Position numbers and translations under genes: made by a program. From Acetobacter cibinongensis (GTDB lineage Bacteria; Pseudomonadota; Alphaproteobacteria; Acetobacterales; Acetobacteraceae): a stretch of 64,000 nucleotides of DNA. How positions within the stretch are numbered: position 1 is the first letter of the stretch; each line of letters starts with the position of its first letter. The stretch covers positions 1 through 64,000 of the forward strand of contig NZ_BAMV01000018.1 of the NCBI RefSeq assembly GCF_000963925.1, given 5' to 3'. Positions 1-64,000 of the stretch are shown piece after piece. The notes beneath the pieces were generated by a model that saw nothing but the letters and a program-made list of their open reading frames with translations, had not been told where the DNA came from and did not search any database.

Positions 1-62
1 AGGGATTGAACCTGTGACCCCCGCCGTGTGAAGGCGATGCTCTACCGCTGAGCTACGCGCCC
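1..62 (-). tRNA. tRNA-Val (anticodon CAC), 3' end cut by window edge
   Basis: Read on the minus strand, the sequence begins with acceptor strand GGGCGCG, followed by TA and a D-arm GCTC...GAGC. The anticodon stem TCGCC/GGCGG closes the seven-base loop TTCACAC, which places anticodon CAC (reads GUG, valine) at positions 34-36. The T-arm is only partly present, because the window starts inside it, so the 3' acceptor strand lies outside. The 5' end is at 62, set by the acceptor strand. Identity as valine rests on the anticodon. Confidence 0.88.
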
Positions 63-119
63 GGTTGTTGGTGTGCGTGATAGCCAACTTTAAGAGGGTT
101 GGCAACCCAATTTTTACTG

Positions 120-1952
120 TTATTTCGTGGTGTTAGCGAGTTCCTCTCGCTTCATTTCCAGCTCCAGCCATCGTTCTTCAGCCAAAGCAAGCGCCTGCTC
201 AACCTCTTCCAAGTCTTTTGTGAACTTAGAATACGCTTTTGGGTCTTTTGCATACAAACCTGTATCTTCGAGCTTGCCGCGAAGACTTTGCGCTTTGCTC
301 TCCAGCTTTGCCATTTCTTTTGGCAAATTGTCCAAAGCAAACTGATCTTTATAGCTCAACTTTTTCGCAGGAGTTTTTGCTGCCGTGGCAGGTTGCGCCA
401 CGCTGATAACAGGAATGCCGGTTTTGATTTCTTCTGAAATCCCGCCTTTTTTCTGCACCAGCATATCACTGTAGCCGCCTGCATATTCTATCCAGGTGCC
501 GGCACTCTCTGTTGCGAGTACGGATGTAGCAACTCGATCGAGAAAATCTCGATCATGGCTCACAAGCAAGACTGTCCCATCATAAGAAGACAGCATATCC
601 TGCAACAGGTCGAGCGTCTCCAAATCGAGGTCGTTGGTTGGCTCATCCAGAACCAGAAGGTTAGATGGCCTAGCAAGTGCGCATGCAAGCATAAGCCGCC
701 CACGCTCACCGCCTGAAAGTGCACTTACAGGTGTACGAGCTTGCTCCGGACGGAAGAGAAAGTCTTTCATGTAACCGATGACATGCCGCTTCTCATCACC
801 AATCTGAACCATATCACCACCACCGCCTGTAAGAGTGTCGGCTAAGGTCTGATCCGGATTAAGCGTTTTGCGTTGCTGATCAAGTGAGACCATTGCGAGA
901 GAAGGGCCAAGAGCAATATGGCCGCTATCTGGGCAATCCTGACCTATAAGAAGGCGCAGCAACGTTGTTTTGCCTGCACCGTTAGCACCAACAATGGCAA
1001 GCCGGTCACCACGCAGTATCCTGAGATTGAGGTCTTTGACAATTGTCCTGTCACCCCAAGCTTTATTGACATGCTCCGCAACAGCAACAAGCTTACTAGA
1101 CGTACCGGCAGACTGTGCAACCAGGGTGACAGTGCCCGTAGCGCGCACAGCATCTCGGCGCGCCTGCCTTAATGCGGCTAACTCACCGACACGGCGTACA
1201 TTCCGCTTGCGGCGCGCAGTCACCCCGTAGCGCATCCAATCTTCTTCGCGGGCTATTTGCCTATCAAGCTTATGTGCATCGCGTTCTTCCTGCTCAAGAA
1301 CTTCTTCGCGCCACTCCTCAAAGCGTTCAAATCCTTGCTCCAGGCGACGCGTAATACCTCGATCAAGCCAGACAACGGCACGGGATAACGTTGAAAGCAT
1401 ACGTCTGTCATGGCTGATAATCACCATGGCGCAATTTAGGCTTAAAAGTTCTTTTTCGAGCCACTCAATGGTTGGCATATCAAGATGGTTGGTCGGCTCA
1501 TCAAGAAGCAGGACATCCGGTGCGGCAGCCAGAATACCGGCTATTGCACACCGGCGTGTCTCCCCCCCGGACAAATGAGCCGTTTTTTTCGAACCGTCCA
1601 AATCGAGCGCGTCAAGCAGGGCTTCCGCCCGCCATGTGTTTTCCGGTTCATCAATGCAGCTTTGCACGTAATCCGATGCCGTTGCGAAACCTGAAAGGTC
1701 CGGCTCTTGGCGCAAATAACGCAGCTTTGCTCCAGGTTGCACAAAAACACTACCAGAGTCTGGCTGGATAACGCCTGCCGCAATTTTCAGGAGCGTGGAT
1801 TTACCCGAGCCATTGCGGCCCACCAGGCAAACGCGCTCACCCCGCGCAACAGCAAGGTTGCTTTTGTCGAGTAACGGCCGTCCCCCTAGAGTAAGAGAGA
1901 CATCTTGAAGGTGCAAAAGGGGAGGAAGTGCCATACCGCACTTCTGTGTCAT
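120..1952 (-). CDS. uup: ABC-F family ATPase, Uup-like
   Basis: 610-residue soluble protein with two ABC ATPase domains and no membrane segment, the ABC-F layout. Domain 1 has Walker A GRNGSGKS at residues 45-52, signature LSGGE at 127-131 and Walker B LLLDEP at 148-153. A charged linker (about 205-270) follows, then domain 2 with GANGAGKT at 322-329 and LSGGE at 412-416. The last 75 residues are a charged helical hairpin like the Uup C-terminal DNA- or ribosome-binding coiled coil, which separates it from EttA. Known Uup proteins act on ribosomes and on branched DNA intermediates and reduce transposon excision. A second possible start is Met7 (MALPPLL), where homology to the ABC domain begins. 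It stands alone between tRNA-Val and phyR, both of which are also on the minus strand. Confidence 0.9.
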   Translation of the reverse strand: MTQKCGMALPPLLHLQDVSLTLGGRPLLDKSNLAVARGERVCLVGRNGSGKSTLLKIAAGVIQPDSGSVFVQPGAKLRYLRQEPDLSGFATASDYVQSCIDEPENTWRAEALLDALDLDGSKKTAHLSGGETRRCAIAGILAAAPDVLLLDEPTNHLDMPTIEWLEKELLSLNCAMVIISHDRRMLSTLSRAVVWLDRGITRRLEQGFERFEEWREEVLEQEERDAHKLDRQIAREEDWMRYGVTARRKRNVRRVGELAALRQARRDAVRATGTVTLVAQSAGTSSKLVAVAEHVNKAWGDRTIVKDLNLRILRGDRLAIVGANGAGKTTLLRLLIGQDCPDSGHIALGPSLAMVSLDQQRKTLNPDQTLADTLTGGGGDMVQIGDEKRHVIGYMKDFLFRPEQARTPVSALSGGERGRLMLACALARPSNLLVLDEPTNDLDLETLDLLQDMLSSYDGTVLLVSHDRDFLDRVATSVLATESAGTWIEYAGGYSDMLVQKKGGISEEIKTGIPVISVAQPATAAKTPAKKLSYKDQFALDNLPKEMAKLESKAQSLRGKLEDTGLYAKDPKAYSKFTKDLEEVEQALALAEERWLELEMKREELANTTK

Positions 1953-2025
1953 GATTCCAAGTTATGCAAGATATGGACGAAAAATCCGCGATTAAAAATG
2001 TTTCGGCTGTAATTGGGACCCGGGT

Positions 2026-2772
2026 TTAAGAATGTGCCAACTCAAATTTGCTGACCGCCTGATACGTCGCAACTGCTAGTGTCAAAGGTTCAAATGGCTT
2101 GGTAATCACAAAACTAGGTTCTGATGTTTCACCGGTTAACAGGCGCTCGGGGTAAGCGGTTACGTAAATGACTGGAGCATTGTGCGTTTTCGTAATCTCA
2201 GCCACCGCACGCATTCCATCGCCGCCAGCCCCCAGATTGATATCTGCCAAAATCAGACCCGGCCGTGTTTTTTGGGCAATGTGAATAGCATCTGCCTGCG
2301 TATGAGCCACTCCAGCCACCTTGTGGCCGCATTGGAGAACCAGTTCCTCTATATCCATTGCGATAATGGGTTCATCTTCAATAATCAGGACAGAGGTCTG
2401 GATGCCGGTTTTTAGGTAAGCATAAGCCTTATCTGCTTCTTCTTTGGTTTGTTGCGGTGTCAGATCTAATATTTTTGCAACCATATCCGGTGACACTTCT
2501 TCCAGAGTCAGGAGAAGGAGGATCTGTCGCTGCACCACGGTTAATTCATTTTTGGAGGCATCAACATGAACATGGTTTACGAAGTGCCGCGAAATTTCAC
2601 GGTAGAGGCGGCATAAGGCTGGAAGATCGTCCCCAGAGTGATTGGTTGTAAGGCTGCGCAAACTTTGGGCAACCAGCAGATCTCCCCGTGATTGACTCCG
2701 CGTCAAGGCACGCGCGTATCGTCTGCCATAAGGAAGAGCTTGAATTAAAGCATCGCGCTGTGACTCTGGCAT
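2026..2772 (-). CDS. phyR: PhyR-type response regulator, anti-anti-sigma factor
   Basis: 248 residues in the PhyR order: an N-terminal sigma-factor-like domain (about 1-122) and a C-terminal receiver domain (about 125-240). The receiver has the acidic pair E132-D133, the phosphoacceptor Asp177 (LADINLG) and the conserved Lys225 (ITKPFEP). In Alphaproteobacteria, phosphorylated PhyR exposes its sigma-like domain, which captures the anti-sigma factor NepR and frees EcfG. Start: AAGGAG lies 7 bases before the ATG at 2772. The gene is transcribed away from the ECF, nepR and kinase genes on the other strand, which is the usual arrangement of this locus. I saw no clear EcfG-type promoter (GGAAC and CGTT boxes at 16-17 bases) in front of it. 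Confidence 0.95.
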   Translation of the reverse strand: MPESQRDALIQALPYGRRYARALTRSQSRGDLLVAQSLRSLTTNHSGDDLPALCRLYREISRHFVNHVHVDASKNELTVVQRQILLLLTLEEVSPDMVAKILDLTPQQTKEEADKAYAYLKTGIQTSVLIIEDEPIIAMDIEELVLQCGHKVAGVAHTQADAIHIAQKTRPGLILADINLGAGGDGMRAVAEITKTHNAPVIYVTAYPERLLTGETSEPSFVITKPFEPLTLAVATYQAVSKFELAHS

Positions 2773-2863
2773 GACAAATCTCCTTAGCGTGGAGTAAGAA
2801 CGTTAAAACCCGCGGGGACATAACGATGACACGCACAACCGCCTACAGGAAGAGGTAAGTGTT

Positions 2864-3382
2864 CTGAAAAGCAATAATTTACAGGACAGTAGCGCCTCTG
2901 CATCACATTTCAGGAAAGAGCTGCTCTCCATTATTCCATCATTGCGGGCTTTTGCACGGTTTTTGGCACGTAACCCGTCCACAGCAGATGATTTGGTGCA
3001 GGAGACGATCCTACGAGCATTAGCCAAATCAGAGCAATATCAGGAAGACACAAATCTGAAAGCATGGGCGTTCTCGATATTACGCAACATGTTCCTTGAG
3101 CAGACACGGCGCCGAAAAAAAGAACAGGAAGTGCTAGAATGTTATGCATCTAACGCCTCCCTGCAGGCAGCCAGTCAACCGAGTGGGCCCGATCGACAAG
3201 CCCTACACGACCTCGATGAGATGTTGTGGAAAATTTCCCCACTTCTCCGGGAGGCGCTGGTTTTGATTGGTGCACAAGGCATGAGCTATGAGGAAGCTGC
3301 TTTAGTGTGCAATGCATCTGTAGGAACAATGAAAACGCGCGTCTCACGCGCCCGATCCGAATTAATGAAGCTTTCATCTTAG
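2864..3382 (+). CDS. ECF sigma factor (EcfG-like, first paralogue), start uncertain
   Basis: ECF sigma factor with region 2 (helices around RAFARFLARN and DDLVQET) and region 4 (GMSYEEAALVCNASVGTMKTR) ending in RVSRARSEL. Reading upstream in frame, the conserved first helix (FRKELLSIIPSLRAFARF) continues past the TTG at 2942, so starting there would cut into the fold. The frame is open back to 2807 but holds no ATG or GTG. A CTG at 2864 is preceded by a strong AGGAAGAGG ribosome site 8 bases upstream, and I use it as the likely start (172 residues). If non-standard starts are disallowed, the gene would be called from 2942 (146 residues). It belongs to the general stress locus and lies divergent from phyR. 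Its relation to the second ECF gene just downstream is paralogous. Either could be the main EcfG. Confidence 0.8.
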   Translation: MKSNNLQDSSASASHFRKELLSIIPSLRAFARFLARNPSTADDLVQETILRALAKSEQYQEDTNLKAWAFSILRNMFLEQTRRRKKEQEVLECYASNASLQAASQPSGPDRQALHDLDEMLWKISPLLREALVLIGAQGMSYEEAALVCNASVGTMKTRVSRARSELMKLSS

Positions 3383-3506
3383 CCTCTAAAGCACTGTAAT
3401 ATATAATTTTTATTCACGAAAATATTTTTCTGAAAATTCTTTGTAACCTTTTCACCCTCTCGTTCATTCCCTTTGTAAGAACGCATTAAAAGCAAAGGGT
3501 ATCCCG

Positions 3507-4082
3507 ATGACGACTTCATTCCATGACCAAGTGATCGCCATTCTGCCTAAGCTGCGTGTGCAAGCTCTGGCTCTCACACGCAACCGCGCAGCGGCAGAAG
3601 ATCTGGTGCAGGATGCTGTCTGCAATGCCCTTGCTGCACAGAACAGCTTTGCCCCTGGCACAAATTTTCCAGCATGGATGCATCGTATTCTGAGAAATCG
3701 ATTCATTTCTGATTTGCGCAAAAAGCGGGAAACAACGGATGTGGACGATATGCCCGCTTCTTTCCTTGCAACCAACGCGCCCCATGAAGACCGCATTATT
3801 CTGAAAGACCTTGATGCTGCTCTGGCCCGCCTGCCAGATGATCAGCGTGAAGCGCTCGTTTTGGGCGTGCTGGAAGGTATGAGCTATCAGGAACTGGCTG
3901 AAATTGCCGGTTGCGCCGTTGGCACGGCAAAAAGTCGAGTGTTCCGTGCACGCCGTCAGCTAGAAGTATGGATGACAGGTGAGGAACATGTTGGTAATGA
4001 ACGTCTGAAATCTCAGGCTGCGGCGCTCCGTCGTAAACTTGATCGCGATGCAGAGGAACGTCCGGCAGCGCGTAGGGTTTGA
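3507..4082 (+). CDS. ecfG: EcfG-type general stress sigma factor (second paralogue)
   Basis: 191-residue ECF sigma factor. Region 2 spans about residues 6-75 (RVQALALTRN, AEDLVQDAV, WMHRILRNRF) and region 4 about 105-160 (LPDDQREALVLGVLEGMSYQ, then the DNA-reading helix VGTAKSRVFRARRQLE). The last 30 residues are a basic and acidic tail not needed for the ECF core. Start ATG 3507 follows AAAGGG about 8 bases upstream. A partner-switching EcfG directs RNA polymerase to stress genes and is held by NepR, encoded 56 bases downstream. The position directly before nepR is the classic place for ecfG, so the symbol is given here and not to the paralogue before it. The 124-base leader (3383-3506) is AT-rich; no exact EcfG promoter was seen. 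Confidence 0.92.
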   Translation: MTTSFHDQVIAILPKLRVQALALTRNRAAAEDLVQDAVCNALAAQNSFAPGTNFPAWMHRILRNRFISDLRKKRETTDVDDMPASFLATNAPHEDRIILKDLDAALARLPDDQREALVLGVLEGMSYQELAEIAGCAVGTAKSRVFRARRQLEVWMTGEEHVGNERLKSQAAALRRKLDRDAEERPAARRV

Positions 4083-4138
4083 GGGCGCAGCCTCATTAGG
4101 CAACTTATAGGGCGAACTAGCGGGTTTAGGCATGTCAG

Positions 4139-4375
4139 ATGTTTGCTATTCGGACAGAAAACATGACTTTTCCGTTAGGCGGGCCATGGTCGTACCGCCG
4201 CATGGAAAAATCTATGGATGAAGACAAGGCCGGAGCGCCTTCAAAAACGTCTGACCAGGCGTTTGATCTCTGGCTCAAACGTGGACTTCACCAGCTTTTC
4301 GATGACGTGGCAAATGAACCCATACCAGAAGAACTGTTGAAGCTCATTGAAGAAGACCGTCGGGACGAGGCCTGA
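4139..4375 (+). CDS. nepR: NepR-like anti-sigma factor
   Basis: Short protein with the NepR signature near its C-terminus: two amphipathic helices in LWLKRGLHQLFDDV and PIPEELLKLIEED. NepR binds EcfG under calm conditions and is pulled away by phosphorylated PhyR. As given it has 78 residues from ATG 4139 (TTTAGG lies about 8 bases upstream). Later in-frame ATGs at 4202 and 4214 would give 57 or 53 residues and remove only the poorly conserved N-terminal part; GGAAAAA before 4214 makes that start possible too. The gene overlaps the start of the sensor kinase by 29 bases, so translation of the two is probably coupled. Confidence 0.88.
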   Translation: MFAIRTENMTFPLGGPWSYRRMEKSMDEDKAGAPSKTSDQAFDLWLKRGLHQLFDDVANEPIPEELLKLIEEDRRDEA

Positions 4376-6143
4376 GACATCCAAGCATGAAAGGCTCCCG
4401 CATTCCCTGCGGGGTGTCTTTAATTATGTCTTGTTTGGATTAGGCCGAACGTTCAGCACAACCAGTGCGCGAATGCGCCTGATCATAGGCTTATCTGCGG
4501 TGCCAGTGGTGTGCATTGGCTCCGCAATGGCTATTCATAACTATCATGAATTGATGGTTGGTAGCGCTCAACGCGCCTCCACAGCCATTACACGGCTAGA
4601 TTTGCAGTTTCGTCATGATACAGACCGCCTTCGCAGCGCTCTGGAAACCATTGGCAGCATGGGCTTGACGCCTGACCAAATAGGTCATGCACTTTCTCTT
4701 GCAGAGACAATGAGCGGGCAAAGATACTGCTACCTCGGCGTTTTGGACGCTGACGGTGAACAGCTTCACGCTGTATCCCCAGTGGGTGGCAAGTGCGCAT
4801 CGGTCGGCAGGCCAGATCCTCTCCCATCATTTGATGCGACTCTGTTAGAAGCCGTTCAGACCGACGATGGCACAGAGGAGCAGGGCTCTTTTTTACGCAT
4901 CACCGTACCAGCCGTCTTTTTATCCATTCCCGAGACGCATGGATATCTGATTGGTGTCTTAAAGCTGTCCCGAAAATCCTCTTTTCTATCCAGCGCCGCT
5001 GGCTGGCAGGCTTTTTCGGACGAAAGCAACCCCCTGCGGGCGTGGCTGGTTGACGAGAATAATCACCTCAAAGCTGTTTGCACTGATTGCAAATGGACGG
5101 CTCCTCCTACTCACATCGTTACGCAGCTTAGAAAGCAGCTAAATGACGGAAGCGGTACAATCGCATCATTTTCTACAGCCGAGGGTGGCTATGCGCTCGG
5201 AGCCATAGCCGGGGGGACCGACATCCTTGTTGCAACACCACGCACCCCGCATGAAAGTAGCGCTTTGAGAACCATGGTTCTGGAAATTTCAGGCCTTGTT
5301 TTTCTTCTGGTCATTGGTTTGGGTGGCGTAACTCTTGCCGCGAATGTCGTTCTGGTATGGCCACTGCGCCGGCTTACCTACTCTGTGCAAAAATGGCAGA
5401 TGGAGGGCGTGTTTGATGGTCGGATCACACGAGCTATGCCTCTGGAACTACAACGTTTAGGCCAGGCCTTCACCAGAGCAACACGAAGGCTCTCCCGCCA
5501 TGAAGCTCGGCTTAAAGAGGCGATGGCGCATCAAGAACTGCTCATGCGCGAGATTCACCATCGTGTAAAAAACAATCTGCAAATCGTTGCGTCACTTCTA
5601 AATTTGCAGGCAGGTCGCATTTCCAACCCAGAATTTCGGGCAGAATTTGCCCTAGCCCGGGATAGAGTGAGGGCTCTCGCCACCCTGCATCGTAGTCTGT
5701 ACGCCGAGGACAGGCTGGACAGCCTTAATATGTCCAGCTTTTTGAAAGAATTATGCGGGCAGACCCTGCATATTGCCGGGGAATATGAGACTGGCAGAAT
5801 TGACATGGAAATAAGCTGTGACGACTTTTCCATGAACCCGGACCAAGCCGTGCCACTGGCCTTGATTGTTACCGAATTGGTAACAAACGCCATAAAATAT
5901 GCGTTTCCAGACGGCCGTTCTGGCATAATATCTGTTTCATTGACCCATGCGGACAAGATGGTGACCCTGAATATAGGGGATAACGGGATTGGATGCACAC
6001 CGGACCAATGCGACATAAGTGGCCAACAGGGGATTGGCCTTAAACTTATTAAAGGCTTTGCACGTCAGCTTAACGCAACATTTGTTCAAAACTGCCAGAA
6101 TGGGACTCATTACAGTTTTGTTTTTCCATTAGAGCAGAAATAG
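4347..6143 (+). CDS. HisKA_2 sensor histidine kinase of the general stress response (PhyK-like)
   Basis: 598 residues if read from TTG 4347; ATG 4473 would give 556. Transmembrane helices lie at about 44-64 and 310-336 and enclose a roughly 245-residue periplasmic sensor domain. A HAMP-like stretch follows (340-385). The HisKA_2 dimerisation and phosphotransfer motif IHHRVKNNLQ places the acceptor at His404. The ATPase domain has the N box around Asn514 (TELVTNAIKY), the G1 box DNGIG (545-549) and GIGLKLIKG (562-570). Position right after nepR and the kinase type, typical of PhyR partners, suggest that it phosphorylates PhyR. The signal it senses is unknown. The periplasmic part has cysteines at 128, 150, 245 and 248, including CTDC at 245-248. 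Confidence 0.88.
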   Translation: MKKTVGTRPETSKHERLPHSLRGVFNYVLFGLGRTFSTTSARMRLIIGLSAVPVVCIGSAMAIHNYHELMVGSAQRASTAITRLDLQFRHDTDRLRSALETIGSMGLTPDQIGHALSLAETMSGQRYCYLGVLDADGEQLHAVSPVGGKCASVGRPDPLPSFDATLLEAVQTDDGTEEQGSFLRITVPAVFLSIPETHGYLIGVLKLSRKSSFLSSAAGWQAFSDESNPLRAWLVDENNHLKAVCTDCKWTAPPTHIVTQLRKQLNDGSGTIASFSTAEGGYALGAIAGGTDILVATPRTPHESSALRTMVLEISGLVFLLVIGLGGVTLAANVVLVWPLRRLTYSVQKWQMEGVFDGRITRAMPLELQRLGQAFTRATRRLSRHEARLKEAMAHQELLMREIHHRVKNNLQIVASLLNLQAGRISNPEFRAEFALARDRVRALATLHRSLYAEDRLDSLNMSSFLKELCGQTLHIAGEYETGRIDMEISCDDFSMNPDQAVPLALIVTELVTNAIKYAFPDGRSGIISVSLTHADKMVTLNIGDNGIGCTPDQCDISGQQGIGLKLIKGFARQLNATFVQNCQNGTHYSFVFPLEQK

Positions 6144-6259
6144 CGGCCACTCTTTGTGGCAGAAACTGGGGGAGACGAGCCGATATGCCATGCTTGCAGC
6201 CGGGCCGCGCGTGGTTAACTATTTGCGTTACGCGCCGTCCGGTATAAACGGCTATCCCC

Positions 6260-7981
6260 ATGAGCGGTGAAAAAGCAGCAGTACGAGCCTGGACGCGGAA
6301 ACAGTCGCTATTAGGGCGACGGGCAGCACGGCCAGTTATTCTCCTAGGTCTACTCTCTCCTCTGTGTGGGGTAGGGCAGGCATGGTGTATTGCGACCCTA
6401 CTTGGCTGTGCACTCATGAGCTTGAGCGATGGCCCGGTGACCGCTTGTCCATCGTGGCCTTTGTACGGCTTCATACTTTTCGCACTCATCCGCGCCATCT
6501 GTATGATGGGCAGCGATGTGGCTGCGGCGAAGTCTGGCATTAATGCAAGACAGCGGTTACGCAACTCCGTTCTCCACTCCATTCTTACCGGCGGGCCAGC
6601 CCTTCTCCGCAACACACATAGCGGTGTTCTGGCGACGACTGCGGTCGACCGGATTGAAGCGCTGGATGGTTTCTTTGCACGCTGGATTCCTGCCTCCGTA
6701 TTATGGATGGCAGCCCCCCTTATTATCCTCATTCCTGTTTACGTGGTGAGCCCCCAGGCCGCGCTCGTACTTGGCTTATGCGGTTTGACCGTGCCTTTCT
6801 GCCAAGCCATTTTTGGTATTGGCGCCGCAGTTGCGTCTCGCAATCAGTTCCTTGCCATGACACGCTTGCAGGCGCGCTTCCTAGACCGCGTAAAAGGCAT
6901 AGCCACTATTGTGCTTGCTGGCCGCACCGAAGATGAAACCCGCCGCCTTGCTGGTGCGGCAGAAGAATTACGCCTCCGCACCATGAAAGTGCTGCGGGTA
7001 GCCTTTCTTTCCTCTGCTTCGATAGATTGCGCAATGGTGGTTGCATTAATTGTGCTTGCCACTCTTACTGGAGCACATGCACTAGCTCAAAAAGAGGCGG
7101 GGGCGCACAGCCTGCTTGAGCCAATGTTGCGGAACGGCCTGTTTGTTCTGATTGTCATCCCTGAGTTTTTTGCCCCTCTGAGATCCATGGCGCTCGCATA
7201 TCAAGATCGCGCTCATGCACAGGGCGCCGCTACCGCAATACTGGACTTGCCGGACCCAGTTGTTCCTGCCGTCCTACCTGAGGGCACACGAACCGTCACC
7301 GCGAACGGCGTTACTGTTGCTTTAGATGATGTCTGCTTTACATGGGACCCGGCCCGTGGACCCGCCCTGCAAAATATAAGTTTTACAGTCCCTGCGGGAG
7401 AGACGCTTATTCTGGCAGGTGAGTCTGGTTCCGGCAAATCAACAATCATGGAGCTACTGCTCGGATTTATAACGCCAGATTCAGGTCGTGTACTCCTAAA
7501 CGGTGCTCCTCTGGAAACACTGGTGCCGGATTCACTCTGCCGCATGATCTCCTGGATTGGGCAGAAACCCGTTCTGTTTGCAGGCTCACTCCGGGATAAT
7601 GTACTTTTTGCCAGCCCGGATGCTGACGAAGAAAGTTTGCAGGCTGCTTTGAAAGCAGCCGCCGTTGATGAATTCTTGCCTCTTTTGCCAAACGGACTTG
7701 AAACCATGATTGGGGAAGGCGGATTTGGCCTCTCCGGCGGCCAGGCCCAACGTATTGCTATCGCCCGTGCTTATTTAAAAAATGCACCCGTACTGCTTTT
7801 GGATGAGCCAACTGCGCATCTTGATCCGTTAACCGAGAAAAGCGTTTTTCTGAGCCTGCAGCGCTTAGCTGCACAAAAAACCGTAATTCTGGCAACGCAC
7901 TCTGCTGCCGCACATATGCTCAACGGGCGTCGCATAGACTTGCAGCGGGGCGTTATTGTAAGCCGGCAAGGAGCTGCCTGA
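6260..7981 (+). CDS. cydD: Thiol reductant ABC exporter, subunit CydD
   Basis: 573-residue half-transporter. An N-terminal membrane domain of about six helices (roughly 20-330) is fused to an ABC ATPase with Walker A GESGSGKS (about 387-394), signature LSGGQ (about 490-494) and Walker B LLLLDEP (about 511-517). CydDC forms a heterodimer in the inner membrane that exports cysteine and glutathione to the periplasm, needed for assembly of cytochrome bd and periplasmic redox balance. cydC starts 3 bases after the stop, so they form one operon. No good ribosome site is visible before ATG 6260. cydAB genes are not next to it in this window. Confidence 0.92.
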   Translation: MSGEKAAVRAWTRKQSLLGRRAARPVILLGLLSPLCGVGQAWCIATLLGCALMSLSDGPVTACPSWPLYGFILFALIRAICMMGSDVAAAKSGINARQRLRNSVLHSILTGGPALLRNTHSGVLATTAVDRIEALDGFFARWIPASVLWMAAPLIILIPVYVVSPQAALVLGLCGLTVPFCQAIFGIGAAVASRNQFLAMTRLQARFLDRVKGIATIVLAGRTEDETRRLAGAAEELRLRTMKVLRVAFLSSASIDCAMVVALIVLATLTGAHALAQKEAGAHSLLEPMLRNGLFVLIVIPEFFAPLRSMALAYQDRAHAQGAATAILDLPDPVVPAVLPEGTRTVTANGVTVALDDVCFTWDPARGPALQNISFTVPAGETLILAGESGSGKSTIMELLLGFITPDSGRVLLNGAPLETLVPDSLCRMISWIGQKPVLFAGSLRDNVLFASPDADEESLQAALKAAAVDEFLPLLPNGLETMIGEGGFGLSGGQAQRIAIARAYLKNAPVLLLDEPTAHLDPLTEKSVFLSLQRLAAQKTVILATHSAAAHMLNGRRIDLQRGVIVSRQGAA

Positions 7982-7984
7982 ACT

Positions 7985-9685
7985 ATGGATCAGTCCAGTC
8001 AGAACAAGAACCATACCAAATACATGCTGACACCATGGCAAGCAGTACGCCACATTCTAGCATTGTGGCATGCTCAAGCAGCACGGCTTGTTATCGGTGT
8101 GGTTTTAGCACTCTTGGCTCTGTGCCTCGGTTTTGCACTTATGCAAACCTCTGGACTACGCGTTGCGGGTACCGTACTCGGCTCTGTTCTGGTTACAACC
8201 AGTTTACTGCGCTGGGTAGGCGCTGGCCGGGTTATACTCCGGTATGCTGAACGCTTGTTTGCACACGATGCCATGTTTCGTGCCTTGGCAAGCTTACGCG
8301 TCTGGTTTTTTCGCTCCCTTGCCGATGGCGCGGCGGCAGGTCTGGGCTTCAAGCGTGCAGGGGATATGCTGTCCCGCTTGGTGTCGGACATTGGCACGCT
8401 GGATGGGCTTTATCTGCGCATCCTGCTGCCTTTTGCCTGCGCCTGTCTGACAGTTCCCACATTGCTACTGGTTTTAGGCAAGCACAACATGCTTCTCGGA
8501 GGAGGGGTTGCCGTTTTATTTGGCTGTTCTGCCTTTCTGATTCCTTATCTCATCGCAGTGTCGGGCAGGAAAGAAGCCGAAAAATTAACACGTGACCTCG
8601 CAGATTTACGGATCGGCGTTCTGGATCTCGTGAGCGGATTACGTGAAATACGTGCTTTTGGCGCAGATAAACGCGTTCTTGCCCACATCCGAGCCACAGA
8701 TACCGTCCTGCTTGACGGACAGATGCGGTTGGCAAAGCGTGCTGCAAAGGCGAATGCCCTCGCTTATCTTTTGGGGCAAAGTGCCATTTTTCTGGTTCTT
8801 GCTGCAGTCTCTGGGAAACTATTTTTAAATATTACACCTTTGGCTGGTGTCGGATGCCTCTTTCTCGTCACCGCTGCTTTCGAGAGCGCATCAACGCTGA
8901 CACGGGCAGGCCTACAGGCTGGCGCAATGGGTGCAGCAGCCCAGCGCGTTATGGATATTGCAACCAGCGAGCCCCACTCACATACGACAGGCACTGTGCT
9001 GCAAGAAGCACCGTTGCACCCCTCCATCCATATTGAAAATCTTTATTTCCGTTGGTCAGAAGACCGACCGTATGTCTTTAAAGGTCTGACCCTGAATATC
9101 GCAGCAGGGAGCCGCGTTGCACTTCTTGGGCCGTCTGGAGTTGGAAAATCCAGTCTTGCCGCACTTCTCCTCAAGGCTGCACGACCGGAATATGGCCAGA
9201 TCACCTTTGACGGGATAGATCTGGCAACTATTGAGACCTCGTCTCTACGCCAACGGATTGCGTGGCTCTCTCAAGCCACGCATCTCTTTGACGACAGTAT
9301 TCGTGCCAATCTGTTACTCGGCCGTCCTGATGCCACTGAGGACGACTTGTGGCGCGCGTTGGAAGATGCTGCCGTGGCAGATGTTGTCCGCAATCTGCCT
9401 GAAGGGTTGGATACATGGCTGGGTGAGGGAGGCATCAAGCTTTCAGGCGGGCAGGGACGCCGGATTGCCTTGGCCCGTACATTACTGACACAGGCCCCCG
9501 TTCTTATTCTTGATGAACCGGCAACAGGGTTGGATGCACAAACGGAACACGACTTCTTGGAAACCTTGAACAAGGTTACGGAAGGAAGAACCGTTATTTT
9601 GATCGCCCATCGCCTGACAGGTGTTGAAAAACTGGATTGCATTTGGCGTTTGTCGGGCGGAACTGCCGCCGTTTCGCTGACATAA
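7985..9685 (+). CDS. cydC: Thiol reductant ABC exporter, subunit CydC
   Basis: 566-residue partner of CydD with the same build: membrane domain (about 20-320), then ATPase with Walker A GPSGVGKS (about 382-389), LSGGQ (about 485-489) and Walker B LILDEP (about 507-512) followed by ATGLD. The H-loop is AHRLTG near the C-terminus. The heme-linked thiol exporter CydDC needs both subunits. Translation is coupled to cydD by the 3-base gap. Downstream (9721-9763) GCCATCTG and CAGATGGC form an 8-base inverted repeat around a T-rich loop; its role is unclear and it is not a standard terminator. Confidence 0.92.
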   Translation: MDQSSQNKNHTKYMLTPWQAVRHILALWHAQAARLVIGVVLALLALCLGFALMQTSGLRVAGTVLGSVLVTTSLLRWVGAGRVILRYAERLFAHDAMFRALASLRVWFFRSLADGAAAGLGFKRAGDMLSRLVSDIGTLDGLYLRILLPFACACLTVPTLLLVLGKHNMLLGGGVAVLFGCSAFLIPYLIAVSGRKEAEKLTRDLADLRIGVLDLVSGLREIRAFGADKRVLAHIRATDTVLLDGQMRLAKRAAKANALAYLLGQSAIFLVLAAVSGKLFLNITPLAGVGCLFLVTAAFESASTLTRAGLQAGAMGAAAQRVMDIATSEPHSHTTGTVLQEAPLHPSIHIENLYFRWSEDRPYVFKGLTLNIAAGSRVALLGPSGVGKSSLAALLLKAARPEYGQITFDGIDLATIETSSLRQRIAWLSQATHLFDDSIRANLLLGRPDATEDDLWRALEDAAVADVVRNLPEGLDTWLGEGGIKLSGGQGRRIALARTLLTQAPVLILDEPATGLDAQTEHDFLETLNKVTEGRTVILIAHRLTGVEKLDCIWRLSGGTAAVSLT

Positions 9686-9797
9686 TATTGACGAAAAGCT
9701 CACTAACGGGCACCAAATAGGCCATCTGTTCATTTTTTGCAGAGGCAGACTATGGCAGATGGCTACACGATAACCATACCTCTGGGGAAACCATTGC

Positions 9798-10175
9798 ATG
9801 CGCCGCCTGCTGACTGTTCTAGGTCTTTCACTCCTTGCCGGATGTGCCAGTGAGCCACCCCGCAAATATGTTGTGTTTTTTGCCAACAGTTCTGTTGAGC
9901 TTGACGATGCATCACGTAACGTCATTGCTGAAGCCTCTGCTCAGGCACAGAAACATTCTTCTCATGTTGTGCAGGTCGAAGGTTATGCCGGTGCAGGGAA
10001 TGACCTGTCCGCCGATGCTCTTCTGGCGGTTCAGCGCGCAAAACTGGTAGCGCAGCAATTGCATGATGATGGGGTCTCCGGCGACCGCATTCGTCAGACC
10101 CCACGCGCACCGTCCAGCACGGAAGCCTCAACCGTCGGATCTCGCCGCGTGGAAATTGAACTGGTTAGCCCCTAA
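9798..10175 (+). CDS. Small OmpA-family lipoprotein
   Basis: 125 residues. The N-terminus MRRLLTVLGLSLLAGC is a lipoprotein signal with lipobox LAGC and lipidated Cys16. The rest is a reduced OmpA-like peptidoglycan-binding domain: beta strand YVVFFANSSVELDD, a helix-rich middle, LAVQRAKLVAQQLHDDG, and the closing SRRVEIELV in place of the usual NRRVEI. The short size suggests that it is only a lipid anchor plus a peptidoglycan-contacting domain, as in Pal-like proteins, without a barrel. It sits 112 bases after cydC and ends 7 bases before recQ. A role in envelope anchoring is inference from the fold; no specific partner can be named. Confidence 0.78.
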   Translation: MRRLLTVLGLSLLAGCASEPPRKYVVFFANSSVELDDASRNVIAEASAQAQKHSSHVVQVEGYAGAGNDLSADALLAVQRAKLVAQQLHDDGVSGDRIRQTPRAPSSTEASTVGSRRVEIELVSP

Positions 10176-10182
10176 TTCGGTA

Positions 10183-12057
10183 ATGGCTGACTCTCAAACC
10201 GAACCTGCTCCTGATAATCACGGTGCACAAGGGCGGGATCGGTTTGTGGGCAGCACCCCGCAAGAGGTGCTACTCTCCGTTTTTGGCTACCCTGACTTCC
10301 GGAGCCTTCAGGCACAAGCTGTAGAGCGTGTCATGGCAGGACAGGAGACCCTTGTCCTGATGCCGACTGGCGGCGGCAAGAGCATTTGTTATCAAGTGCC
10401 TGCCTTATGCCGCCCCGGCATGGGGCTTGTGGTTTCCCCTCTTATCGCACTGATGGATGATCAGGTAGCAGGCCTACGTCAGGTTGGAATCAATGCCGCC
10501 GCCCTCCATTCAGAGCTGGAAAGCGACGAGGCTGCGAAAATCCGGAATGACTTGGCAGCCGGTGCTCTCGACATCCTGTATGTCTCCCCTGAGCGACTTT
10601 TATCGCCCGGAACACTAGAGCGGCTCTCCCGGCAAAAAATTTCTCTCATTGCTATTGATGAAGCGCATTGTATCTCTGCCTGGGGCCATGAATTTCGGCC
10701 TGAATACCGCGCACTGGCAGCCCTGCCACGGCACTTTCCCGGTGTTCCACGCATTGCCCTGACAGCCACAGCAGACCAACGTACTCGAGACGATATTCTG
10801 GCGGCATTAGACATGCCGCAGGCAAGCGTCTTGGTTTCCAGCTTTCACAGGCCCAATCTCAATATTACGGCTCTCCCTAAGGGTTCGGAAACGAAACAGC
10901 TAGTTTCCGCGCTGGAACGTCATAAAAACGAGGCCTGTATTGTCTATTGTGGCAGCCGTGCCAGAACTGAGCGGATAGCGGCTTCCTTACGGGAAAAAGG
11001 ATGGACGGCTCTTGCTTTTCATGCGGGTCTTTCGCCCTTGGAAAAGCGGGCCGCTCTGCTTCGCTTTCGCGCCGGCGAGCCTCTTGTTATTGTGGCAACG
11101 ATTGCTTTTGGCATGGGGATTGACCGGCCAGACGTGCGTGCGGTCATTCATATGGATATGCCTGCATCACCAGAAGGGTACTATCAACAGATTGGCCGAG
11201 CAGGGCGTGATGGACTGCCCTCTGACACAGTGCTTCTTTATGGTGGTGATGACATGGCGCGTGCCCGCCACTGGCTGGAGCTTTCCAATGCACCGGACAC
11301 GGAAAAACGGGTGATGCGCTCCCGTCTGGAGGCAATGATTGCTCTTACAGAAACCACTGGTTGCCGTACTGCGGCGCTGTTGCATTGTTTTGGTGAAACG
11401 CTTTCCGAACCATGTGGCCATTGCGATAACTGCAGGCATCCGGTTGTAACTTTTGACGGTACAGAGGCAGCACGTAAGTTTCTCTCAACAATTTACCGAA
11501 CCGGGCAAAAATACGGTGCTCTGCACATCATTAATGTTTTGCGCGGCAAACGAACCGATATGGTTGAGCGCAACCAACATGATAGTCTTTCGGTCTGGGG
11601 TATTGGTAAGGATAAACCGGAAAGCTTCTGGCGTAGCGTAACCCGCCAGTTGATTGCCCACGGTGCATTGCGGAGCGAGGGGCAATATGGTGGCCTAGCC
11701 CTGAATGCTAACATTGCACGCCCGATCTTGCGCGGGGAGCAGAGTCTACAACTCAGGGCTGATGCCACTGCCGAGCTTGAAAATGCTGCCACGCTCCGCG
11801 GGAGGACCCAGAGCAGCCCAGAAGCACTCCCCGAAGACAAACAGCCTATTTTTGACGCTCTCCGTAAATGGCGTCTGGATGAAGCCAGGGAGCAGGAAAT
11901 TCCCCCTTATGTGATTTTTCATGATGCTGCACTTCGAGATATTGCGCTCTCCGGTCCGCTTTCTCTGGATGAACTAGCCCTGATCAAAGGGGTAGGGCGC
12001 TCCAAGCTTGAGCGCTATGGTGCCGCTGTTTTGGCCGTTCTCGCTGCAAAGGTATAG
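10183..12057 (+). CDS. recQ: ATP-dependent DNA helicase RecQ
   Basis: 624-residue superfamily 2 helicase. Motif 0 (FGYPDFRSLQ) is followed by Walker A PTGGGKS (about 61-67), DEAH box DEAHCISAWGHEFRP (about 159) and motif VI QQIGRAGRDG. Next come a zinc-binding RQC part with Cys clusters (CFG...CGHCDNC, near 401-416), a winged helix, and a C-terminal HRDC domain (about 545-624, LALIKGVGRSKLERYG). RecQ unwinds recombination intermediates in the RecF pathway. Start ATG 10183 is chosen because homology begins there; upstream in-frame codons belong to the lipoprotein gene region in another frame. glpR begins 4 bases after its stop. Confidence 0.94.
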   Translation: MADSQTEPAPDNHGAQGRDRFVGSTPQEVLLSVFGYPDFRSLQAQAVERVMAGQETLVLMPTGGGKSICYQVPALCRPGMGLVVSPLIALMDDQVAGLRQVGINAAALHSELESDEAAKIRNDLAAGALDILYVSPERLLSPGTLERLSRQKISLIAIDEAHCISAWGHEFRPEYRALAALPRHFPGVPRIALTATADQRTRDDILAALDMPQASVLVSSFHRPNLNITALPKGSETKQLVSALERHKNEACIVYCGSRARTERIAASLREKGWTALAFHAGLSPLEKRAALLRFRAGEPLVIVATIAFGMGIDRPDVRAVIHMDMPASPEGYYQQIGRAGRDGLPSDTVLLYGGDDMARARHWLELSNAPDTEKRVMRSRLEAMIALTETTGCRTAALLHCFGETLSEPCGHCDNCRHPVVTFDGTEAARKFLSTIYRTGQKYGALHIINVLRGKRTDMVERNQHDSLSVWGIGKDKPESFWRSVTRQLIAHGALRSEGQYGGLALNANIARPILRGEQSLQLRADATAELENAATLRGRTQSSPEALPEDKQPIFDALRKWRLDEAREQEIPPYVIFHDAALRDIALSGPLSLDELALIKGVGRSKLERYGAAVLAVLAAKV

Positions 12058-12061
12058 TTGC

Positions 12062-12829
12062 ATGGCATCCATACAGGAAAGACGCGCCCAGATTTTGCAA
12101 CTCGTGCAGCGACAAGGCTATGCCGCGAACGAAGATCTGGCGAAAGCACTGCATGTAACAGTGCAGACGGTACGCCGGGACGTGAATAGCATGGCAGCAG
12201 AGGGCATGATTGCACGCCACCACGGCGGAGCCTCAGCTTTATCTTCCAACGAAAACATTGCCTATTCTGAACGACAGATTCTTAATCCCAAGGCCAAGGA
12301 TGCCATTGGCCATGCGGCGGCAAGCATTATTCCTGACGGAGCATCGCTTTTTATCAATATAGGGACGACAACCGAAGCCTTTGCCCGTTCATTGCGGAAC
12401 CATCGGGCTTTACGGGTTATTACCAACAATATTCATGTAGCCTCTCTGCTGGCACCGGCCCCAGAATGCACGCTGATCATTACTGGCGGAACTGTCCGCC
12501 TAAGAGACGGCGGCATTGTCGGCCCAGCAGCCGCAGCCATGATTGAGCAATATAGGGCGGATTACGGTGTGATTGGCATCAGCGGTATTGATGAAGACGG
12601 GACGCTTCTTGATTTTGACGCTGATGAAATCAATGCCGCACAGGCTATCATCCGCAACTCTCGCACAACTATTCTTCTGGCTGACCATACGAAGTTTAAA
12701 CGGCGCCCCATGGCGCGCGTTGGGCATTTGTCCGAAATCACTTCCTTTTATACGGACCAGCCTTTGCCAGCTGCATTAGCCGGAATTGTAGCCGAGGCGG
12801 GTGTAGATTTGCATGTCATACAGAGCTAA
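12062..12829 (+). CDS. glpR: DeoR-family glycerol-3-phosphate regulon repressor
   Basis: 255-residue DeoR-type repressor. Residues 1-57 form the winged helix (IQERRAQILQLVQRQGY, then LHVTVQTVRRDVNSM and ARHHGGA). Residues 75-240 form the sugar-phosphate sensor fold, with FINIGTTTEAFA and the C-terminal DHTKF motif. GlpR binds glycerol-3-phosphate and then releases its operators. Start ATG 12062 lies 4 bases after the recQ stop. The next gene is glpD, 123 bases downstream, with inverted and direct repeats in the gap, so local control of glpDFK is very likely. Transcription with recQ is possible and would be unusual. Confidence 0.9.
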   Translation: MASIQERRAQILQLVQRQGYAANEDLAKALHVTVQTVRRDVNSMAAEGMIARHHGGASALSSNENIAYSERQILNPKAKDAIGHAAASIIPDGASLFINIGTTTEAFARSLRNHRALRVITNNIHVASLLAPAPECTLIITGGTVRLRDGGIVGPAAAAMIEQYRADYGVIGISGIDEDGTLLDFDADEINAAQAIIRNSRTTILLADHTKFKRRPMARVGHLSEITSFYTDQPLPAALAGIVAEAGVDLHVIQS

Positions 12830-12830
12830 A

Positions 12831-12922
12831 TTTTCGGAAAAGAAAAATAAACTTCAGAAAGCGGCTTCAATGTCATAATTGAGCCATTGTATTTTCCTTT
12901 TGTTTTCGGATACGAAGGAAAA
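12831..12922 (+). promoter_or_regulatory. Candidate GlpR operator region upstream of glpD
   Basis: The glpR-glpD gap holds a perfect 8-base inverted repeat TTTTCCTT (12892-12899) and AAGGAAAA (12915-12922). The direct repeat TTTTCGGA appears at 12831-12838 and again at 12903-12910. TTTTCGG-like half sites resemble the TTCG-containing operators of GlpR in other proteobacteria. The assignment to GlpR is inference from position and partial likeness. Confidence 0.5.
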
Positions 12923-12952
12923 CATAGTTTCAGATGTAGGATCGGATAGAAA

Positions 12953-14473
12953 ATGGCAGACACTTCGGCTCCCGTAGATCGTCCTTACGACCTGCTTATT
13001 GTGGGTGGCGGCGTAAATGGCGCAGGCATAGCGCGTGATGCCGTTGGCCGCGGGGCGTCTGTTCTGATGGTCGAGCAGGATGACCTTGCGAGCTACACCT
13101 CATCTGCCAGCACAAAGCTGATTCACGGTGGCCTGCGCTATCTGGAATATTATGAGTTCCGCCTTGTGCGTGAGGCTCTGACCGAGCGCGAACGGCTGCT
13201 GAAAATGGCACCTCACATTATATGGCCCATGCGTTTTGTGCTGCCGCATTCCAAACTGGTGCGGCCCGCCTGGATGCTCAAAGCGGGGCTCTTCCTGTAT
13301 GATCACCTTGCGTCCAACATGACGCTCCCCAAGTCTCGTGCTGTTGACTTCCGCACGCATTCGTCCGGGCGGCCGCTCAAAGACGACTACACCAAAGGCT
13401 TCGTTTATTCGGATGGCTGGGTACAGGATAGTCGCCTTGTTGTCCTGAATGCTCTGGATGCCGCAGAACGTGGGGCAGATATCCGGACCCGCACCCGTCT
13501 TATAAAAGCAACGCGTAGCAATGGCCTCTGGCAGGCTGAACTGGAAGATCGAGTTACTGGGAAAACAACACAGGTGCAGGCACGCGCTCTTGTAAACGCC
13601 GCTGGCCCATGGGTTGCCCGTCTACTTGCTGAAACCCTCAATATTCCCAATTCTAAGTCTGTCCGTCTGGTCAAGGGCAGCCATATCATTGTCCCGCGTG
13701 TTTTTGACGGCCCTCAGGCCTATATTTTCCAGAACCCGGACAAACGAATTGTTTTTGCCATTCCATACGAGCAGAATTTCACCCTCATTGGCACAACGGA
13801 TATTCCGTGGAACGAAGCTCCGGGAAAAGTCGGCATTGCTCCTGACGAAATTAAGTATCTTTGCGAAAGCGTGAACCGCTATTTCAAAAAAGATGTTAGG
13901 GAAAGCGATGTCGTCTGGACTTATGCAGGCCTGCGTCCGCTGTATGATGATGCATCAGCCAACGCCTCTGCGGTAACGCGGGACTATGTTCTGGACCTCG
14001 ACACGCAAGACGGCGCGCCCCTGCTGTCCATTTTTGGCGGGAAAATAACCACATACCGCAAACTGGCTGAACATGCGTTGGAGAAGTTGGCTCCTGTCTT
14101 GCCCGCAGTAGCTGGTGCAAGCTGGACGGCGACCGAAGTTCTGCCGGGTGGTGATATTGGAGAAGGGGGCTTTGATGCGGCCCTTGCCCGTTTGGGCCGT
14201 GCCGCGCCTTGGTTGCCTGCCGCAACGGCATGGCGTCTGCTCCGCAATTATGGCAGCCGTGTTTATGAAATTATTGGGGAAGCTACCAGTCTGAAGGACT
14301 TGGGAGAAGTTCTGGGCGGGGATTTGACTACCCGTGAAGTTGACTATCTGATACAGCGCGAATGGGCACGGACAGGAGAGGATATTCTGTGGCGCCGGAG
14401 CAAGCTGGGCTTACACCTGAGTGAAGCAGAAAGACAGAAAGTCTCTGATTATGTGCAACAGAAGGCTGCCTGA
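12953..14473 (+). CDS. glpD: Glycerol-3-phosphate dehydrogenase (aerobic, FAD-linked)
   Basis: 506 residues. The N-terminal FAD-binding Rossmann motif is LLIVGGGVNGAGIARDAV, followed by the GlpD/GlpO signature around STKLIHGGLRYLEYYEF. The C-terminal cap domain starts near residue 390 with GGDIGEGGFDAALA. The enzyme oxidises glycerol-3-phosphate to dihydroxyacetone phosphate at the inner membrane and passes electrons to ubiquinone. It is the first gene of glpD-glpF-glpK, behind a probable GlpR operator. A small hairpin, CCTGAC (14469-14474) with GTCAGG (14488-14493), overlaps its stop codon and may affect mRNA stability or the glpD to glpF ratio. Confidence 0.96.
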   Translation: MADTSAPVDRPYDLLIVGGGVNGAGIARDAVGRGASVLMVEQDDLASYTSSASTKLIHGGLRYLEYYEFRLVREALTERERLLKMAPHIIWPMRFVLPHSKLVRPAWMLKAGLFLYDHLASNMTLPKSRAVDFRTHSSGRPLKDDYTKGFVYSDGWVQDSRLVVLNALDAAERGADIRTRTRLIKATRSNGLWQAELEDRVTGKTTQVQARALVNAAGPWVARLLAETLNIPNSKSVRLVKGSHIIVPRVFDGPQAYIFQNPDKRIVFAIPYEQNFTLIGTTDIPWNEAPGKVGIAPDEIKYLCESVNRYFKKDVRESDVVWTYAGLRPLYDDASANASAVTRDYVLDLDTQDGAPLLSIFGGKITTYRKLAEHALEKLAPVLPAVAGASWTATEVLPGGDIGEGGFDAALARLGRAAPWLPAATAWRLLRNYGSRVYEIIGEATSLKDLGEVLGGDLTTREVDYLIQREWARTGEDILWRRSKLGLHLSEAERQKVSDYVQQKAA

Positions 14474-14532
14474 CACTCAAGAGTGAGGTCAGGTAGTTAT
14501 TTCCCAGAATAATAAAGAATAAAGAGGGAAGT

Positions 14533-15354
14533 ATGACGACTAAAGCCCGGGCTTATGTTGGTGAACTGATTGCAGAATGTATTGCTGTATTCATCATCAT
14601 TGTTTTTGGGGATTCCGTAGCGGCGATGTATTCGCTCTACGATCCCAGCCCTTATAAGCAGGCTTATTGGGGGGTCTGCATTGTGTGGGGACTGGGCGTG
14701 ACCATAGCCATCTATGTCACGGGTGCCGTGTCCGGCACGCACGCCAACCCCGCAGTCACACTTGCATTGGCCTGTTTCCGGAATTTTTCCTGGAAGAAGG
14801 TACTGCCTTATTGCGCCGCGCAGATACTTGGAGGGTTCTTAGGGGCTATCATTGTATATGCGTTGTTTTCTCCAGTGATTGACCACTACGCTGCCGTCAA
14901 CCAACTTGACAGGCTGCATGATGGGGCAGGGGCGGGCGTATTTTTCACACATCCTGGTGAGTTCATCTCCCCCATGCATGCCTTCATGGACGAGATTATT
15001 CTGACGGCCATACTGGTGCTGGGTATTTTTGCAATCACGTGTGAATATAACACCCAAGCGCCACAGGCGAACTCCAGCGCTCTCATCATCGGGCTTCTGG
15101 TGGCTATTATTGGGGCGTCAGCTGGCTATCTTGAGGCATGGGCTATAAATCCGGCCCGAGATCTGGGGCCAAGGCTCTTTTGTTACTTCGCTGGGTGGGG
15201 GCCAAGCGCACTTCCATCCCCGCAGAATTACTGGTGGGTGCCTATCGCAGGGCCCCTTATTGGAGGAGTGGTGGGCGGTGGCCTGTACCAAGCTGTTTTA
15301 AGGCCATTTATGCCTTCTTCAAACCAGTCTTCTTCTCACATCGCTCACGACTGA
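14533..15354 (+). CDS. glpF: Glycerol uptake facilitator (MIP family aquaglyceroporin)
   Basis: 273-residue membrane channel with six helices. The two pore half-helices carry NPA at 72-74 (THANPAVTLAL) and NPARD at 206-210 (WAINPARDLGPRL). The Asp after the second NPAR is typical of glycerol facilitators as opposed to pure water channels. It lets glycerol diffuse into the cytoplasm, where GlpK traps it. Start ATG 14533 follows GAGGGAAGT. The gap to glpD is 59 bases and to glpK 29 bases, consistent with one transcript. Confidence 0.94.
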   Translation: MTTKARAYVGELIAECIAVFIIIVFGDSVAAMYSLYDPSPYKQAYWGVCIVWGLGVTIAIYVTGAVSGTHANPAVTLALACFRNFSWKKVLPYCAAQILGGFLGAIIVYALFSPVIDHYAAVNQLDRLHDGAGAGVFFTHPGEFISPMHAFMDEIILTAILVLGIFAITCEYNTQAPQANSSALIIGLLVAIIGASAGYLEAWAINPARDLGPRLFCYFAGWGPSALPSPQNYWWVPIAGPLIGGVVGGGLYQAVLRPFMPSSNQSSSHIAHD

Positions 15355-15383
15355 ACGACGTCAATCAAAAAGGATAACCCTCG

Positions 15384-16883
15384 ATGAGCAAGCAAGATCA
15401 TGTCCTCGCTATTGATCAGGGAACGACCTCTACCCGAACCATCGTTTTTGATCGAAATGCCCTCGAGGTTGCCAGTGCGCGAAGTGAGTTCGCGCAGCAT
15501 TATCCTGATGCCGGTTGGGTAGAACATTGCCCTGAAGACATCTGGAATGACGTTCTCAAGACGTCCCGTGCTGCGTTGGAAAAATCCGGCATGCTGGACC
15601 GCATTGCGGGCATAGGCATTACCAATCAGCGCGAAACAATTGTGGTGTGGGAGCGCGCAACCGGCAAGCCTATTCACCGCGCCATTGTCTGGCAGGACCG
15701 CCGGACAGCCGCCACCTGCCAGAAACTGCGCGAAGAAGGCGCAGAAACGCTTGTACGTGAACGGACAGGTTTGCTGATTGATCCGTATTTTTCAGCCACG
15801 AAACTGGCATGGATACTCGATAACGTATCTGATGCCCGAACCCGTGCAGAGAAAGGCGAGTTGGCCTTTGGGACCATTGATTCCTTCATTCTCTGGCGTC
15901 TGACCGGCGGAAAAGTTCATGCAACCGACATCACTAACGCATCCCGTACACTGCTGTTCGATATTCATCGCCAACAATGGGATGATGACCTTCTGCGTCT
16001 TTTCCGCATTCCGGCCGCTTTGCTGCCAGAAGTAAAAGACAACAGTACTATTTTTGGCGAAACTGATCCCTCGCTTTACGGGCGCGCCATTCCCATCGCT
16101 GGCATGGCAGGCGATCAGCAGGCCGCCGTGGTTGGTCAGGCCTGCTTTACGCCCGGCATGGCAAAGGCGACTTATGGCACCGGATGCTTTGTTCTTCTCA
16201 ACACAGGTGAGAAGCCTGTTGCGTCCAAAAACCGTATGCTCACCACCATTGCCTACCGCATGGGTGGCAAAACCACGTATGCTCTGGAAGGCTCCATTTT
16301 TGTGGCCGGGGCTGCCATTAAATGGCTCCGTGATGGCCTGCACTTGATTACGCATGCATCGCAAACCGATGATATGGCAACCCGTATCCCGCATAGCCAC
16401 GGGGTCTATATGGTGCCCGGGTTTGTCGGTCTTGGTGCACCACATTGGGACCCTGATGCACGGGGACTTATTTGTGGTCTCACACTTGACGCAACTGCGG
16501 CCCATATCGCTCGTGCGGCCTTGGAATCCGTTGCTTATCAGACATTAGATCTCATAACCGCCATGACGCAGGATGGTGGTGGCACCACTGACGCACTACG
16601 TGTTGATGGTGGAATGTCCGCTAATGACTGGTTCTGTAACTTCCTGGCAGACATGCTTCAGGTCAAAGTGGAGCGCCCCAAGCATATTGAAACGACAGCC
16701 TTGGGCGCAGGCTTCCTTGCAGGCTTGGCCACTGGTGTGTGGGACAATGAAAAGGAACTGGCCGCCACATGGCAGCACGGCGCAACATTTGAGGCATCCA
16801 TGCCCAATGAACAAAGACGCAGCATGATTGCAGGCTGGCATCAGGCTGTGCGACGTACCTTGTCTCAAAATAACCCACTCTAA
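15384..16883 (+). CDS. glpK: Glycerol kinase
   Basis: 499-residue FGGY-family kinase, full length. The ATP-binding start is [16 protein letters not shown], and FGGY-type motifs follow: [10 protein letters not shown], the substrate region around [16 protein letters not shown], and the C-terminal ATP site with [16 protein letters not shown]. It converts glycerol and ATP to glycerol-3-phosphate, the substrate of GlpD and inducer of GlpR. Start ATG 15384 follows AAAGGATAA. Last gene of the glp operon; a stem-loop with a T-rich tail follows. Confidence 0.96.
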
Positions 16884-16896
16884 TTTTCTGTTTTAC

Positions 16897-16947
16897 GCGT
16901 AGTCCCGAAGAGATATTTTACGTCTGCGGGGCTACGCCTTAATTTTT
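16897..16947 (+). terminator. Stem-loop terminator after glpK
   Basis: GCGTAGTCCCG (16897-16907) pairs with CGGGGCTACGC (16927-16937) over 11 positions, one of them a G-T wobble, with a 19-base loop. A T-rich stretch (CTTAATTTTT) follows. It separates glpK from the convergent minus-strand gene. The long loop makes it a moderate terminator. Confidence 0.6.
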
Positions 16948-16959
16948 GAGTCTAACAAT

Positions 16960-17445
16960 CTAAGATTTACGTATTTTGACCGTAACGTCTTTAGTGGCTC
17001 CGCCCATGAATGAAAATTTAACGGAGACGTCCTGCCCGACCTGAATCGGCTGGTCAGAATTCATACATAATAAATGGTACCCCCCATGCGGAAATACGAG
17101 GGTTGTATGGGCAGGCAGGGGCAAATGTGTGAAGAGATTTATAGTGCCTGGAGTACTTTCCTGATCAGAATGATGCCCGATTAGGGTGGGGCACGATGGA
17201 GACGTAACACTCGTTAAAAGATGAGGCTCATCGCCATTGTTTTTCAGTGTGAAATAGAGAGAGTAAATATTGGGCGTTTCATCACTGCTCTCCATAATCA
17301 CGTCAGAAATAACCATATCTTGCTGGACATTTGACTGGCCGGGCATGGAATGTCCCACGTCCTGATTGGCTGCATAAGCAGAACCAACACCGACACTGCC
17401 CAAAAAAAGGCTGGTCATAAGGCTTAAAGCCGGTCGTACAGTCAT
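16960..17445 (-). CDS. Periplasmic copper chaperone PCu(A)C-like protein
   Basis: 161 residues with a cleavable signal peptide (about 1-25, ending AYA). The remainder matches the cupredoxin-like PCu(A)C/DUF461 fold: IYSLYFTLKNNGDEPHLLTSVTS, a His-containing loop LIGHHSD, then LPAHTTLVFPHGGYHLLCM. Family members bind Cu(I) in the periplasm and hand it to cytochrome oxidase CuA or related sites. Most members use a H(M)X10MX21HXM set of ligands. Here the final part reads HLLCM with a cysteine, and the first region has HH but no clear Met, so metal ligation may differ. Transcribed alone, convergent with glpK. Confidence 0.68.
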   Translation of the reverse strand: MTVRPALSLMTSLFLGSVGVGSAYAANQDVGHSMPGQSNVQQDMVISDVIMESSDETPNIYSLYFTLKNNGDEPHLLTSVTSPSCPTLIGHHSDQESTPGTINLFTHLPLPAHTTLVFPHGGYHLLCMNSDQPIQVGQDVSVKFSFMGGATKDVTVKIRKS

Positions 17446-17597
17446 AAGAACTCCCGCATTGGCCCGCTCTCTCTTGTCATAAGAGGCAGGGTGGACCTAT
17501 TTATAGAGGCATCACTATACCGCACTGTTTTCTATAAAGGGCAAGGCTGTCATTTTTTGTTCTAAACCGTGCCGGCAGTAAGAAATGAAGGTAATCT

Positions 17598-18074
17598 ATG
17601 CGTTGTCCCTTTTGTGATAATCCGGATAGCCAGGTAAAGGACAGCCGCCCTAATGAAGAAGGGTCTGCCATAAGGCGGCGCAGAGCCTGCCTATCGTGCG
17701 GACAACGCTTTACAACGGTGGAGCGCGTTCAACTCAGAGATCTTGTTGTCGTAAAGGCGGATGGTCGTCGTGCGCCGTTTGAGCGGGAGAAACTGGCTCG
17801 TTCCATCCGGATTGCCTTACGCAAGAGACCTGTACCCGACAGCCGAATCGAACAGATCGTTTCTGGTCTAGTCCGGCAGCTTGAAGCATCTGGTGAAACA
17901 GAAGTCCCATCCGTACGGATTGGCGCTCTGGCCATGGATGTGCTGCGTGAGGTAGATACAGTGGGGTACGTACGCTTTGCCAGCGTGTATAGAGATTTTA
18001 CCGAGGCAAAAGACTTTTCAGAAATTTTGACGTCTATGGACCGTCTGGGCCCTGAAAATCAGGAAAAAGACTAG
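17598..18074 (+). CDS. nrdR: Transcriptional repressor NrdR
   Basis: 158 residues, full length. The N-terminal zinc ribbon has Cys3, Cys6, Cys31 and Cys34 (MRCPFC and CLSCGQRF), followed by the ATP-cone domain (about 47-137, [17 protein letters not shown]). NrdR senses ATP/dATP and represses ribonucleotide reductase genes by binding NrdR boxes. Start ATG 17598 follows GAAGGTAATCT. It is followed 67 bases later by nusB, a common alphaproteobacterial neighbour. No pair of NrdR boxes was noticed in this window. Confidence 0.95.
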
Positions 18075-18141
18075 ACCTTGAGCCATAAAGGCGTCATGTA
18101 GCCCCGCTGACTCATAGTACACGGGTAGGCAGGAGATAGGG

Positions 18142-18675
18142 ATGACTGAGCTGCACAATCAAACAGAACTTAAGGGTGCACAACGCCCGCGCACCGCTGC
18201 GCGCGTTGCAGCAGTTCAGGCCTTGTTCCAAATCGAACAGAATAATGACAGGGCTGAAAGTGTTGTTCAGCAGTTTCTGGTCCATCGGTTCGGGACAACC
18301 TTGGATAACGCCTCTTATGAAGAGGGATACGTTCCCGAGCCTGATACCCGCCTGTTCATTGCCGTTGTCAAGCAGGCAACTGCTCATCATAACGCCATTC
18401 TGGAACAGCTAAACGAGACCCTTCCGGCCACATGGCCGGTATCGCGCTTGGACCCCGTATTACGCGCACTCTTTCAAGCTGCCATTGGTGAGGCGCTGGA
18501 GCGGGATTTGCCCTCTGCAATTCTCATTAATGAGTATATGGATATTGCACACGGGTTCTTCTCTGGCGATGAACCCAAGTTGGTAAATGGGGTGCTGGAC
18601 ACAGTGACAAAGCGCCTGAATGGACAGACGGATAGTACTGATGTCGGGCTTGCTGAGGACACCTCCACAGACTGA
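18142..18675 (+). CDS. nusB: Transcription antitermination factor NusB
   Basis: 177-residue all-helical protein. The NusB signature is at the N-terminus (RTAARVAAVQALFQIEQ) and toward the C-terminus (RDLPSAILINEYMDIAHGFFSGDEPKLVNGVLD). NusB with NusE (S10) binds boxA of rRNA leaders and supports antitermination. The C-terminal 20 residues are an acidic tail. Start ATG 18142 follows AGGAGATAGGG. The 3' end overlaps thiL by 35 bases, in a different frame, so the two genes are co-translated. Confidence 0.94.
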   Translation: MTELHNQTELKGAQRPRTAARVAAVQALFQIEQNNDRAESVVQQFLVHRFGTTLDNASYEEGYVPEPDTRLFIAVVKQATAHHNAILEQLNETLPATWPVSRLDPVLRALFQAAIGEALERDLPSAILINEYMDIAHGFFSGDEPKLVNGVLDTVTKRLNGQTDSTDVGLAEDTSTD

Positions 18676-19633
18676 TCTGCCTGCGGAATTTGTATTTATA
18701 AAGCAACACTTCGCTAAACTGGCTGGCCCAGCGGCATTAGACCTCAGTGATGATGCCGCCGTCTATACTCCGCCACCGGGGAAAGACCTAGTCATAGCGG
18801 CTGATGCCATGGTGGAAAATGTACATTTTCTACCAACGGATCCGCCGGAGACAGTTGGGCGCAAGCTCCTACGCTGCAATCTTTCTGATTTGGCTGCAAT
18901 GGGAGCAAAGCCTGAAGGCTGGCTTCTTACTTTGGCACGCCCCAAGACTTTACCTGACACTTGGTTTGCGCAGTTCTGTAACGGGCTAGAACAAGACCAG
19001 AAAATTTTTTCTCTCAGCCTCATGGGTGGAGACACGACATCCACCAAGGGACCACTGGTTCTCTCTCTTACTATTTTAGGTTCGGTCATACCGGGTCAGG
19101 CCATAAAACGCAGGGGCGCCAGAGAAGGTGACGGTCTCTGGGTTACAGGTATGATAGGGGATGGCGCGCTTGGCTTACAGGCATTGCTTGGCAAACTTAC
19201 AGACGCCTCTGGCCATCTGGCCGATCGTTACCGTTTGCCGCAGCCGCGTGTTGGCCTACCTCTTTCTGGTATAGCCTCCGCAGCAATGGATATCTCCGAT
19301 GGCCTGATACAAGACGCGGGACATCTGGCACGTGAAAATGGTTTAGGCGTAGTCTTGCATGCTTCTCAAATTCCACTGTCTTCAGCAGCAAAAGCCTGCG
19401 GGGACAAATGGTTTGAAACATGTTTGACAGGGGGCGATGACTACGAAATCCTTTTTAGTGTTCCGCCTGAACATGAAGCAACACTCTTACAGAACCCTGT
19501 CATGGCCACTGTAGCAGGGCCTGTCCCAGTCACCCGCATTGGACATTTTTGCAAACAGCAGTTAGGCGTCACTGTCCTGGGACGCGATGGAGCAGAAATG
19601 ACTTTTGCACACCATGGATGGAGCCATCTCTAG
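18641..19633 (+). CDS. thiL: Thiamine-monophosphate kinase
   Basis: 330 residues from ATG 18641. Typical ThiL motifs are LSDDAAVYTPPPGKDLVIAAD (N-terminal ATP/Mg site), LRCNLSDLAAMGAKPEGWL, SLMGGDTTST and MDISDGLIQDAGHL. The enzyme phosphorylates thiamine monophosphate to thiamine diphosphate, the cofactor used by the PDH E1 also encoded in this window. An upstream in-frame ATG at 18620 would add 7 residues, but homology supports 18641. The gene overlaps nusB by 35 bases. A terminator hairpin spans its stop codon. Confidence 0.93.
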   Translation: MSGLLRTPPQTDLPAEFVFIKQHFAKLAGPAALDLSDDAAVYTPPPGKDLVIAADAMVENVHFLPTDPPETVGRKLLRCNLSDLAAMGAKPEGWLLTLARPKTLPDTWFAQFCNGLEQDQKIFSLSLMGGDTTSTKGPLVLSLTILGSVIPGQAIKRRGAREGDGLWVTGMIGDGALGLQALLGKLTDASGHLADRYRLPQPRVGLPLSGIASAAMDISDGLIQDAGHLARENGLGVVLHASQIPLSSAAKACGDKWFETCLTGGDDYEILFSVPPEHEATLLQNPVMATVAGPVPVTRIGHFCKQQLGVTVLGRDGAEMTFAHHGWSHL

Positions 19634-19644
19634 CTCCATTTTTT
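19618..19644 (+). terminator. Rho-independent terminator at thiL stop
   Basis: ATGGAGC (19618-19624) pairs perfectly with GCTCCAT (19633-19639) around an 8-base loop, followed by six T (19639-19644). It overlaps the thiL stop codon and abuts the end of the convergent minus-strand gene. Confidence 0.75.
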
Positions 19645-20803
19645 AATGACCAGAGGTTTCGAGTGTTTTTTCGTACATTCTGTGAGTTTTGTAGGGCTCA
19701 GGCACAATGCGCTCTATAAGATTTCGGATGCCGGTATTGGTCTCCAATACCCATCCCAACTCAATTGTTCGATAGGGAAGATGCCGCCCACGCTGCATCA
19801 GTTCGTCAATGAGCAACGCGGGAATAATGGCGCTTAAAGCCGTTCCTGCGAGTTTCTTTTTGACGCCCAACAAGATTACCCGCGCTGAACGAAAATCGTG
19901 GCGGAGTATGCGTGTGGCAAGCTTGACCCAACCCAAGGGAGAAGGCGCTCCGTTAAGATCTCCACTGACATCGTAAACATTTGGAACAACCAGAGCAATT
20001 GCGACTGGCTCTTTATCAAATTCAACCAAAACATATTGTTCAGGCTTCAAAATAGGCTTCATGGTTTTTAAAAGAGACTGAACTTCATGACTGGTCAGCG
20101 GCACATTTCCCCATGTACCAGCCCACGCGTCATTATAAATATCTTTCAGAATTTCAGCGTCTTCCGGAATATGGTTGGTCCTTAGCCCCCGTACCGTAAC
20201 AGAACCAAGCCGTTGCCGAAGGTTGGCTGGCACCTGATTTGCCTGCTCAGCCTCCTTACTCACTTCCATTTTGTAGGAAAACAGATCCACGGCCTTCTCG
20301 AAGCCAGCGGCCTCAATGGCCGGACCAAGCATCTTCGGGTGCCATCCCATGCCGACCATGGGTGCTTCGTTCTGCCCCGCGATCATGGTGCCAGATTCGC
20401 CATTACTATTCAGGGTCCAAGGCCCCCGAATACGCTCTATGTCGAACTGCCTTAACCAATTTTCAGCAGCATCAAGAAGCGGCTTCACGCACGCTGTATC
20501 CAGCGCATCCAACGCACCAAAAAAACCTGTTCTTGGCTCGGTCGTCTTTTCTAAGGCTAGAAAATCTATTTGTGCAGATATTCTTCCGATGGGCTTGTTA
20601 CCGCGCCATGCAAGGAAATAGCAGGCTTTACCATGCGCAAAAAAAGGAGACTGCTTGGGATTAAGCATTCCCTTTTGCTCCATGTCCAATGGAGGCACAT
20701 AATCAGGCAAACCACTATACAAGAGTCGAGGGAGGCGGATAAAAAGGGCAAGCTGACGGGCACCCACAACTGGGGATACGACAATCTGGTCAGGCTTGGT
20801 CAT
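19643..20803 (-). CDS. GNAT-like acyltransferase, possible bacterial ceramide synthase homologue
   Basis: 386 residues from ATG 20803, which has GGAG 5 bases upstream. A longer reading from 20836 adds 11 residues without support. There is no signal peptide or strong membrane helix. The C-terminal half looks like a GNAT fold (YVLVEFDKEPVAIALVVPN, then IELGWVLETNTGIRNLIERI near the end). The N-terminal half has a conserved-looking block RGPWTLNSNGESGTMIAG. It resembles the long GNAT-related proteins of the E. coli YghO type, among which the Caulobacter bacterial ceramide synthase bCerS is grouped in my recollection. That likeness comes from memory, not from a search. A divergent short-chain dehydrogenase starts 72 bases away. 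Acetic acid bacteria make sphingolipids, so an N-acyltransferase role is a reasonable hypothesis, not a conclusion. Confidence 0.6.
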   Translation of the reverse strand: MTKPDQIVVSPVVGARQLALFIRLPRLLYSGLPDYVPPLDMEQKGMLNPKQSPFFAHGKACYFLAWRGNKPIGRISAQIDFLALEKTTEPRTGFFGALDALDTACVKPLLDAAENWLRQFDIERIRGPWTLNSNGESGTMIAGQNEAPMVGMGWHPKMLGPAIEAAGFEKAVDLFSYKMEVSKEAEQANQVPANLRQRLGSVTVRGLRTNHIPEDAEILKDIYNDAWAGTWGNVPLTSHEVQSLLKTMKPILKPEQYVLVEFDKEPVAIALVVPNVYDVSGDLNGAPSPLGWVKLATRILRHDFRSARVILLGVKKKLAGTALSAIIPALLIDELMQRGRHLPYRTIELGWVLETNTGIRNLIERIVPEPYKTHRMYEKTLETSGH

Positions 20804-20875
20804 TTGCGCTCCGTCAACTACAACTCTAAACCGCAAGGTGATGCATCATTCCTGTCGAATGGGGAAGGAAAAAGT

Positions 20876-21667
20876 GTGAGGGAAATACCTACAAACAACG
20901 CGGCCACGCGTTCTATCCTGATCACAGGTGCCACAGGTGGAATTGGGGCAGAGCTAGCGAAACGATATGCAAGACCAGGCCGCACTCTTGTTCTCTGGGG
21001 GCGCAACGCGGAACGGCTGACGCAGGTGGCAACTCTCTGCTGCGCGCGCGGGGCTGCTGTCATCACGCGCCAGATAGACTTGACGGATGGGCAAGTAGCA
21101 CTTGATGCGCTTCTTGAAGACGACAAACGCGCTTCGCTGGATTTGTTGATTCTTGGAGCTGGTTTATCCGATATCAAGCCAGCCAATGCCACTACGGAAG
21201 ATCCCAAAAAAGTACTTCAACTAGCTCTCGTAAACTATACCCTCCCAGTAACCCTCGCCACTGCTGCAGCACAGCGCATGATTTCAAGAGGGCAGGGGAA
21301 GATTGTGTTTATCGGGTCTGTTGCTGGCTTTTACGAGCTTCCCTTTGCGGCCTCTTATAGCAGCTCAAAATCCGGACTGGCTTGCTTTGCCGAGGCCGCA
21401 CGACTGGACTGGGGCCGACACAATATCAAGGTCACCCTTATCGTCCCTGGGTTCGTTGATACGCCAATGAGCCAACGCCTTAAAGGAGCACGCCCCTTCC
21501 TTGTGTCAGCAGGCAGCGCAGCACGGCAAATTATGCAGGCTGTAGCCATTGGCCAAGCTGAATATGTTTTCCCGTGGCAATTCAGGGTTTTAAGAATTGT
21601 AGAGAGGCTAGTGCCCCAATTTCTGCGTAAGAAAATCCTGCTATCTTTGAAAGCAGACCAAGATTAA
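20876..21667 (+). CDS. Short-chain dehydrogenase/reductase, possible ketosphinganine or ketoceramide reductase
   Basis: 263 residues from GTG 20876, chosen because GGGGAAGGA lies 6 bases upstream and the Rossmann fold begins 12 codons later. It is a classical SDR: NAD(P) motif TGATGGIG (17-24), Asn120, Ser148, and catalytic Tyr161-xxx-Lys165 (YSSSK). The C-terminus (WQFRVLRIVERLVPQFLRKKIL) is hydrophobic and basic, as in SDRs that act on lipid substrates at a membrane. It is divergent from the GNAT-like gene with a shared 72-base promoter region. In Caulobacter, ceramide synthesis needs an acyltransferase and a reductase in addition to serine palmitoyltransferase; no spt gene is present in this window. 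SDR family membership is sure; the substrate is inferred. Confidence 0.85.
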   Translation: MREIPTNNAATRSILITGATGGIGAELAKRYARPGRTLVLWGRNAERLTQVATLCCARGAAVITRQIDLTDGQVALDALLEDDKRASLDLLILGAGLSDIKPANATTEDPKKVLQLALVNYTLPVTLATAAAQRMISRGQGKIVFIGSVAGFYELPFAASYSSSKSGLACFAEAARLDWGRHNIKVTLIVPGFVDTPMSQRLKGARPFLVSAGSAARQIMQAVAIGQAEYVFPWQFRVLRIVERLVPQFLRKKILLSLKADQD

Positions 21668-21741
21668 CCCACGCAGATTAAGTCACCTCGATAAGAGGTG
21701 CATTTTCAAAAAATTTTGGGGATAAAGTTTTCCACAAAATG

Positions 21742-21815
21742 TGGAGGTCCGGGCGGGAATCGAACCCACGTACGCGGATTTGCAGTCCGCTACATCACCA
21801 TTCTGCCACCGGACC
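21742..21815 (-). tRNA. tRNA-Cys (anticodon GCA)
   Basis: 74 bases on the minus strand with acceptor stem GGTCCGG/CCGGACC, discriminator T and encoded CCA (21742-21744). The anticodon stem GCGGA/TCCGC closes the loop CTGCAAA, giving anticodon GCA. The T-loop GTTCGATTC is intact. All arms pair, so the gene should be functional. Confidence 0.97.
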
Positions 21816-21829
21816 GATGACGTGAGGGC

Positions 21830-21858
21830 CTTATGCATGAATTTAGATGTAGGGTCAA
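21830..21858 (-). promoter_or_regulatory. Likely promoter of tRNA-Cys
   Basis: On the minus strand TTGACC (21853-21858, -35) and CATAAG (21830-21835, -10) are 17 bases apart. The -10 box ends 14 bases before the mature tRNA 5' end. Five of six and four of six positions agree with the housekeeping consensus. Confidence 0.6.
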
Positions 21859-22107
21859 GAGCCACTTTCCCATACGACAGCCAAAAAATATTATCCTAAG
21901 CACTATAACCCCACACGGAATGGCCATAAATTCCGCTTTGCCGCGAGGTTAAATTATTAAGAAATAAAATACGTAAACTCCTATTAAAAAATATCCGTGT
22001 TCATCGAGTATTCTCAGAGGCTTTTATCGACTAAACTGAGGCCTCTAGTCCTTTCGTGTCGTCAATTCATGATGTATAAAGTGCCAAATCGTGGTGAGGA
22101 GCGTGTT

Positions 22108-23535
22108 ATGAAGCGTATTTATGGGGTAGGTTTGGCTGCAGCCTTGTGCAGCACAACTGCGTGGGCCCAGAAATATGATGGAAGCGGCTCTCCTGCTTTT
22201 GTGCCCCACACGCTTCAAGAAGCTCTTGCTTCTGCTTATTTGACCAATCCCACATTACAGGAAGCCCGCGCCACGCTTCGCGCCGCGGACGAACAAGTTC
22301 CTACCGCCTTGGCAGGGTGGCGCCCGACGGTAACAGGTAATGTCGGCTTATCCTACTATAAAGGTATGAATGATTACCAAGGGGGCAGTGGATCAGGTTC
22401 TTACAACCGGCGCTACGACACTCCCGGGTACACAGCTGGCGTCACTATAAACCAGCCTCTTTACACAGGCGGCAAAACAACGGCTGCGACACACCAAGCC
22501 GTTAATCAGGTAATGGCTGCGCGCGCCAACTTAATCTCGTCAGAACAAAAAGTTTTTATGGATGTCGTAAACGCTTATGTCGGCGTAATTCAGGACGAAC
22601 AACTTCTCCAGTTGAATATCAATAACGAACGCGTATTGCAGCAGCAGCTGCGTGCGACTAACGAGCGTTTTAAAGTTGGCGAAATTACCCGCACGGACGT
22701 TGCTCAGGCCGAATCCGCCTACGCCACAGCTAAAGCGACCAGGCAGCAATCTGAAGGTACTCTACAAACTGCACAGGCAACCTACATGCAAGTTGTAGGG
22801 ATGGCACCCCCGCCTAATCTAGTGCCTCCACAGCCTTTGGTACTGCCTGTTAACTCATCCCAATCAGCCGTCAACCTTGCTGTGCGTAATAATCCTGATG
22901 TCATAAGCGCCCTTTTTACTGAAGCATCCAAAAAAGATAGTGTGGCTGTAGCTATAGCTGCGATCATGCCCAAAATTTCCGCAACGGCAGCGTACCAGAA
23001 ACAACTGAATCAGAGTCTCAATCATCAAATTAATGAAAATAAATATGCAATGCTGAATTTTGAAATTCCTGTTTACCAAGGTGGGTCGGAATATGCAGCC
23101 GTAAGGCAGGCAAAGCAGCAGCAACAAGAATCCCATCGTGAAGTGGATGTTCAGAGACGGACCGCAGCACAAAGTGCCGCTTCAAACTGGCAAAGATTGG
23201 TTTCCTATCAGGCTGCCATATCGAGTAATCGTGCAGCAATACGCGCCGGGACCGTGGCCTTGGATGGCGTTGAAAGACAGGCCATTGTAGGCACAAGCAC
23301 TACCCTTGAAGTTTTGCAGCAACAGGAAACTCTGTTGCAGGCACAGGTCGCTTTGGTTCAAAGTCTTAGCAACCTTGTTTTGACGTCCTATAACGTAGCC
23401 TCAGCCATAGGACGTCTGACAGCGGCCGACCTTAAACTGAACGTGCCTTTATATGATGAAAAAGCTTACTATCAGGCTGTAAAAGACAGGTTGTGGGGCA
23501 TTAACGACTATGCCCTTAATCAACCCGGCCGATAA
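22108..23535 (+). CDS. tolC: TolC-family outer membrane efflux channel
   Basis: 475 residues from ATG 22108, with GAGGAG 7 bases upstream. The signal peptide is about 1-20 (MKRIYGVGLAAALCSTTAWA). Two OEP repeats follow: the first starts with TLQEALASAYLTNPTLQEARATL and contains VTINQPLYTGGKTTAATHQA; the second contains LNFEIPVYQGGSEYAAVRQAKQ. These periodic coiled-coil helices and YxGG turns build the periplasmic alpha-barrel of TolC trimers. It provides the outer exit duct for tripartite efflux pumps or type I secretion. No pump genes lie beside it. popZ starts 30 bases downstream, followed by valS. The 292-base upstream region is AT-rich and contains AGAGGC...GCCTCT repeats near 22015-22055 but no clear promoter. 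Confidence 0.93.
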   Translation: MKRIYGVGLAAALCSTTAWAQKYDGSGSPAFVPHTLQEALASAYLTNPTLQEARATLRAADEQVPTALAGWRPTVTGNVGLSYYKGMNDYQGGSGSGSYNRRYDTPGYTAGVTINQPLYTGGKTTAATHQAVNQVMAARANLISSEQKVFMDVVNAYVGVIQDEQLLQLNINNERVLQQQLRATNERFKVGEITRTDVAQAESAYATAKATRQQSEGTLQTAQATYMQVVGMAPPPNLVPPQPLVLPVNSSQSAVNLAVRNNPDVISALFTEASKKDSVAVAIAAIMPKISATAAYQKQLNQSLNHQINENKYAMLNFEIPVYQGGSEYAAVRQAKQQQQESHREVDVQRRTAAQSAASNWQRLVSYQAAISSNRAAIRAGTVALDGVERQAIVGTSTTLEVLQQQETLLQAQVALVQSLSNLVLTSYNVASAIGRLTAADLKLNVPLYDEKAYYQAVKDRLWGINDYALNQPGR

Positions 23536-23565
23536 TAACCACGTCCTTGTCCGGAACATTGTCTT

Positions 23566-24252
23566 ATGACTTCAGATCCACACCCTAAAGAAGCAAACCA
23601 GTCTATAGAAGACGTCTTGGCATCCATCCGCAATACATTGCAGCAAGAACGCGCAGTTGATGGAGCCCAAGAACCAAGTCATGATGACGATGAAGATGAT
23701 ATGTTGGTTCTGTCTCCCGCCATGCAGGAGGAAGTTGCTCAGCAGCCACAGTCTTCCATGCCTGATATCGGACAGAAACAGATATCTGGACACGGCACCC
23801 ATTTAGGCTCAATAAATCAGCAACAAGGTAGCCCCGCAGAAACATTGGGCCATAGCGCTGCTGTTGCGCATCAAAATTCTGCTTCTGCGCCTTCTGATGA
23901 CCAAGATGATGAAACCGAACCAAATTTTCCTGTGGTTCATGCTAAACAAACAGACTTGACCAAGAAGGCAAAACCCATGTCTGATTCCTTGCCTATCCCA
24001 CTGAGCGAAGAAGCAATTTCTGATACCAGCAGCTCATTTGCCGTGCTGCAGAAAACCCTTCAGGAAAAATACCTGAAAGACTACGAGGAGAGAAAAGTGG
24101 CTGTTACCAATGAAGGGTCTCTGACCGTTGAAGATATCGTCCGTCAGGAAGTTCGCGCTTTCCTGAAGAAATGGCTGAATGCCAATCTGCCAACCATCGT
24201 ACAGGCTGCTGTACGTGAAGAAGTGGAACGCCTAACACAGCGTGGAATTTAA
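23566..24252 (+). CDS. popZ: Polar organizing protein PopZ (DUF2497 family)
   Basis: 228 residues in the PopZ layout: an N-terminal helix SIEDVLASIRNTLQQE (13-28), a long acidic, Gln- and Ser-rich disordered linker (about 30-165), and a C-terminal oligomerisation region VEDIVRQEVRAFLKKWLNANLPTIV ending in EEVERLTQ. In Caulobacter, PopZ self-assembles into a polar matrix that anchors ParB-parS and recruits signalling proteins. The family is confined to Alphaproteobacteria and commonly lies beside valS, as here. Start ATG 23566 lies 30 bases after tolC. A terminator hairpin follows at 24337. Confidence 0.88.
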   Translation: MTSDPHPKEANQSIEDVLASIRNTLQQERAVDGAQEPSHDDDEDDMLVLSPAMQEEVAQQPQSSMPDIGQKQISGHGTHLGSINQQQGSPAETLGHSAAVAHQNSASAPSDDQDDETEPNFPVVHAKQTDLTKKAKPMSDSLPIPLSEEAISDTSSSFAVLQKTLQEKYLKDYEERKVAVTNEGSLTVEDIVRQEVRAFLKKWLNANLPTIVQAAVREEVERLTQRGI

Positions 24253-24336
24253 CAAAGAGCTTTCACCTCAATTAGCGGTGCACGGCGGCTTGTTGGGGTG
24301 CTGTTCATAGTGTTTGGCAAAGATGTTCTTTGCTAG

Positions 24337-24367
24337 GGCGGGGGTGGCAATACCTTCCGCCTTTTTT
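24337..24367 (+). terminator. Rho-independent terminator between popZ and valS
   Basis: GGCGG (24337-24341) pairs with CCGCC (24357-24361), extended inside by GGT/ACC pairing, followed by six T (24362-24367). It ends 17 bases before valS, so valS needs its own promoter or readthrough. Confidence 0.65.
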
Positions 24368-24384
24368 ATGTTTTCTGGTTGGAT

Positions 24385-27081
24385 ATGATGCTGAACAAGA
24401 CTTTTGAGCCCGCTGAAACAGAAAAACGCCTCTACAGTCTGTGGGAGAGCCGGCAGGCTTTTTCCGCTCAGCCTGACTGCGACAAAAAACCTTTCACCAT
24501 CATGATCCCGCCACCCAATGTCACTGGTACGCTCCATATGGGGCATGCTCTGACCATGACGCTACAAGACACCCTTGTCCGTTGGAAACGGATGCAGGGA
24601 TACGATACCTTGTGGCAGCCAGGAACAGATCACGCCGGCATTGCAACACAAATGGTTGTAGAGCGCTCCTTGGCTGCGGAAAAGACAACCCGTCAGGAGC
24701 TTGGCCGCGATGAATTCATAAAGCGTACCTGGAAGTGGAAAGAGGAATCTGGCGGCGGCATTACCCGCCAGCTCCGTCGGCTTGGTGCATCGCTAGATTG
24801 GCCCCGCGAACGTTTTACGATGGACGAAGGACTGTCCAAGGCCGTTAAGGAAGTCTTTGTAACACTGTACAAAGAGGGGTTGATCTACAGAGACCGCCGC
24901 CTCGTTAACTGGGACCCTACTTTCCGTTCAGCCATTTCTGACCTTGAGGTCGAAAGTAAGGATGTTGCCGGTAACCTGTGGTATATCCGTTACCCGGTAG
25001 ACGGTGAGACAGACACAACCATTACAGTTGCAACCACCAGACCAGAAACAATGCTGGGGGATGTGGCTGTTGCGGTCCATCCAGAAGATGCCCGTTACGG
25101 GAACCTTGTTGGTAAAAATGTACGCCTGCCGCTGACTGGCCGCCTTATTCCTATTGTCGCCGACCAGTACTCAGCCCCTGAAAAAGGGACTGGGGCCGTT
25201 AAAATCACTCCTGCACACGACTTCAACGATTTTGAAGTTGGCCGCCGTCACAACCTCGCCATGCTATCTGTTCTCGATGAAGAGGCGCGCATTATCTTAG
25301 ATGATATTGACGCGGAACTTCACACGATAAGTGGCTTGGCCGATCCTGCTTTTGTCCGGTCTCTGGCTGGTCAAACGCGTGAAGACGCGCGCAAAGCAAT
25401 TGTTGCTGAGCTTGAAGCTCTTGGTTGCCTAGAAAAAATTGAGCCTCACCGCCATCAGGTACCACATGCTGAACGTGGCGGTGCTGTTGTGGAACCTCGC
25501 CTCACAACGCAATGGTATTGTGATGCTGGCAAGCTTGCTGTTCCTGCAGTGGAAGCCGTGACAAGCGGTAAGGTCAATTTTATTCCCAAACAATGGGAAA
25601 ATACGTTTTTCGCCTGGATGCGAGATATTCAGCCCTGGTGCATTTCCCGTCAGCTTTGGTGGGGGCATCGGATCCCAGCATGGTACGGACCCGACGGTGA
25701 AGTCTTTGTTGCCCACAATGAAGAAGACGCTCAGGAACAGGCAATAAAGCATTACCGCAGCTCCACGCCGCTTATTCAGGACGAAGATGTGCTGGATACG
25801 TGGTTCTCCTCCGGGTTATGGCCGTTCTCAACGTTGGGCTGGCCAGATAAAACACCAGAGTTGGCACGGTATTATCCAACCGATGTGCTGGTTACCGGCT
25901 TCGATATCATTTTCTTCTGGGTTGCCAGAATGATTATGATGGGTCAGCACTTTATGGGTGATGTTCCCTTTAAAGATGTCTTTATTCATGGCCTGGTGCG
26001 TGATGAGCGTGGCCAGAAAATGTCGAAAAGCAAGGGCAATGGGATTGACCCACTTGAGCTCATTGACGATTACGGCGCAGACGCCATGCGCTTCACAATT
26101 TGCTCGCTTACGGGCATTGGGCGAGATGTAAAGCTTGGCCGTAAAAAGGTTGAGGATTACCGGGCTTTTGTAACAAAGCTCTGGAACGCTGCTCGCTTCT
26201 GCGAAATGAATGCCGTTAAGGCTTCTGCCGATTTTGACCCACACACAGTCCAGTCCGCTCTCGGAAAATGGATTATTACTGAAGTTTCTCAAGCAATTAC
26301 GGATGCAACGAAAGCTTTAGAGGCCTACCGTTTCGACGACTATGCCCTTACATGCTACCGTTTTGTATGGAACCGCTTTTGTGACTGGTTCCTAGAGTTG
26401 GCAAAGCCCGTTTTCGCTTCTGAAAACCAGAATGAAGCAGATGAGATCCGTAACGTAGCAGCTTATGTGTTGGGGCAGATTTTGCGCCTTCTACAACCTG
26501 TCATGCCGTTTGTTACAGATGACCTCTGGCATGCGTTTGGGTTTGGTGGCGAAGGCACCCTTATTTCTGAGCCATGGCCGACACCTGTCCAACTGCAAAA
26601 TGCTGATGCTGCTTTGTCGGAATGTGACCAGATCATCCGCCTGATCTCGGAAGTGCGGACAGTACGCTCGGAAATGAATGTCCCGCCGTCACAAAAAGCA
26701 CCCGTATTTTTGAAGGACGCCCATCCAGAAACTGTTGCGCGGGCAGAGCGGTGGCAAGAGGCCATTGGTCGCATGGCACGAGTTTCTCATGTCGCCGCGT
26801 TGGAAGGGGATTTGCCAAAGGGATGCGCTCAAGCCGTTCTGGATGAAGCGACCCTGATCATTCCGCTGGAAGGCCTTATTGATATTACGGTCGAGCGCGA
26901 TCGTTTGCAGAAAGAGCTTACAAAAGCAGAAGATGAAATTGGCAAAACAGAAAAAAAACTGGAGAACGAAAACTTTGTTGCCAGAGCCAAACCTGAAATT
27001 GTGCAGGAAATGAGAGAGCGTCTTGTTGCGCAACAAGGAGAGAGCCAGCGCTTGAAAGCGGCCCTTTTACGTATTTCCTAA
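24385..27081 (+). CDS. valS: Valyl-tRNA synthetase
   Basis: 898 residues from ATG 24385; a neighbouring ATG at 24388 is equally possible. It is a class I synthetase with the HIGH-type motif PNVTGTLHMGHAL near the N-terminus, the editing domain in the middle (TTRPETMLGDVAVAVHPED) and the KMSKS motif GQKMSKSKGNGID. The C-terminal part is an anticodon-binding domain followed by a coiled coil of about 65 residues (ERDRLQKELTKAEDEIGKTE) typical of ValRS. It charges tRNA-Val and removes mischarged threonine. Full length for bacteria lacking insertions. Confidence 0.97.
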   Translation: MMLNKTFEPAETEKRLYSLWESRQAFSAQPDCDKKPFTIMIPPPNVTGTLHMGHALTMTLQDTLVRWKRMQGYDTLWQPGTDHAGIATQMVVERSLAAEKTTRQELGRDEFIKRTWKWKEESGGGITRQLRRLGASLDWPRERFTMDEGLSKAVKEVFVTLYKEGLIYRDRRLVNWDPTFRSAISDLEVESKDVAGNLWYIRYPVDGETDTTITVATTRPETMLGDVAVAVHPEDARYGNLVGKNVRLPLTGRLIPIVADQYSAPEKGTGAVKITPAHDFNDFEVGRRHNLAMLSVLDEEARIILDDIDAELHTISGLADPAFVRSLAGQTREDARKAIVAELEALGCLEKIEPHRHQVPHAERGGAVVEPRLTTQWYCDAGKLAVPAVEAVTSGKVNFIPKQWENTFFAWMRDIQPWCISRQLWWGHRIPAWYGPDGEVFVAHNEEDAQEQAIKHYRSSTPLIQDEDVLDTWFSSGLWPFSTLGWPDKTPELARYYPTDVLVTGFDIIFFWVARMIMMGQHFMGDVPFKDVFIHGLVRDERGQKMSKSKGNGIDPLELIDDYGADAMRFTICSLTGIGRDVKLGRKKVEDYRAFVTKLWNAARFCEMNAVKASADFDPHTVQSALGKWIITEVSQAITDATKALEAYRFDDYALTCYRFVWNRFCDWFLELAKPVFASENQNEADEIRNVAAYVLGQILRLLQPVMPFVTDDLWHAFGFGGEGTLISEPWPTPVQLQNADAALSECDQIIRLISEVRTVRSEMNVPPSQKAPVFLKDAHPETVARAERWQEAIGRMARVSHVAALEGDLPKGCAQAVLDEATLIIPLEGLIDITVERDRLQKELTKAEDEIGKTEKKLENENFVARAKPEIVQEMRERLVAQQGESQRLKAALLRIS

Positions 27082-27096
27082 AAACTTCCCCCTTGT

Positions 27097-27130
27097 TCTT
27101 GTTGTGATGTGTGCTCACATCACAACAAGA
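27097..27130 (+). repeat. Perfect 15-bp hairpin between valS and msrA
   Basis: TCTTGTTGTGATGTG (27097-27111) and its exact reverse complement (27116-27130) flank a 4-base loop TGCT. No run of T follows on either strand, so it is not a standard terminator. It could be an operator, an mRNA-stabilising structure, or part of a terminator that depends on Rho. It lies 30 bases before the msrA start. Confidence 0.7.
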
Positions 27131-27160
27131 CATTCACACAGAGAAAAGAGGACGTAACCA

Positions 27161-27691
27161 ATGTCTGAACAAGCTGTTTTTGGCGGTGGCTGCTTCTGGT
27201 GCGTAGAAGCTGTGTTGAATGGCATGAAGGGTATTTTAGCCGTGACCCCAGGCTATGCAGGGGGGCATACGTCAGAGCCAACCTATGAGCAGGTGTGTAC
27301 GGGAACAACCGGGCACGCTGAAGTGGTACGGGTTACCTTTGACCCTGCCATTATGACTTACGATGATCTCCTGCGTATTTTTTTCACATTGCACGATCCC
27401 ACAACGCTTAACCGGCAAGGGAATGACTGCGGGACGCAATACCGGTCGGTCATTTTTTACAGTGATGACACCCAGAAGAACTCTGCACAGAGCATACGGG
27501 ATGAAATAGAAAATAGTCACATCTGGGGCCAAAAACTCGTGACTGAAATAAAGCCACTAGATCACTTTTGGACTGCTGAAGAACTACACCATGATTATTA
27601 TAGCAAACACCCTCTAACGGGTTATTGCTCTGCCGTTATAGCTCCTAAAGTATCCAAAATGCGTAAAGAGTTTTTTAGCCGTTACCAATAA
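27161..27691 (+). CDS. msrA: Peptide-methionine (S)-S-oxide reductase
   Basis: 176 residues. The catalytic motif GCFWC has the active Cys11 near the N-terminus. Conserved GYAGG (31-35) and DCGTQYRS (89-96) form the substrate pocket, and Cys156 (GYCSAV) fits the resolving cysteine. MsrA repairs methionine sulfoxide (S form) in oxidised proteins with thioredoxin as reductant. No signal peptide, so it acts in the cytoplasm. Start ATG 27161 follows AGAGGACG. It is convergent with the ABC importer genes, with only 24 bases between them. Confidence 0.95.
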   Translation: MSEQAVFGGGCFWCVEAVLNGMKGILAVTPGYAGGHTSEPTYEQVCTGTTGHAEVVRVTFDPAIMTYDDLLRIFFTLHDPTTLNRQGNDCGTQYRSVIFYSDDTQKNSAQSIRDEIENSHIWGQKLVTEIKPLDHFWTAEELHHDYYSKHPLTGYCSAVIAPKVSKMRKEFFSRYQ

Positions 27692-27715
27692 CGATTTACG
27701 GGAAAACGATGATAT

Positions 27716-29071
27716 TTAGCTATCATCATCATCTTCCAGATAAAAACGGCTAGTCTCCTCATCAAAATCGAATAGCTCTGCAAATCGTGCCCAACCAATC
27801 ACGGTTTGCAGAGTTTGCTTGGCATAATCAGGCGACATGCACACTTCTAGACTTTTCCTGAATCGGGAAGCAGATGCGCTGTGGTTCGCTTTTTCGTCTA
27901 AAGCGCTCTGAATCATTTTAACCAGTGGCACATTATGTATCAGGGCATGACCCATAATAGCCTTCCGCTCTTCCAAGTCACTCAAGACGAAGTGAAGACC
28001 TTCGTGTGTCAGGAAAATATCGCCATCTTCCAGTTCAGCCAAACCGAGCAGTTCTAGAGATTCGCCAAGCGGGAACAGGTCATCCAATTCAAGCTGTAAT
28101 TTTTCTGCAAGCATAGGTAAGTCGGCCCGCCCGTTTAAGGGTGAAGCGGTCAATGCTTCCATCATACCAATCATCATGGTTATTGAGACGGGGGGAAGGG
28201 CAGACAATCCACTAGTCGAAGGCGTAGAAATTTTTGGTGAGACGGCCAAGTCAGCTTCCGACACTATTGGAGCACGTTGTGTCATCAACGCATAAATATG
28301 ATCAACCAACTGCCGGAATTCAGGATTTTCACGGTTTCTGGGATGTGCAAATGGGACCTCCAACACATGAGCGACACGGCCCGGATTGGATGAAAAAATA
28401 ACGATGCGGTCACACATCAAAACCGCTTCTTCAATATTATGCGTTACCAATAGAATGGACTGGATTGGTAGCCGCTTGTCGCTCCATAGTTCGATGAGGT
28501 CCGTTCGCAGGTTTTCCGCTGTCAGAACATCTAGCGCAGAAAAAGGCTCATCCATAAGCAGCAGGGATGGCTTTATGGCTAAAGCTCGCGCCAAGCCTAC
28601 ACGCTGCTGCATGCCATTCGACAGTTCCTTAGGCCATGCGTTTTCGTACCCACCCAACCCCACAAGTTCTATGGTTTCTTCAACACGCTGCTCTAATTCC
28701 ACTCCACGTAGAGTACCGGCCTCAAGACCCAACCCTACATTTTCATCAACCGTCATCCATGGGAAAAGCGCGAAAGACTGAAAGACCATAGCAACATCAG
28801 CCAACGGTCCAGTAAACGGTTTTCCTTTCCATAAGACTTGCCCTGACGTTGGCGTGACAAGCCCTGCCAGAATGCGAAGTAATGTTGATTTACCTGAGCC
28901 AGAACGACCAAGCAGACCGACAATTTCGTTCTCTTGAATGCTCAGGTTCACATCGTCCAGCACCAGAAGGTCAACACTGCTCTCTTTCTGGTAAGCTTGG
29001 CCTATGTGCCGACTTTCCAGAAGAGGGACGGTGTCTGTGAGCCCTAAGGAAACTGGCAAACTGCGAGACAT
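27716..29071 (-). CDS. ABC importer ATPase with C-terminal AAA-associated domain (nitrate/sulfonate/taurine type)
   Basis: 451 residues. Residues 15-270 form an NrtD/SsuB/TauB-like ATPase: Walker A GRSGSGKS (55-62), signature LSNGMQQ (150-156), Walker B LLMDEP (171-176) and H-loop THNIEEA. The signature reads LSNG where most family members have LSGG; some importers of this group tolerate such changes. Residues 300-445 are an added AAA-associated domain found on ATPases of the nitrate/bicarbonate group. The C-terminus is strongly acidic (DFDEETSRFYLEDDDDS). It starts 2 bases after the permease gene stop, so they are one operon. No substrate-binding protein gene is present nearby and the substrate is unknown. 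Confidence 0.85.
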   Translation of the reverse strand: MSRSLPVSLGLTDTVPLLESRHIGQAYQKESSVDLLVLDDVNLSIQENEIVGLLGRSGSGKSTLLRILAGLVTPTSGQVLWKGKPFTGPLADVAMVFQSFALFPWMTVDENVGLGLEAGTLRGVELEQRVEETIELVGLGGYENAWPKELSNGMQQRVGLARALAIKPSLLLMDEPFSALDVLTAENLRTDLIELWSDKRLPIQSILLVTHNIEEAVLMCDRIVIFSSNPGRVAHVLEVPFAHPRNRENPEFRQLVDHIYALMTQRAPIVSEADLAVSPKISTPSTSGLSALPPVSITMMIGMMEALTASPLNGRADLPMLAEKLQLELDDLFPLGESLELLGLAELEDGDIFLTHEGLHFVLSDLEERKAIMGHALIHNVPLVKMIQSALDEKANHSASASRFRKSLEVCMSPDYAKQTLQTVIGWARFAELFDFDEETSRFYLEDDDDS

Positions 29072-29073
29072 TG

Positions 29074-30840
29074 TTAGAGTGCCTTGTCAGAAATTTTGAG
29101 GGTACGCTGAACATACCGCATTGTGGGGTGCCATATTAGCAAGTTGCTCATCATGGCCATGATCGTCATGCAGACACATCCTAAGGCGACTTGATGAACG
29201 GAACCGGTCCGCATTGCTTGAGCAATGTATGCGCCTAGCCCGTAGACCTGGGTTGTCTGCCCCCCCCATTCCATGCTCTCAGCGACAATAGTGACATTCC
29301 AGATGGTGGCGGACGCGGTAGATAAACCAACCACGTAATATGGTAGGATACCGGGAGCGAGGACCTTGCGCCAAAGCAGGACGCCCCGGACATGAAAATT
29401 ACGCCCTACCTCCAGAAGAGTAGGCGGAAAATATTTCATGCCGTCAATAACGCTCACCAGAATGAAACCCTGCACGCTAATTAATAGGCCAACAATAACC
29501 CATATGTCCGAAGGTTCATGATGACTGACGGTGGCTAAAGCGAAAAACGGGAACAGAAGATTGGCCGGAAATGCCATGGCATAGTACGCAAACCGCGCTA
29601 CTTTGTAGGCTATGGAACGTCGCTGCCCAACATAAACGCCGATAGGAACCCAGATAAGAGAGCTCACAATAAGAATGATCAATGTACGAGCGGTTGTAGC
29701 CAGCCCTCTCAACAAGACATCTTGGTACTGAGCCACGGAATAGGTCTGCAAACAGAAAAGAAGTGCTAACGCAGCCCCGACCACGCAGACACTCCAGAAA
29801 AAAATCCCCTTCACCAAACCGCGTCGTACGTTGCTTTCCAATCGGCTTTTGCCGCCCGACACAGAAGAAGGTTTTGCACCTATAGGCAAACGACCAAGCT
29901 GCCGCAGAACCTTACGGAGAGAGGATGTCAGCAGATTTATGATAGAACTGCGCCGATACCACCGTAGAAAAAACGGATCTGAAATATTTTCCGGTATCGG
30001 AACACTTTCAAAGCGCTGCGCCCATGCTGTTGCCGGACGAAACAGAATATGGTCGTAGGCTAGCAAAACCAGACCCATTGCCAAGACCGCGCAAACTGCT
30101 TCCCAAATATTACCATGAAAGGCCGCTGCACTGGCAAAAGCACCCAAGCCGGTCAGCATGCCATGGCTGGGCGCAATACGCGCACCCTCGCAAAAAGTAA
30201 TGACTAGCCACGTCGCAGCACTTGAGACCCGTAAACTCGAAACAAGTGCGGGTAAAACATACGGTAGTTCTAGAGACCACAGCCTTTGCCAACTCGTGAG
30301 TCTTAAAGAAAGCGCTGCCTCATCCAGATCCGCAGGGAGGTATCTCAAAGCACGATAAACAGCCCCGGCCAAACGCCATGCCACACACACAGTGGCCGTC
30401 ATGACCGTAGCCATTTCAAGCGAGAGTCCGTGATGCGCCATGCTGGCCTGAAAAGCCAATAAGATGAAAAAAAACAGCCCCAGCACAGGCACCGACTGGC
30501 AGACTTCCAGAGTAGGTTCCAGCAACAACCTTGCATACTGATTTTTCGTAGCAGCAACCGCACTGGCTAGGGCTACTACGATGGCACAGCAAAGAGCTGC
30601 CCCCATACGGGCCGCAGTACAAAACGTGGATGCCAAGAGATTGAGGGATGAAAGGTCATCTGGTGTTTTGTAAAGGGAAGGGCTTTGCGCAATGACCGTG
30701 CCCGAAAACACGCCCATTGCTGCGAGAAAACCCGTGAGACAGATCAGGAGCACCAAGCCTATACCGCCTCGTGCGTTATCACCTCTCAGGGCAGAGAAAA
30801 AAGGCGGCTTGATTGTAAAATCTGGCCGCTCGCGCTTCAT
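29074..30840 (-). CDS. ABC importer permease with two fused transmembrane domains
   Basis: 588 residues, made of two binding-protein-dependent permease domains in one chain (about 80-290 and 370-580) with roughly a dozen membrane helices. Each half has an EAA-type coupling loop: [23 protein letters not shown] in the first and [23 protein letters not shown] in the second. This layout is known from the nitrate/sulfonate/taurine superfamily, where two separate subunits are more usual. The start overlaps the dut stop by 4 bases (ATGA), so it is translated with dut. The partner ATPase follows directly. The transported compound cannot be told from the sequence. Confidence 0.84.
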
Positions 30841-31316
30841 GGCACTCCGGTTCCTGTGCTGCCAAACCCACCTTCACCGCGTGCAGTTTCGTCCAGTGTG
30901 GCACATTCATCCCATTCAATACGCTCAACGGGCGCAATAACTCCCTGAGCAATACGTGCTCCGCGTTCAATTCGGAACAGATCATTGCCCGTATTGAGCA
31001 TGATGACCCCTAATTCCCCTCTATAATCTTCATCTATAGTTCCGGGGGAATTGGGAAGAATAATACCATGTTTCAGCGCCAGCCCTGAGCGCGGCCTAAC
31101 CTGCAACTCATAACCTTCCGGCAGTGCAATTCTTAACCCTGTAGGCACCAGCACACGCTCACCGGGAGCCAAAAGAACTGGTTCTGTAACTGCCGCTACA
31201 AGATCCAGACCCGCAGCACCTTTTGTGGCATAGGTAGGTAAGGGTAGGTCAGCAGCATGAGGGAGACGTACCACCCGCACAGTAAGAGGGGTTTTTCCTG
31301 CGTGCGGCACCGGCAT
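30837..31316 (-). CDS. dut: dUTP diphosphatase
   Basis: 159 residues with the trimeric dUTPase motifs in order: AGLDLVAA (motif 1), [11 protein letters not shown] (2), [11 protein letters not shown] (3), [14 protein letters not shown] (4), and the C-terminal [10 protein letters not shown] arm (5). It hydrolyses dUTP to dUMP and pyrophosphate, keeping uracil out of DNA and feeding dTMP synthesis. Start ATG 31316 has GGAG 6 bases upstream. It lies between coaBC and the ABC permease in one minus-strand run; dut beside coaBC is a frequent pairing in bacteria. Confidence 0.96.
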
Positions 31317-31336
31317 TCTTTTTCTCCATCCTTATT

Positions 31337-32575
31337 TTAAAGGTCTATCTTACCCGAAAGGCGCTCAGAGATAAGAGCGGCAAGCCTCTGAGCAACATCA
31401 TTTTTATCCAGCCGCGGCCACTGCTCACTAGCCTGCTCGGTTATCAGTGTAATCTGATTTTCACGCCCGCCCATAACGTCAGAATTTTCACCTACATCGT
31501 TGGCGACAATCCAATCGCAGCCTTTGCGGAGCCTCTTAGCCCGTGCATGCGCCTCAACATTTTCAGTTTCTGCGGCAAACCCAATAACAAGCTGTGGCCG
31601 AGAAGGGGAGGGAGCCGAGATGTCTGCAAGGATGTCAGGGTTGGGAACCAACTCCAAGGGTGCAGGCACATCATCGCGACTTTGTTTTTTTATTTTTTGG
31701 CCAACTATCTGCGCGGGGCGCCAGTCCGCTACAGCCGCAGTACAAACTGCCACGTCCTGCACCGGCATCGCTGCAACTAAGGCCTGCATTTCCAGTGCTG
31801 TCTCACAGTCCTGCACGGCAACCCCCGCAGGCTTGCGCAGGGTCGTCGGACCGCTAATTAACGTGACCTCAGCTCCAAGATCAGCCAAGGCATTGGCTAT
31901 GGCGTACCCCTGCTGGCCAGATGAACGGTTTGCAATATAACGCACAGGATCCATAGGCTCGTGCGTGGGGCCAGCCGTCACCAACGCCCGCTTCCCTGAA
32001 AGCGCACCACCACCCTGCTGAAGACTACGCCGGAAATAGGCAATAATGCAGTCTTTGACATCCACAGGTTCTGCCATCCGGCCTGGACCGAACTCTCCAC
32101 AGGCCATTATGCCTGAGGTTGGTGGAATAAGGAGCACACCGCGCTTTTGAAGTTGCTCTATGTTAGCGCGCGTTGCGGGGTGTTCCCACATGCGCACATT
32201 CATGGCAGGTGCGACCATAACAGGGGCATCTGTCGCCAGAAGAATGGTGCTTGCCAAATCATCAGCAAGACCCTGCGCCATTTTTGCCAAAAGGTTGGCG
32301 GAAGCAGGGCATACCACAATGAGGTCAGCTGAGCGGGAAAGGGCAATATGCCCCATCTCCTGCTCATCAGTGAGTGAGAACAATTCCGTATAAACTGGCT
32401 TTCCAGTCAGAGCCTGAAGAGTCAGCGGCGTTACAAACTGTGCTCCCGCATGCGTAAGAACACAGCGGACCTGGACACCATCAGCAAGGAGCAAGCGGAC
32501 AAGATCAGGGACCTTGAAAGCTGCAATACTCCCGCTGACAATCAGCAAAACTGACCGGACTGGCCGCTGCATCAT
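31337..32575 (-). CDS. coaBC: Bifunctional phosphopantothenoylcysteine decarboxylase / phosphopantothenate-cysteine ligase
   Basis: 412 residues from ATG 32575; the next codon is also ATG and has a better spaced ribosome site (GAGGG). The N-terminal CoaC flavoprotein domain has SGSIAAFK, the PXMNXXMW-type motif APAMNVRMWEHPA and ACGEFGPGRMAEP with the flap cysteine. The C-terminal CoaB domain (about 185-410) has KRALVTAGPTHEPMDPVRYI and IVANDV. The two activities make 4'-phosphopantetheine for coenzyme A. The gene starts 8 bases after the ubiE stop and runs into dut. Confidence 0.94.
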   Translation of the reverse strand: MMQRPVRSVLLIVSGSIAAFKVPDLVRLLLADGVQVRCVLTHAGAQFVTPLTLQALTGKPVYTELFSLTDEQEMGHIALSRSADLIVVCPASANLLAKMAQGLADDLASTILLATDAPVMVAPAMNVRMWEHPATRANIEQLQKRGVLLIPPTSGIMACGEFGPGRMAEPVDVKDCIIAYFRRSLQQGGGALSGKRALVTAGPTHEPMDPVRYIANRSSGQQGYAIANALADLGAEVTLISGPTTLRKPAGVAVQDCETALEMQALVAAMPVQDVAVCTAAVADWRPAQIVGQKIKKQSRDDVPAPLELVPNPDILADISAPSPSRPQLVIGFAAETENVEAHARAKRLRKGCDWIVANDVGENSDVMGGRENQITLITEQASEQWPRLDKNDVAQRLAALISERLSGKIDL

Positions 32576-32583
32576 TCCCTCTT

Positions 32584-33366
32584 TTACAGTCGCCAACCAG
32601 AATGAATGGCGGCAATACCGCCAGAAAGAGATTGGTATCTTACATGAGACAGCCCTGCTTCCCGGAACATCTCAGCCAAGGTTTCCTGATCTGGGAAGGT
32701 CCGAATGCTCTCAGCCAGATACTGATAACTGGCACGATCCTTCGCGATCAGATTGCCCATAGCGGGTAGAACCTTGAACGACCATGCATCATAAATTGGC
32801 GAAAGTGCTGCAACCTGCACGCGTGAAAATTCCAGGCACATGAAACGCCCACCCGGCCGCAGCACACGACGCGCCTCACGAATGACAGCCATTTTATCGG
32901 TACAGTTCCGCAGGCCAAAGGCAATGGAGACGCGGTCTACTGACATATCCTTCAGGGGGATGGCCTCAGCATCCACAACACAAAAAGACAGGTCTGACAC
33001 CAGCCCCTGACTTAAAGCACGGTCGCGCCCCACGGACAGCATGCTCGCATTAATATCGGTCATAACGGTAGGACCGCCGCCACCCTTCAGCCAGCCAAAT
33101 GAGATATCGCCGGTGCCGCCAGCCAGATCCAGCAGGGACAAACCGGGTTGCGGGCCAAGTTCCGTTACGAAAATCCGCTTCCAGATACGATGGATGCCTA
33201 AGGACATGACATCGTTCATCACATCATACTTACCCGCAACACTGTCAAAAACAGCACGGACAAGCGGCTTCTTTTCTTCCTTTCTGACGGAACGGAAACC
33301 AAAATCGGTCTCTTCTGCGGCTGAGGCGGAAGAACCAGGGGAGGGCGCAAAGCTATTGTCGGTCAT
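32584..33366 (-). CDS. ubiE: Demethylmenaquinone/2-polyprenyl-6-methoxybenzoquinol methyltransferase
   Basis: 260 residues, class I SAM methyltransferase. The UbiE signatures are YDVMNDVMSLGIHRIWKR, the SAM-binding LDLAGGTGDISF, and IREARRVLRPGGRFMCLEFS. It performs the C-methylation in ubiquinone synthesis, the electron acceptor for GlpD and other membrane dehydrogenases. The N-terminus has a Ser/Ala-rich extension of about 25 residues. It is the first gene of the minus-strand group ubiE-coaBC-dut-ABC. The divergent mutM start lies only 29 bases away, so the promoters must overlap coding sequence. Confidence 0.94.
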   Translation of the reverse strand: MTDNSFAPSPGSSASAAEETDFGFRSVRKEEKKPLVRAVFDSVAGKYDVMNDVMSLGIHRIWKRIFVTELGPQPGLSLLDLAGGTGDISFGWLKGGGGPTVMTDINASMLSVGRDRALSQGLVSDLSFCVVDAEAIPLKDMSVDRVSIAFGLRNCTDKMAVIREARRVLRPGGRFMCLEFSRVQVAALSPIYDAWSFKVLPAMGNLIAKDRASYQYLAESIRTFPDQETLAEMFREAGLSHVRYQSLSGGIAAIHSGWRL

Positions 33367-33395
33367 GATCTTACCCTATAACCTGCTTTTTACTC

Positions 33396-34241
33396 ATGCC
33401 GGAACTCCCTGAAGTAGAAACCGTGATGCGCGGTATGCAGATTGCTCTGCTAAACCGCACCCTGAACACAGTTCATGTGCGACGCCATGACCTGCGATGG
33501 CAGATTCCTGCCGATTTTTCCCAACGTGTTGCTGGAAGGCGCATTACCGCATTTCAGCGCCGTGGCAAATATATCCTTATCCGGCTTTCGGGCGGCATAT
33601 CAATAATGCTGCATCTCGGGATGTCAGGGCGAATCATTCTCGATTCTCCCAAAACCCCGACACCACATGAGCATGTCGTGTTTGTAACCGACGATGGCAA
33701 GCGATGCAGCTTTGTTGACCCCCGCAGGTTTGGCATGATTGACCTTGTCAGGACAGGTTCCGAATATGAACATCGCCTATTGCAGGCAATGGGTCCGGAG
33801 CCGCTTACACCAGCGTTCACGCCAGAGGCGCTGGCACTTTGTCTTGCGGGCAAAAAGAGCCCTATCAAAACGGCACTCCTTGACCAGAAAAATGTTGCAG
33901 GCCTTGGAAATATCTATGTGTGTGAAGCACTCTATCGGGCCAGAATTCACCCGGCCACACCTTCCAAAGATCTTGCTGCAACAGACATCAAAGCGCTGGT
34001 TCCAGCCATAAAGGACGTTCTGACCGAAGCGATAGCTGCCGGCGGTTCAAGCCTGAAAGATTATGTCCGACCTGAAGGAGGGCTGGGCTACTTTCAGCAC
34101 GCATGGCAAGTTTATGGACGAGCAGGCCAGCGTTGCCCGGAGTGCCCGCAGAAACCGCAATGCTCTGGCGTGCAGCATATAACGCAGGCTGGGCGCTCCA
34201 CTTTTTTCTGTCCCATTCGGCAGAAAGCCCGTGATTTTTAG
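33396..34241 (+). CDS. mutM: Formamidopyrimidine-DNA glycosylase
   Basis: 281 residues. The start MPELPEVETVMRG supplies the catalytic Pro2 and Glu3. The helix-two-turn-helix region contains the NVAGLGNIYVCEALYRARIHP motif. The enzyme excises 8-oxoguanine and ring-opened purines and nicks the strand. The C-terminal zinc finger normally has four cysteines as CxxC...CxxC. Here the first pair is present (CPEC), followed by an extra Cys (QCSG), but the last pair reads FFCPIRQ, with Arg where the fourth Cys is expected. Zinc binding may use the extra Cys or be altered. Confidence 0.93.
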   Translation: MPELPEVETVMRGMQIALLNRTLNTVHVRRHDLRWQIPADFSQRVAGRRITAFQRRGKYILIRLSGGISIMLHLGMSGRIILDSPKTPTPHEHVVFVTDDGKRCSFVDPRRFGMIDLVRTGSEYEHRLLQAMGPEPLTPAFTPEALALCLAGKKSPIKTALLDQKNVAGLGNIYVCEALYRARIHPATPSKDLAATDIKALVPAIKDVLTEAIAAGGSSLKDYVRPEGGLGYFQHAWQVYGRAGQRCPECPQKPQCSGVQHITQAGRSTFFCPIRQKARDF

Positions 34242-34364
34242 TGCCAAAAGCACGAACATGCTTGACGAACGGGGCGCGTGTGGATTACAGCACCGCTACT
34301 CTTTTAGTTGGCACACCTTTTGGGTCTGCCTGCTTTCTCTTTTGTGCTGGACAGAATAGAACTC

Positions 34365-34634
34365 ATGGCGAATATCGCTTCAGCGCGTAAGCGCATCCGG
34401 CAGACCGCTAAGCGGACTGCACGTAACACTGCTCGTAAATCTCGTATGCGCACCTTTATCAAAAAGGTCGAAACTGCAATTGCTGCTGGCAACCAGGAAG
34501 AAGCGCGGGAAGCACTGCGCGCTGCTCAGCCGGAAATTCAGCGCGCTGCAGGCAAGGGCGTTGTTCACCACAACACAGCTTCTCGCAAAATTTCTCGTCT
34601 CTCTGCACGCATCAAAGCTATCGCAACAGCCTGA
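34365..34634 (+). CDS. rpsT: Ribosomal protein S20
   Basis: 89-residue basic protein with the S20 pattern: [20 protein letters not shown] at the N-terminus and [21 protein letters not shown] at the C-terminus. It binds 16S rRNA in the small subunit body. Start ATG 34365 matches the conserved MANIASA; upstream in-frame codons from 34308 are leader. TTGACG (34262-34267) is a possible -35 box in the leader. A strong terminator follows at 34681. Confidence 0.97.
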
Positions 34635-34680
34635 GGCCAGCCTCGGGCTGCTATAGCAGCTTGCCGACTATGACGACTAT

Positions 34681-34720
34681 AAAGCCGAATCATCATCTAG
34701 ATGGTTCGGCTTTGTTTTTG
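34681..34720 (+). terminator. Rho-independent terminator after rpsT
   Basis: AAAGCCGAATCAT (34681-34693) pairs with ATGGTTCGGCTTT (34701-34713), with one T-G wobble, around a 7-base loop; TGTTTTTG follows. The AT-rich foot and T-run fit a strong terminator that may act in both directions. Confidence 0.85.
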
Positions 34721-34823
34721 TGTAGAGCATGACAGGCGTGCAGATCTGAAAAAGCAGATTTTCATTGCCCGGCACCGCGCTCTGCACTATTTCTGGCGGA
34801 ACGCACGAAGCGCCATGGACCTC

Positions 34824-34853
34824 ACCTGAAAACTCGGTTTTCAGGTCTTATTT
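34824..34853 (+). terminator. Perfect hairpin upstream of dnaA
   Basis: ACCTGAAAAC (34824-34833) and GTTTTCAGGT (34837-34846) form a perfect 10-bp stem with a 3-base loop, followed by CTTATTTT. It resembles a terminator but comes 104 bases after the rpsT terminator with no gene between. It could end a short transcript, or insulate dnaA. Confidence 0.55.
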
Positions 34854-34974
34854 TCATTGGTCGTTTTTGTAAAATTGCCAGAAATCAGGCTGTTTGGCTG
34901 CCTTGAAGATGGCAGTCGTATATTCGTAAACAACACGCGGCTTACCGCGCTGTTTTGACCGCTCGGGAGCATAG

Positions 34975-36411
34975 ATGACAATCGGAGTGGACGATGACGA
35001 AAGCGCCTTCTCACATGTTGATGAGGGCAAGGCTCTTGAGAAATCGTGGATACGGATCTGTTCAAGACTGAAGGGCGAAGTTGGGGAGGTAGAATACCGT
35101 ACCTGGCTGACAAAAATCGCGCTTGGTCCGGTTGATGGCGACGAAATCACCCTCCTGCTTCCCACCCGTTTTCTCCGTGACTGGGTGCGCAGCCAATATG
35201 GTGACCGGTTGAGTGAGCTCTGGAATCAGGAGGTCTCAGCCATTCGGCGCGTTGAGCTTCAGGTTGCTCGCCCCGGAGACCCCGTAGCACCCCCATTGGC
35301 ATTAGAAGAAAAAACTACTGACGCCAGCACTGCACCGCAAGCTGACTCTGAAGATGCCCCAAGAGTGGCGCCAGAAGTCAAAAGTGATATTGCTGCCGTG
35401 CTGGATAGCCGCTTCACGTTTGATACGTTTGTAGTCGGCAAGCCTAACGAATTCGCCTATGCCTGTGCACGGCGTGTGGCTGAAAAACCATCCAGCGTTG
35501 GCTTTAACCCGCTCTTCCTTTATGGCGGCGTGGGATTGGGCAAAACGCATCTTATGCATGCCATCGGCGCAGAATTACTCCAGAGCGGCACAGTATCGGT
35601 CGCCTATATGTCTGCCGAAAAATTCATGTATCGGTTTATTGCGGCCATTCGCTCTCAATCGACCATGGAATTCAAAGAGCAGCTTCGCTCTGTTGATGTG
35701 TTGATGATTGATGACCTGCAATTCCTGATTGGCAAGGATAATACGCAGGAAGAGTTCTTCCACACGTTCAACGCCCTTGTTGATGCCGGCAGACAGATCA
35801 TTGTTTCCGCCGACAAATCACCCTCAGACCTTTCAGGGTTGGAAGACCGCCTTCGTACGCGTCTGGGCTGCGGTATGGTGGCTGACATCCATGCCACAAC
35901 CTTTGAACTACGAATCTCAATTCTGGAATCAAAGGCTGCCGCGTCTGGTGTGGTGGTGCCAAGCAAGGTTCTTGAGTTTCTGGCACACAAGATCACGTCC
36001 AACGTGCGTGAACTTGAAGGCGCGCTTAACCGCCTGATTGCTCACGCCAATCTGTTTGGTCGCCCTGTAACACTCGAAGCAACTCAGGACGTTCTGCACG
36101 ATATTCTCAAGGCTCACGACCGGCGTGTGACGATTGAGGAAATCCAGAAGAAGGTGGCTGAGCACTGGAATATTCGGCTTACTGACATGTCTTCCGCGCG
36201 TCGGGCCCGTGCAGTAGCACGCCCGCGTCAGGTGGCAATGTTTCTGGCCAAGCAACTCACAAGCCGCTCGCTCCCGGAAATTGGTCGTAAATTTGGTAAC
36301 CGCGATCATACGACAGTCATGCATGCGGTATCACGGGTCACAGAGCTTATGGAACGTGATACGGCCTTCGCTGAAGATGTTGAGCTGCTAAGACGTATGC
36401 TGGAAAGTTGA
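34975..36411 (+). CDS. dnaA: Chromosomal replication initiator DnaA
   Basis: 478 residues. The N-terminal domain I (about 20-90) has the EVEYRTWL helix. A Pro/Ala/Glu linker follows (about 95-140). The AAA+ domain has Walker A GGVGLGKTH (about 184-192), Walker B DDLQFL (about 246) and sensor residues in SGLEDRLRTRLGCGM. Domain IV ends in the DNA-binding signature RKFGNRDHTTVMHAV (about 437). DnaA opens the origin and is its own transcription regulator. Start ATG 34975 follows GGGAG at 5 bases. dnaN, recF and gyrB follow on the same strand in the classic order. Confidence 0.97.
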   Translation: MTIGVDDDESAFSHVDEGKALEKSWIRICSRLKGEVGEVEYRTWLTKIALGPVDGDEITLLLPTRFLRDWVRSQYGDRLSELWNQEVSAIRRVELQVARPGDPVAPPLALEEKTTDASTAPQADSEDAPRVAPEVKSDIAAVLDSRFTFDTFVVGKPNEFAYACARRVAEKPSSVGFNPLFLYGGVGLGKTHLMHAIGAELLQSGTVSVAYMSAEKFMYRFIAAIRSQSTMEFKEQLRSVDVLMIDDLQFLIGKDNTQEEFFHTFNALVDAGRQIIVSADKSPSDLSGLEDRLRTRLGCGMVADIHATTFELRISILESKAAASGVVVPSKVLEFLAHKITSNVRELEGALNRLIAHANLFGRPVTLEATQDVLHDILKAHDRRVTIEEIQKKVAEHWNIRLTDMSSARRARAVARPRQVAMFLAKQLTSRSLPEIGRKFGNRDHTTVMHAVSRVTELMERDTAFAEDVELLRRMLES

Positions 36412-36452
36412 GAAACCGCTTTTCCTAAGATTAAAACGCTTTGTTTCTAGAC

Positions 36453-36473
36453 CTACCAGCCGACGGCTGGTAG
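36453..36473. repeat. Perfect 9-bp hairpin between dnaA and dnaN
   Basis: CTACCAGCC (36453-36461) and GGCTGGTAG (36465-36473) flank GAC. No T-run follows on the plus strand (ATTCC). It may be an operator, a partial terminator or an RNA structure in the dnaN leader, 65 bases before the dnaN start. Confidence 0.6.
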
Positions 36474-36538
36474 ATTCCACAAATGATTTTGCGCTCCATG
36501 TCTCCCGCCGGGGCGTAACACGCAGGGATGAGGTATAG

Positions 36539-37663
36539 ATGAAGTTTTCAGCTGAGCGCACAACATTGCTCAAGGCTTTGGCACACATCCAGAGTGTAGC
36601 TGAAAAGCGCAATACCATCCCCATTCTGGCTAACGTGCTTATTCAGGCTGTAAATGGCCAACTGAGCCTCAAAGCCACAGATATGGAAATTGAGGTCGTG
36701 GAAGTTATCCCGGCCACCATTTCTCGAGAAGGTGCCACGACTGCGCCTGCCTCTGTTCTGTACGAAATTGTCCGTAAGCTTCCGGATAATGTCCAGGTTG
36801 AACTTGATCAGGCTGAAGGTGACACGCCACTCCAACTGCGTGCAGACCGCTTTGCAACACGCCTGAACGTACTGAGTGTTGATGATTTCCCGTCCATGGG
36901 GGCAGGGGAGCTTCCTTGCCACTTCAAGGTCAAGTCAACCATTCTACGGTCCCTGATTGACCGCACACGCTTTGCAATTTCTACAGAAGAAACCCGCTAT
37001 TACCTGAATGGTATTTTCTTCCACGCCACAGAAAATGACGGAAAACCGCTCCTCAGAGCTGTCGCAACGGACGGCCACCGCCTAGCACGCGTAGAAGCTG
37101 AGCTTCCGGTTGGCGCGGAAACAATGCCAGGCGTCATTATCCCGCGCAAAACAGTCGCGGAACTGCGCAAGCTTCTTGATGAAGCGCCAGAAGAAATTGA
37201 AATTGCGCTTTCTGAGACGCGTATCCAGTTCACTGCTGGCCCAATCATGCTGACGTCAAAATTGATTGACGGCACTTTTCCCGAGTATGATCGTGTTATT
37301 CCTCGCAATAATACGCGCATTCTGCGCGTCAGCAAAAAAGACTTTGCTGACGCTGTGGCGCGTGTTGCAGCCATCAGCCAGGAACGTTCGCGCCCGGTAA
37401 AACTGGTATTGGAACCAGGTTTGCTGACACTCTCCGCAAGTAGTGCAGAGCAGGGTGTAGCAAAGGAAGAACTGGACGATAATCGCATCTCCTTTGATGC
37501 GGAACCACTAGAAATCGGTTTTCAGGCTCGCTACCTAAACGATATCACGGACCAAGTTGAAAAAGACGTTGAATTCGCTTTTTCCGACAGCTCTGCGCCA
37601 ACCATTGTGCGCGATGTTGATAGCCCCTCAGCACTCTATGTGCTGATGCCAATGCGCGTCTAA
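36539..37663 (+). CDS. dnaN: DNA polymerase III beta subunit (sliding clamp)
   Basis: 374 residues, three similar clamp domains in one chain. Recognisable parts are MKFSAERTTLLKALAHIQSVAEKRNTIPILANVLI at the start (shortened in the clamp of other phyla), TRFAISTEETRYYLNGIFFH in domain 2, and ALYVLMPMRV at the C-terminus, which closes the ring. The dimer encircles DNA and tethers polymerase III and repair factors through their QL-type motifs. It lies 127 bases after dnaA and is followed by a terminator, so recF may be transcribed separately in part. Confidence 0.97.
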   Translation: MKFSAERTTLLKALAHIQSVAEKRNTIPILANVLIQAVNGQLSLKATDMEIEVVEVIPATISREGATTAPASVLYEIVRKLPDNVQVELDQAEGDTPLQLRADRFATRLNVLSVDDFPSMGAGELPCHFKVKSTILRSLIDRTRFAISTEETRYYLNGIFFHATENDGKPLLRAVATDGHRLARVEAELPVGAETMPGVIIPRKTVAELRKLLDEAPEEIEIALSETRIQFTAGPIMLTSKLIDGTFPEYDRVIPRNNTRILRVSKKDFADAVARVAAISQERSRPVKLVLEPGLLTLSASSAEQGVAKEELDDNRISFDAEPLEIGFQARYLNDITDQVEKDVEFAFSDSSAPTIVRDVDSPSALYVLMPMRV

Positions 37664-37675
37664 GGTGAATATTGT

Positions 37676-37725
37676 CGGCAGGTTTTTAACTTCAAACTTA
37701 AAAACCTGCCGGGATTATCATTTTT
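37676..37725 (+). terminator. Rho-independent terminator after dnaN
   Basis: CGGCAGGTTTTTAA (37676-37689) pairs perfectly with TTAAAAACCTGCCG (37698-37711), loop of 8 bases. GGATTATCATTTTTG follows. The stem is long and the T-tract is slightly displaced. Confidence 0.75.
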
Positions 37726-37766
37726 GTCCGTGCTTTTCTCTCATACCGTGAGCGTGCCCGGATACT

Positions 37767-38879
37767 ATGCCCCGGCTTAAAAAGCTTACGCTTACCAATT
37801 TCCGTAATTATCCCCGCTTAGTGTGGGAGCCTGAAACTTCACTCGTTGTTTTAACGGGCGAAAACGGCAGCGGAAAAACCAACCTCCTTGAAGCTCTCTC
37901 GCTTCTCACGGCAGGCCGAGGCTTGCGACGAGCCCCGATTGCGCAACTTGGTTACAATCAAAGCGTAGAATGGGGCATTAGCGCACGGTTTCACCTGGAT
38001 AACGAGTACGTTGATCTTGCAACCGGCATTGTGCCTGGTGGTGAGGCCGCCAGACGTGTTCACCTACTCAATGGCAGAACTTTACCAAAAAAAGAATCTC
38101 TTGAAGATACGCTGGCAGCTGTCTGGCTTACACCACAGATGGATAGGCTTTTCAGTGATAATGCATCTGGCCGCAGGCGTTTTCTGGACAGGCTTGTTAT
38201 GGCTATCAGTCCCAACCATGCACGTGAACTCACGGCGTATGACCGCGCAATGGCCCAGCGTAATCGCCTTTTGCAAACTCGCTTTACTGAAAATAGCTGG
38301 CTAGGGGGCCTTGAAGCCTCCATGGCCCGCCATGCTGTTGCCATAGCGGCCGCTCGTCAGGACTTAGTCCAGCACCTATGTCTTTCAGCCGGTGAAGCAA
38401 CTTCTGGTTTTCCGGCCACGCGTGGGGAACTAGACTGCGTTGTCGGGGACAAGATAGCGCACAACGCAGCGCTTGTGGTCGAAGACTGGCTAAGGGAGCG
38501 CTTACACGCCAACCGGCAAGAAGATCGGGAACGCGGCCGGGCTACACTGGGCACACACCGGGCGGATTTTACGCTTTCCGATTTTGCGACAGGCCTCCCG
38601 GCGTCCACAGCCAGCACCGGCCAACAGAAAACGATGCTGATTGGTATTATCCTTGCTCATGCAGACTTAGTGACAGAATACCGAGGGGCCCCGCCCATTC
38701 TACTTTTTGATGAGCCTTTGGTTCATCTTGACCACGCCAAACGCGCCGCTTTGTTGGCACGCCTGAAAACCTTTCAGACGACCGCCATTCTAACCGGCAC
38801 CGATAGTGGATTATTTGAAGATTTGCATGGGGCCGCACAATTTAGCACCCTGAGAAATGGTCAGTTTCTCTCCGCATGA
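37767..38879 (+). CDS. recF: DNA replication and repair protein RecF
   Basis: 370-residue SMC-like ATPase. Walker A is GENGSGKTN near residue 31, the RecF signature is LTLTNFRNYPRL at the N-terminus, and the C-terminal ABC-type signature region TASTGQQKTMLIGIILAHA is followed by Walker B PILLFDEPLVHLD. RecF loads RecA onto gapped DNA with RecO and RecR, in the same pathway as RecQ encoded earlier. Start ATG 37767; the region before it holds the dnaN terminator. gyrB starts 99 bases downstream. Confidence 0.95.
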   Translation: MPRLKKLTLTNFRNYPRLVWEPETSLVVLTGENGSGKTNLLEALSLLTAGRGLRRAPIAQLGYNQSVEWGISARFHLDNEYVDLATGIVPGGEAARRVHLLNGRTLPKKESLEDTLAAVWLTPQMDRLFSDNASGRRRFLDRLVMAISPNHARELTAYDRAMAQRNRLLQTRFTENSWLGGLEASMARHAVAIAAARQDLVQHLCLSAGEATSGFPATRGELDCVVGDKIAHNAALVVEDWLRERLHANRQEDRERGRATLGTHRADFTLSDFATGLPASTASTGQQKTMLIGIILAHADLVTEYRGAPPILLFDEPLVHLDHAKRAALLARLKTFQTTAILTGTDSGLFEDLHGAAQFSTLRNGQFLSA

Positions 38880-38930
38880 CCAAGAAAACAGCTTAAGGAA
38901 TCTGGCCTCCAACGGGCTGGCAGAGTATAA

Positions 38931-41420
<2,490 letters not shown>

Positions 41421-41436
41421 AGAACCTAGGTAGAAA

Positions 41437-41478
41437 AACAAAAAGGGGCAGACTTTTGAAAGTCTGCCCCTTTTTGTT
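41437..41478. terminator. Bidirectional terminator between gyrB and kdsA
   Basis: A 20-bp perfect inverted repeat (41437-41456 with 41459-41478) has a G/C core GGGGCAGAC and A/T ends, so T-runs occur in both directions. It serves the two convergent genes. Confidence 0.92.
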
Positions 41479-41503
41479 TACACCTAGAAGTAAAATCTAA
41501 TGG

Positions 41504-44070
<2,567 letters not shown>

Positions 44071-44103
44071 TTAAGAAAAGGGGGAGGGGCGATCTTCATA
44101 GAA

Positions 44104-44475
44104 TTAGTGCTGCGTCTGCGGCTGAGGGGCCTGCACAGCTGGCGCAGCCGGTGCATTTGTTGCCGCCGCAGGAGCAGGCTGTGCAGGGGCAGATACAGGC
44201 GCAACAGGAGCCTGAGCCAGAATATCATGACCAGCCCCGCTCACTGCACCGCGGTTGAGGACGGCCAGCACAAGAGATAGGAGCATGAATAAACCAGCAA
44301 GAACCGCTGTACTCCGGGTCAGCAGGTTTGCAGTCCCACGTCCGGACATGAAAGCACCCATGCCCTGCCCACCGCTGCCAATACCCAAGCCACCACCTTC
44401 ACTCCGCTGAATAAGCACAGTGCCTATAAGGGCTACGGTTACACAAAAATGCAGAATCAGCAGGGCTGTGGTCAT
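44104..44475 (-). CDS. secG: Preprotein translocase subunit SecG
   Basis: 123 residues. Two membrane helices (about 3-22 and 54-74) flank the conserved loop IQRSEGGGLGIGSGGQGMGAF. SecG joins SecYE and helps SecA-driven export. The C-terminal 45 residues are an Ala/Pro/Gln-rich low-complexity tail (QAPVAPVSAPAQPAPAAATN), common in alphaproteobacterial SecG. It follows tpiA by 26 bases on the same strand. Start ATG 44475 follows GGAAGAAG. Confidence 0.92.
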   Translation of the reverse strand: MTTALLILHFCVTVALIGTVLIQRSEGGGLGIGSGGQGMGAFMSGRGTANLLTRSTAVLAGLFMLLSLVLAVLNRGAVSGAGHDILAQAPVAPVSAPAQPAPAAATNAPAAPAVQAPQPQTQH

Positions 44476-44501
44476 GTCTTCTTCCGGGTAAGATACTAAT
44501 T

Positions 44502-45242
44502 TCAGGCAGCAGATGCTGCACTGATAATGGACAAGAACGCTTCAGCTTTCAGGCTGGCGCCACCAACAAGCGCTCCTGCTACATCCGCAATCGACAGAAT
44601 GGAAGCCGCATTCTTGTCATTAACAGAGCCACCATACAGAATTTTGATAGTTTTTCCAGCCTCGCCAAACTGACGGACAAGCTCTTCCCGCAGGAATGTC
44701 ATGGTTTCCGCAATTTCTTCGGTGGTTGCAGCACGCCCTGTGCCGATGGCCCAGATGGGCTCGTACGCGAGAATACCAGAAAAACCGTCAGGCAAGGAGC
44801 CTTTGATCTGCCAACCAAGCGTATCAAAATGATCACCACTTTCGCGCTGATCTTCCGTTTCCCCAACACAGACAATGGGGGTTAAACCAGCTTTTGCAGC
44901 CGCAACGGCTTTTTCCCGCACGGTCTCATCCAACTCACCATGCTCCTGACGACGTTCAGAATGCCCGAGAATGACGTGTGATACGCCAAGATCGGTCAGC
45001 ATGGCGGGGGAAATGTCACCCGTATGTGCTCCGGAAACGTCTTTGTGGCAGTCCTGAGCACCCAAACCGATAGGCGACGGTTCCAGAGCGGAAGCCAGTA
45101 GAGCAAGCTGCGTGAAGGGCGGGCAGATTACCACCTCTGGCCCGTCCGCTATCACTTTACCAAGGAGAGCCTGCACAAGCGCCTGCGAATCACGGGTTGT
45201 GCCGTTCATCTTCCAGTTACCGACGATGATTTGTCTGCTCAT
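44502..45242 (-). CDS. tpiA: Triosephosphate isomerase
   Basis: 246-residue TIM barrel, full length. Motifs are VGNWKMNGT (Lys in the active site), ILGHSERRQ (His), and AYEPIWAIGTG (Glu). The phosphate loop YGGSVNDKNA is intact. It interconverts dihydroxyacetone phosphate and glyceraldehyde-3-phosphate, so it also takes the product of GlpD into glycolysis. Paired with secG, as often seen. Confidence 0.97.
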   Translation of the reverse strand: MSRQIIVGNWKMNGTTRDSQALVQALLGKVIADGPEVVICPPFTQLALLASALEPSPIGLGAQDCHKDVSGAHTGDISPAMLTDLGVSHVILGHSERRQEHGELDETVREKAVAAAKAGLTPIVCVGETEDQRESGDHFDTLGWQIKGSLPDGFSGILAYEPIWAIGTGRAATTEEIAETMTFLREELVRQFGEAGKTIKILYGGSVNDKNAASILSIADVAGALVGGASLKAEAFLSIISAASAA

Positions 45243-45420
45243 GTCTGTCTTCCTTATTGTGAACTACGCAGCGGCGTTGTTGCACAGGGTGCCCGCCACC
45301 TGAGGGGTGAGATAGCCTTAACCATACAGTTGCACTTCGAGGCAAGTAGGATACGAGTTTAACGAGCCTTACCGTTCTTACGACTGGTCAAGCGCTCTCT
45401 GGCCGCTTATGGTGCCGCGT

Positions 45421-45436
45421 TCACGGCATGCCGTGA
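45421..45436. promoter_or_regulatory. 16-base perfect palindrome upstream of ppiD
   Basis: TCACGGCATGCCGTGA reads the same on both strands. It lies 35-50 bases before the ppiD start in the 228-base divergent gap with tpiA. The form fits a dimeric repressor or activator site. The regulator is unknown. Confidence 0.5.
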
Positions 45437-45470
45437 TATGCTGTTCTGTCTCCCATCGGATCCTGCGTTC

Positions 45471-47387
45471 ATGATTTCCTATCTTCGTCACGTTTTTGTT
45501 GATTCCTGGTTAGGCCGGGTTATCGCCATCGTCCTGTTTCTCGCATTTATTGGATGGGGCATTGGTGATGTCGTGAACTATATGGGAACAGAGACGGACG
45601 TTGTGGCAAAAGTCGGCAACGGACGTATTGGTTCTGATGATCTTGCGCAGGCCATACAATCCGAGTTGCCTAACATGGCAAAACAGATGGGCGTATCAGA
45701 CGCGTCACAGCTTCCGCCTGCGTTGCGGAAGCAGGTTGCCTATCAGGTATTACAACGCCTGATTGGACAGGAAGAGGTGCTTGAGGCAGCGCATCGCCTC
45801 GGCATCAGTGTGCCTGATTCAGCCGTGCGGGATGAGGTGTTCTCACTCCCTTATTTTAAAGGGCCCACTGGGCAATTTGACCGCACTATCCTCAATGCGC
45901 GCCTGCGTGAGCGGGGTATGAACGAGCAGCATTTCCTGACATTGATCCGCGATGATCTAACATCGCGCACAGTTTTACAGCCTGTTGCACAAGGCGGCAC
46001 ATCCTCAGCACTCATGGCACGCCGTCTTTCCGCTTTTGGTTTGCAAACGCGGGTTGTTGATCTGGTACGTGTTCCGTTTTCCGAACAAGCTACACCCCCC
46101 ACCCCGAGCGATGCAGTCCTGCAACGTTACTATGCAAACCATCCCTGGATGTTCCAGGCTCCCGAATTTCGTCACGCCCGTATTGTCGTTCTCTCTCCAG
46201 CAACGGCAGCCCAGACGATTACCGTCGATGATAAAGATTTAAAGCGCGTGTACGACGAGGAATCGTCACGTTACAACGTGCCTGAAACACGCGATGTGCA
46301 GGTTGTAACCCTCCCTGACGAGGAAGCCGCGCGCAAGACGGCTGCCCTGTGGCAGGGTGGTGCGGACTGGAATGCCGTGCAGGCTGCATCCAAAGGCGGA
46401 GCCTCTGTGGACATGCCAGGAACACGGGCTTCCGGGATCCCGTCAGAAATTCTCAGCAAGGCTGTTTTCGCAGCACCTCTAACCCAGGTTCAGGGGCCTG
46501 TAAAAACCGAGGCTGGATGGACTGTTTTCCGTGTCAACAAGATTACGGCACCAAGCACCACGCCATTTGAGGTCGCCAAACAAGATATTCTGCAACAATA
46601 TCGCACAGCCAAAGCTCCATCCATTGTCGCTGAACGAAGCCGCCAATTGCAGGATGCCATTGCCGGCAGCGGTCTAGACTCCATTCCCGCTGACATTGGT
46701 GCGGTTGCAGCCGCAGGCACCATGGATGCCAACGGCAACACGCAAGACAAGGAACCGGCCCCCCTTCCTGCATCAGGCAAGCTGCGCGAGGCTCTCCTTC
46801 AAAAGGTCTTTTCCCTTCCAAAAGGTAATCAGCCCAACCTGATCGAAGGCCCGGACAATAGCTGGTTTGCCGTGCAGGTAGACGCCATTACACCAGCAGC
46901 GCCCCGCAGCTTTGAGCTTGCGAAAGCTGATGTTCTTGCCGCTTGGCAGGCAGAAGCCCGCAAACATGCTGCGGACCTACGCGCTACGGCCATTTATACG
47001 GCAGCAAAAGACCATGGTGGAATTGCCCAGACAGCGAGTGCAGCACAAAGCGTTAAGGATCTTTCATTCTCGCGCAGCGCTCCCAATAAAAACATTCCTT
47101 CCGAGCTGATGGGCTATCTGCCACAAATGCAAGCCGGTCAGTCGGTTATGGCGCAGGACGACACCTCTTTCCTCATCGCCACAGTGACCAAGGTTTATAC
47201 GCCCGATCCATTGGCTGACCCGGTTGCATTTCAGCGGGTGAGAGACGCTTTGACGCAATCTGAGGGGGATGACTTGGTTGCCTCTTACGTCGATGCACTT
47301 GCCAAGCGCTTTCCTCCCAAAATTACCGAACGCGCTGTTACGGCCACGCTGAGTTCCCTTGGGTTTGACGGGACATCTTCTCCATGA
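45471..47387 (+). CDS. ppiD: Membrane-anchored peptidylprolyl isomerase, PpiD/SurA-like
   Basis: 638 residues from ATG 45471; a longer reading from 45438 adds unlikely residues. One N-terminal membrane anchor (about 10-35, GRVIAIVLFLAFIGWGIGDV) points the rest to the periplasm. The SurA_N-like chaperone region follows (about 50-190), then a parvulin rotamase domain (about 225-370). The rotamase domain is weakly conserved (RHARIVVLSPATAAQ, GGADWNAVQAASKGG), as in E. coli PpiD, where activity is low. It helps outer membrane and secreted proteins fold. trpE starts inside its stop codon (ATGA overlap), so the trp genes appear to be read from the ppiD promoter region. Confidence 0.9.
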   Translation: MISYLRHVFVDSWLGRVIAIVLFLAFIGWGIGDVVNYMGTETDVVAKVGNGRIGSDDLAQAIQSELPNMAKQMGVSDASQLPPALRKQVAYQVLQRLIGQEEVLEAAHRLGISVPDSAVRDEVFSLPYFKGPTGQFDRTILNARLRERGMNEQHFLTLIRDDLTSRTVLQPVAQGGTSSALMARRLSAFGLQTRVVDLVRVPFSEQATPPTPSDAVLQRYYANHPWMFQAPEFRHARIVVLSPATAAQTITVDDKDLKRVYDEESSRYNVPETRDVQVVTLPDEEAARKTAALWQGGADWNAVQAASKGGASVDMPGTRASGIPSEILSKAVFAAPLTQVQGPVKTEAGWTVFRVNKITAPSTTPFEVAKQDILQQYRTAKAPSIVAERSRQLQDAIAGSGLDSIPADIGAVAAAGTMDANGNTQDKEPAPLPASGKLREALLQKVFSLPKGNQPNLIEGPDNSWFAVQVDAITPAAPRSFELAKADVLAAWQAEARKHAADLRATAIYTAAKDHGGIAQTASAAQSVKDLSFSRSAPNKNIPSELMGYLPQMQAGQSVMAQDDTSFLIATVTKVYTPDPLADPVAFQRVRDALTQSEGDDLVASYVDALAKRFPPKITERAVTATLSSLGFDGTSSP

Positions 47388-48919
47388 GCCTGAACACACA
47401 CCTGCAAGCCTCTCCCTCTCTTCAGGACGTTGAAAAACGCTGGAGCGAAGGGCAGGGAAGTGTTGTCTTTTCTGTTGAACCAGCCGATCTGCTGACACCG
47501 GTTTCCGCCTACATGCGGTTGCGTCATTTTGATAGCACCACACATAAACACACTCTCCTTCTGGAAAGTGTAGAGGGTGGTGTCTCCCGTGGCCGCTATT
47601 CTGTTATTGCTCTCAAGCCTGACCTTGTCTGGACCTGCCATGCAGGGGACGTAACGCTTGATCGGGCTCCTGATGAGCCTGGGGGGGCACCCCAAAAGCA
47701 ACATGATCCGGCTCTTGCCTCGCTCCGCGCACTGGTTCAGGAAAGTAAGTTAGACCTTCCTGCGGGCCTGCCCCCCATGATTGCCGGGTTATTTGGCTAT
47801 CTGGGTTATGACATGGTGCGGCAGATGGAACATCTGCCTCATGCCCCGGTAGATGACCTCAATTTACCTGAAGCCATTCTTATTCGGCCCGGACTTTTTG
47901 CGGTTTTTGACACGGTGAGTGATGAGCTCATTCTGGCTGCACCTATTCGCCCAACGCCTCACCAGACCGCAAAAACGGCGTGGGACAACGCACAGGCACT
48001 TCTTACCCAAGCCAAGACGTGCCTGAGTGCCGGGTTGCCTTTGGACCGTTCGCTAGCCGTAATTGGCGAATTTCAGGAACCGCACTCTACCTTCACAAAA
48101 GCTGAATTTTGTCAGACCGTTGAGAAAATACAGGACTATATTGCGGCAGGGGATGCGTTTCAGGTTGTCCCGAGCCAAAGGTTCTCTACCGCGTTCCCAC
48201 TGCCATCCCTTTCTCTCTACCGCAGCCTACGCCGGATTAATCCGGCACCATTTCTATTCCACCTAGATTTCGGAACCTTTTCCCTCGTCGGCTCCTCACC
48301 GGAAATTCTTGTCCGGGTCCGAGATGGTAAAATGACCGTACGGCCCCTTGCTGGCACACGGCCGCGAGGCAAAAGCCCTGAAGAAGATTTGAAACTTGAG
48401 CAGGATTTGCTCAGCGACCAAAAAGAGCTTGCTGAACATCTCATGCTGATTGATCTCGGCCGCAACGATGTTGGGCGCGTGTGCGAAGCTGGTAGCGTGA
48501 AGGTCACGGAGCGCTTCGTTATTGAACGCTTCAGCCACGTCATGCACATCTCTTCCAATGTGGAAGGCACAGTACGAGCCGATGTTGACGTGCTAGATGC
48601 ACTTGTTGCCGCTTTCCCAGCGGGGACCTTAACCGGCGCACCTAAAATCAGGGCTATGGAAATTATTGATGAGTTTGAACGAACCCGTCGGGCGACCTAC
48701 GCTGGCTGCATAGGGTATTTTGGAGCTGACGGAGATATGGATACATGTATCGGGCTCCGTATGGCCGTTGTTAAAGATGGTATGATGCATGTGCAGGCGG
48801 GCTGCGGCGTTGTGGCGGATAGCGTGCCAGAAGCTGAGTATGAGGAGACACGGCAGAAGGCGCGCGCCGTTTTCCGCGCCGCAGAACATGCACTCACCCA
48901 AACTCAGCATGGCTGGTGA
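47384..48919 (+). CDS. trpE: Anthranilate synthase component I
   Basis: 511 residues. The N-terminal region (about 20-170) has the tryptophan-sensing LLESVEGG motif. The C-terminal chorismate-binding domain carries IAAGDAFQVVPSQRFST, RPLAGTRPRGKSPEED, LIDLGRNDVGRV and the end YAGCIGYFGADGDMDTCIGLR. With TrpG it makes anthranilate from chorismate and glutamine. It overlaps ppiD by 4 bases and precedes trpG by 56 bases. No trp leader peptide or attenuator is visible. Confidence 0.96.
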   Translation: MSLNTHLQASPSLQDVEKRWSEGQGSVVFSVEPADLLTPVSAYMRLRHFDSTTHKHTLLLESVEGGVSRGRYSVIALKPDLVWTCHAGDVTLDRAPDEPGGAPQKQHDPALASLRALVQESKLDLPAGLPPMIAGLFGYLGYDMVRQMEHLPHAPVDDLNLPEAILIRPGLFAVFDTVSDELILAAPIRPTPHQTAKTAWDNAQALLTQAKTCLSAGLPLDRSLAVIGEFQEPHSTFTKAEFCQTVEKIQDYIAAGDAFQVVPSQRFSTAFPLPSLSLYRSLRRINPAPFLFHLDFGTFSLVGSSPEILVRVRDGKMTVRPLAGTRPRGKSPEEDLKLEQDLLSDQKELAEHLMLIDLGRNDVGRVCEAGSVKVTERFVIERFSHVMHISSNVEGTVRADVDVLDALVAAFPAGTLTGAPKIRAMEIIDEFERTRRATYAGCIGYFGADGDMDTCIGLRMAVVKDGMMHVQAGCGVVADSVPEAEYEETRQKARAVFRAAEHALTQTQHGW

Positions 48920-48975
48920 CTGCCTTATAGCACCTGATATTTGACGCAACGGCAACACAAGGCCATCATACTGCA

Positions 48976-49572
48976 ATGATCCTTCTGATCGACAACTACG
49001 ATAGTTTTACATTCAACCTGGTGCATTACCTGGGTGAACTCGGGGAAAGCTGTCAGGTCCATCGTAATGACAGCTTAACTGTCGAAGAGGCTCTTGCCTT
49101 AACCCCAGATGCCATTGTTCTCTCACCGGGGCCATGCTCACCTAACGAAGCTGGCATCTGCTGTGATCTTATTAAACAGGCTGCCGGTCTGATACCCGTT
49201 TTTGGCGTCTGTCTTGGGCATCAGGCTATTGGGCAGGTGTTCGGGGCTGACGTGGTTCGTGCTCCTATACCTATGCATGGCAAGATAAGCCCGGTCTTCC
49301 ATAATGGGTCTGGTGTTTTTGAGGGGCTTCCTAACCCTTTTAAGGCAACACGCTATCACAGCCTGACGCTTGCCCCTGACAGTATTCCTGACATTCTGGA
49401 AGTCACTGCCTGGACAGAAGACGGTGTGATCATGGGGGTACGCCATAAGGAATATCCCATATCTGGCGTGCAATTCCATCCCGAGAGCATTGCCTCAGAA
49501 TACGGGCATGACATTTTGCGTAATTTTTTGACCCATGCGCAGGAATGGGTTGCCAAAAAGCCGCAGCCTTAA
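48976..49572 (+). CDS. trpG: Anthranilate synthase component II (glutamine amidotransferase)
   Basis: 198-residue class I amidotransferase. The nucleophile motif is [11 protein letters not shown]. The His-Glu pair lies in [13 protein letters not shown]. The start [23 protein letters not shown] is typical of TrpG/PabA. Since trpE and trpD flank it, the tryptophan role is clear; as in many bacteria, it may also serve p-aminobenzoate synthesis. Separate from trpD by 2 bases. Confidence 0.96.
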
Positions 49573-49574
49573 GC

Positions 49575-50699
49575 ATGTCTAATTATTCTCTTCCTAAAAA
49601 TGCCCTCTCACCAGATGAGGTGTTTTTATCGCTGCTGAATAAGCTATGCCTTGGCCAGCGATTAAATACCCATGAGATCGAGCAGGCTTTTGGCATCATT
49701 GTAGAAGGTGGTGTTTCTCCTGAACGCATCGCCGCGTTTCTCGCGGCCATGCGCGTGCAGGGGGAAGGGCAGGCCGAACTACTGGGAGCTGTGCGAGCCT
49801 TGCGCGCTCGCATGATTTCGCTGCCCACCGTGCCACCCGACACCATAGATGTCTGCGGCACAGGCGGGGATAATTACGGCACGCTCAACATTTCCACAGC
49901 TACTGCGTTTGTTCTGGCAGCTTTGGGCATTCCAGTTGCCAAGCACGGCAACCGTGCCGTGTCGTCGCGCACCGGTGCCTCAGACGTTCTGGCTGCACTG
50001 GGAATTGAACCGCTGGACAATTTGGAAGCCCTTTCCAACCAGCTGACACAGCACCATCTCACCTTTCTGGCGGCTCCCCATCACCACCCCGCCATGCGGC
50101 ACGCCGCGCCGGTAAGAAAAGCCCTCGGTATCCGGACACTCTTCAACTTAGTTGGCCCGCTTGTTAATCCGGCATCTGTCCAACGTCAGCTTGTGGGTGT
50201 TTTTTCCGCTGAGTGGCTCGACAATATTGTGGACGTCTTGAGCCTTCTGGGATCACACACAGTCTGGGCTGTGTGTGGTCAACCGGAAGGGGAGTGTCAG
50301 GGTATTGACGAAATAACGCTGGCAGGCCCGACACAGGTGGTTGCGCTGGATCAGGGACAGAAATATCATTTCACCCTGACCCCGGAAATGGCTGGTTTAC
50401 GGCAGGCTCCCATTTCTGACATTAAGGGCGATGACGCGACCTATAATGCGCAAGCGCTTTTAGCCCTTCTAAACGGTGCTTCCGGCGCGTATCGTGATAC
50501 CGTCGTATTGAATGCCGCATGCGCACTGCATGTTGCTGGCCGCACCAAACTTTTGACTGACGGGAAAATTGACACCACAGCTCTTAAGGAGAGTGTGTCC
50601 TACGTCAGCCGACCTCTTGATGATGGCTCTGCCTTGGCAGTCCTAACCAGTTTGCGTACATCTTCTGCCTCTACGCATGCTCCAAACGTGACAGGATGA
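49575..50699 (+). CDS. trpD: Anthranilate phosphoribosyltransferase
   Basis: 374 residues from ATG 49575. The PRPP-binding motif is CGTGGDNYGTLNIST (about 95), then KHGNRAVSSRTGASDVLAALG and the anthranilate-binding region with HHPAMRHAAPVRKALGIRTLFNLVGPLVNPA. It adds phosphoribosyl to anthranilate. A further ATG-like start at 49545 would overlap trpG and is not supported. The trpC start overlaps its stop. Confidence 0.95.
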   Translation: MSNYSLPKNALSPDEVFLSLLNKLCLGQRLNTHEIEQAFGIIVEGGVSPERIAAFLAAMRVQGEGQAELLGAVRALRARMISLPTVPPDTIDVCGTGGDNYGTLNISTATAFVLAALGIPVAKHGNRAVSSRTGASDVLAALGIEPLDNLEALSNQLTQHHLTFLAAPHHHPAMRHAAPVRKALGIRTLFNLVGPLVNPASVQRQLVGVFSAEWLDNIVDVLSLLGSHTVWAVCGQPEGECQGIDEITLAGPTQVVALDQGQKYHFTLTPEMAGLRQAPISDIKGDDATYNAQALLALLNGASGAYRDTVVLNAACALHVAGRTKLLTDGKIDTTALKESVSYVSRPLDDGSALAVLTSLRTSSASTHAPNVTG

Positions 50700-51568
50700 C
50701 CATGAACGAAACACCCTCTTCATCCACTACAGGCGTATCTGACGTTGAAGCGTGCATTCGTGCGGAAGAGTTGCCCGATGTGCTTTCTCGTATCTGCGCC
50801 CGCACCCGGATTGAAGTTGAGCACCGTTCAACTCTTCTTCCGTTAAAGGAGATTACGGCCAGAGCCCAGGAAAGTAAGGATGCGCCCCGTGGGTTTGGTC
50901 GTGCGCTCAAGGAAAAGGCCGCTGACCGCTCCATTGGCCTGATAGCAGAAATAAAGAAAGCCTCTCCTTCAGCAGGCATCCTGCAAGAGCACTATGACCC
51001 GGCAAAAATAGCTCAGGCCTACGAACATGCTGGAGCGGCCTGCCTTTCTGTTCTGACCGAAAGCTCCTGCTTTCACGGACAGAACGAGGATCTTCAGACA
51101 GCTCGGGCCGCGTGCTCCTTGCCCGTGCTGCGCAAGGACTTCATCCTCGACCCGTGGCAGGTTTATGAAAGCCGGATGATTGGTGCGGATTGCATTCTTC
51201 TCATCATGAGTATCCTGCAAGACGAAGAAGCCCTTGAACTGGTTGATCATGCCAAGGGTCTGGAGATGGACGTTCTGGTTGAAGTTCATGATGAAGAGGA
51301 ACTCAACAGAGCTCTGGCGCTCGACACGTTCCTGATCGGTATCAACAATCGTAATCTCAAAACTTTAAAAACAGACATTGCGACCACCCGTGAACTCGCC
51401 CCTCTGGTGCCGCCGGACCGTATTATTGTCTCGGAAAGTGGCATCAAAACTCACGCAGACGTCATGAGCTTGGCCGAAATTGGAGCCACTGGTTTTCTGG
51501 TTGGGGAATCGCTCCTGCGGCAACCAGACCCAGGACAGGCGGTACGGGCGCTTCTCGGCTCTTCCTGA
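50696..51568 (+). CDS. trpC: Indole-3-glycerol-phosphate synthase
   Basis: 290-residue TIM barrel. Motifs include [43 protein letters not shown] and [29 protein letters not shown]. It closes the ring to indole-3-glycerol phosphate. It overlaps the trpD stop by 4 bases; ATG 50702, six bases later, has AGGA at a good distance and may be the true start. No trpF, trpB or trpA follows, so those steps are encoded elsewhere. Confidence 0.95.
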
Positions 51569-51569
51569 T

Positions 51570-52052
51570 ATGAGCATATCTTCCCGGCTGACGCATCTTA
51601 ACGATGCGGGACATGCACATATGGTGGATGTCTCGGGCAAACCGAGCACCAAGCGGCGCGCAACAGCAAAAGGTAGCATTTACATGCTGCCAGCAACGCT
51701 GGAGATGATTGTCTCTGGCACAGCACCAAAAGGTGATGTGCTGGCAACTGCGCGGATAGCGGCCATTATGGCAGCAAAAAAGACCGCAGATATCATACCT
51801 TTATGCCACCCACTGGCCCTCAGCAGTGTTCAGGTTGATCTTTTGCCCATTGATAACGGGATTGAGATCAGCGTGACCGTTGTTACAACAGGGACAACCG
51901 GCGTAGAGATGGAGGCACTGACAGCGGTCTCGGCCGCAGCGCTTACGCTCTATGATATGTGCAAGGCGGTGGACCGTGGAATGCGTATTTCCGACATCCA
52001 CCTTGAGCATAAAAGCGGGGGACAGTCTGGAGACTATGACGCCAAGTCATAG
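51570..52052 (+). CDS. moaC: Cyclic pyranopterin monophosphate synthase
   Basis: 160 residues. MoaC motifs are [39 protein letters not shown], and [11 protein letters not shown] near the C-terminus. It converts the MoaA product to cyclic pyranopterin monophosphate in molybdenum cofactor synthesis. It begins 1 base after the trpC stop; a moaC tail on a trp operon is known in other Alphaproteobacteria. Molybdoenzymes are widespread in acetic acid bacteria, so the gene fits, but no other moa genes are here. Confidence 0.94.
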
Positions 52053-52170
52053 ACAGTTGCACCCGATAAAAAACATGGCAGCCAAGCGGCTGGAGATGCA
52101 GCATGTCGTTCTGGTTTTAAGAGACTTCCTGAATTTTTTGCACTTCTGACTATAAAAAAGGAAACAGCCG

Positions 52171-53181
52171 ATGCAGGCGGGTAAAGACGATATTCAGAAA
52201 ACTGGGGGGAATGGGCCATCCCTGACCCGCGAGCAGTTTACCCAAGCATTTCATGACATGTTGCTTATCCGCCGTTTCGAAGAAAAAGCCGGGCAGCTTT
52301 ACGGCATGGGGCTGATTGGTGGCTTCTGCCATCTTTACATTGGTCAGGAAGCCGTTGTTGTCGGTATTCAGATGGCACTGAAAGACGGTGACAAGCTTAT
52401 CACCTCTTACCGTGACCATGGGCAAATGCTGGCTGCTGGCATGACCCCCAGAGGTGTCATGGCTGAACTAACAGGTCGCGCCACCGGCTATTCCCGCGGG
52501 AAGGGTGGCTCCATGCACATGTTCTCCCGCGAAAAGAATTTTTACGGTGGGCATGGTATTGTTGGGGCGCAGGTTGCTTTAGGCATTGGTCTGGCGTTCG
52601 CTAACAAATATCGCGGTACAGACGAAGTTTCGATTGCTTATTTTGGGGATGGCGCTGCTAACCAGGGTCAGGTTTACGAAAGCTTTAACCTTGCTGCTTT
52701 GCATAAGCTGCCCTGCATATTTGTTATCGAGAACAATTTGTACGGTATGGGCACGAGTGTAGAGCGTGCTTCTGCCTCGCACGAAATGTGGCGCAATGGT
52801 GAGCCGTGGGGCATTCCCGGCCGACGCGTTGACGGTATGGATATTGCAACCGTGAACGAAGCTGCTGTTGAAGCCGTCGCCCACTGCCGTGCAGGCAAAG
52901 GCCCTTATTTGCTGGAAATGATGACATACCGTTACCGCGGCCACTCCATGTCTGACCCGGCAAAATACCGTAAACGTGAAGAAGTGGACGAAATCCGCAA
53001 GACGCGTGACCCTATTGAGCACGTCCGTCAGATTCTGTTGGATGCCGGGACCACACAAGAAGACCTGAAAGCCATCGAAAACGACATTAAAGCTGTTGTT
53101 AATGATTCTGCTGAATTCGCGCAGACAAGCCCCGAGCCTGACGCTGCCGAACTCTACACTGACGTTCTGCTAGAGGCTTGA
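52171..53181 (+). CDS. pdhA: Pyruvate dehydrogenase E1 component, alpha subunit
   Basis: 336 residues. The thiamine diphosphate motif is YFGDGAANQGQVYESFNLA. The phosphorylation-loop region YRYRGHSMSDPAKYRKREEVDE is typical of alpha chains. With PdhB it decarboxylates pyruvate and transfers the acetyl group to lipoyl lysine. AAAGGA lies about 9 bases before ATG 52171. First gene of pdhA-pdhB-pdhC-lpd; the gap from moaC is 118 bases and holds no obvious terminator. Confidence 0.96.
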   Translation: MQAGKDDIQKTGGNGPSLTREQFTQAFHDMLLIRRFEEKAGQLYGMGLIGGFCHLYIGQEAVVVGIQMALKDGDKLITSYRDHGQMLAAGMTPRGVMAELTGRATGYSRGKGGSMHMFSREKNFYGGHGIVGAQVALGIGLAFANKYRGTDEVSIAYFGDGAANQGQVYESFNLAALHKLPCIFVIENNLYGMGTSVERASASHEMWRNGEPWGIPGRRVDGMDIATVNEAAVEAVAHCRAGKGPYLLEMMTYRYRGHSMSDPAKYRKREEVDEIRKTRDPIEHVRQILLDAGTTQEDLKAIENDIKAVVNDSAEFAQTSPEPDAAELYTDVLLEA

Positions 53182-53187
53182 TAACTC

Positions 53188-54549
53188 ATGGCTACTGATA
53201 TTTTAATGCCCGCTCTTTCTCCCACCATGACCGAAGGCACAATCGCCCGGTGGTTGAAGAAAGAAGGGGATGCTATCTCCAGTGGTGATGTCCTTGCAGA
53301 AATTGAGACTGACAAAGCCACAATGGAAGTTGAAGCTGTTGAGGAAGGTATTCTCGGCCGCATTCTTGTGCCAGAAGGCGCACAGAACATAGCGGTGAAT
53401 ACTCCCATTGCTATTTTGGTCAGCGAAGGGGAAGAAGTCCCTGAAAAATCCGCGGCTGCACCGCAGGCTGCACCCGCACATCAGACGGATGATGCACCGG
53501 TGGCCTCCCCGGTCAGTGCGTCTGCTGCACCTCGTGCTTTAAGCACTCCAGAACCTGAAAAGGACTGGGGCCCCACCGCTGAAATTACTGTGCGTGAAGC
53601 CCTCAATCAGGCCATGGCGGCCGAGTTGCGTCGTGACCCAGATGTCTTTCTTCTGGGTGAAGAAGTTGCGCAGTATCAGGGCGCTTACAAGGTTTCCCAA
53701 GGCTTGCTGGCCGAGTTTGGTGAAAAGCGTGTCATAGACATGCCCATTACCGAACACGGCTTTACCGGCATGGCTGTTGGCGCGGCATTGACCGGCCTTA
53801 AACCCATTGTCGAGTTCATGACCATGAACTTCTCAATGCAGGCGATTGACCATATCATCAACTCAGCAGCTAAAACGCTTTACATGTCAGGCGGTCAGAT
53901 GGGGTGCCCCATCGTGTTCCGTGGGCCTAATGGCGCAGCCGCACGTGTAGGCGCGCAACATTCACAGTGTTACGGAAGCTGGTATGCACATGTACCGGGA
54001 CTAAAGGTTGTAGCACCGTGGTCATCCGCGGATGCAAAAGGTCTACTCCGGGCTTCAATTCGCGATCCGAACCCCGTCGTCTTTCTGGAAAACGAAATTC
54101 TCTACGGTCGGAAGTTTGAGTGCCCAACCGACGAAGACTTCATTCTCCCGATTGGTAAAGCCAAAGTGGAGCGGGAAGGGGCTCATGTTACCATCGTAAC
54201 ATTCTCCATCATGGTCGGTGTTGCGCTTCAGGCGGCTGAAGAACTGGCACAGCAAGGGATTGAAGCGGAAGTTATCAACCTGCGTACGCTGCGCCCGCTT
54301 GATACCGCCACCGTTGTTGAAAGCGTGAAGAAGACCAGCCGTCTCGTTACGGTTGAAGAAGGCTGGCCCTTTGCCGGCATTGGCGCGGAAGTGGCCATGC
54401 AGGTCATTGAACACGCGTTTGATTGGCTGGACGCACCCCCTGTGCGTATCGCAGGGGAAGATGTGCCTATGCCATTTGCCGCCAACCTTGAGAAACTCGC
54501 TTTGCCTCAGGCCAGCCACATTGTGGATGCCGTGCGCGGCATAGTGTGA
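53188..54549 (+). CDS. pdhB: Pyruvate dehydrogenase E1 component, beta subunit with N-terminal lipoyl domain
   Basis: 453 residues, longer than the usual 330 because an 80-residue biotinyl/lipoyl domain is fused at the N-terminus ([15 protein letters not shown], lipoylated Lys near 44). A Pro/Ala linker (about 87-120) leads to the transketolase-like beta subunit, starting with [18 protein letters not shown] and GVDHIIN-type motifs ([13 protein letters not shown]). The fused lipoyl domain is known from alphaproteobacterial PDH. The linker is followed by the conserved [22 protein letters not shown]. It lies 6 bases after pdhA. Confidence 0.95.
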
Positions 54550-54819
54550 GGGAACCATATCATGGCTACTGAAGTTCTTATGCCAGCTCTTTCCCCCACC
54601 ATGACGGAAGGGGCAGTTGCACGCTGGCTCAAAAAGGAAGGGGATACCATTTCTGCCGGAGACGTTCTGGCAGAAATTGAAACCGACAAAGCCACCATGG
54701 AAGTGGAAGCGGTGGAAGAAGGTATTCTTGGCCGCATTCTGGTTCAGGAAGGTACACAAGGCGTTAGTGTAAATACGCCCATTGCCATCCTTGTAGAAGA
54801 AGGCGAGGCGGTGCCAGAG
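53188..54819 (+). repeat. Duplicated lipoyl-domain coding sequence in pdhB and pdhC
   Basis: The first about 86 codons of pdhB (53188-53445) and pdhC (54562-54819) are close copies, with identical protein stretches such as [19 protein letters not shown] and near identical DNA. The span given runs from the first copy to the end of the second. The repeat could allow recombination or gene conversion between the two. Confidence 0.9.
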
Positions 54820-55794
54820 AGCGCGTCCACTGCTGCCCCTGTTAAAAAAGAACCTGAAGCGGCTGCCTCCGAACCAAAAGCAGCATCACAACCTCTTGCT
54901 GCCGCAACACCTCCCAAGAACAGGGTGTTTGCCTCTCCTTTGGCCAAACGTGTTGCGTCCCAGAAAAACATAGACCTCACTACGGTTAAAGGTAGCGGGC
55001 CCAACGGTCGTATCGTACGAAAAGACGTGGATGCCGCGGCCCAGAAGGGAGCACCTGTAAAAGGCCAGGAAACACCAGAAGCTCCACTTTCCTCTGGTGG
55101 CCATAAAATCGTTCCGCATTCTACAATGCGCAAGGTCATTGCAAAGCGACTGGCAGAGTCAAAAAGCACGGTTCCGCACTTCTATGTGTCTGTTGACGTA
55201 GAGTTGGACGCCCTGTTGGCGCTGCGGTCCCAGCTCAACGCCACATCTCCGGCAGAAGGGCCTGACACGTTCAAATTATCCGTGAATGACATGCTGGTAA
55301 AAGCTGCAGCAGTCGCTCTGAAGCGTATTCCCAGCGTAAATGCGTCGTTCACTGATGATGCCATGATCATGTATGATGATGTTGATATTTCCGTGGCTGT
55401 CTCCATTCCTGACGGGCTGATTACGCCTATTGTCAAACAGGCCGATAAAAAGAGCCTGAAGCAGATCAGTCAGGAAACTAAAGATCTGGTAAAACGGGCA
55501 CGGGCTGGAAAACTGAAACCTGAAGAGTTTCAGGGAGGCACTTTCTCCATCTCCAACATGGGCATGTACGGTGTGAAAGATTTTTCTGCCATCATCAACC
55601 CGCCGCAGGCTGCCATCCTTGCTATTGCAGCAGGCCGTAAGCTGCCAGTGGTAAAAGGGAGTGAGATCGCTATAGCCACCGTCATGACCGTAACTCTATC
55701 GGTCGATCATCGTGTTGTGGATGGGTCTACCGCAGCAGAGTGGCTCTCCGCTTTCCGTTCTATCGTGGAATCCCCTTTAAGCCTCGTGATTTGA
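54562..55794 (+). CDS. pdhC: Pyruvate dehydrogenase E2, dihydrolipoyllysine acetyltransferase
   Basis: 410 residues: one lipoyl domain (1-80, Lys near 44 in [11 protein letters not shown]), a linker, the peripheral subunit-binding domain (about 115-150, [23 protein letters not shown]), and the catalytic CoA-acyltransferase core (about 185-410). The core ends in the active site [15 protein letters not shown]. It transfers acetyl from lipoyl to CoA and forms the multi-subunit core of the complex. Its lipoyl domain is very similar to that of PdhB. Starts 12 bases after pdhB. Confidence 0.96.
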
Positions 55795-55810
55795 AGTTAG
55801 GAACACACCC

Positions 55811-57223
55811 ATGAGTAAGACAGATTTTGATATTCTTGTCATAGGCGGTGGCCCTGGCGGATATGTCGCGGCATTGAGGGCTGCGCAGCTTGGGCTTTCA
55901 GTCGGTGTTGTAGAGGCTCAGCATCTTGGTGGCATTTGCCTTAACTGGGGCTGTATTCCCACAAAAGCCCTGCTGCGTGCTTCAGAAATCAACCACCTGC
56001 TGCATGATCTAGACACGTATGGCTTCAAAGCTGATGCGGTCAGCTTTGACTTCACCAAAATTGTGGGGCGCTCTCGTGCTGTTTCCAAACAGCTTGCGTC
56101 CGGTGTTGCGCACCTCCTCAAAAAGGCGAAAGTCCCCGTTTTTAACGGATATGGGAAGCTGGACGGCATTGGCCCGGAAGGTAAACGCAAAGTTAAACTC
56201 AGCCAAAAAGACAGTGCTGAGACAACCCTTACGGCTCGGCATGTTATTCTAGCAACAGGGGCGCGGGCCCGTGTGCTTCCCGGGCTTGAGCCTGATGGTA
56301 AGTTTGTTTGGTCTTACCGGGAAGCCTTGGTGCCGGATGAGTTACCCAAGCGGCTCCTCGTTATTGGCTCTGGAGCAATTGGCACTGAATTTGCGTCTTT
56401 CTACCGGAATATGGGATCAGACGTAACTCTTGTGGAAGTTGCGCCGCGCGTACTGCCAGTGGAAGACGAAGAAATCAGCGCGCTTGCCCAGAAATCTTTT
56501 GAAAAACAGGGCATGAAAGTTTTCACAAGCGCCAAGCTTGGCCCGCTTTCAAAAAATGCGACAGACGTGACGGTTACCGTGGAAGCTGGCGGTAAAACCC
56601 ATAACATTACTGTAGACCGTGTTATCTCGGCTGTTGGTATTGTGGGGAACGTTGAAAATCTGGGGTTGGAAAACACCAAAATAACCGTCGATCGTACGCA
56701 TATTGTAACTGATGCTTTGTGCCGTACGGGAGAGGCTGGCGTTTACGCCATTGGGGATGTGGCAGGCGCACCATGGCTCGCACACAAAGCCAGCCATGAA
56801 GCGGTGATGTGTGTGGAAGCTATTGCAGGCAAAACCGTACACCCTATTGATGCAACCAAAATTCCCGGTTGCACTTACTGTCGGCCGCAGGTTGCTTCTG
56901 TTGGCTACACAGAAGCACGCGCAAAGGAAGCCGGTTACAAAGTGCGTGTCGGGAAATTCCCGCTGATTGCCAATGGTAAGGCTTTGGCAATGGGAGAAAC
57001 CGAGGGGCTGGTCAAAACGGTTTTTGATGCACAAACAGGCGAGCTACTCGGGGCGCACATGATTGGCGCAGAAGTGACCGAGATGATTCAGGGCTATGTC
57101 ATTGCACGCTCCGGAGAACTGACCGAAGCGGAACTGACGGAAACCATTTTCCCGCATCCGACTATTTCTGAGTCGATGCATGAAGCGGTTTTGGCAGCCT
57201 ATAGCGGGGCGCTGCATTTCTAG
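55811..57223 (+). CDS. lpdA: Dihydrolipoyl dehydrogenase (E3)
   Basis: 470 residues, pyridine nucleotide-disulfide oxidoreductase. The N-terminal FAD motif is ILVIGGGPGGYVAALRAA. The redox-active disulfide is GGICLNWGCIPTKALL. The NAD motif is LLVIGSGAIGTEFASFYR. The C-terminal His-Glu pair lies in FPHPTISESMHEAVLAA. It reoxidises dihydrolipoyl groups of the complex. 16 bases after pdhC. It may also serve oxoglutarate dehydrogenase and glycine cleavage. Confidence 0.96.
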   Translation: MSKTDFDILVIGGGPGGYVAALRAAQLGLSVGVVEAQHLGGICLNWGCIPTKALLRASEINHLLHDLDTYGFKADAVSFDFTKIVGRSRAVSKQLASGVAHLLKKAKVPVFNGYGKLDGIGPEGKRKVKLSQKDSAETTLTARHVILATGARARVLPGLEPDGKFVWSYREALVPDELPKRLLVIGSGAIGTEFASFYRNMGSDVTLVEVAPRVLPVEDEEISALAQKSFEKQGMKVFTSAKLGPLSKNATDVTVTVEAGGKTHNITVDRVISAVGIVGNVENLGLENTKITVDRTHIVTDALCRTGEAGVYAIGDVAGAPWLAHKASHEAVMCVEAIAGKTVHPIDATKIPGCTYCRPQVASVGYTEARAKEAGYKVRVGKFPLIANGKALAMGETEGLVKTVFDAQTGELLGAHMIGAEVTEMIQGYVIARSGELTEAELTETIFPHPTISESMHEAVLAAYSGALHF

Positions 57224-57278
57224 CAAAACTCTAGCCTAATATGGTCATCGCACGGGTGTGATGCTTTTGCTAGCTTAT

Positions 57279-57320
57279 CTGTGACGCTTCTGCCTTGACG
57301 TGAAGGAGGGAGCGTCACAG
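57279..57320. repeat. 10-bp inverted repeat between lpdA and lipA
   Basis: CTGTGACGCT (57279-57288) and AGCGTCACAG (57311-57320) match exactly, 22 bases apart. There is no clear T-run after it. It lies 41 bases before the lipA start, a position fit for an operator or an mRNA leader structure. Confidence 0.55.
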
Positions 57321-57360
57321 TTCTATTCCTTAGTCTTAAGTTTGTGTGCAGGCGGGCATC

Positions 57361-58332
57361 ATGTCTACTCGTGTCTTAATCGATCACCGTAAAGGTGGAG
57401 CAAGTAAAGTCAGGCATCCGGAAAAGGCGCACCGCCCAGATAACCCGATTGCGCGTAAACCGGAATGGATACGCGTTAAAGCACCTACTCACCCAGTGTA
57501 TCATGAGACCCGTCAACTCATGCGCGATAATCGTCTGGTGACAGTGTGCGAGGAGGCGGCATGCCCTAATATTGGGGAATGTTGGTCTCAACGCCACGCA
57601 ACCATGATGATCATGGGGGAAATTTGCACACGCGCCTGCTCTTTCTGCAATGTCACTACCGGCTTACCCCATGCTCTGGACGCTGATGAACCTGCACGCG
57701 TAGCAGAAGCCGTAGCAAAACTTGGCCTGCGCCACGTTGTTATCACCTCTGTAGATCGTGATGACTTGGCCGATGGTGGAGCCCGTCACTTCGCACAGGT
57801 AATCGGGGCGATCCGTGCGGCCTCTCCTGAGACGACAATAGAAATTCTCACCCCGGATTTTTTGCGTAAAGACAAGGCTCTAGAGGTCGTTGTTAAAGCA
57901 AAACCTGATGTCTTCAACCACAATCTCGAGACTGTGCCACGACTCTACCCCACCATCCGGCCGGGTGCGCGCTATTACCAGTCCCTCCGTCTTCTTGACC
58001 GGGTCAAAGAAATGGACCCCGCTATATTCACCAAGTCTGGGCTCATGCTGGGCTTAGGCGAGGAGAAGATGGAATTAGCTCAGGTCATGGATGATCTGCG
58101 CATAGCAGATGTAGATTTTATCACCATGGGACAGTATCTCCAGCCAACAGTGAAACATGCTGCTGTTGACAGGTTTGTCACACCGCTGGAGTTTGAGGAT
58201 TACGGGAAAATGGCCCGTGTTAAGGGTTTTCTTCAAGTGAGTGCAAGCCCACTTACGCGGTCATCTTATCATGCTGATTCTGACTTTGCAGAATTAAGAG
58301 CAGCGCGCGCCGCACGACTGAAAGGGGCTTAA
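57361..58332 (+). CDS. lipA: Lipoyl synthase
   Basis: 323-residue radical SAM enzyme. The auxiliary cluster is bound by [13 protein letters not shown], the radical SAM cluster by CTRACSFC (CxxxCxxC), and the conserved C-terminal serine region is [11 protein letters not shown]. It inserts two sulfurs into octanoyl groups on lipoyl domains; its targets PdhB and PdhC are encoded just before. Start ATG 57361 matches [13 protein letters not shown], with a poor ribosome site. The next gene starts 2 bases after its stop. Confidence 0.96.
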
Positions 58333-58334
58333 GA

Positions 58335-58811
58335 ATGCCAAAACACGCAGAAAAGCGTGTCCTAGCTTACCAGCCAGAACAGATTTTTGATCTTGTTGCT
58401 GATGTAAACCGGTATCCGGAATTTCTACCTTGGTGCACCTCGGCTACCATCCGGTCTCGGACCGCTACTGAGCTTGTTGCGGACCTGACAGTCGGTTTTG
58501 GCCCGTTTCGGGAAAGCTTTACGTCTCGTGTAACGCTCGATCGCTTTTCTCAGATCACGGTTCATTATGAACGAGGGCCGTTCAAGTATCTGAAAAACAT
58601 TTGGAAATTCACGCCAGATTCCAAAGGATGTCTGGTTGAGTTCTATGTAGATTTTGAATTTCGTTCGCGCATTCTGCAGGCAGCTATCGGGGTCGTTTTC
58701 GGTGAGGCTGTGCGTTTGATGGTCTCCGCTTTTATAAAGCGTGCCCGCGATGTCTATGGTCCACCGCAAATTGGAAGCGTGAACGCCGAAAACAGCCAAA
58801 CGGCCCGATAA
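58335..58811 (+). CDS. Coq10/RatA-like START-domain protein
   Basis: 158 residues, a polyketide-cyclase/START fold of the COQ10/RatA family. The opening MPKHAEKRVLAYQPEQIFDLVADVNRYPEFLPWC is characteristic. Coq10 binds ubiquinone and supports its use in respiration; the homologue RatA in E. coli was described as a toxin acting on ribosome subunit joining. In Alphaproteobacteria it is usually read as Coq10-like. Placement straight after lipA, 2 bases away, is common and fits a respiratory function. Which of the two roles applies cannot be told. Confidence 0.85.
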   Translation: MPKHAEKRVLAYQPEQIFDLVADVNRYPEFLPWCTSATIRSRTATELVADLTVGFGPFRESFTSRVTLDRFSQITVHYERGPFKYLKNIWKFTPDSKGCLVEFYVDFEFRSRILQAAIGVVFGEAVRLMVSAFIKRARDVYGPPQIGSVNAENSQTAR

Positions 58812-58921
58812 CGCACGTTATTTTTTGAGACTTTTTGAGTTTCCGTGCGTTCAAGAGCAATCCTGTTTGTTACGGTGTCAATTTCTACCGCTAACGCCAT
58901 TCAGGTTTGATGGAGAGTATT

Positions 58922-59287
58922 ATGAAAAAAGCTTCCAGCCTTATCGTCGCCTCAGCTCTTGCTGTTCTGAGCAGTGCGCCCGTATTTGCGGCAACACACC
59001 ACGGTGTGCATCATAAGGCTCATGCCAGTTCTGTTGATAAAGCAAGCCCTTCAACAGAGGATCTCAACAGCAAAAGTCTGGTCGCGGCACAAACCCCCGT
59101 TGCAGCTCCACCCGGCCTGCATGAAACAGTCCCTGAACGAGGCCTGATCAACGGCGCACAGTCCGTTCCATCCCATGCTCCTGCCGTGGTTGCTCCAGGG
59201 ACAGGCGTAACCGCACCATCCCTCCCAAGCACCCCCAAAATCCCATCCGCAACTGATGCCCAGAACGCACCGAGCGCTGGCCAGTAA
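58922..59287 (+). CDS. Small secreted protein of unknown function, His- and Pro/Ala-rich
   Basis: 121 residues from ATG 58922, with GGAGAG 5 bases upstream. A signal peptide (1-23, ending VFA) is followed by a His cluster (THHGVHHKAHASS). The rest is low in hydrophobic residues and rich in Pro, Ala, Ser and Thr, including AAPPGLHETVPERGLI and repeats of the type AP and SAP. No known domain is recognisable. It stands alone in its strand and is followed by a hairpin shared with cinA. The His cluster could bind metal. The protein is likely a periplasmic or cell-surface linker-type protein; function not known. Confidence 0.72.
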   Translation: MKKASSLIVASALAVLSSAPVFAATHHGVHHKAHASSVDKASPSTEDLNSKSLVAAQTPVAAPPGLHETVPERGLINGAQSVPSHAPAVVAPGTGVTAPSLPSTPKIPSATDAQNAPSAGQ

Positions 59288-59304
59288 GCTTTAGTTTACT
59301 CAGG

Positions 59305-59334
59305 CACCCTGACCACTCTTTCTTGGTCAGGGTG
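59305..59334. terminator. Hairpin between convergent genes
   Basis: CACCCTGACC (59305-59314) pairs perfectly with GGTCAGGGTG (59325-59334), loop of 10 bases. It overlaps the cinA stop codon and ends the upstream secreted-protein gene. T-tract is short, so strength is uncertain. Confidence 0.65.
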
Positions 59335-59863
59335 TTCCCGATGCTAGGCTGGCACTTATCAGCGTAAAAGCATAAGCCGCAGCTTGGGACCGAACAGCGG
59401 TTCGATCCCCCGAAAATATTTTATGGTACGCTTCGGCTGGCTTTCCACGGACCATAATACCAAACCACACAAGGCCGACTGGTTTTTCCTCAGACCCACC
59501 AGATGGGCCCGCAATACCTGAAACGGAAATTGCGACAGAGGCATCTGGAGAAACTCTCAGCGCCCCTGCCACCATCTCCTTGACAGTCTCGGCACTAACC
59601 GCACCGCAATCAGAGAGCGTTGTGGATCTGACACCCAATACGGACATCTTCAATCCGTTAGAGTAGGTCACTAAACCACCCTCCAAGACATCTGAAGACC
59701 CGGCATGATGTGTCAGAAGGGCAGCTAACAGTCCCCCTGTGCAACTTTCAGCCGTGACCAGCTTGGCATGGTTACTGCGCAACAGTGCAAGAATCTCTGC
59801 TGATTGGGAGAGAAGATGGGATGCCAGAGAGCCATCGAGTAAATTCGGTGTACCAAGGACCAT
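59327..59863 (-). CDS. CinA-family nicotinamide-nucleotide amidohydrolase (PncC-like)
   Basis: 178 residues matching the C-terminal CinA domain alone: KLVTAESCTGGLLAALLTHHAGSS near residue 35, VSAETVKEMVAGAL, SVSGIAGPSGGSEEKPVGLVWFGI. Stand-alone forms correspond to PncC, which deamidates nicotinamide mononucleotide for NAD recycling; the larger CinA has an additional N-terminal domain absent here. Start ATG 59863 follows GGAGAGAGGG. It lies 37 bases after pgpA on the minus strand, so slt-pgpA-cinA may be one transcript. Confidence 0.88.
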   Translation of the reverse strand: MVLGTPNLLDGSLASHLLSQSAEILALLRSNHAKLVTAESCTGGLLAALLTHHAGSSDVLEGGLVTYSNGLKMSVLGVRSTTLSDCGAVSAETVKEMVAGALRVSPDASVAISVSGIAGPSGGSEEKPVGLVWFGIMVRGKPAEAYHKIFSGDRTAVRSQAAAYAFTLISASLASGTP

Positions 59864-59900
59864 AATACCCTCTCTCCGTTATTCTTGCCCCAAAGCGTTT

Positions 59901-60356
59901 TTAACGCTTCAGCTTTCTGAGCAGTTTGACACAACCAGCAGCCATAAAACCGGCAACCACATCGTCCCCCATAATGCCAATAGCATCATGACGGCGGTCT
60001 AGCACGCCAACTGGGCCGGGCTTTTTGATGTCGAACAGCCGAAACAGTCCAAAAGCAATAAGCGGCCAGACGAGAGAAGGCTTTTCATCCTTCTGGGTGG
60101 GCAAACAGGCTAGAAGGCTAATCCACATGCCAGCCACTTCATCAATCACAATCCAACTGTGATCTTCTCCATCTCCAGCATGTTTGGATGCCCAAACACC
60201 GATCACTGAAGCCGCAACCGCACTTAGAAGTAAGCCTTTGGGTCTTTTAAGGAGCGGGAGACCTACGACCAGAGCAGCGAGTGAGCCAACAGTACCGGGC
60301 GCTTTAGGAGCAAGGCCACAGCCCCCAAACGTTGCTATAAATCGTGCCAGGGTCAT
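59901..60356 (-). CDS. pgpA: Phosphatidylglycerophosphatase A
   Basis: 151 residues, membrane protein of the PgpA family. Motifs are GLAPKAPGTVGSLAA and IVIDEVAGMWISLL plus FDIKKPGPVGVLDRRHDAIGIMGDDVVAG. About three to four membrane helices. It removes the phosphate from phosphatidylglycerophosphate to give phosphatidylglycerol. Overlaps the slt stop by 4 bases (ATGA), so translated with it. Confidence 0.93.
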   Translation of the reverse strand: MTLARFIATFGGCGLAPKAPGTVGSLAALVVGLPLLKRPKGLLLSAVAASVIGVWASKHAGDGEDHSWIVIDEVAGMWISLLACLPTQKDEKPSLVWPLIAFGLFRLFDIKKPGPVGVLDRRHDAIGIMGDDVVAGFMAAGCVKLLRKLKR

Positions 60357-62365
60357 TTCGGCTGCTCCATTACTCTGTAAATTGTCATATTTTCCCAGAC
60401 ACGTTGCACATAATTTCGTGTTTCGCTGAAAGGAATGCTTTCAATCCAGTCGATCATTTCAAACTGAGTTGCATTGTTGGCTACTGGATCACCAGAAGAA
60501 GCCAGCCACCGGCCAAGTCGACCTGGGCCGCCATTATATGCTGCTGCAATATAAGGCAAGACAGGGCCAAAGCGTTCCTGCATATGCTCAAGATAAGCCA
60601 CGCCCAACCTGATGTTGTTATCCGGATTGTGAAGGCCAGATGCTGTTGCTGCTGATGCTGGTAAGCCAGCCTTACGGAGCATATCACCGGCGGTTGATGG
60701 CTTAAGCTGCATTAGTCCAATAGCGTTGGAAGAGCTGACTGCATCGGGGTTAAAGCTACTTTCCTGCCGCATAAGCCCTAATGCCAGACCCGCTGGCAGG
60801 GTGTTGGCAGGCAGGGAATATGGAGCAGGCCAACCTTCATGCAGGAGAAAAATACCGTTTTTCCCTAACTGCCGGGACAGCGCCACGCCGATATCTGGCA
60901 CCTGTAGCTGTGTGGATACACTGACAAGCGCCAGTTTGTCCGACATGGTTACGACCTGCTGGGCCAGAAGGTTCAGGAAGTCCCGTGCATGCGTAGTATC
61001 ACCTTGGGACACCAAAATCTGCGCAGCTTGCACCAGGTCACTTTGGGAGAGACGCCCAGCTGAAGTTGAAGCTGTATGCGGAGCACTTGCTGCTTTTAAC
61101 GCGCGTGTTGTTATCGTGGGTATCTCTTGCTGAGAAGAGAGGGTAGGGCGCTGACCATCAAGTTCAGCAGCAGCCATTTGCCCGTAAAATGTTCCTGCAT
61201 CATTTGCCGCTCTCAGATAATCTGCCTTCGCACTTTCCGTGTTCTGGGAAAGAGCATGGGCACGACCCAGCCAATAATAGCCGCGGCTACGGGTTATTAA
61301 TGCAGGCGAGTCAGCAAGCTCTTTAAAAAAGGGTTCTGCGACAGTTGGATTTTTCTGTTTTTCCAGTGCAATCCACCCGCACAGAAACGCAGCTTCCAGC
61401 TTATTTGCGCCGGTCACGCTTGTGTCGTGGGCTATGAAAAATGCATCTGCGTCCCGGTTGGCCTCCAGCAACTCACGAGCCAGAGCATCTCGCTCGTGCC
61501 AGAAAGCGGCGAGGGCGGTAGCCGCTTCAGCTCTTGCCGCATCACTTTTCCAAAAGGCAATAGCGTCATCATAGCGCTTTTGTGTACGCAGCCACCGCGC
61601 ACGGTCCAGCACGAAAAGGGGATCCGCTAAATCGGCACTGGAGAGACCTGCAATCTGTGACTCAGCAGAAGCATCACCTGCACGGAGTGCAAGCCGTGCC
61701 ATAGCCACCTTCTGACGAGCGCTACTTAGATAGGGCACAGTCTGCCGAGCCGCAGACAGCAAACCGCTTTTTTCCTGCCGGTTAAAGCGTAACCAAGATG
61801 CTTCAGGTGTAAGGAATTGCGAAAAATTATTGGTAAGCGCCGCTGCGGCCTGAGCCGTATCGTTACCATTCATCCAGGCCTGGCGTGCCTGCGTATTCAA
61901 ACGGGCAGGGAGGCCTGCGACATTATTGCCAACCTGTGTAGAACAATGTGCCAAGGCCGGACCGTATGTAAGGGCCTGCTGGGCACAAAGCTGCTTTAGT
62001 ACAGCCGGGTCATTTTCTTGAGCCAAAGCCTGCTGCATACGCAGCTTGATAAGCTGCCACCGGGGCCACACCGGACGCGAGTTAAGAAAGTCAGCATAGT
62101 CCTGTGCTGGGGCATGGCTTGTACCAACAAGCTTGAGCCATACAGCCAGTCGGTCCTGAACGGACCCGCCAGCCTGTGACACAGGCATAGTCACCCCTGA
62201 GGGTTGGGTTCCCGCAACCGTCTGCTCAGGGGAACTTATGGAGGATTGTGAGGCATCCGGTGGGGATGAGCAGGCACTCAAAAAGAGTACGGAGGACAGT
62301 AAGGCACCGTTCAAGCGGCTCACGGACGAGGAAAAATGCTTAGCCATAAAATAAGCTTTAGCCAT
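60353..62365 (-). CDS. Soluble-type lytic murein transglycosylase (Slt70-like lipoprotein)
   Basis: 670 residues from ATG 62365; ATG 62347 would start MAKHFSSSVSR and be equally possible. The signal ends in a lipobox LSAC, so it is probably membrane-anchored, unlike E. coli Slt70. The middle is a helical superhelix of TPR-like repeats (about 90-490). The C-terminal SLT domain has the catalytic Glu in MRQESSFNPDAVSS, then AIGLMQLKPSTA and YIAAAYNGGPGRLGRWL. It cleaves peptidoglycan between MurNAc and GlcNAc, forming anhydro ends, in cell wall growth. It is followed by pgpA in an overlapping arrangement. Confidence 0.92.
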   Translation of the reverse strand: MAKAYFMAKHFSSSVSRLNGALLSSVLFLSACSSPPDASQSSISSPEQTVAGTQPSGVTMPVSQAGGSVQDRLAVWLKLVGTSHAPAQDYADFLNSRPVWPRWQLIKLRMQQALAQENDPAVLKQLCAQQALTYGPALAHCSTQVGNNVAGLPARLNTQARQAWMNGNDTAQAAAALTNNFSQFLTPEASWLRFNRQEKSGLLSAARQTVPYLSSARQKVAMARLALRAGDASAESQIAGLSSADLADPLFVLDRARWLRTQKRYDDAIAFWKSDAARAEAATALAAFWHERDALARELLEANRDADAFFIAHDTSVTGANKLEAAFLCGWIALEKQKNPTVAEPFFKELADSPALITRSRGYYWLGRAHALSQNTESAKADYLRAANDAGTFYGQMAAAELDGQRPTLSSQQEIPTITTRALKAASAPHTASTSAGRLSQSDLVQAAQILVSQGDTTHARDFLNLLAQQVVTMSDKLALVSVSTQLQVPDIGVALSRQLGKNGIFLLHEGWPAPYSLPANTLPAGLALGLMRQESSFNPDAVSSSNAIGLMQLKPSTAGDMLRKAGLPASAATASGLHNPDNNIRLGVAYLEHMQERFGPVLPYIAAAYNGGPGRLGRWLASSGDPVANNATQFEMIDWIESIPFSETRNYVQRVWENMTIYRVMEQPK

Positions 62366-62428
62366 CCGTCACCGCCTGACAAGCCGTCTTATGCCGTCAG
62401 GAAAATACTGTCGGTTATCTCCCTGCCA

Positions 62429-63040
62429 TTAATGTGGCAGGTGCCCCCAGATTTCTCCACCGCCTTTAACAATCAGCTCAATGGCAACAGCCAGAACTAT
62501 CAACAATCCTACCCATGAGATCCATTTATACCGCTCAAGCAAACGGGCAATGAACGATGCAGCTATACCCATGAGCAAAACGGACAAGACCAGCCCCATG
62601 ACAAGAATGCCGGGATGTTCTGATGCTGCACCAGCCACAGCAAGCACGTTATCAAGGCTCATGGAAATATCAGCCAGCAGAATACGCAAAACGGCCTTAC
62701 CAAAGCTGCCCGGTGTCGGCTGAGCACCTTCAGGAGCATTATGCTCATCCCGCATTTCGCGGTACATGCGCCAGCAGACCCATAACAGTAACAGGCCGCC
62801 AGCCAGTGTCAGACCCACTATGGCCAGCAGCTTAACGGCAACCAGCGCCAACAGAATACGCAGAACGGCAGCAATACCAATGCCGGTAAAAATAGCCTTC
62901 TTACGATCCTGTGGAGAAAGCGATTTGACGACAAGCCCGATGACAACAGCGTTATCGCCTGCCAATGTTACGTCAATCAGAACGACCTGCAAAAACGCAA
63001 TAACCGCCTGCACACTAAAACCGTCAAGCAAACCGTTCAC
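62429..63040 (-). CDS. TerC-family membrane protein (YjbE-like)
   Basis: 203 residues with about six to seven membrane helices. TerC motifs are VVLIDVTLAGDNAVVIGLV in the first helices and ILLADISMSLDNVLAVAGAA in the middle, where acidic residues lie in the membrane. Family members are linked to manganese export and protection of exported enzymes from mismetallation; tellurite resistance gave the name. The start is GTG 63040 with GGAG 6 bases upstream. CCTGCCA (62422-62428) and TGGCAGG (62435-62441) form a small hairpin at its stop. The 159-base gap to purB has inverted repeats but no riboswitch that I could confirm. Confidence 0.9.
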   Translation of the reverse strand: MNGLLDGFSVQAVIAFLQVVLIDVTLAGDNAVVIGLVVKSLSPQDRKKAIFTGIGIAAVLRILLALVAVKLLAIVGLTLAGGLLLLWVCWRMYREMRDEHNAPEGAQPTPGSFGKAVLRILLADISMSLDNVLAVAGAASEHPGILVMGLVLSVLLMGIAASFIARLLERYKWISWVGLLIVLAVAIELIVKGGGEIWGHLPH

Positions 63041-63099
63041 AAAAACTCCGATTCGACTGTCTGAAAATGAAAGGAACGCAGACCGAACTTCCCCAAAGT

Positions 63100-63146
63100 A
63101 GGGGCCAAGTCAAAGTTTTATTCGTTCACGGGCAGACGCCGCCCCT
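63100..63146. repeat. Inverted repeat in terC-purB gap
   Basis: AGGGGC (63100-63105) and GCCCCT (63141-63146) pair, and inner GGGC/GCCC pairings are possible. Could be a leader RNA structure for terC (minus) or purB (plus). A yybP-ykoY manganese riboswitch, usual in front of such genes, is not recognisable. Confidence 0.4.
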
Positions 63147-63199
63147 GAAATCAGCTAGAGAAGCCCGCATTATCCCGCTTTCTGGAGGAATGCCGCGTT

Positions 63200-64000
63200 A
63201 TGGTGCCGCGCTATACTCGTCCCGTTATGGCCGCTATCTGGTCCCCTGAAAACCGCTATCGTATCTGGTTTGAGATCGAGGCCTTAGCCTGCGAAGCCAT
63301 GGCCGAGTATGGCGATGTTCCAAAAGAAGCCGCTAAAATTGTGCGCGAAAAAGGCGACGCCGCCCTTGCTGCATTCTCCGATGCCGACCTCGCGCGCATT
63401 GATGAAATTGAAGCCGAAACGCGCCACGATGTTATTGCCTTCCTGACCTGGCTTGCGGAAAAAGTCGGGCCGGAAAGCCGTTTCGTTCATCTGGGCATGA
63501 CCTCTTCAGACATTCTGGACACCTGCCTTGCTGTACAGCTTGTTCAGGCCACAGACCTGCTTTTGAAAGATCTGGACGATGTTCTGGCCGCGCTGCGTGC
63601 CCGTGCTTTTGAGCATAAACACACGCTGACCATTGGCCGCAGCCACGCCATTCATGCTGAGCCAACATCCTTCGGCCTCAAGCTGGCAGGGCATTACGCA
63701 GAGTTTGCGCGGAATAAAGCACGCCTAGAAGCAGCACGCGCTGAAATTGCAACCTGTGCCATTTCAGGAGCAGTGGGCACCTACGCTCACCTGGATATTC
63801 GGGTTGAGAGTTTTGTGGCAGAGCGCCTTGGCCTGAAGCCTGAGCCTGTATCCACGCAGGTTATTCCCCGTGACCGTCATGCAGCCTATTTCTGCACACT
63901 GGCTGTTATTGCCAGTGGCATTGAGCGGCTAGCTATTGAAGTCCGCCATCTTCAGCGTTCTGAAGTGCGTGAAGCAGAAGAGTTTTTCCACCCCGGACAG
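63200..64000 (+). CDS. purB: Adenylosuccinate lyase, 5' part (cut by window edge)
   Basis: The first 267 residues, continuing out of the window. The start MVPRYTRPVMAAIWSPENRYRIWFEIEA is typical of PurB. Further markers are VHLGMTSSDILDTCLAVQL and TIGRSHAIHAEPTSFGLKLAGH, with the His that acts in catalysis. It cleaves succinyl-AMP to AMP and SAICAR to AICAR in purine synthesis. ATG 63200 is chosen because homology starts there. GGAGG (63184-63188) is 11 bases away, farther than usual. An ATG at 63190 in another frame begins a 19-codon reading that stops at 63249. Confidence 0.95.
   Translation, partial: MVPRYTRPVMAAIWSPENRYRIWFEIEALACEAMAEYGDVPKEAAKIVREKGDAALAAFSDADLARIDEIEAETRHDVIAFLTWLAEKVGPESRFVHLGMTSSDILDTCLAVQLVQATDLLLKDLDDVLAALRARAFEHKHTLTIGRSHAIHAEPTSFGLKLAGHYAEFARNKARLEAARAEIATCAISGAVGTYAHLDIRVESFVAERLGLKPEPVSTQVIPRDRHAAYFCTLAVIASGIERLAIEVRHLQRSEVREAEEFFHPGQ

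Follow-up and report, generated by a model that had tools for sequence, protein, structure and literature searches.

In Caulobacter, the ketone reductase of ceramide synthesis, CerR, is an extended short-chain dehydrogenase (SDR) that is homologous to NDUFA9 and resides in the periplasm (PMC11087976). The N-acyltransferase of dihydroceramide synthesis, aca, is represented by yghO (ECD_02850), CC_1154, and GOX2417, and in Gluconobacter oxydans the dehydrogenase/epimerase homologue GOX1849 has been listed as the CerR reductase under the name “epi” (PMC9386255). A different type of reductase is found in Bacteroides, where the classical SDR BT_0972 was shown in vitro to be a ketosphinganine reductase and has the TGxxxGxG, Ser, and Tyr-x-x-x-Lys motifs in common with eukaryotic KDSR (PMC9278070). 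In the sga cluster of Pseudomonas fluorescens, the oxoamine synthase PfSgaB was shown to be a serine palmitoyltransferase (SPT), and PfSgaC is presumed to be a KDSR-like SDR (PMC12134224).

The window analyzed here, a stretch of 64,000 nucleotides from Acetobacter cibinongensis, is part of contig C103 of a 3.1-Mb genome. Both genes of the acyltransferase-SDR pair that the original prediction had singled out were recovered from the sequence at the expected coordinates (Table 1), in divergent orientation and with exactly 72 bases between them. The promoter scan found no sigma-70-like promoter within this gap and no promoter or terminator matches near it. The two proteins very probably perform the last two ceramide-making steps, and the best explanation of the locus, which is considered likely, is that the pair completes dihydroceramide synthesis, with a classical SDR of the KDSR-like type in place of a displaced NDUFA9-like CerR.

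Table 1. Coordinates of the gene pair and of related features
Feature	Location	Position	Strand	Basis or remark
N-acyltransferase, bCerS/aca/YghO family, 386 aa, tandem GNAT; ATG start at 20803, GGAG upstream, stop at 19643	Window	19643..20803	-	YghO similarity, AlphaFold model
Gap separating both start codons, 72 bases	Window	20804..20875		Sequence; promoter scan
Ribosome-binding site of the SDR gene, GGGGAAGGA	Window	20861..20869	+	Sequence
Classical SDR, 263 aa, predicted 3-ketosphinganine/ketoceramide reductase; GTG start at 20876 preceded by GGGGAAGGA, stop ends at 21667	Window	20876..21667	+	PF00106, motifs, neighborhood, CerR exclusion
tRNA-Cys (GCA)	Window	21742-21815	-	Directly downstream of the SDR gene; sole tRNA in the window
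Homologues of Caulobacter ceramide kinase (CpgB), CC_1161-like nucleotidyltransferase, phosphoesterase-like protein, and extra LptF/LptG pair	L033 (G000:C105:170000-180216)	771-6068		Beside spt
NDUFA9-like gene	A. cibinongensis C115	42799		Best CerR match in the genome
HpnA	A. cibinongensis C114	136482		Above hopanoid equivalog cutoff
Alternative alpha-oxoamine synthase clade	L098; L099; L100; L101	6938-8167; 6138-7346; 6818-8044; 3-1166		Downstream of SDR
Unpaired acyltransferase copy	G223:C1	2261222-2262355		59% identical to the window protein
Unpaired acyltransferase copy	G147:C25	10078-11226		59% identical to the window protein

The acyltransferase aligns with E. coli YghO over its full length (127 identities in 377 positions, 34%; 213 bits; E value of 6e-70) and is 34 to 39% identical to 39 named homologues, including that of Caulobacter vibrioides. 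The Pfam search gave no match above cutoff for the window protein, and 30 of 40 aligned family members match Acetyltransf_1 (PF00583). The AlphaFold model (mean pLDDT of 82.6, pTM of 0.84) superimposes on the tandem GNAT protein 7q3a (Z score of 22.8) and the glucosamine N-acetyltransferase 5kf2 (Z score of 22.5), with N-myristoyltransferases also matching, at a lower score than the tandem GNATs. By its full-length similarity, the protein is a member of the YghO/CC_1154 (bCerS) family, as had been proposed for this long GNAT-like protein, and its model has a tandem GNAT architecture, although the shared fold alone does not give the function. Full-length similarity, fold, and occurrence with spt are common to the window protein and to bCerS, CC_1154, and YghO. 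It differs from them in forming a separate acetic acid bacterial branch, whose genes lie away from spt and are paired with a classical SDR gene. The yghO gene of E. coli BL21 adjoins aasR-epi-acpR-spt. An aca homologue is present in every one of the 75 spt genomes within a set of 200 Acetobacteraceae genomes, and the window protein is predicted to be a ceramide (or ketoceramide) synthase. No homologues of the acyltransferase were found in viral contigs. Unpaired copies occur in two genomes, one of which (G223) holds an SDR-paired copy as well.

The second protein of the pair matches PF00106 with an E value of 4.6e-41 and is a classical SDR that scores below the cutoffs of the NCBIfam equivalogs listed. 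The TGxxxGxG, Ser, Tyr-x-x-x-Lys, and LWGR motifs are kept across 35 aligned relatives, and the SDRs of such pairs form a single clade with a support of 100/100. Membership in the CerR family was considered and rejected, as the best match of CerR is PF01370 and the window SDR shows no specific similarity of the CC_1164 type. The two proteins have in common the predicted reaction, 3-keto reduction in bacterial ceramide synthesis, whereas CerR (CC_1164, “epi”) is extended and NDUFA9-like and the window SDR is classical. The predicted ketone reductase thus seems to fill the place of CerR without being related to it. By motifs and published descriptions it can be likened to BT_0972, Tsc10, KDSR, and the presumed reductase PfSgaC, which are classical SDRs of sphingoid base pathways; unlike the BT_0972 and PfSgaC systems, it accompanies an spt of the Rhodobacterial type and bCerS, not the Bacteroides gene set or a polyketide synthase. 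The Rossmann fold begins approximately 12 residues from the N terminus, which leaves no space for a signal peptide, so that the protein is expected to be cytoplasmic; this evidence is weak, since Caulobacter CerR also lacks an obvious signal and is nevertheless periplasmic.

The remainder of the pathway lies elsewhere in the same genome, in keeping with the earlier suggestion that it might be split over the chromosome. Three oxoamine synthases are encoded: ALAS, a BioF beside bioA, and, on contig C105, an Spt that scores 622 bits against a cutoff of 500 for NCBIfam NF047599 (serine palmitoyltransferase equivalog, Rhodobacterial) and has SPT 2x8u as its best solved-structure match. On C105, acpR and aasR precede spt, which is followed by homologues of a nucleotidyltransferase, ceramide kinase, phosphoesterase-like protein, LptF, and LptG. 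All genes required for the proposed route are present in the genome. The Caulobacter homologues of the genes that follow spt make and carry phosphosphingolipids (PMC10331486, PMC11324152), and A. cibinongensis may produce phosphorylated (anionic) sphingolipids and export them. Compared with the order in Caulobacter vibrioides OR37, aasR-cerR-acpR-spt-ntase-kinase-pde-lptF-lptG-bcerS (L168), the C105 cluster lacks exactly cerR and bcerS. The same two genes are absent from all six further clusters of the SDR type (G187, G078, G041, G067, G060, and G111), in which the other genes of the Caulobacter order are present, save a few not found near cluster ends.

The distribution of the two reductases was followed in the same 200 Acetobacteraceae genomes, searched with the acyltransferase, Spt, the SDR (threshold of 1e-45), and a CerR query derived from the family. 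The acyltransferase gave 95 hits, and matches were obtained in 75 genomes for Spt, 57 for the SDR, and 22 for CerR. Scores for CerR are split in two: they reach at least 212 bits in 22 genomes, do not exceed 100 bits in the remainder, and are never intermediate; the CerR class is set by this bit score gap, the CerR/NDUFA9 tree being unresolved owing to long branches, and the matches of 100 bits or less are read as NDUFA9-like or HpnA-like paralogues. The SDR and a true CerR do not occur together in any of the 200 genomes. Among the 75 spt genomes, 52 carry the SDR, 21 carry CerR, and 2 carry neither (Fisher's P value of 1e-16, calculated ignoring phylogeny). More telling than this P value is that each of two genera includes genomes of both kinds, between which entire modules are exchanged. 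In genus g67, G193 has spt, CerR, and the other acyltransferase branch, whereas G091 and G154 have the SDR, the acyltransferase branch of the window, and no canonical spt; genus g64 is split likewise, with G152 and G191 on one side and G225 on the other. The scan of the wider collection was queried with a four-sequence alignment of the other acyltransferase branch, so the loci named from it are mostly of the CerR type.

One of the two spt genomes with neither reductase, G150, has a frameshifted SDR gene beside the acyltransferase gene. A joint gene loss was rejected for this genome, as frameshifts affect SDR, spt, kinase, and lptF alike, a pattern suggestive of sequencing errors in this single-contig assembly. 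The genome of locus L110 (G059:C106) holds spt, acpR, aasR, and the acyltransferase, with neither CerR nor an SDR of the pair type.

The NDUFA9-like CerR is the reductase of Caulobacter, E. coli B, and other Acetobacteraceae, and A. cibinongensis, in whose entire genome no match of the CerR class was found, has the classical SDR instead. It could be argued that only the acyltransferase works on ceramide, and that the SDR serves a different purpose, such as the reduction of a 3-oxoacyl or hydroxy fatty acid from which the amide-linked chain is made, while an NDUFA9-like protein or an HpnA-like epimerase reduces the ketone. Such a division would agree with the published assignment of GOX1849, and A. 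cibinongensis does carry both an NDUFA9-like gene (86 bits to CerR) and HpnA. However, matches of 100 bits or less, the range of this NDUFA9-like protein, are found in most Acetobacteraceae irrespective of spt, and the HpnA protein scores above the hopanoid equivalog cutoff. Since G193 carries an NDUFA9-like protein (51% identical) alongside a true CerR, the NDUFA9-like gene is a separate paralogue, and GOX1849 is probably a paralogue of this kind rather than CerR. Moreover, it is the SDR and not the NDUFA9-like gene that tracks the sphingolipid genes and that adjoins an oxoamine synthase in four genomes. Another task for the SDR is accordingly judged unlikely, and both gene neighborhood and mutual exclusion with CerR support its proposed role in ketone reduction.

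The SDR gene is the divergent neighbor of the acyltransferase gene in 56 of the 57 Acetobacteraceae genomes that bear it, with the genes on separate contigs in the one exception, G147. In acetic acid bacteria, the pair is embedded in a conserved block, nrdR-nusB-thiL-pair-tolC-valS, and part of this adjacency is therefore inherited synteny. The pair is also kept in G041, G049, G091, G134, and G225, where none of the block flanks occurs in the stretches read. Four of these genomes (G049, G091, G134, and G225) have no canonical spt and carry an alpha-oxoamine synthase (AOS) directly downstream of the SDR gene. It is about 33% identical to the Spt of A. cibinongensis, passes no NCBIfam equivalog cutoff (SPT or BioF), and has a weak position in the tree; it may represent an unrecognized type of serine palmitoyltransferase. 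Homologues of the nucleotidyltransferase, kinase, pde, lptF, and lptG genes follow it in G091. In G154, which has the pair and no spt, the contig ends before the position expected for the oxoamine synthase.

That this alternative partner passes no SPT cutoff, and that its relatives adjoin polyketide-synthase-like genes in other families, would fit a pair that makes a non-ceramide N-acyl amino-ketone or amino-alcohol lipid, with the oxoamine synthase taking a different amino acid in place of serine, as for capnine-type lipids. Against this stand the coexistence of the pair with Spt in 52 genomes, including that of A. cibinongensis, whose Spt is above the SPT equivalog cutoff, and the ceramide-phosphate gene homologues that G091 keeps beside the pair, so that a product of this kind is highly improbable.

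Outside the Acetobacteraceae, an oxoamine synthase and an SDR occur together in G376 and G452, and together with a bCerS-like acyltransferase in G354. The very long open reading frames beside these three clusters are read as putative polyketide synthases, and a capsule-export-like open reading frame follows in G354 and G376. This arrangement resembles the P. fluorescens sga cluster. In the tree, the SDRs of the three genomes do not group as sisters with the pair SDRs, indicating parallel use and not descent. These clusters of other Alphaproteobacteria (L223, L224, and L225), each combining a polyketide-synthase-like open reading frame, an oxoamine synthase, and an SDR, are possibly sga/rkp-like lipid clusters.

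With the pair completing dihydroceramide synthesis, AasR would load a fatty acid onto AcpR, and Spt would condense the fatty acyl chain with serine to 3-ketosphinganine. The window SDR, presumably in the cytoplasm, would then use NAD(P)H to reduce the 3-keto group, and the GNAT protein would attach the second, amide-linked acyl chain to the amine, the sequence of these two steps being putative. The new element is an apparent non-orthologous replacement of CerR that is conserved across acetic acid bacteria; no report of such a displacement was found in the literature searched, which did not include Stankeviciute et al. 2022. A wider scenario, for and against which the balance is about even, is that acetic acid bacteria lost the periplasmic CerR in favor of a cytoplasmic KDSR-type SDR and that some Acetobacteraceae also exchanged Spt, AcpR, and AasR for the alternative oxoamine synthase, which would there be part of an AOS-SDR-acyltransferase module.

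Surveys of sphingolipid producers take Spt, bCerS, and CerR as markers (e.g., PMC11334938). An unrelated reductase in acetic acid bacteria, if confirmed, escapes surveys that rely on CerR, and the “epi” assignment published for Gluconobacter may then be mistaken. The reductase swap is also relevant to the dispute over the timing of ketone reduction relative to acylation in bacteria and over its cellular compartment (PMC11087976, PMC9278070), for which acetic acid bacteria offer a natural comparison, having the same Spt and bCerS families and a different reductase. If a cytoplasmic SDR has replaced CerR, reduction could precede acylation, as in eukaryotes, and bacteria that share the same Spt would differ in the sequence and location of their ceramide steps.
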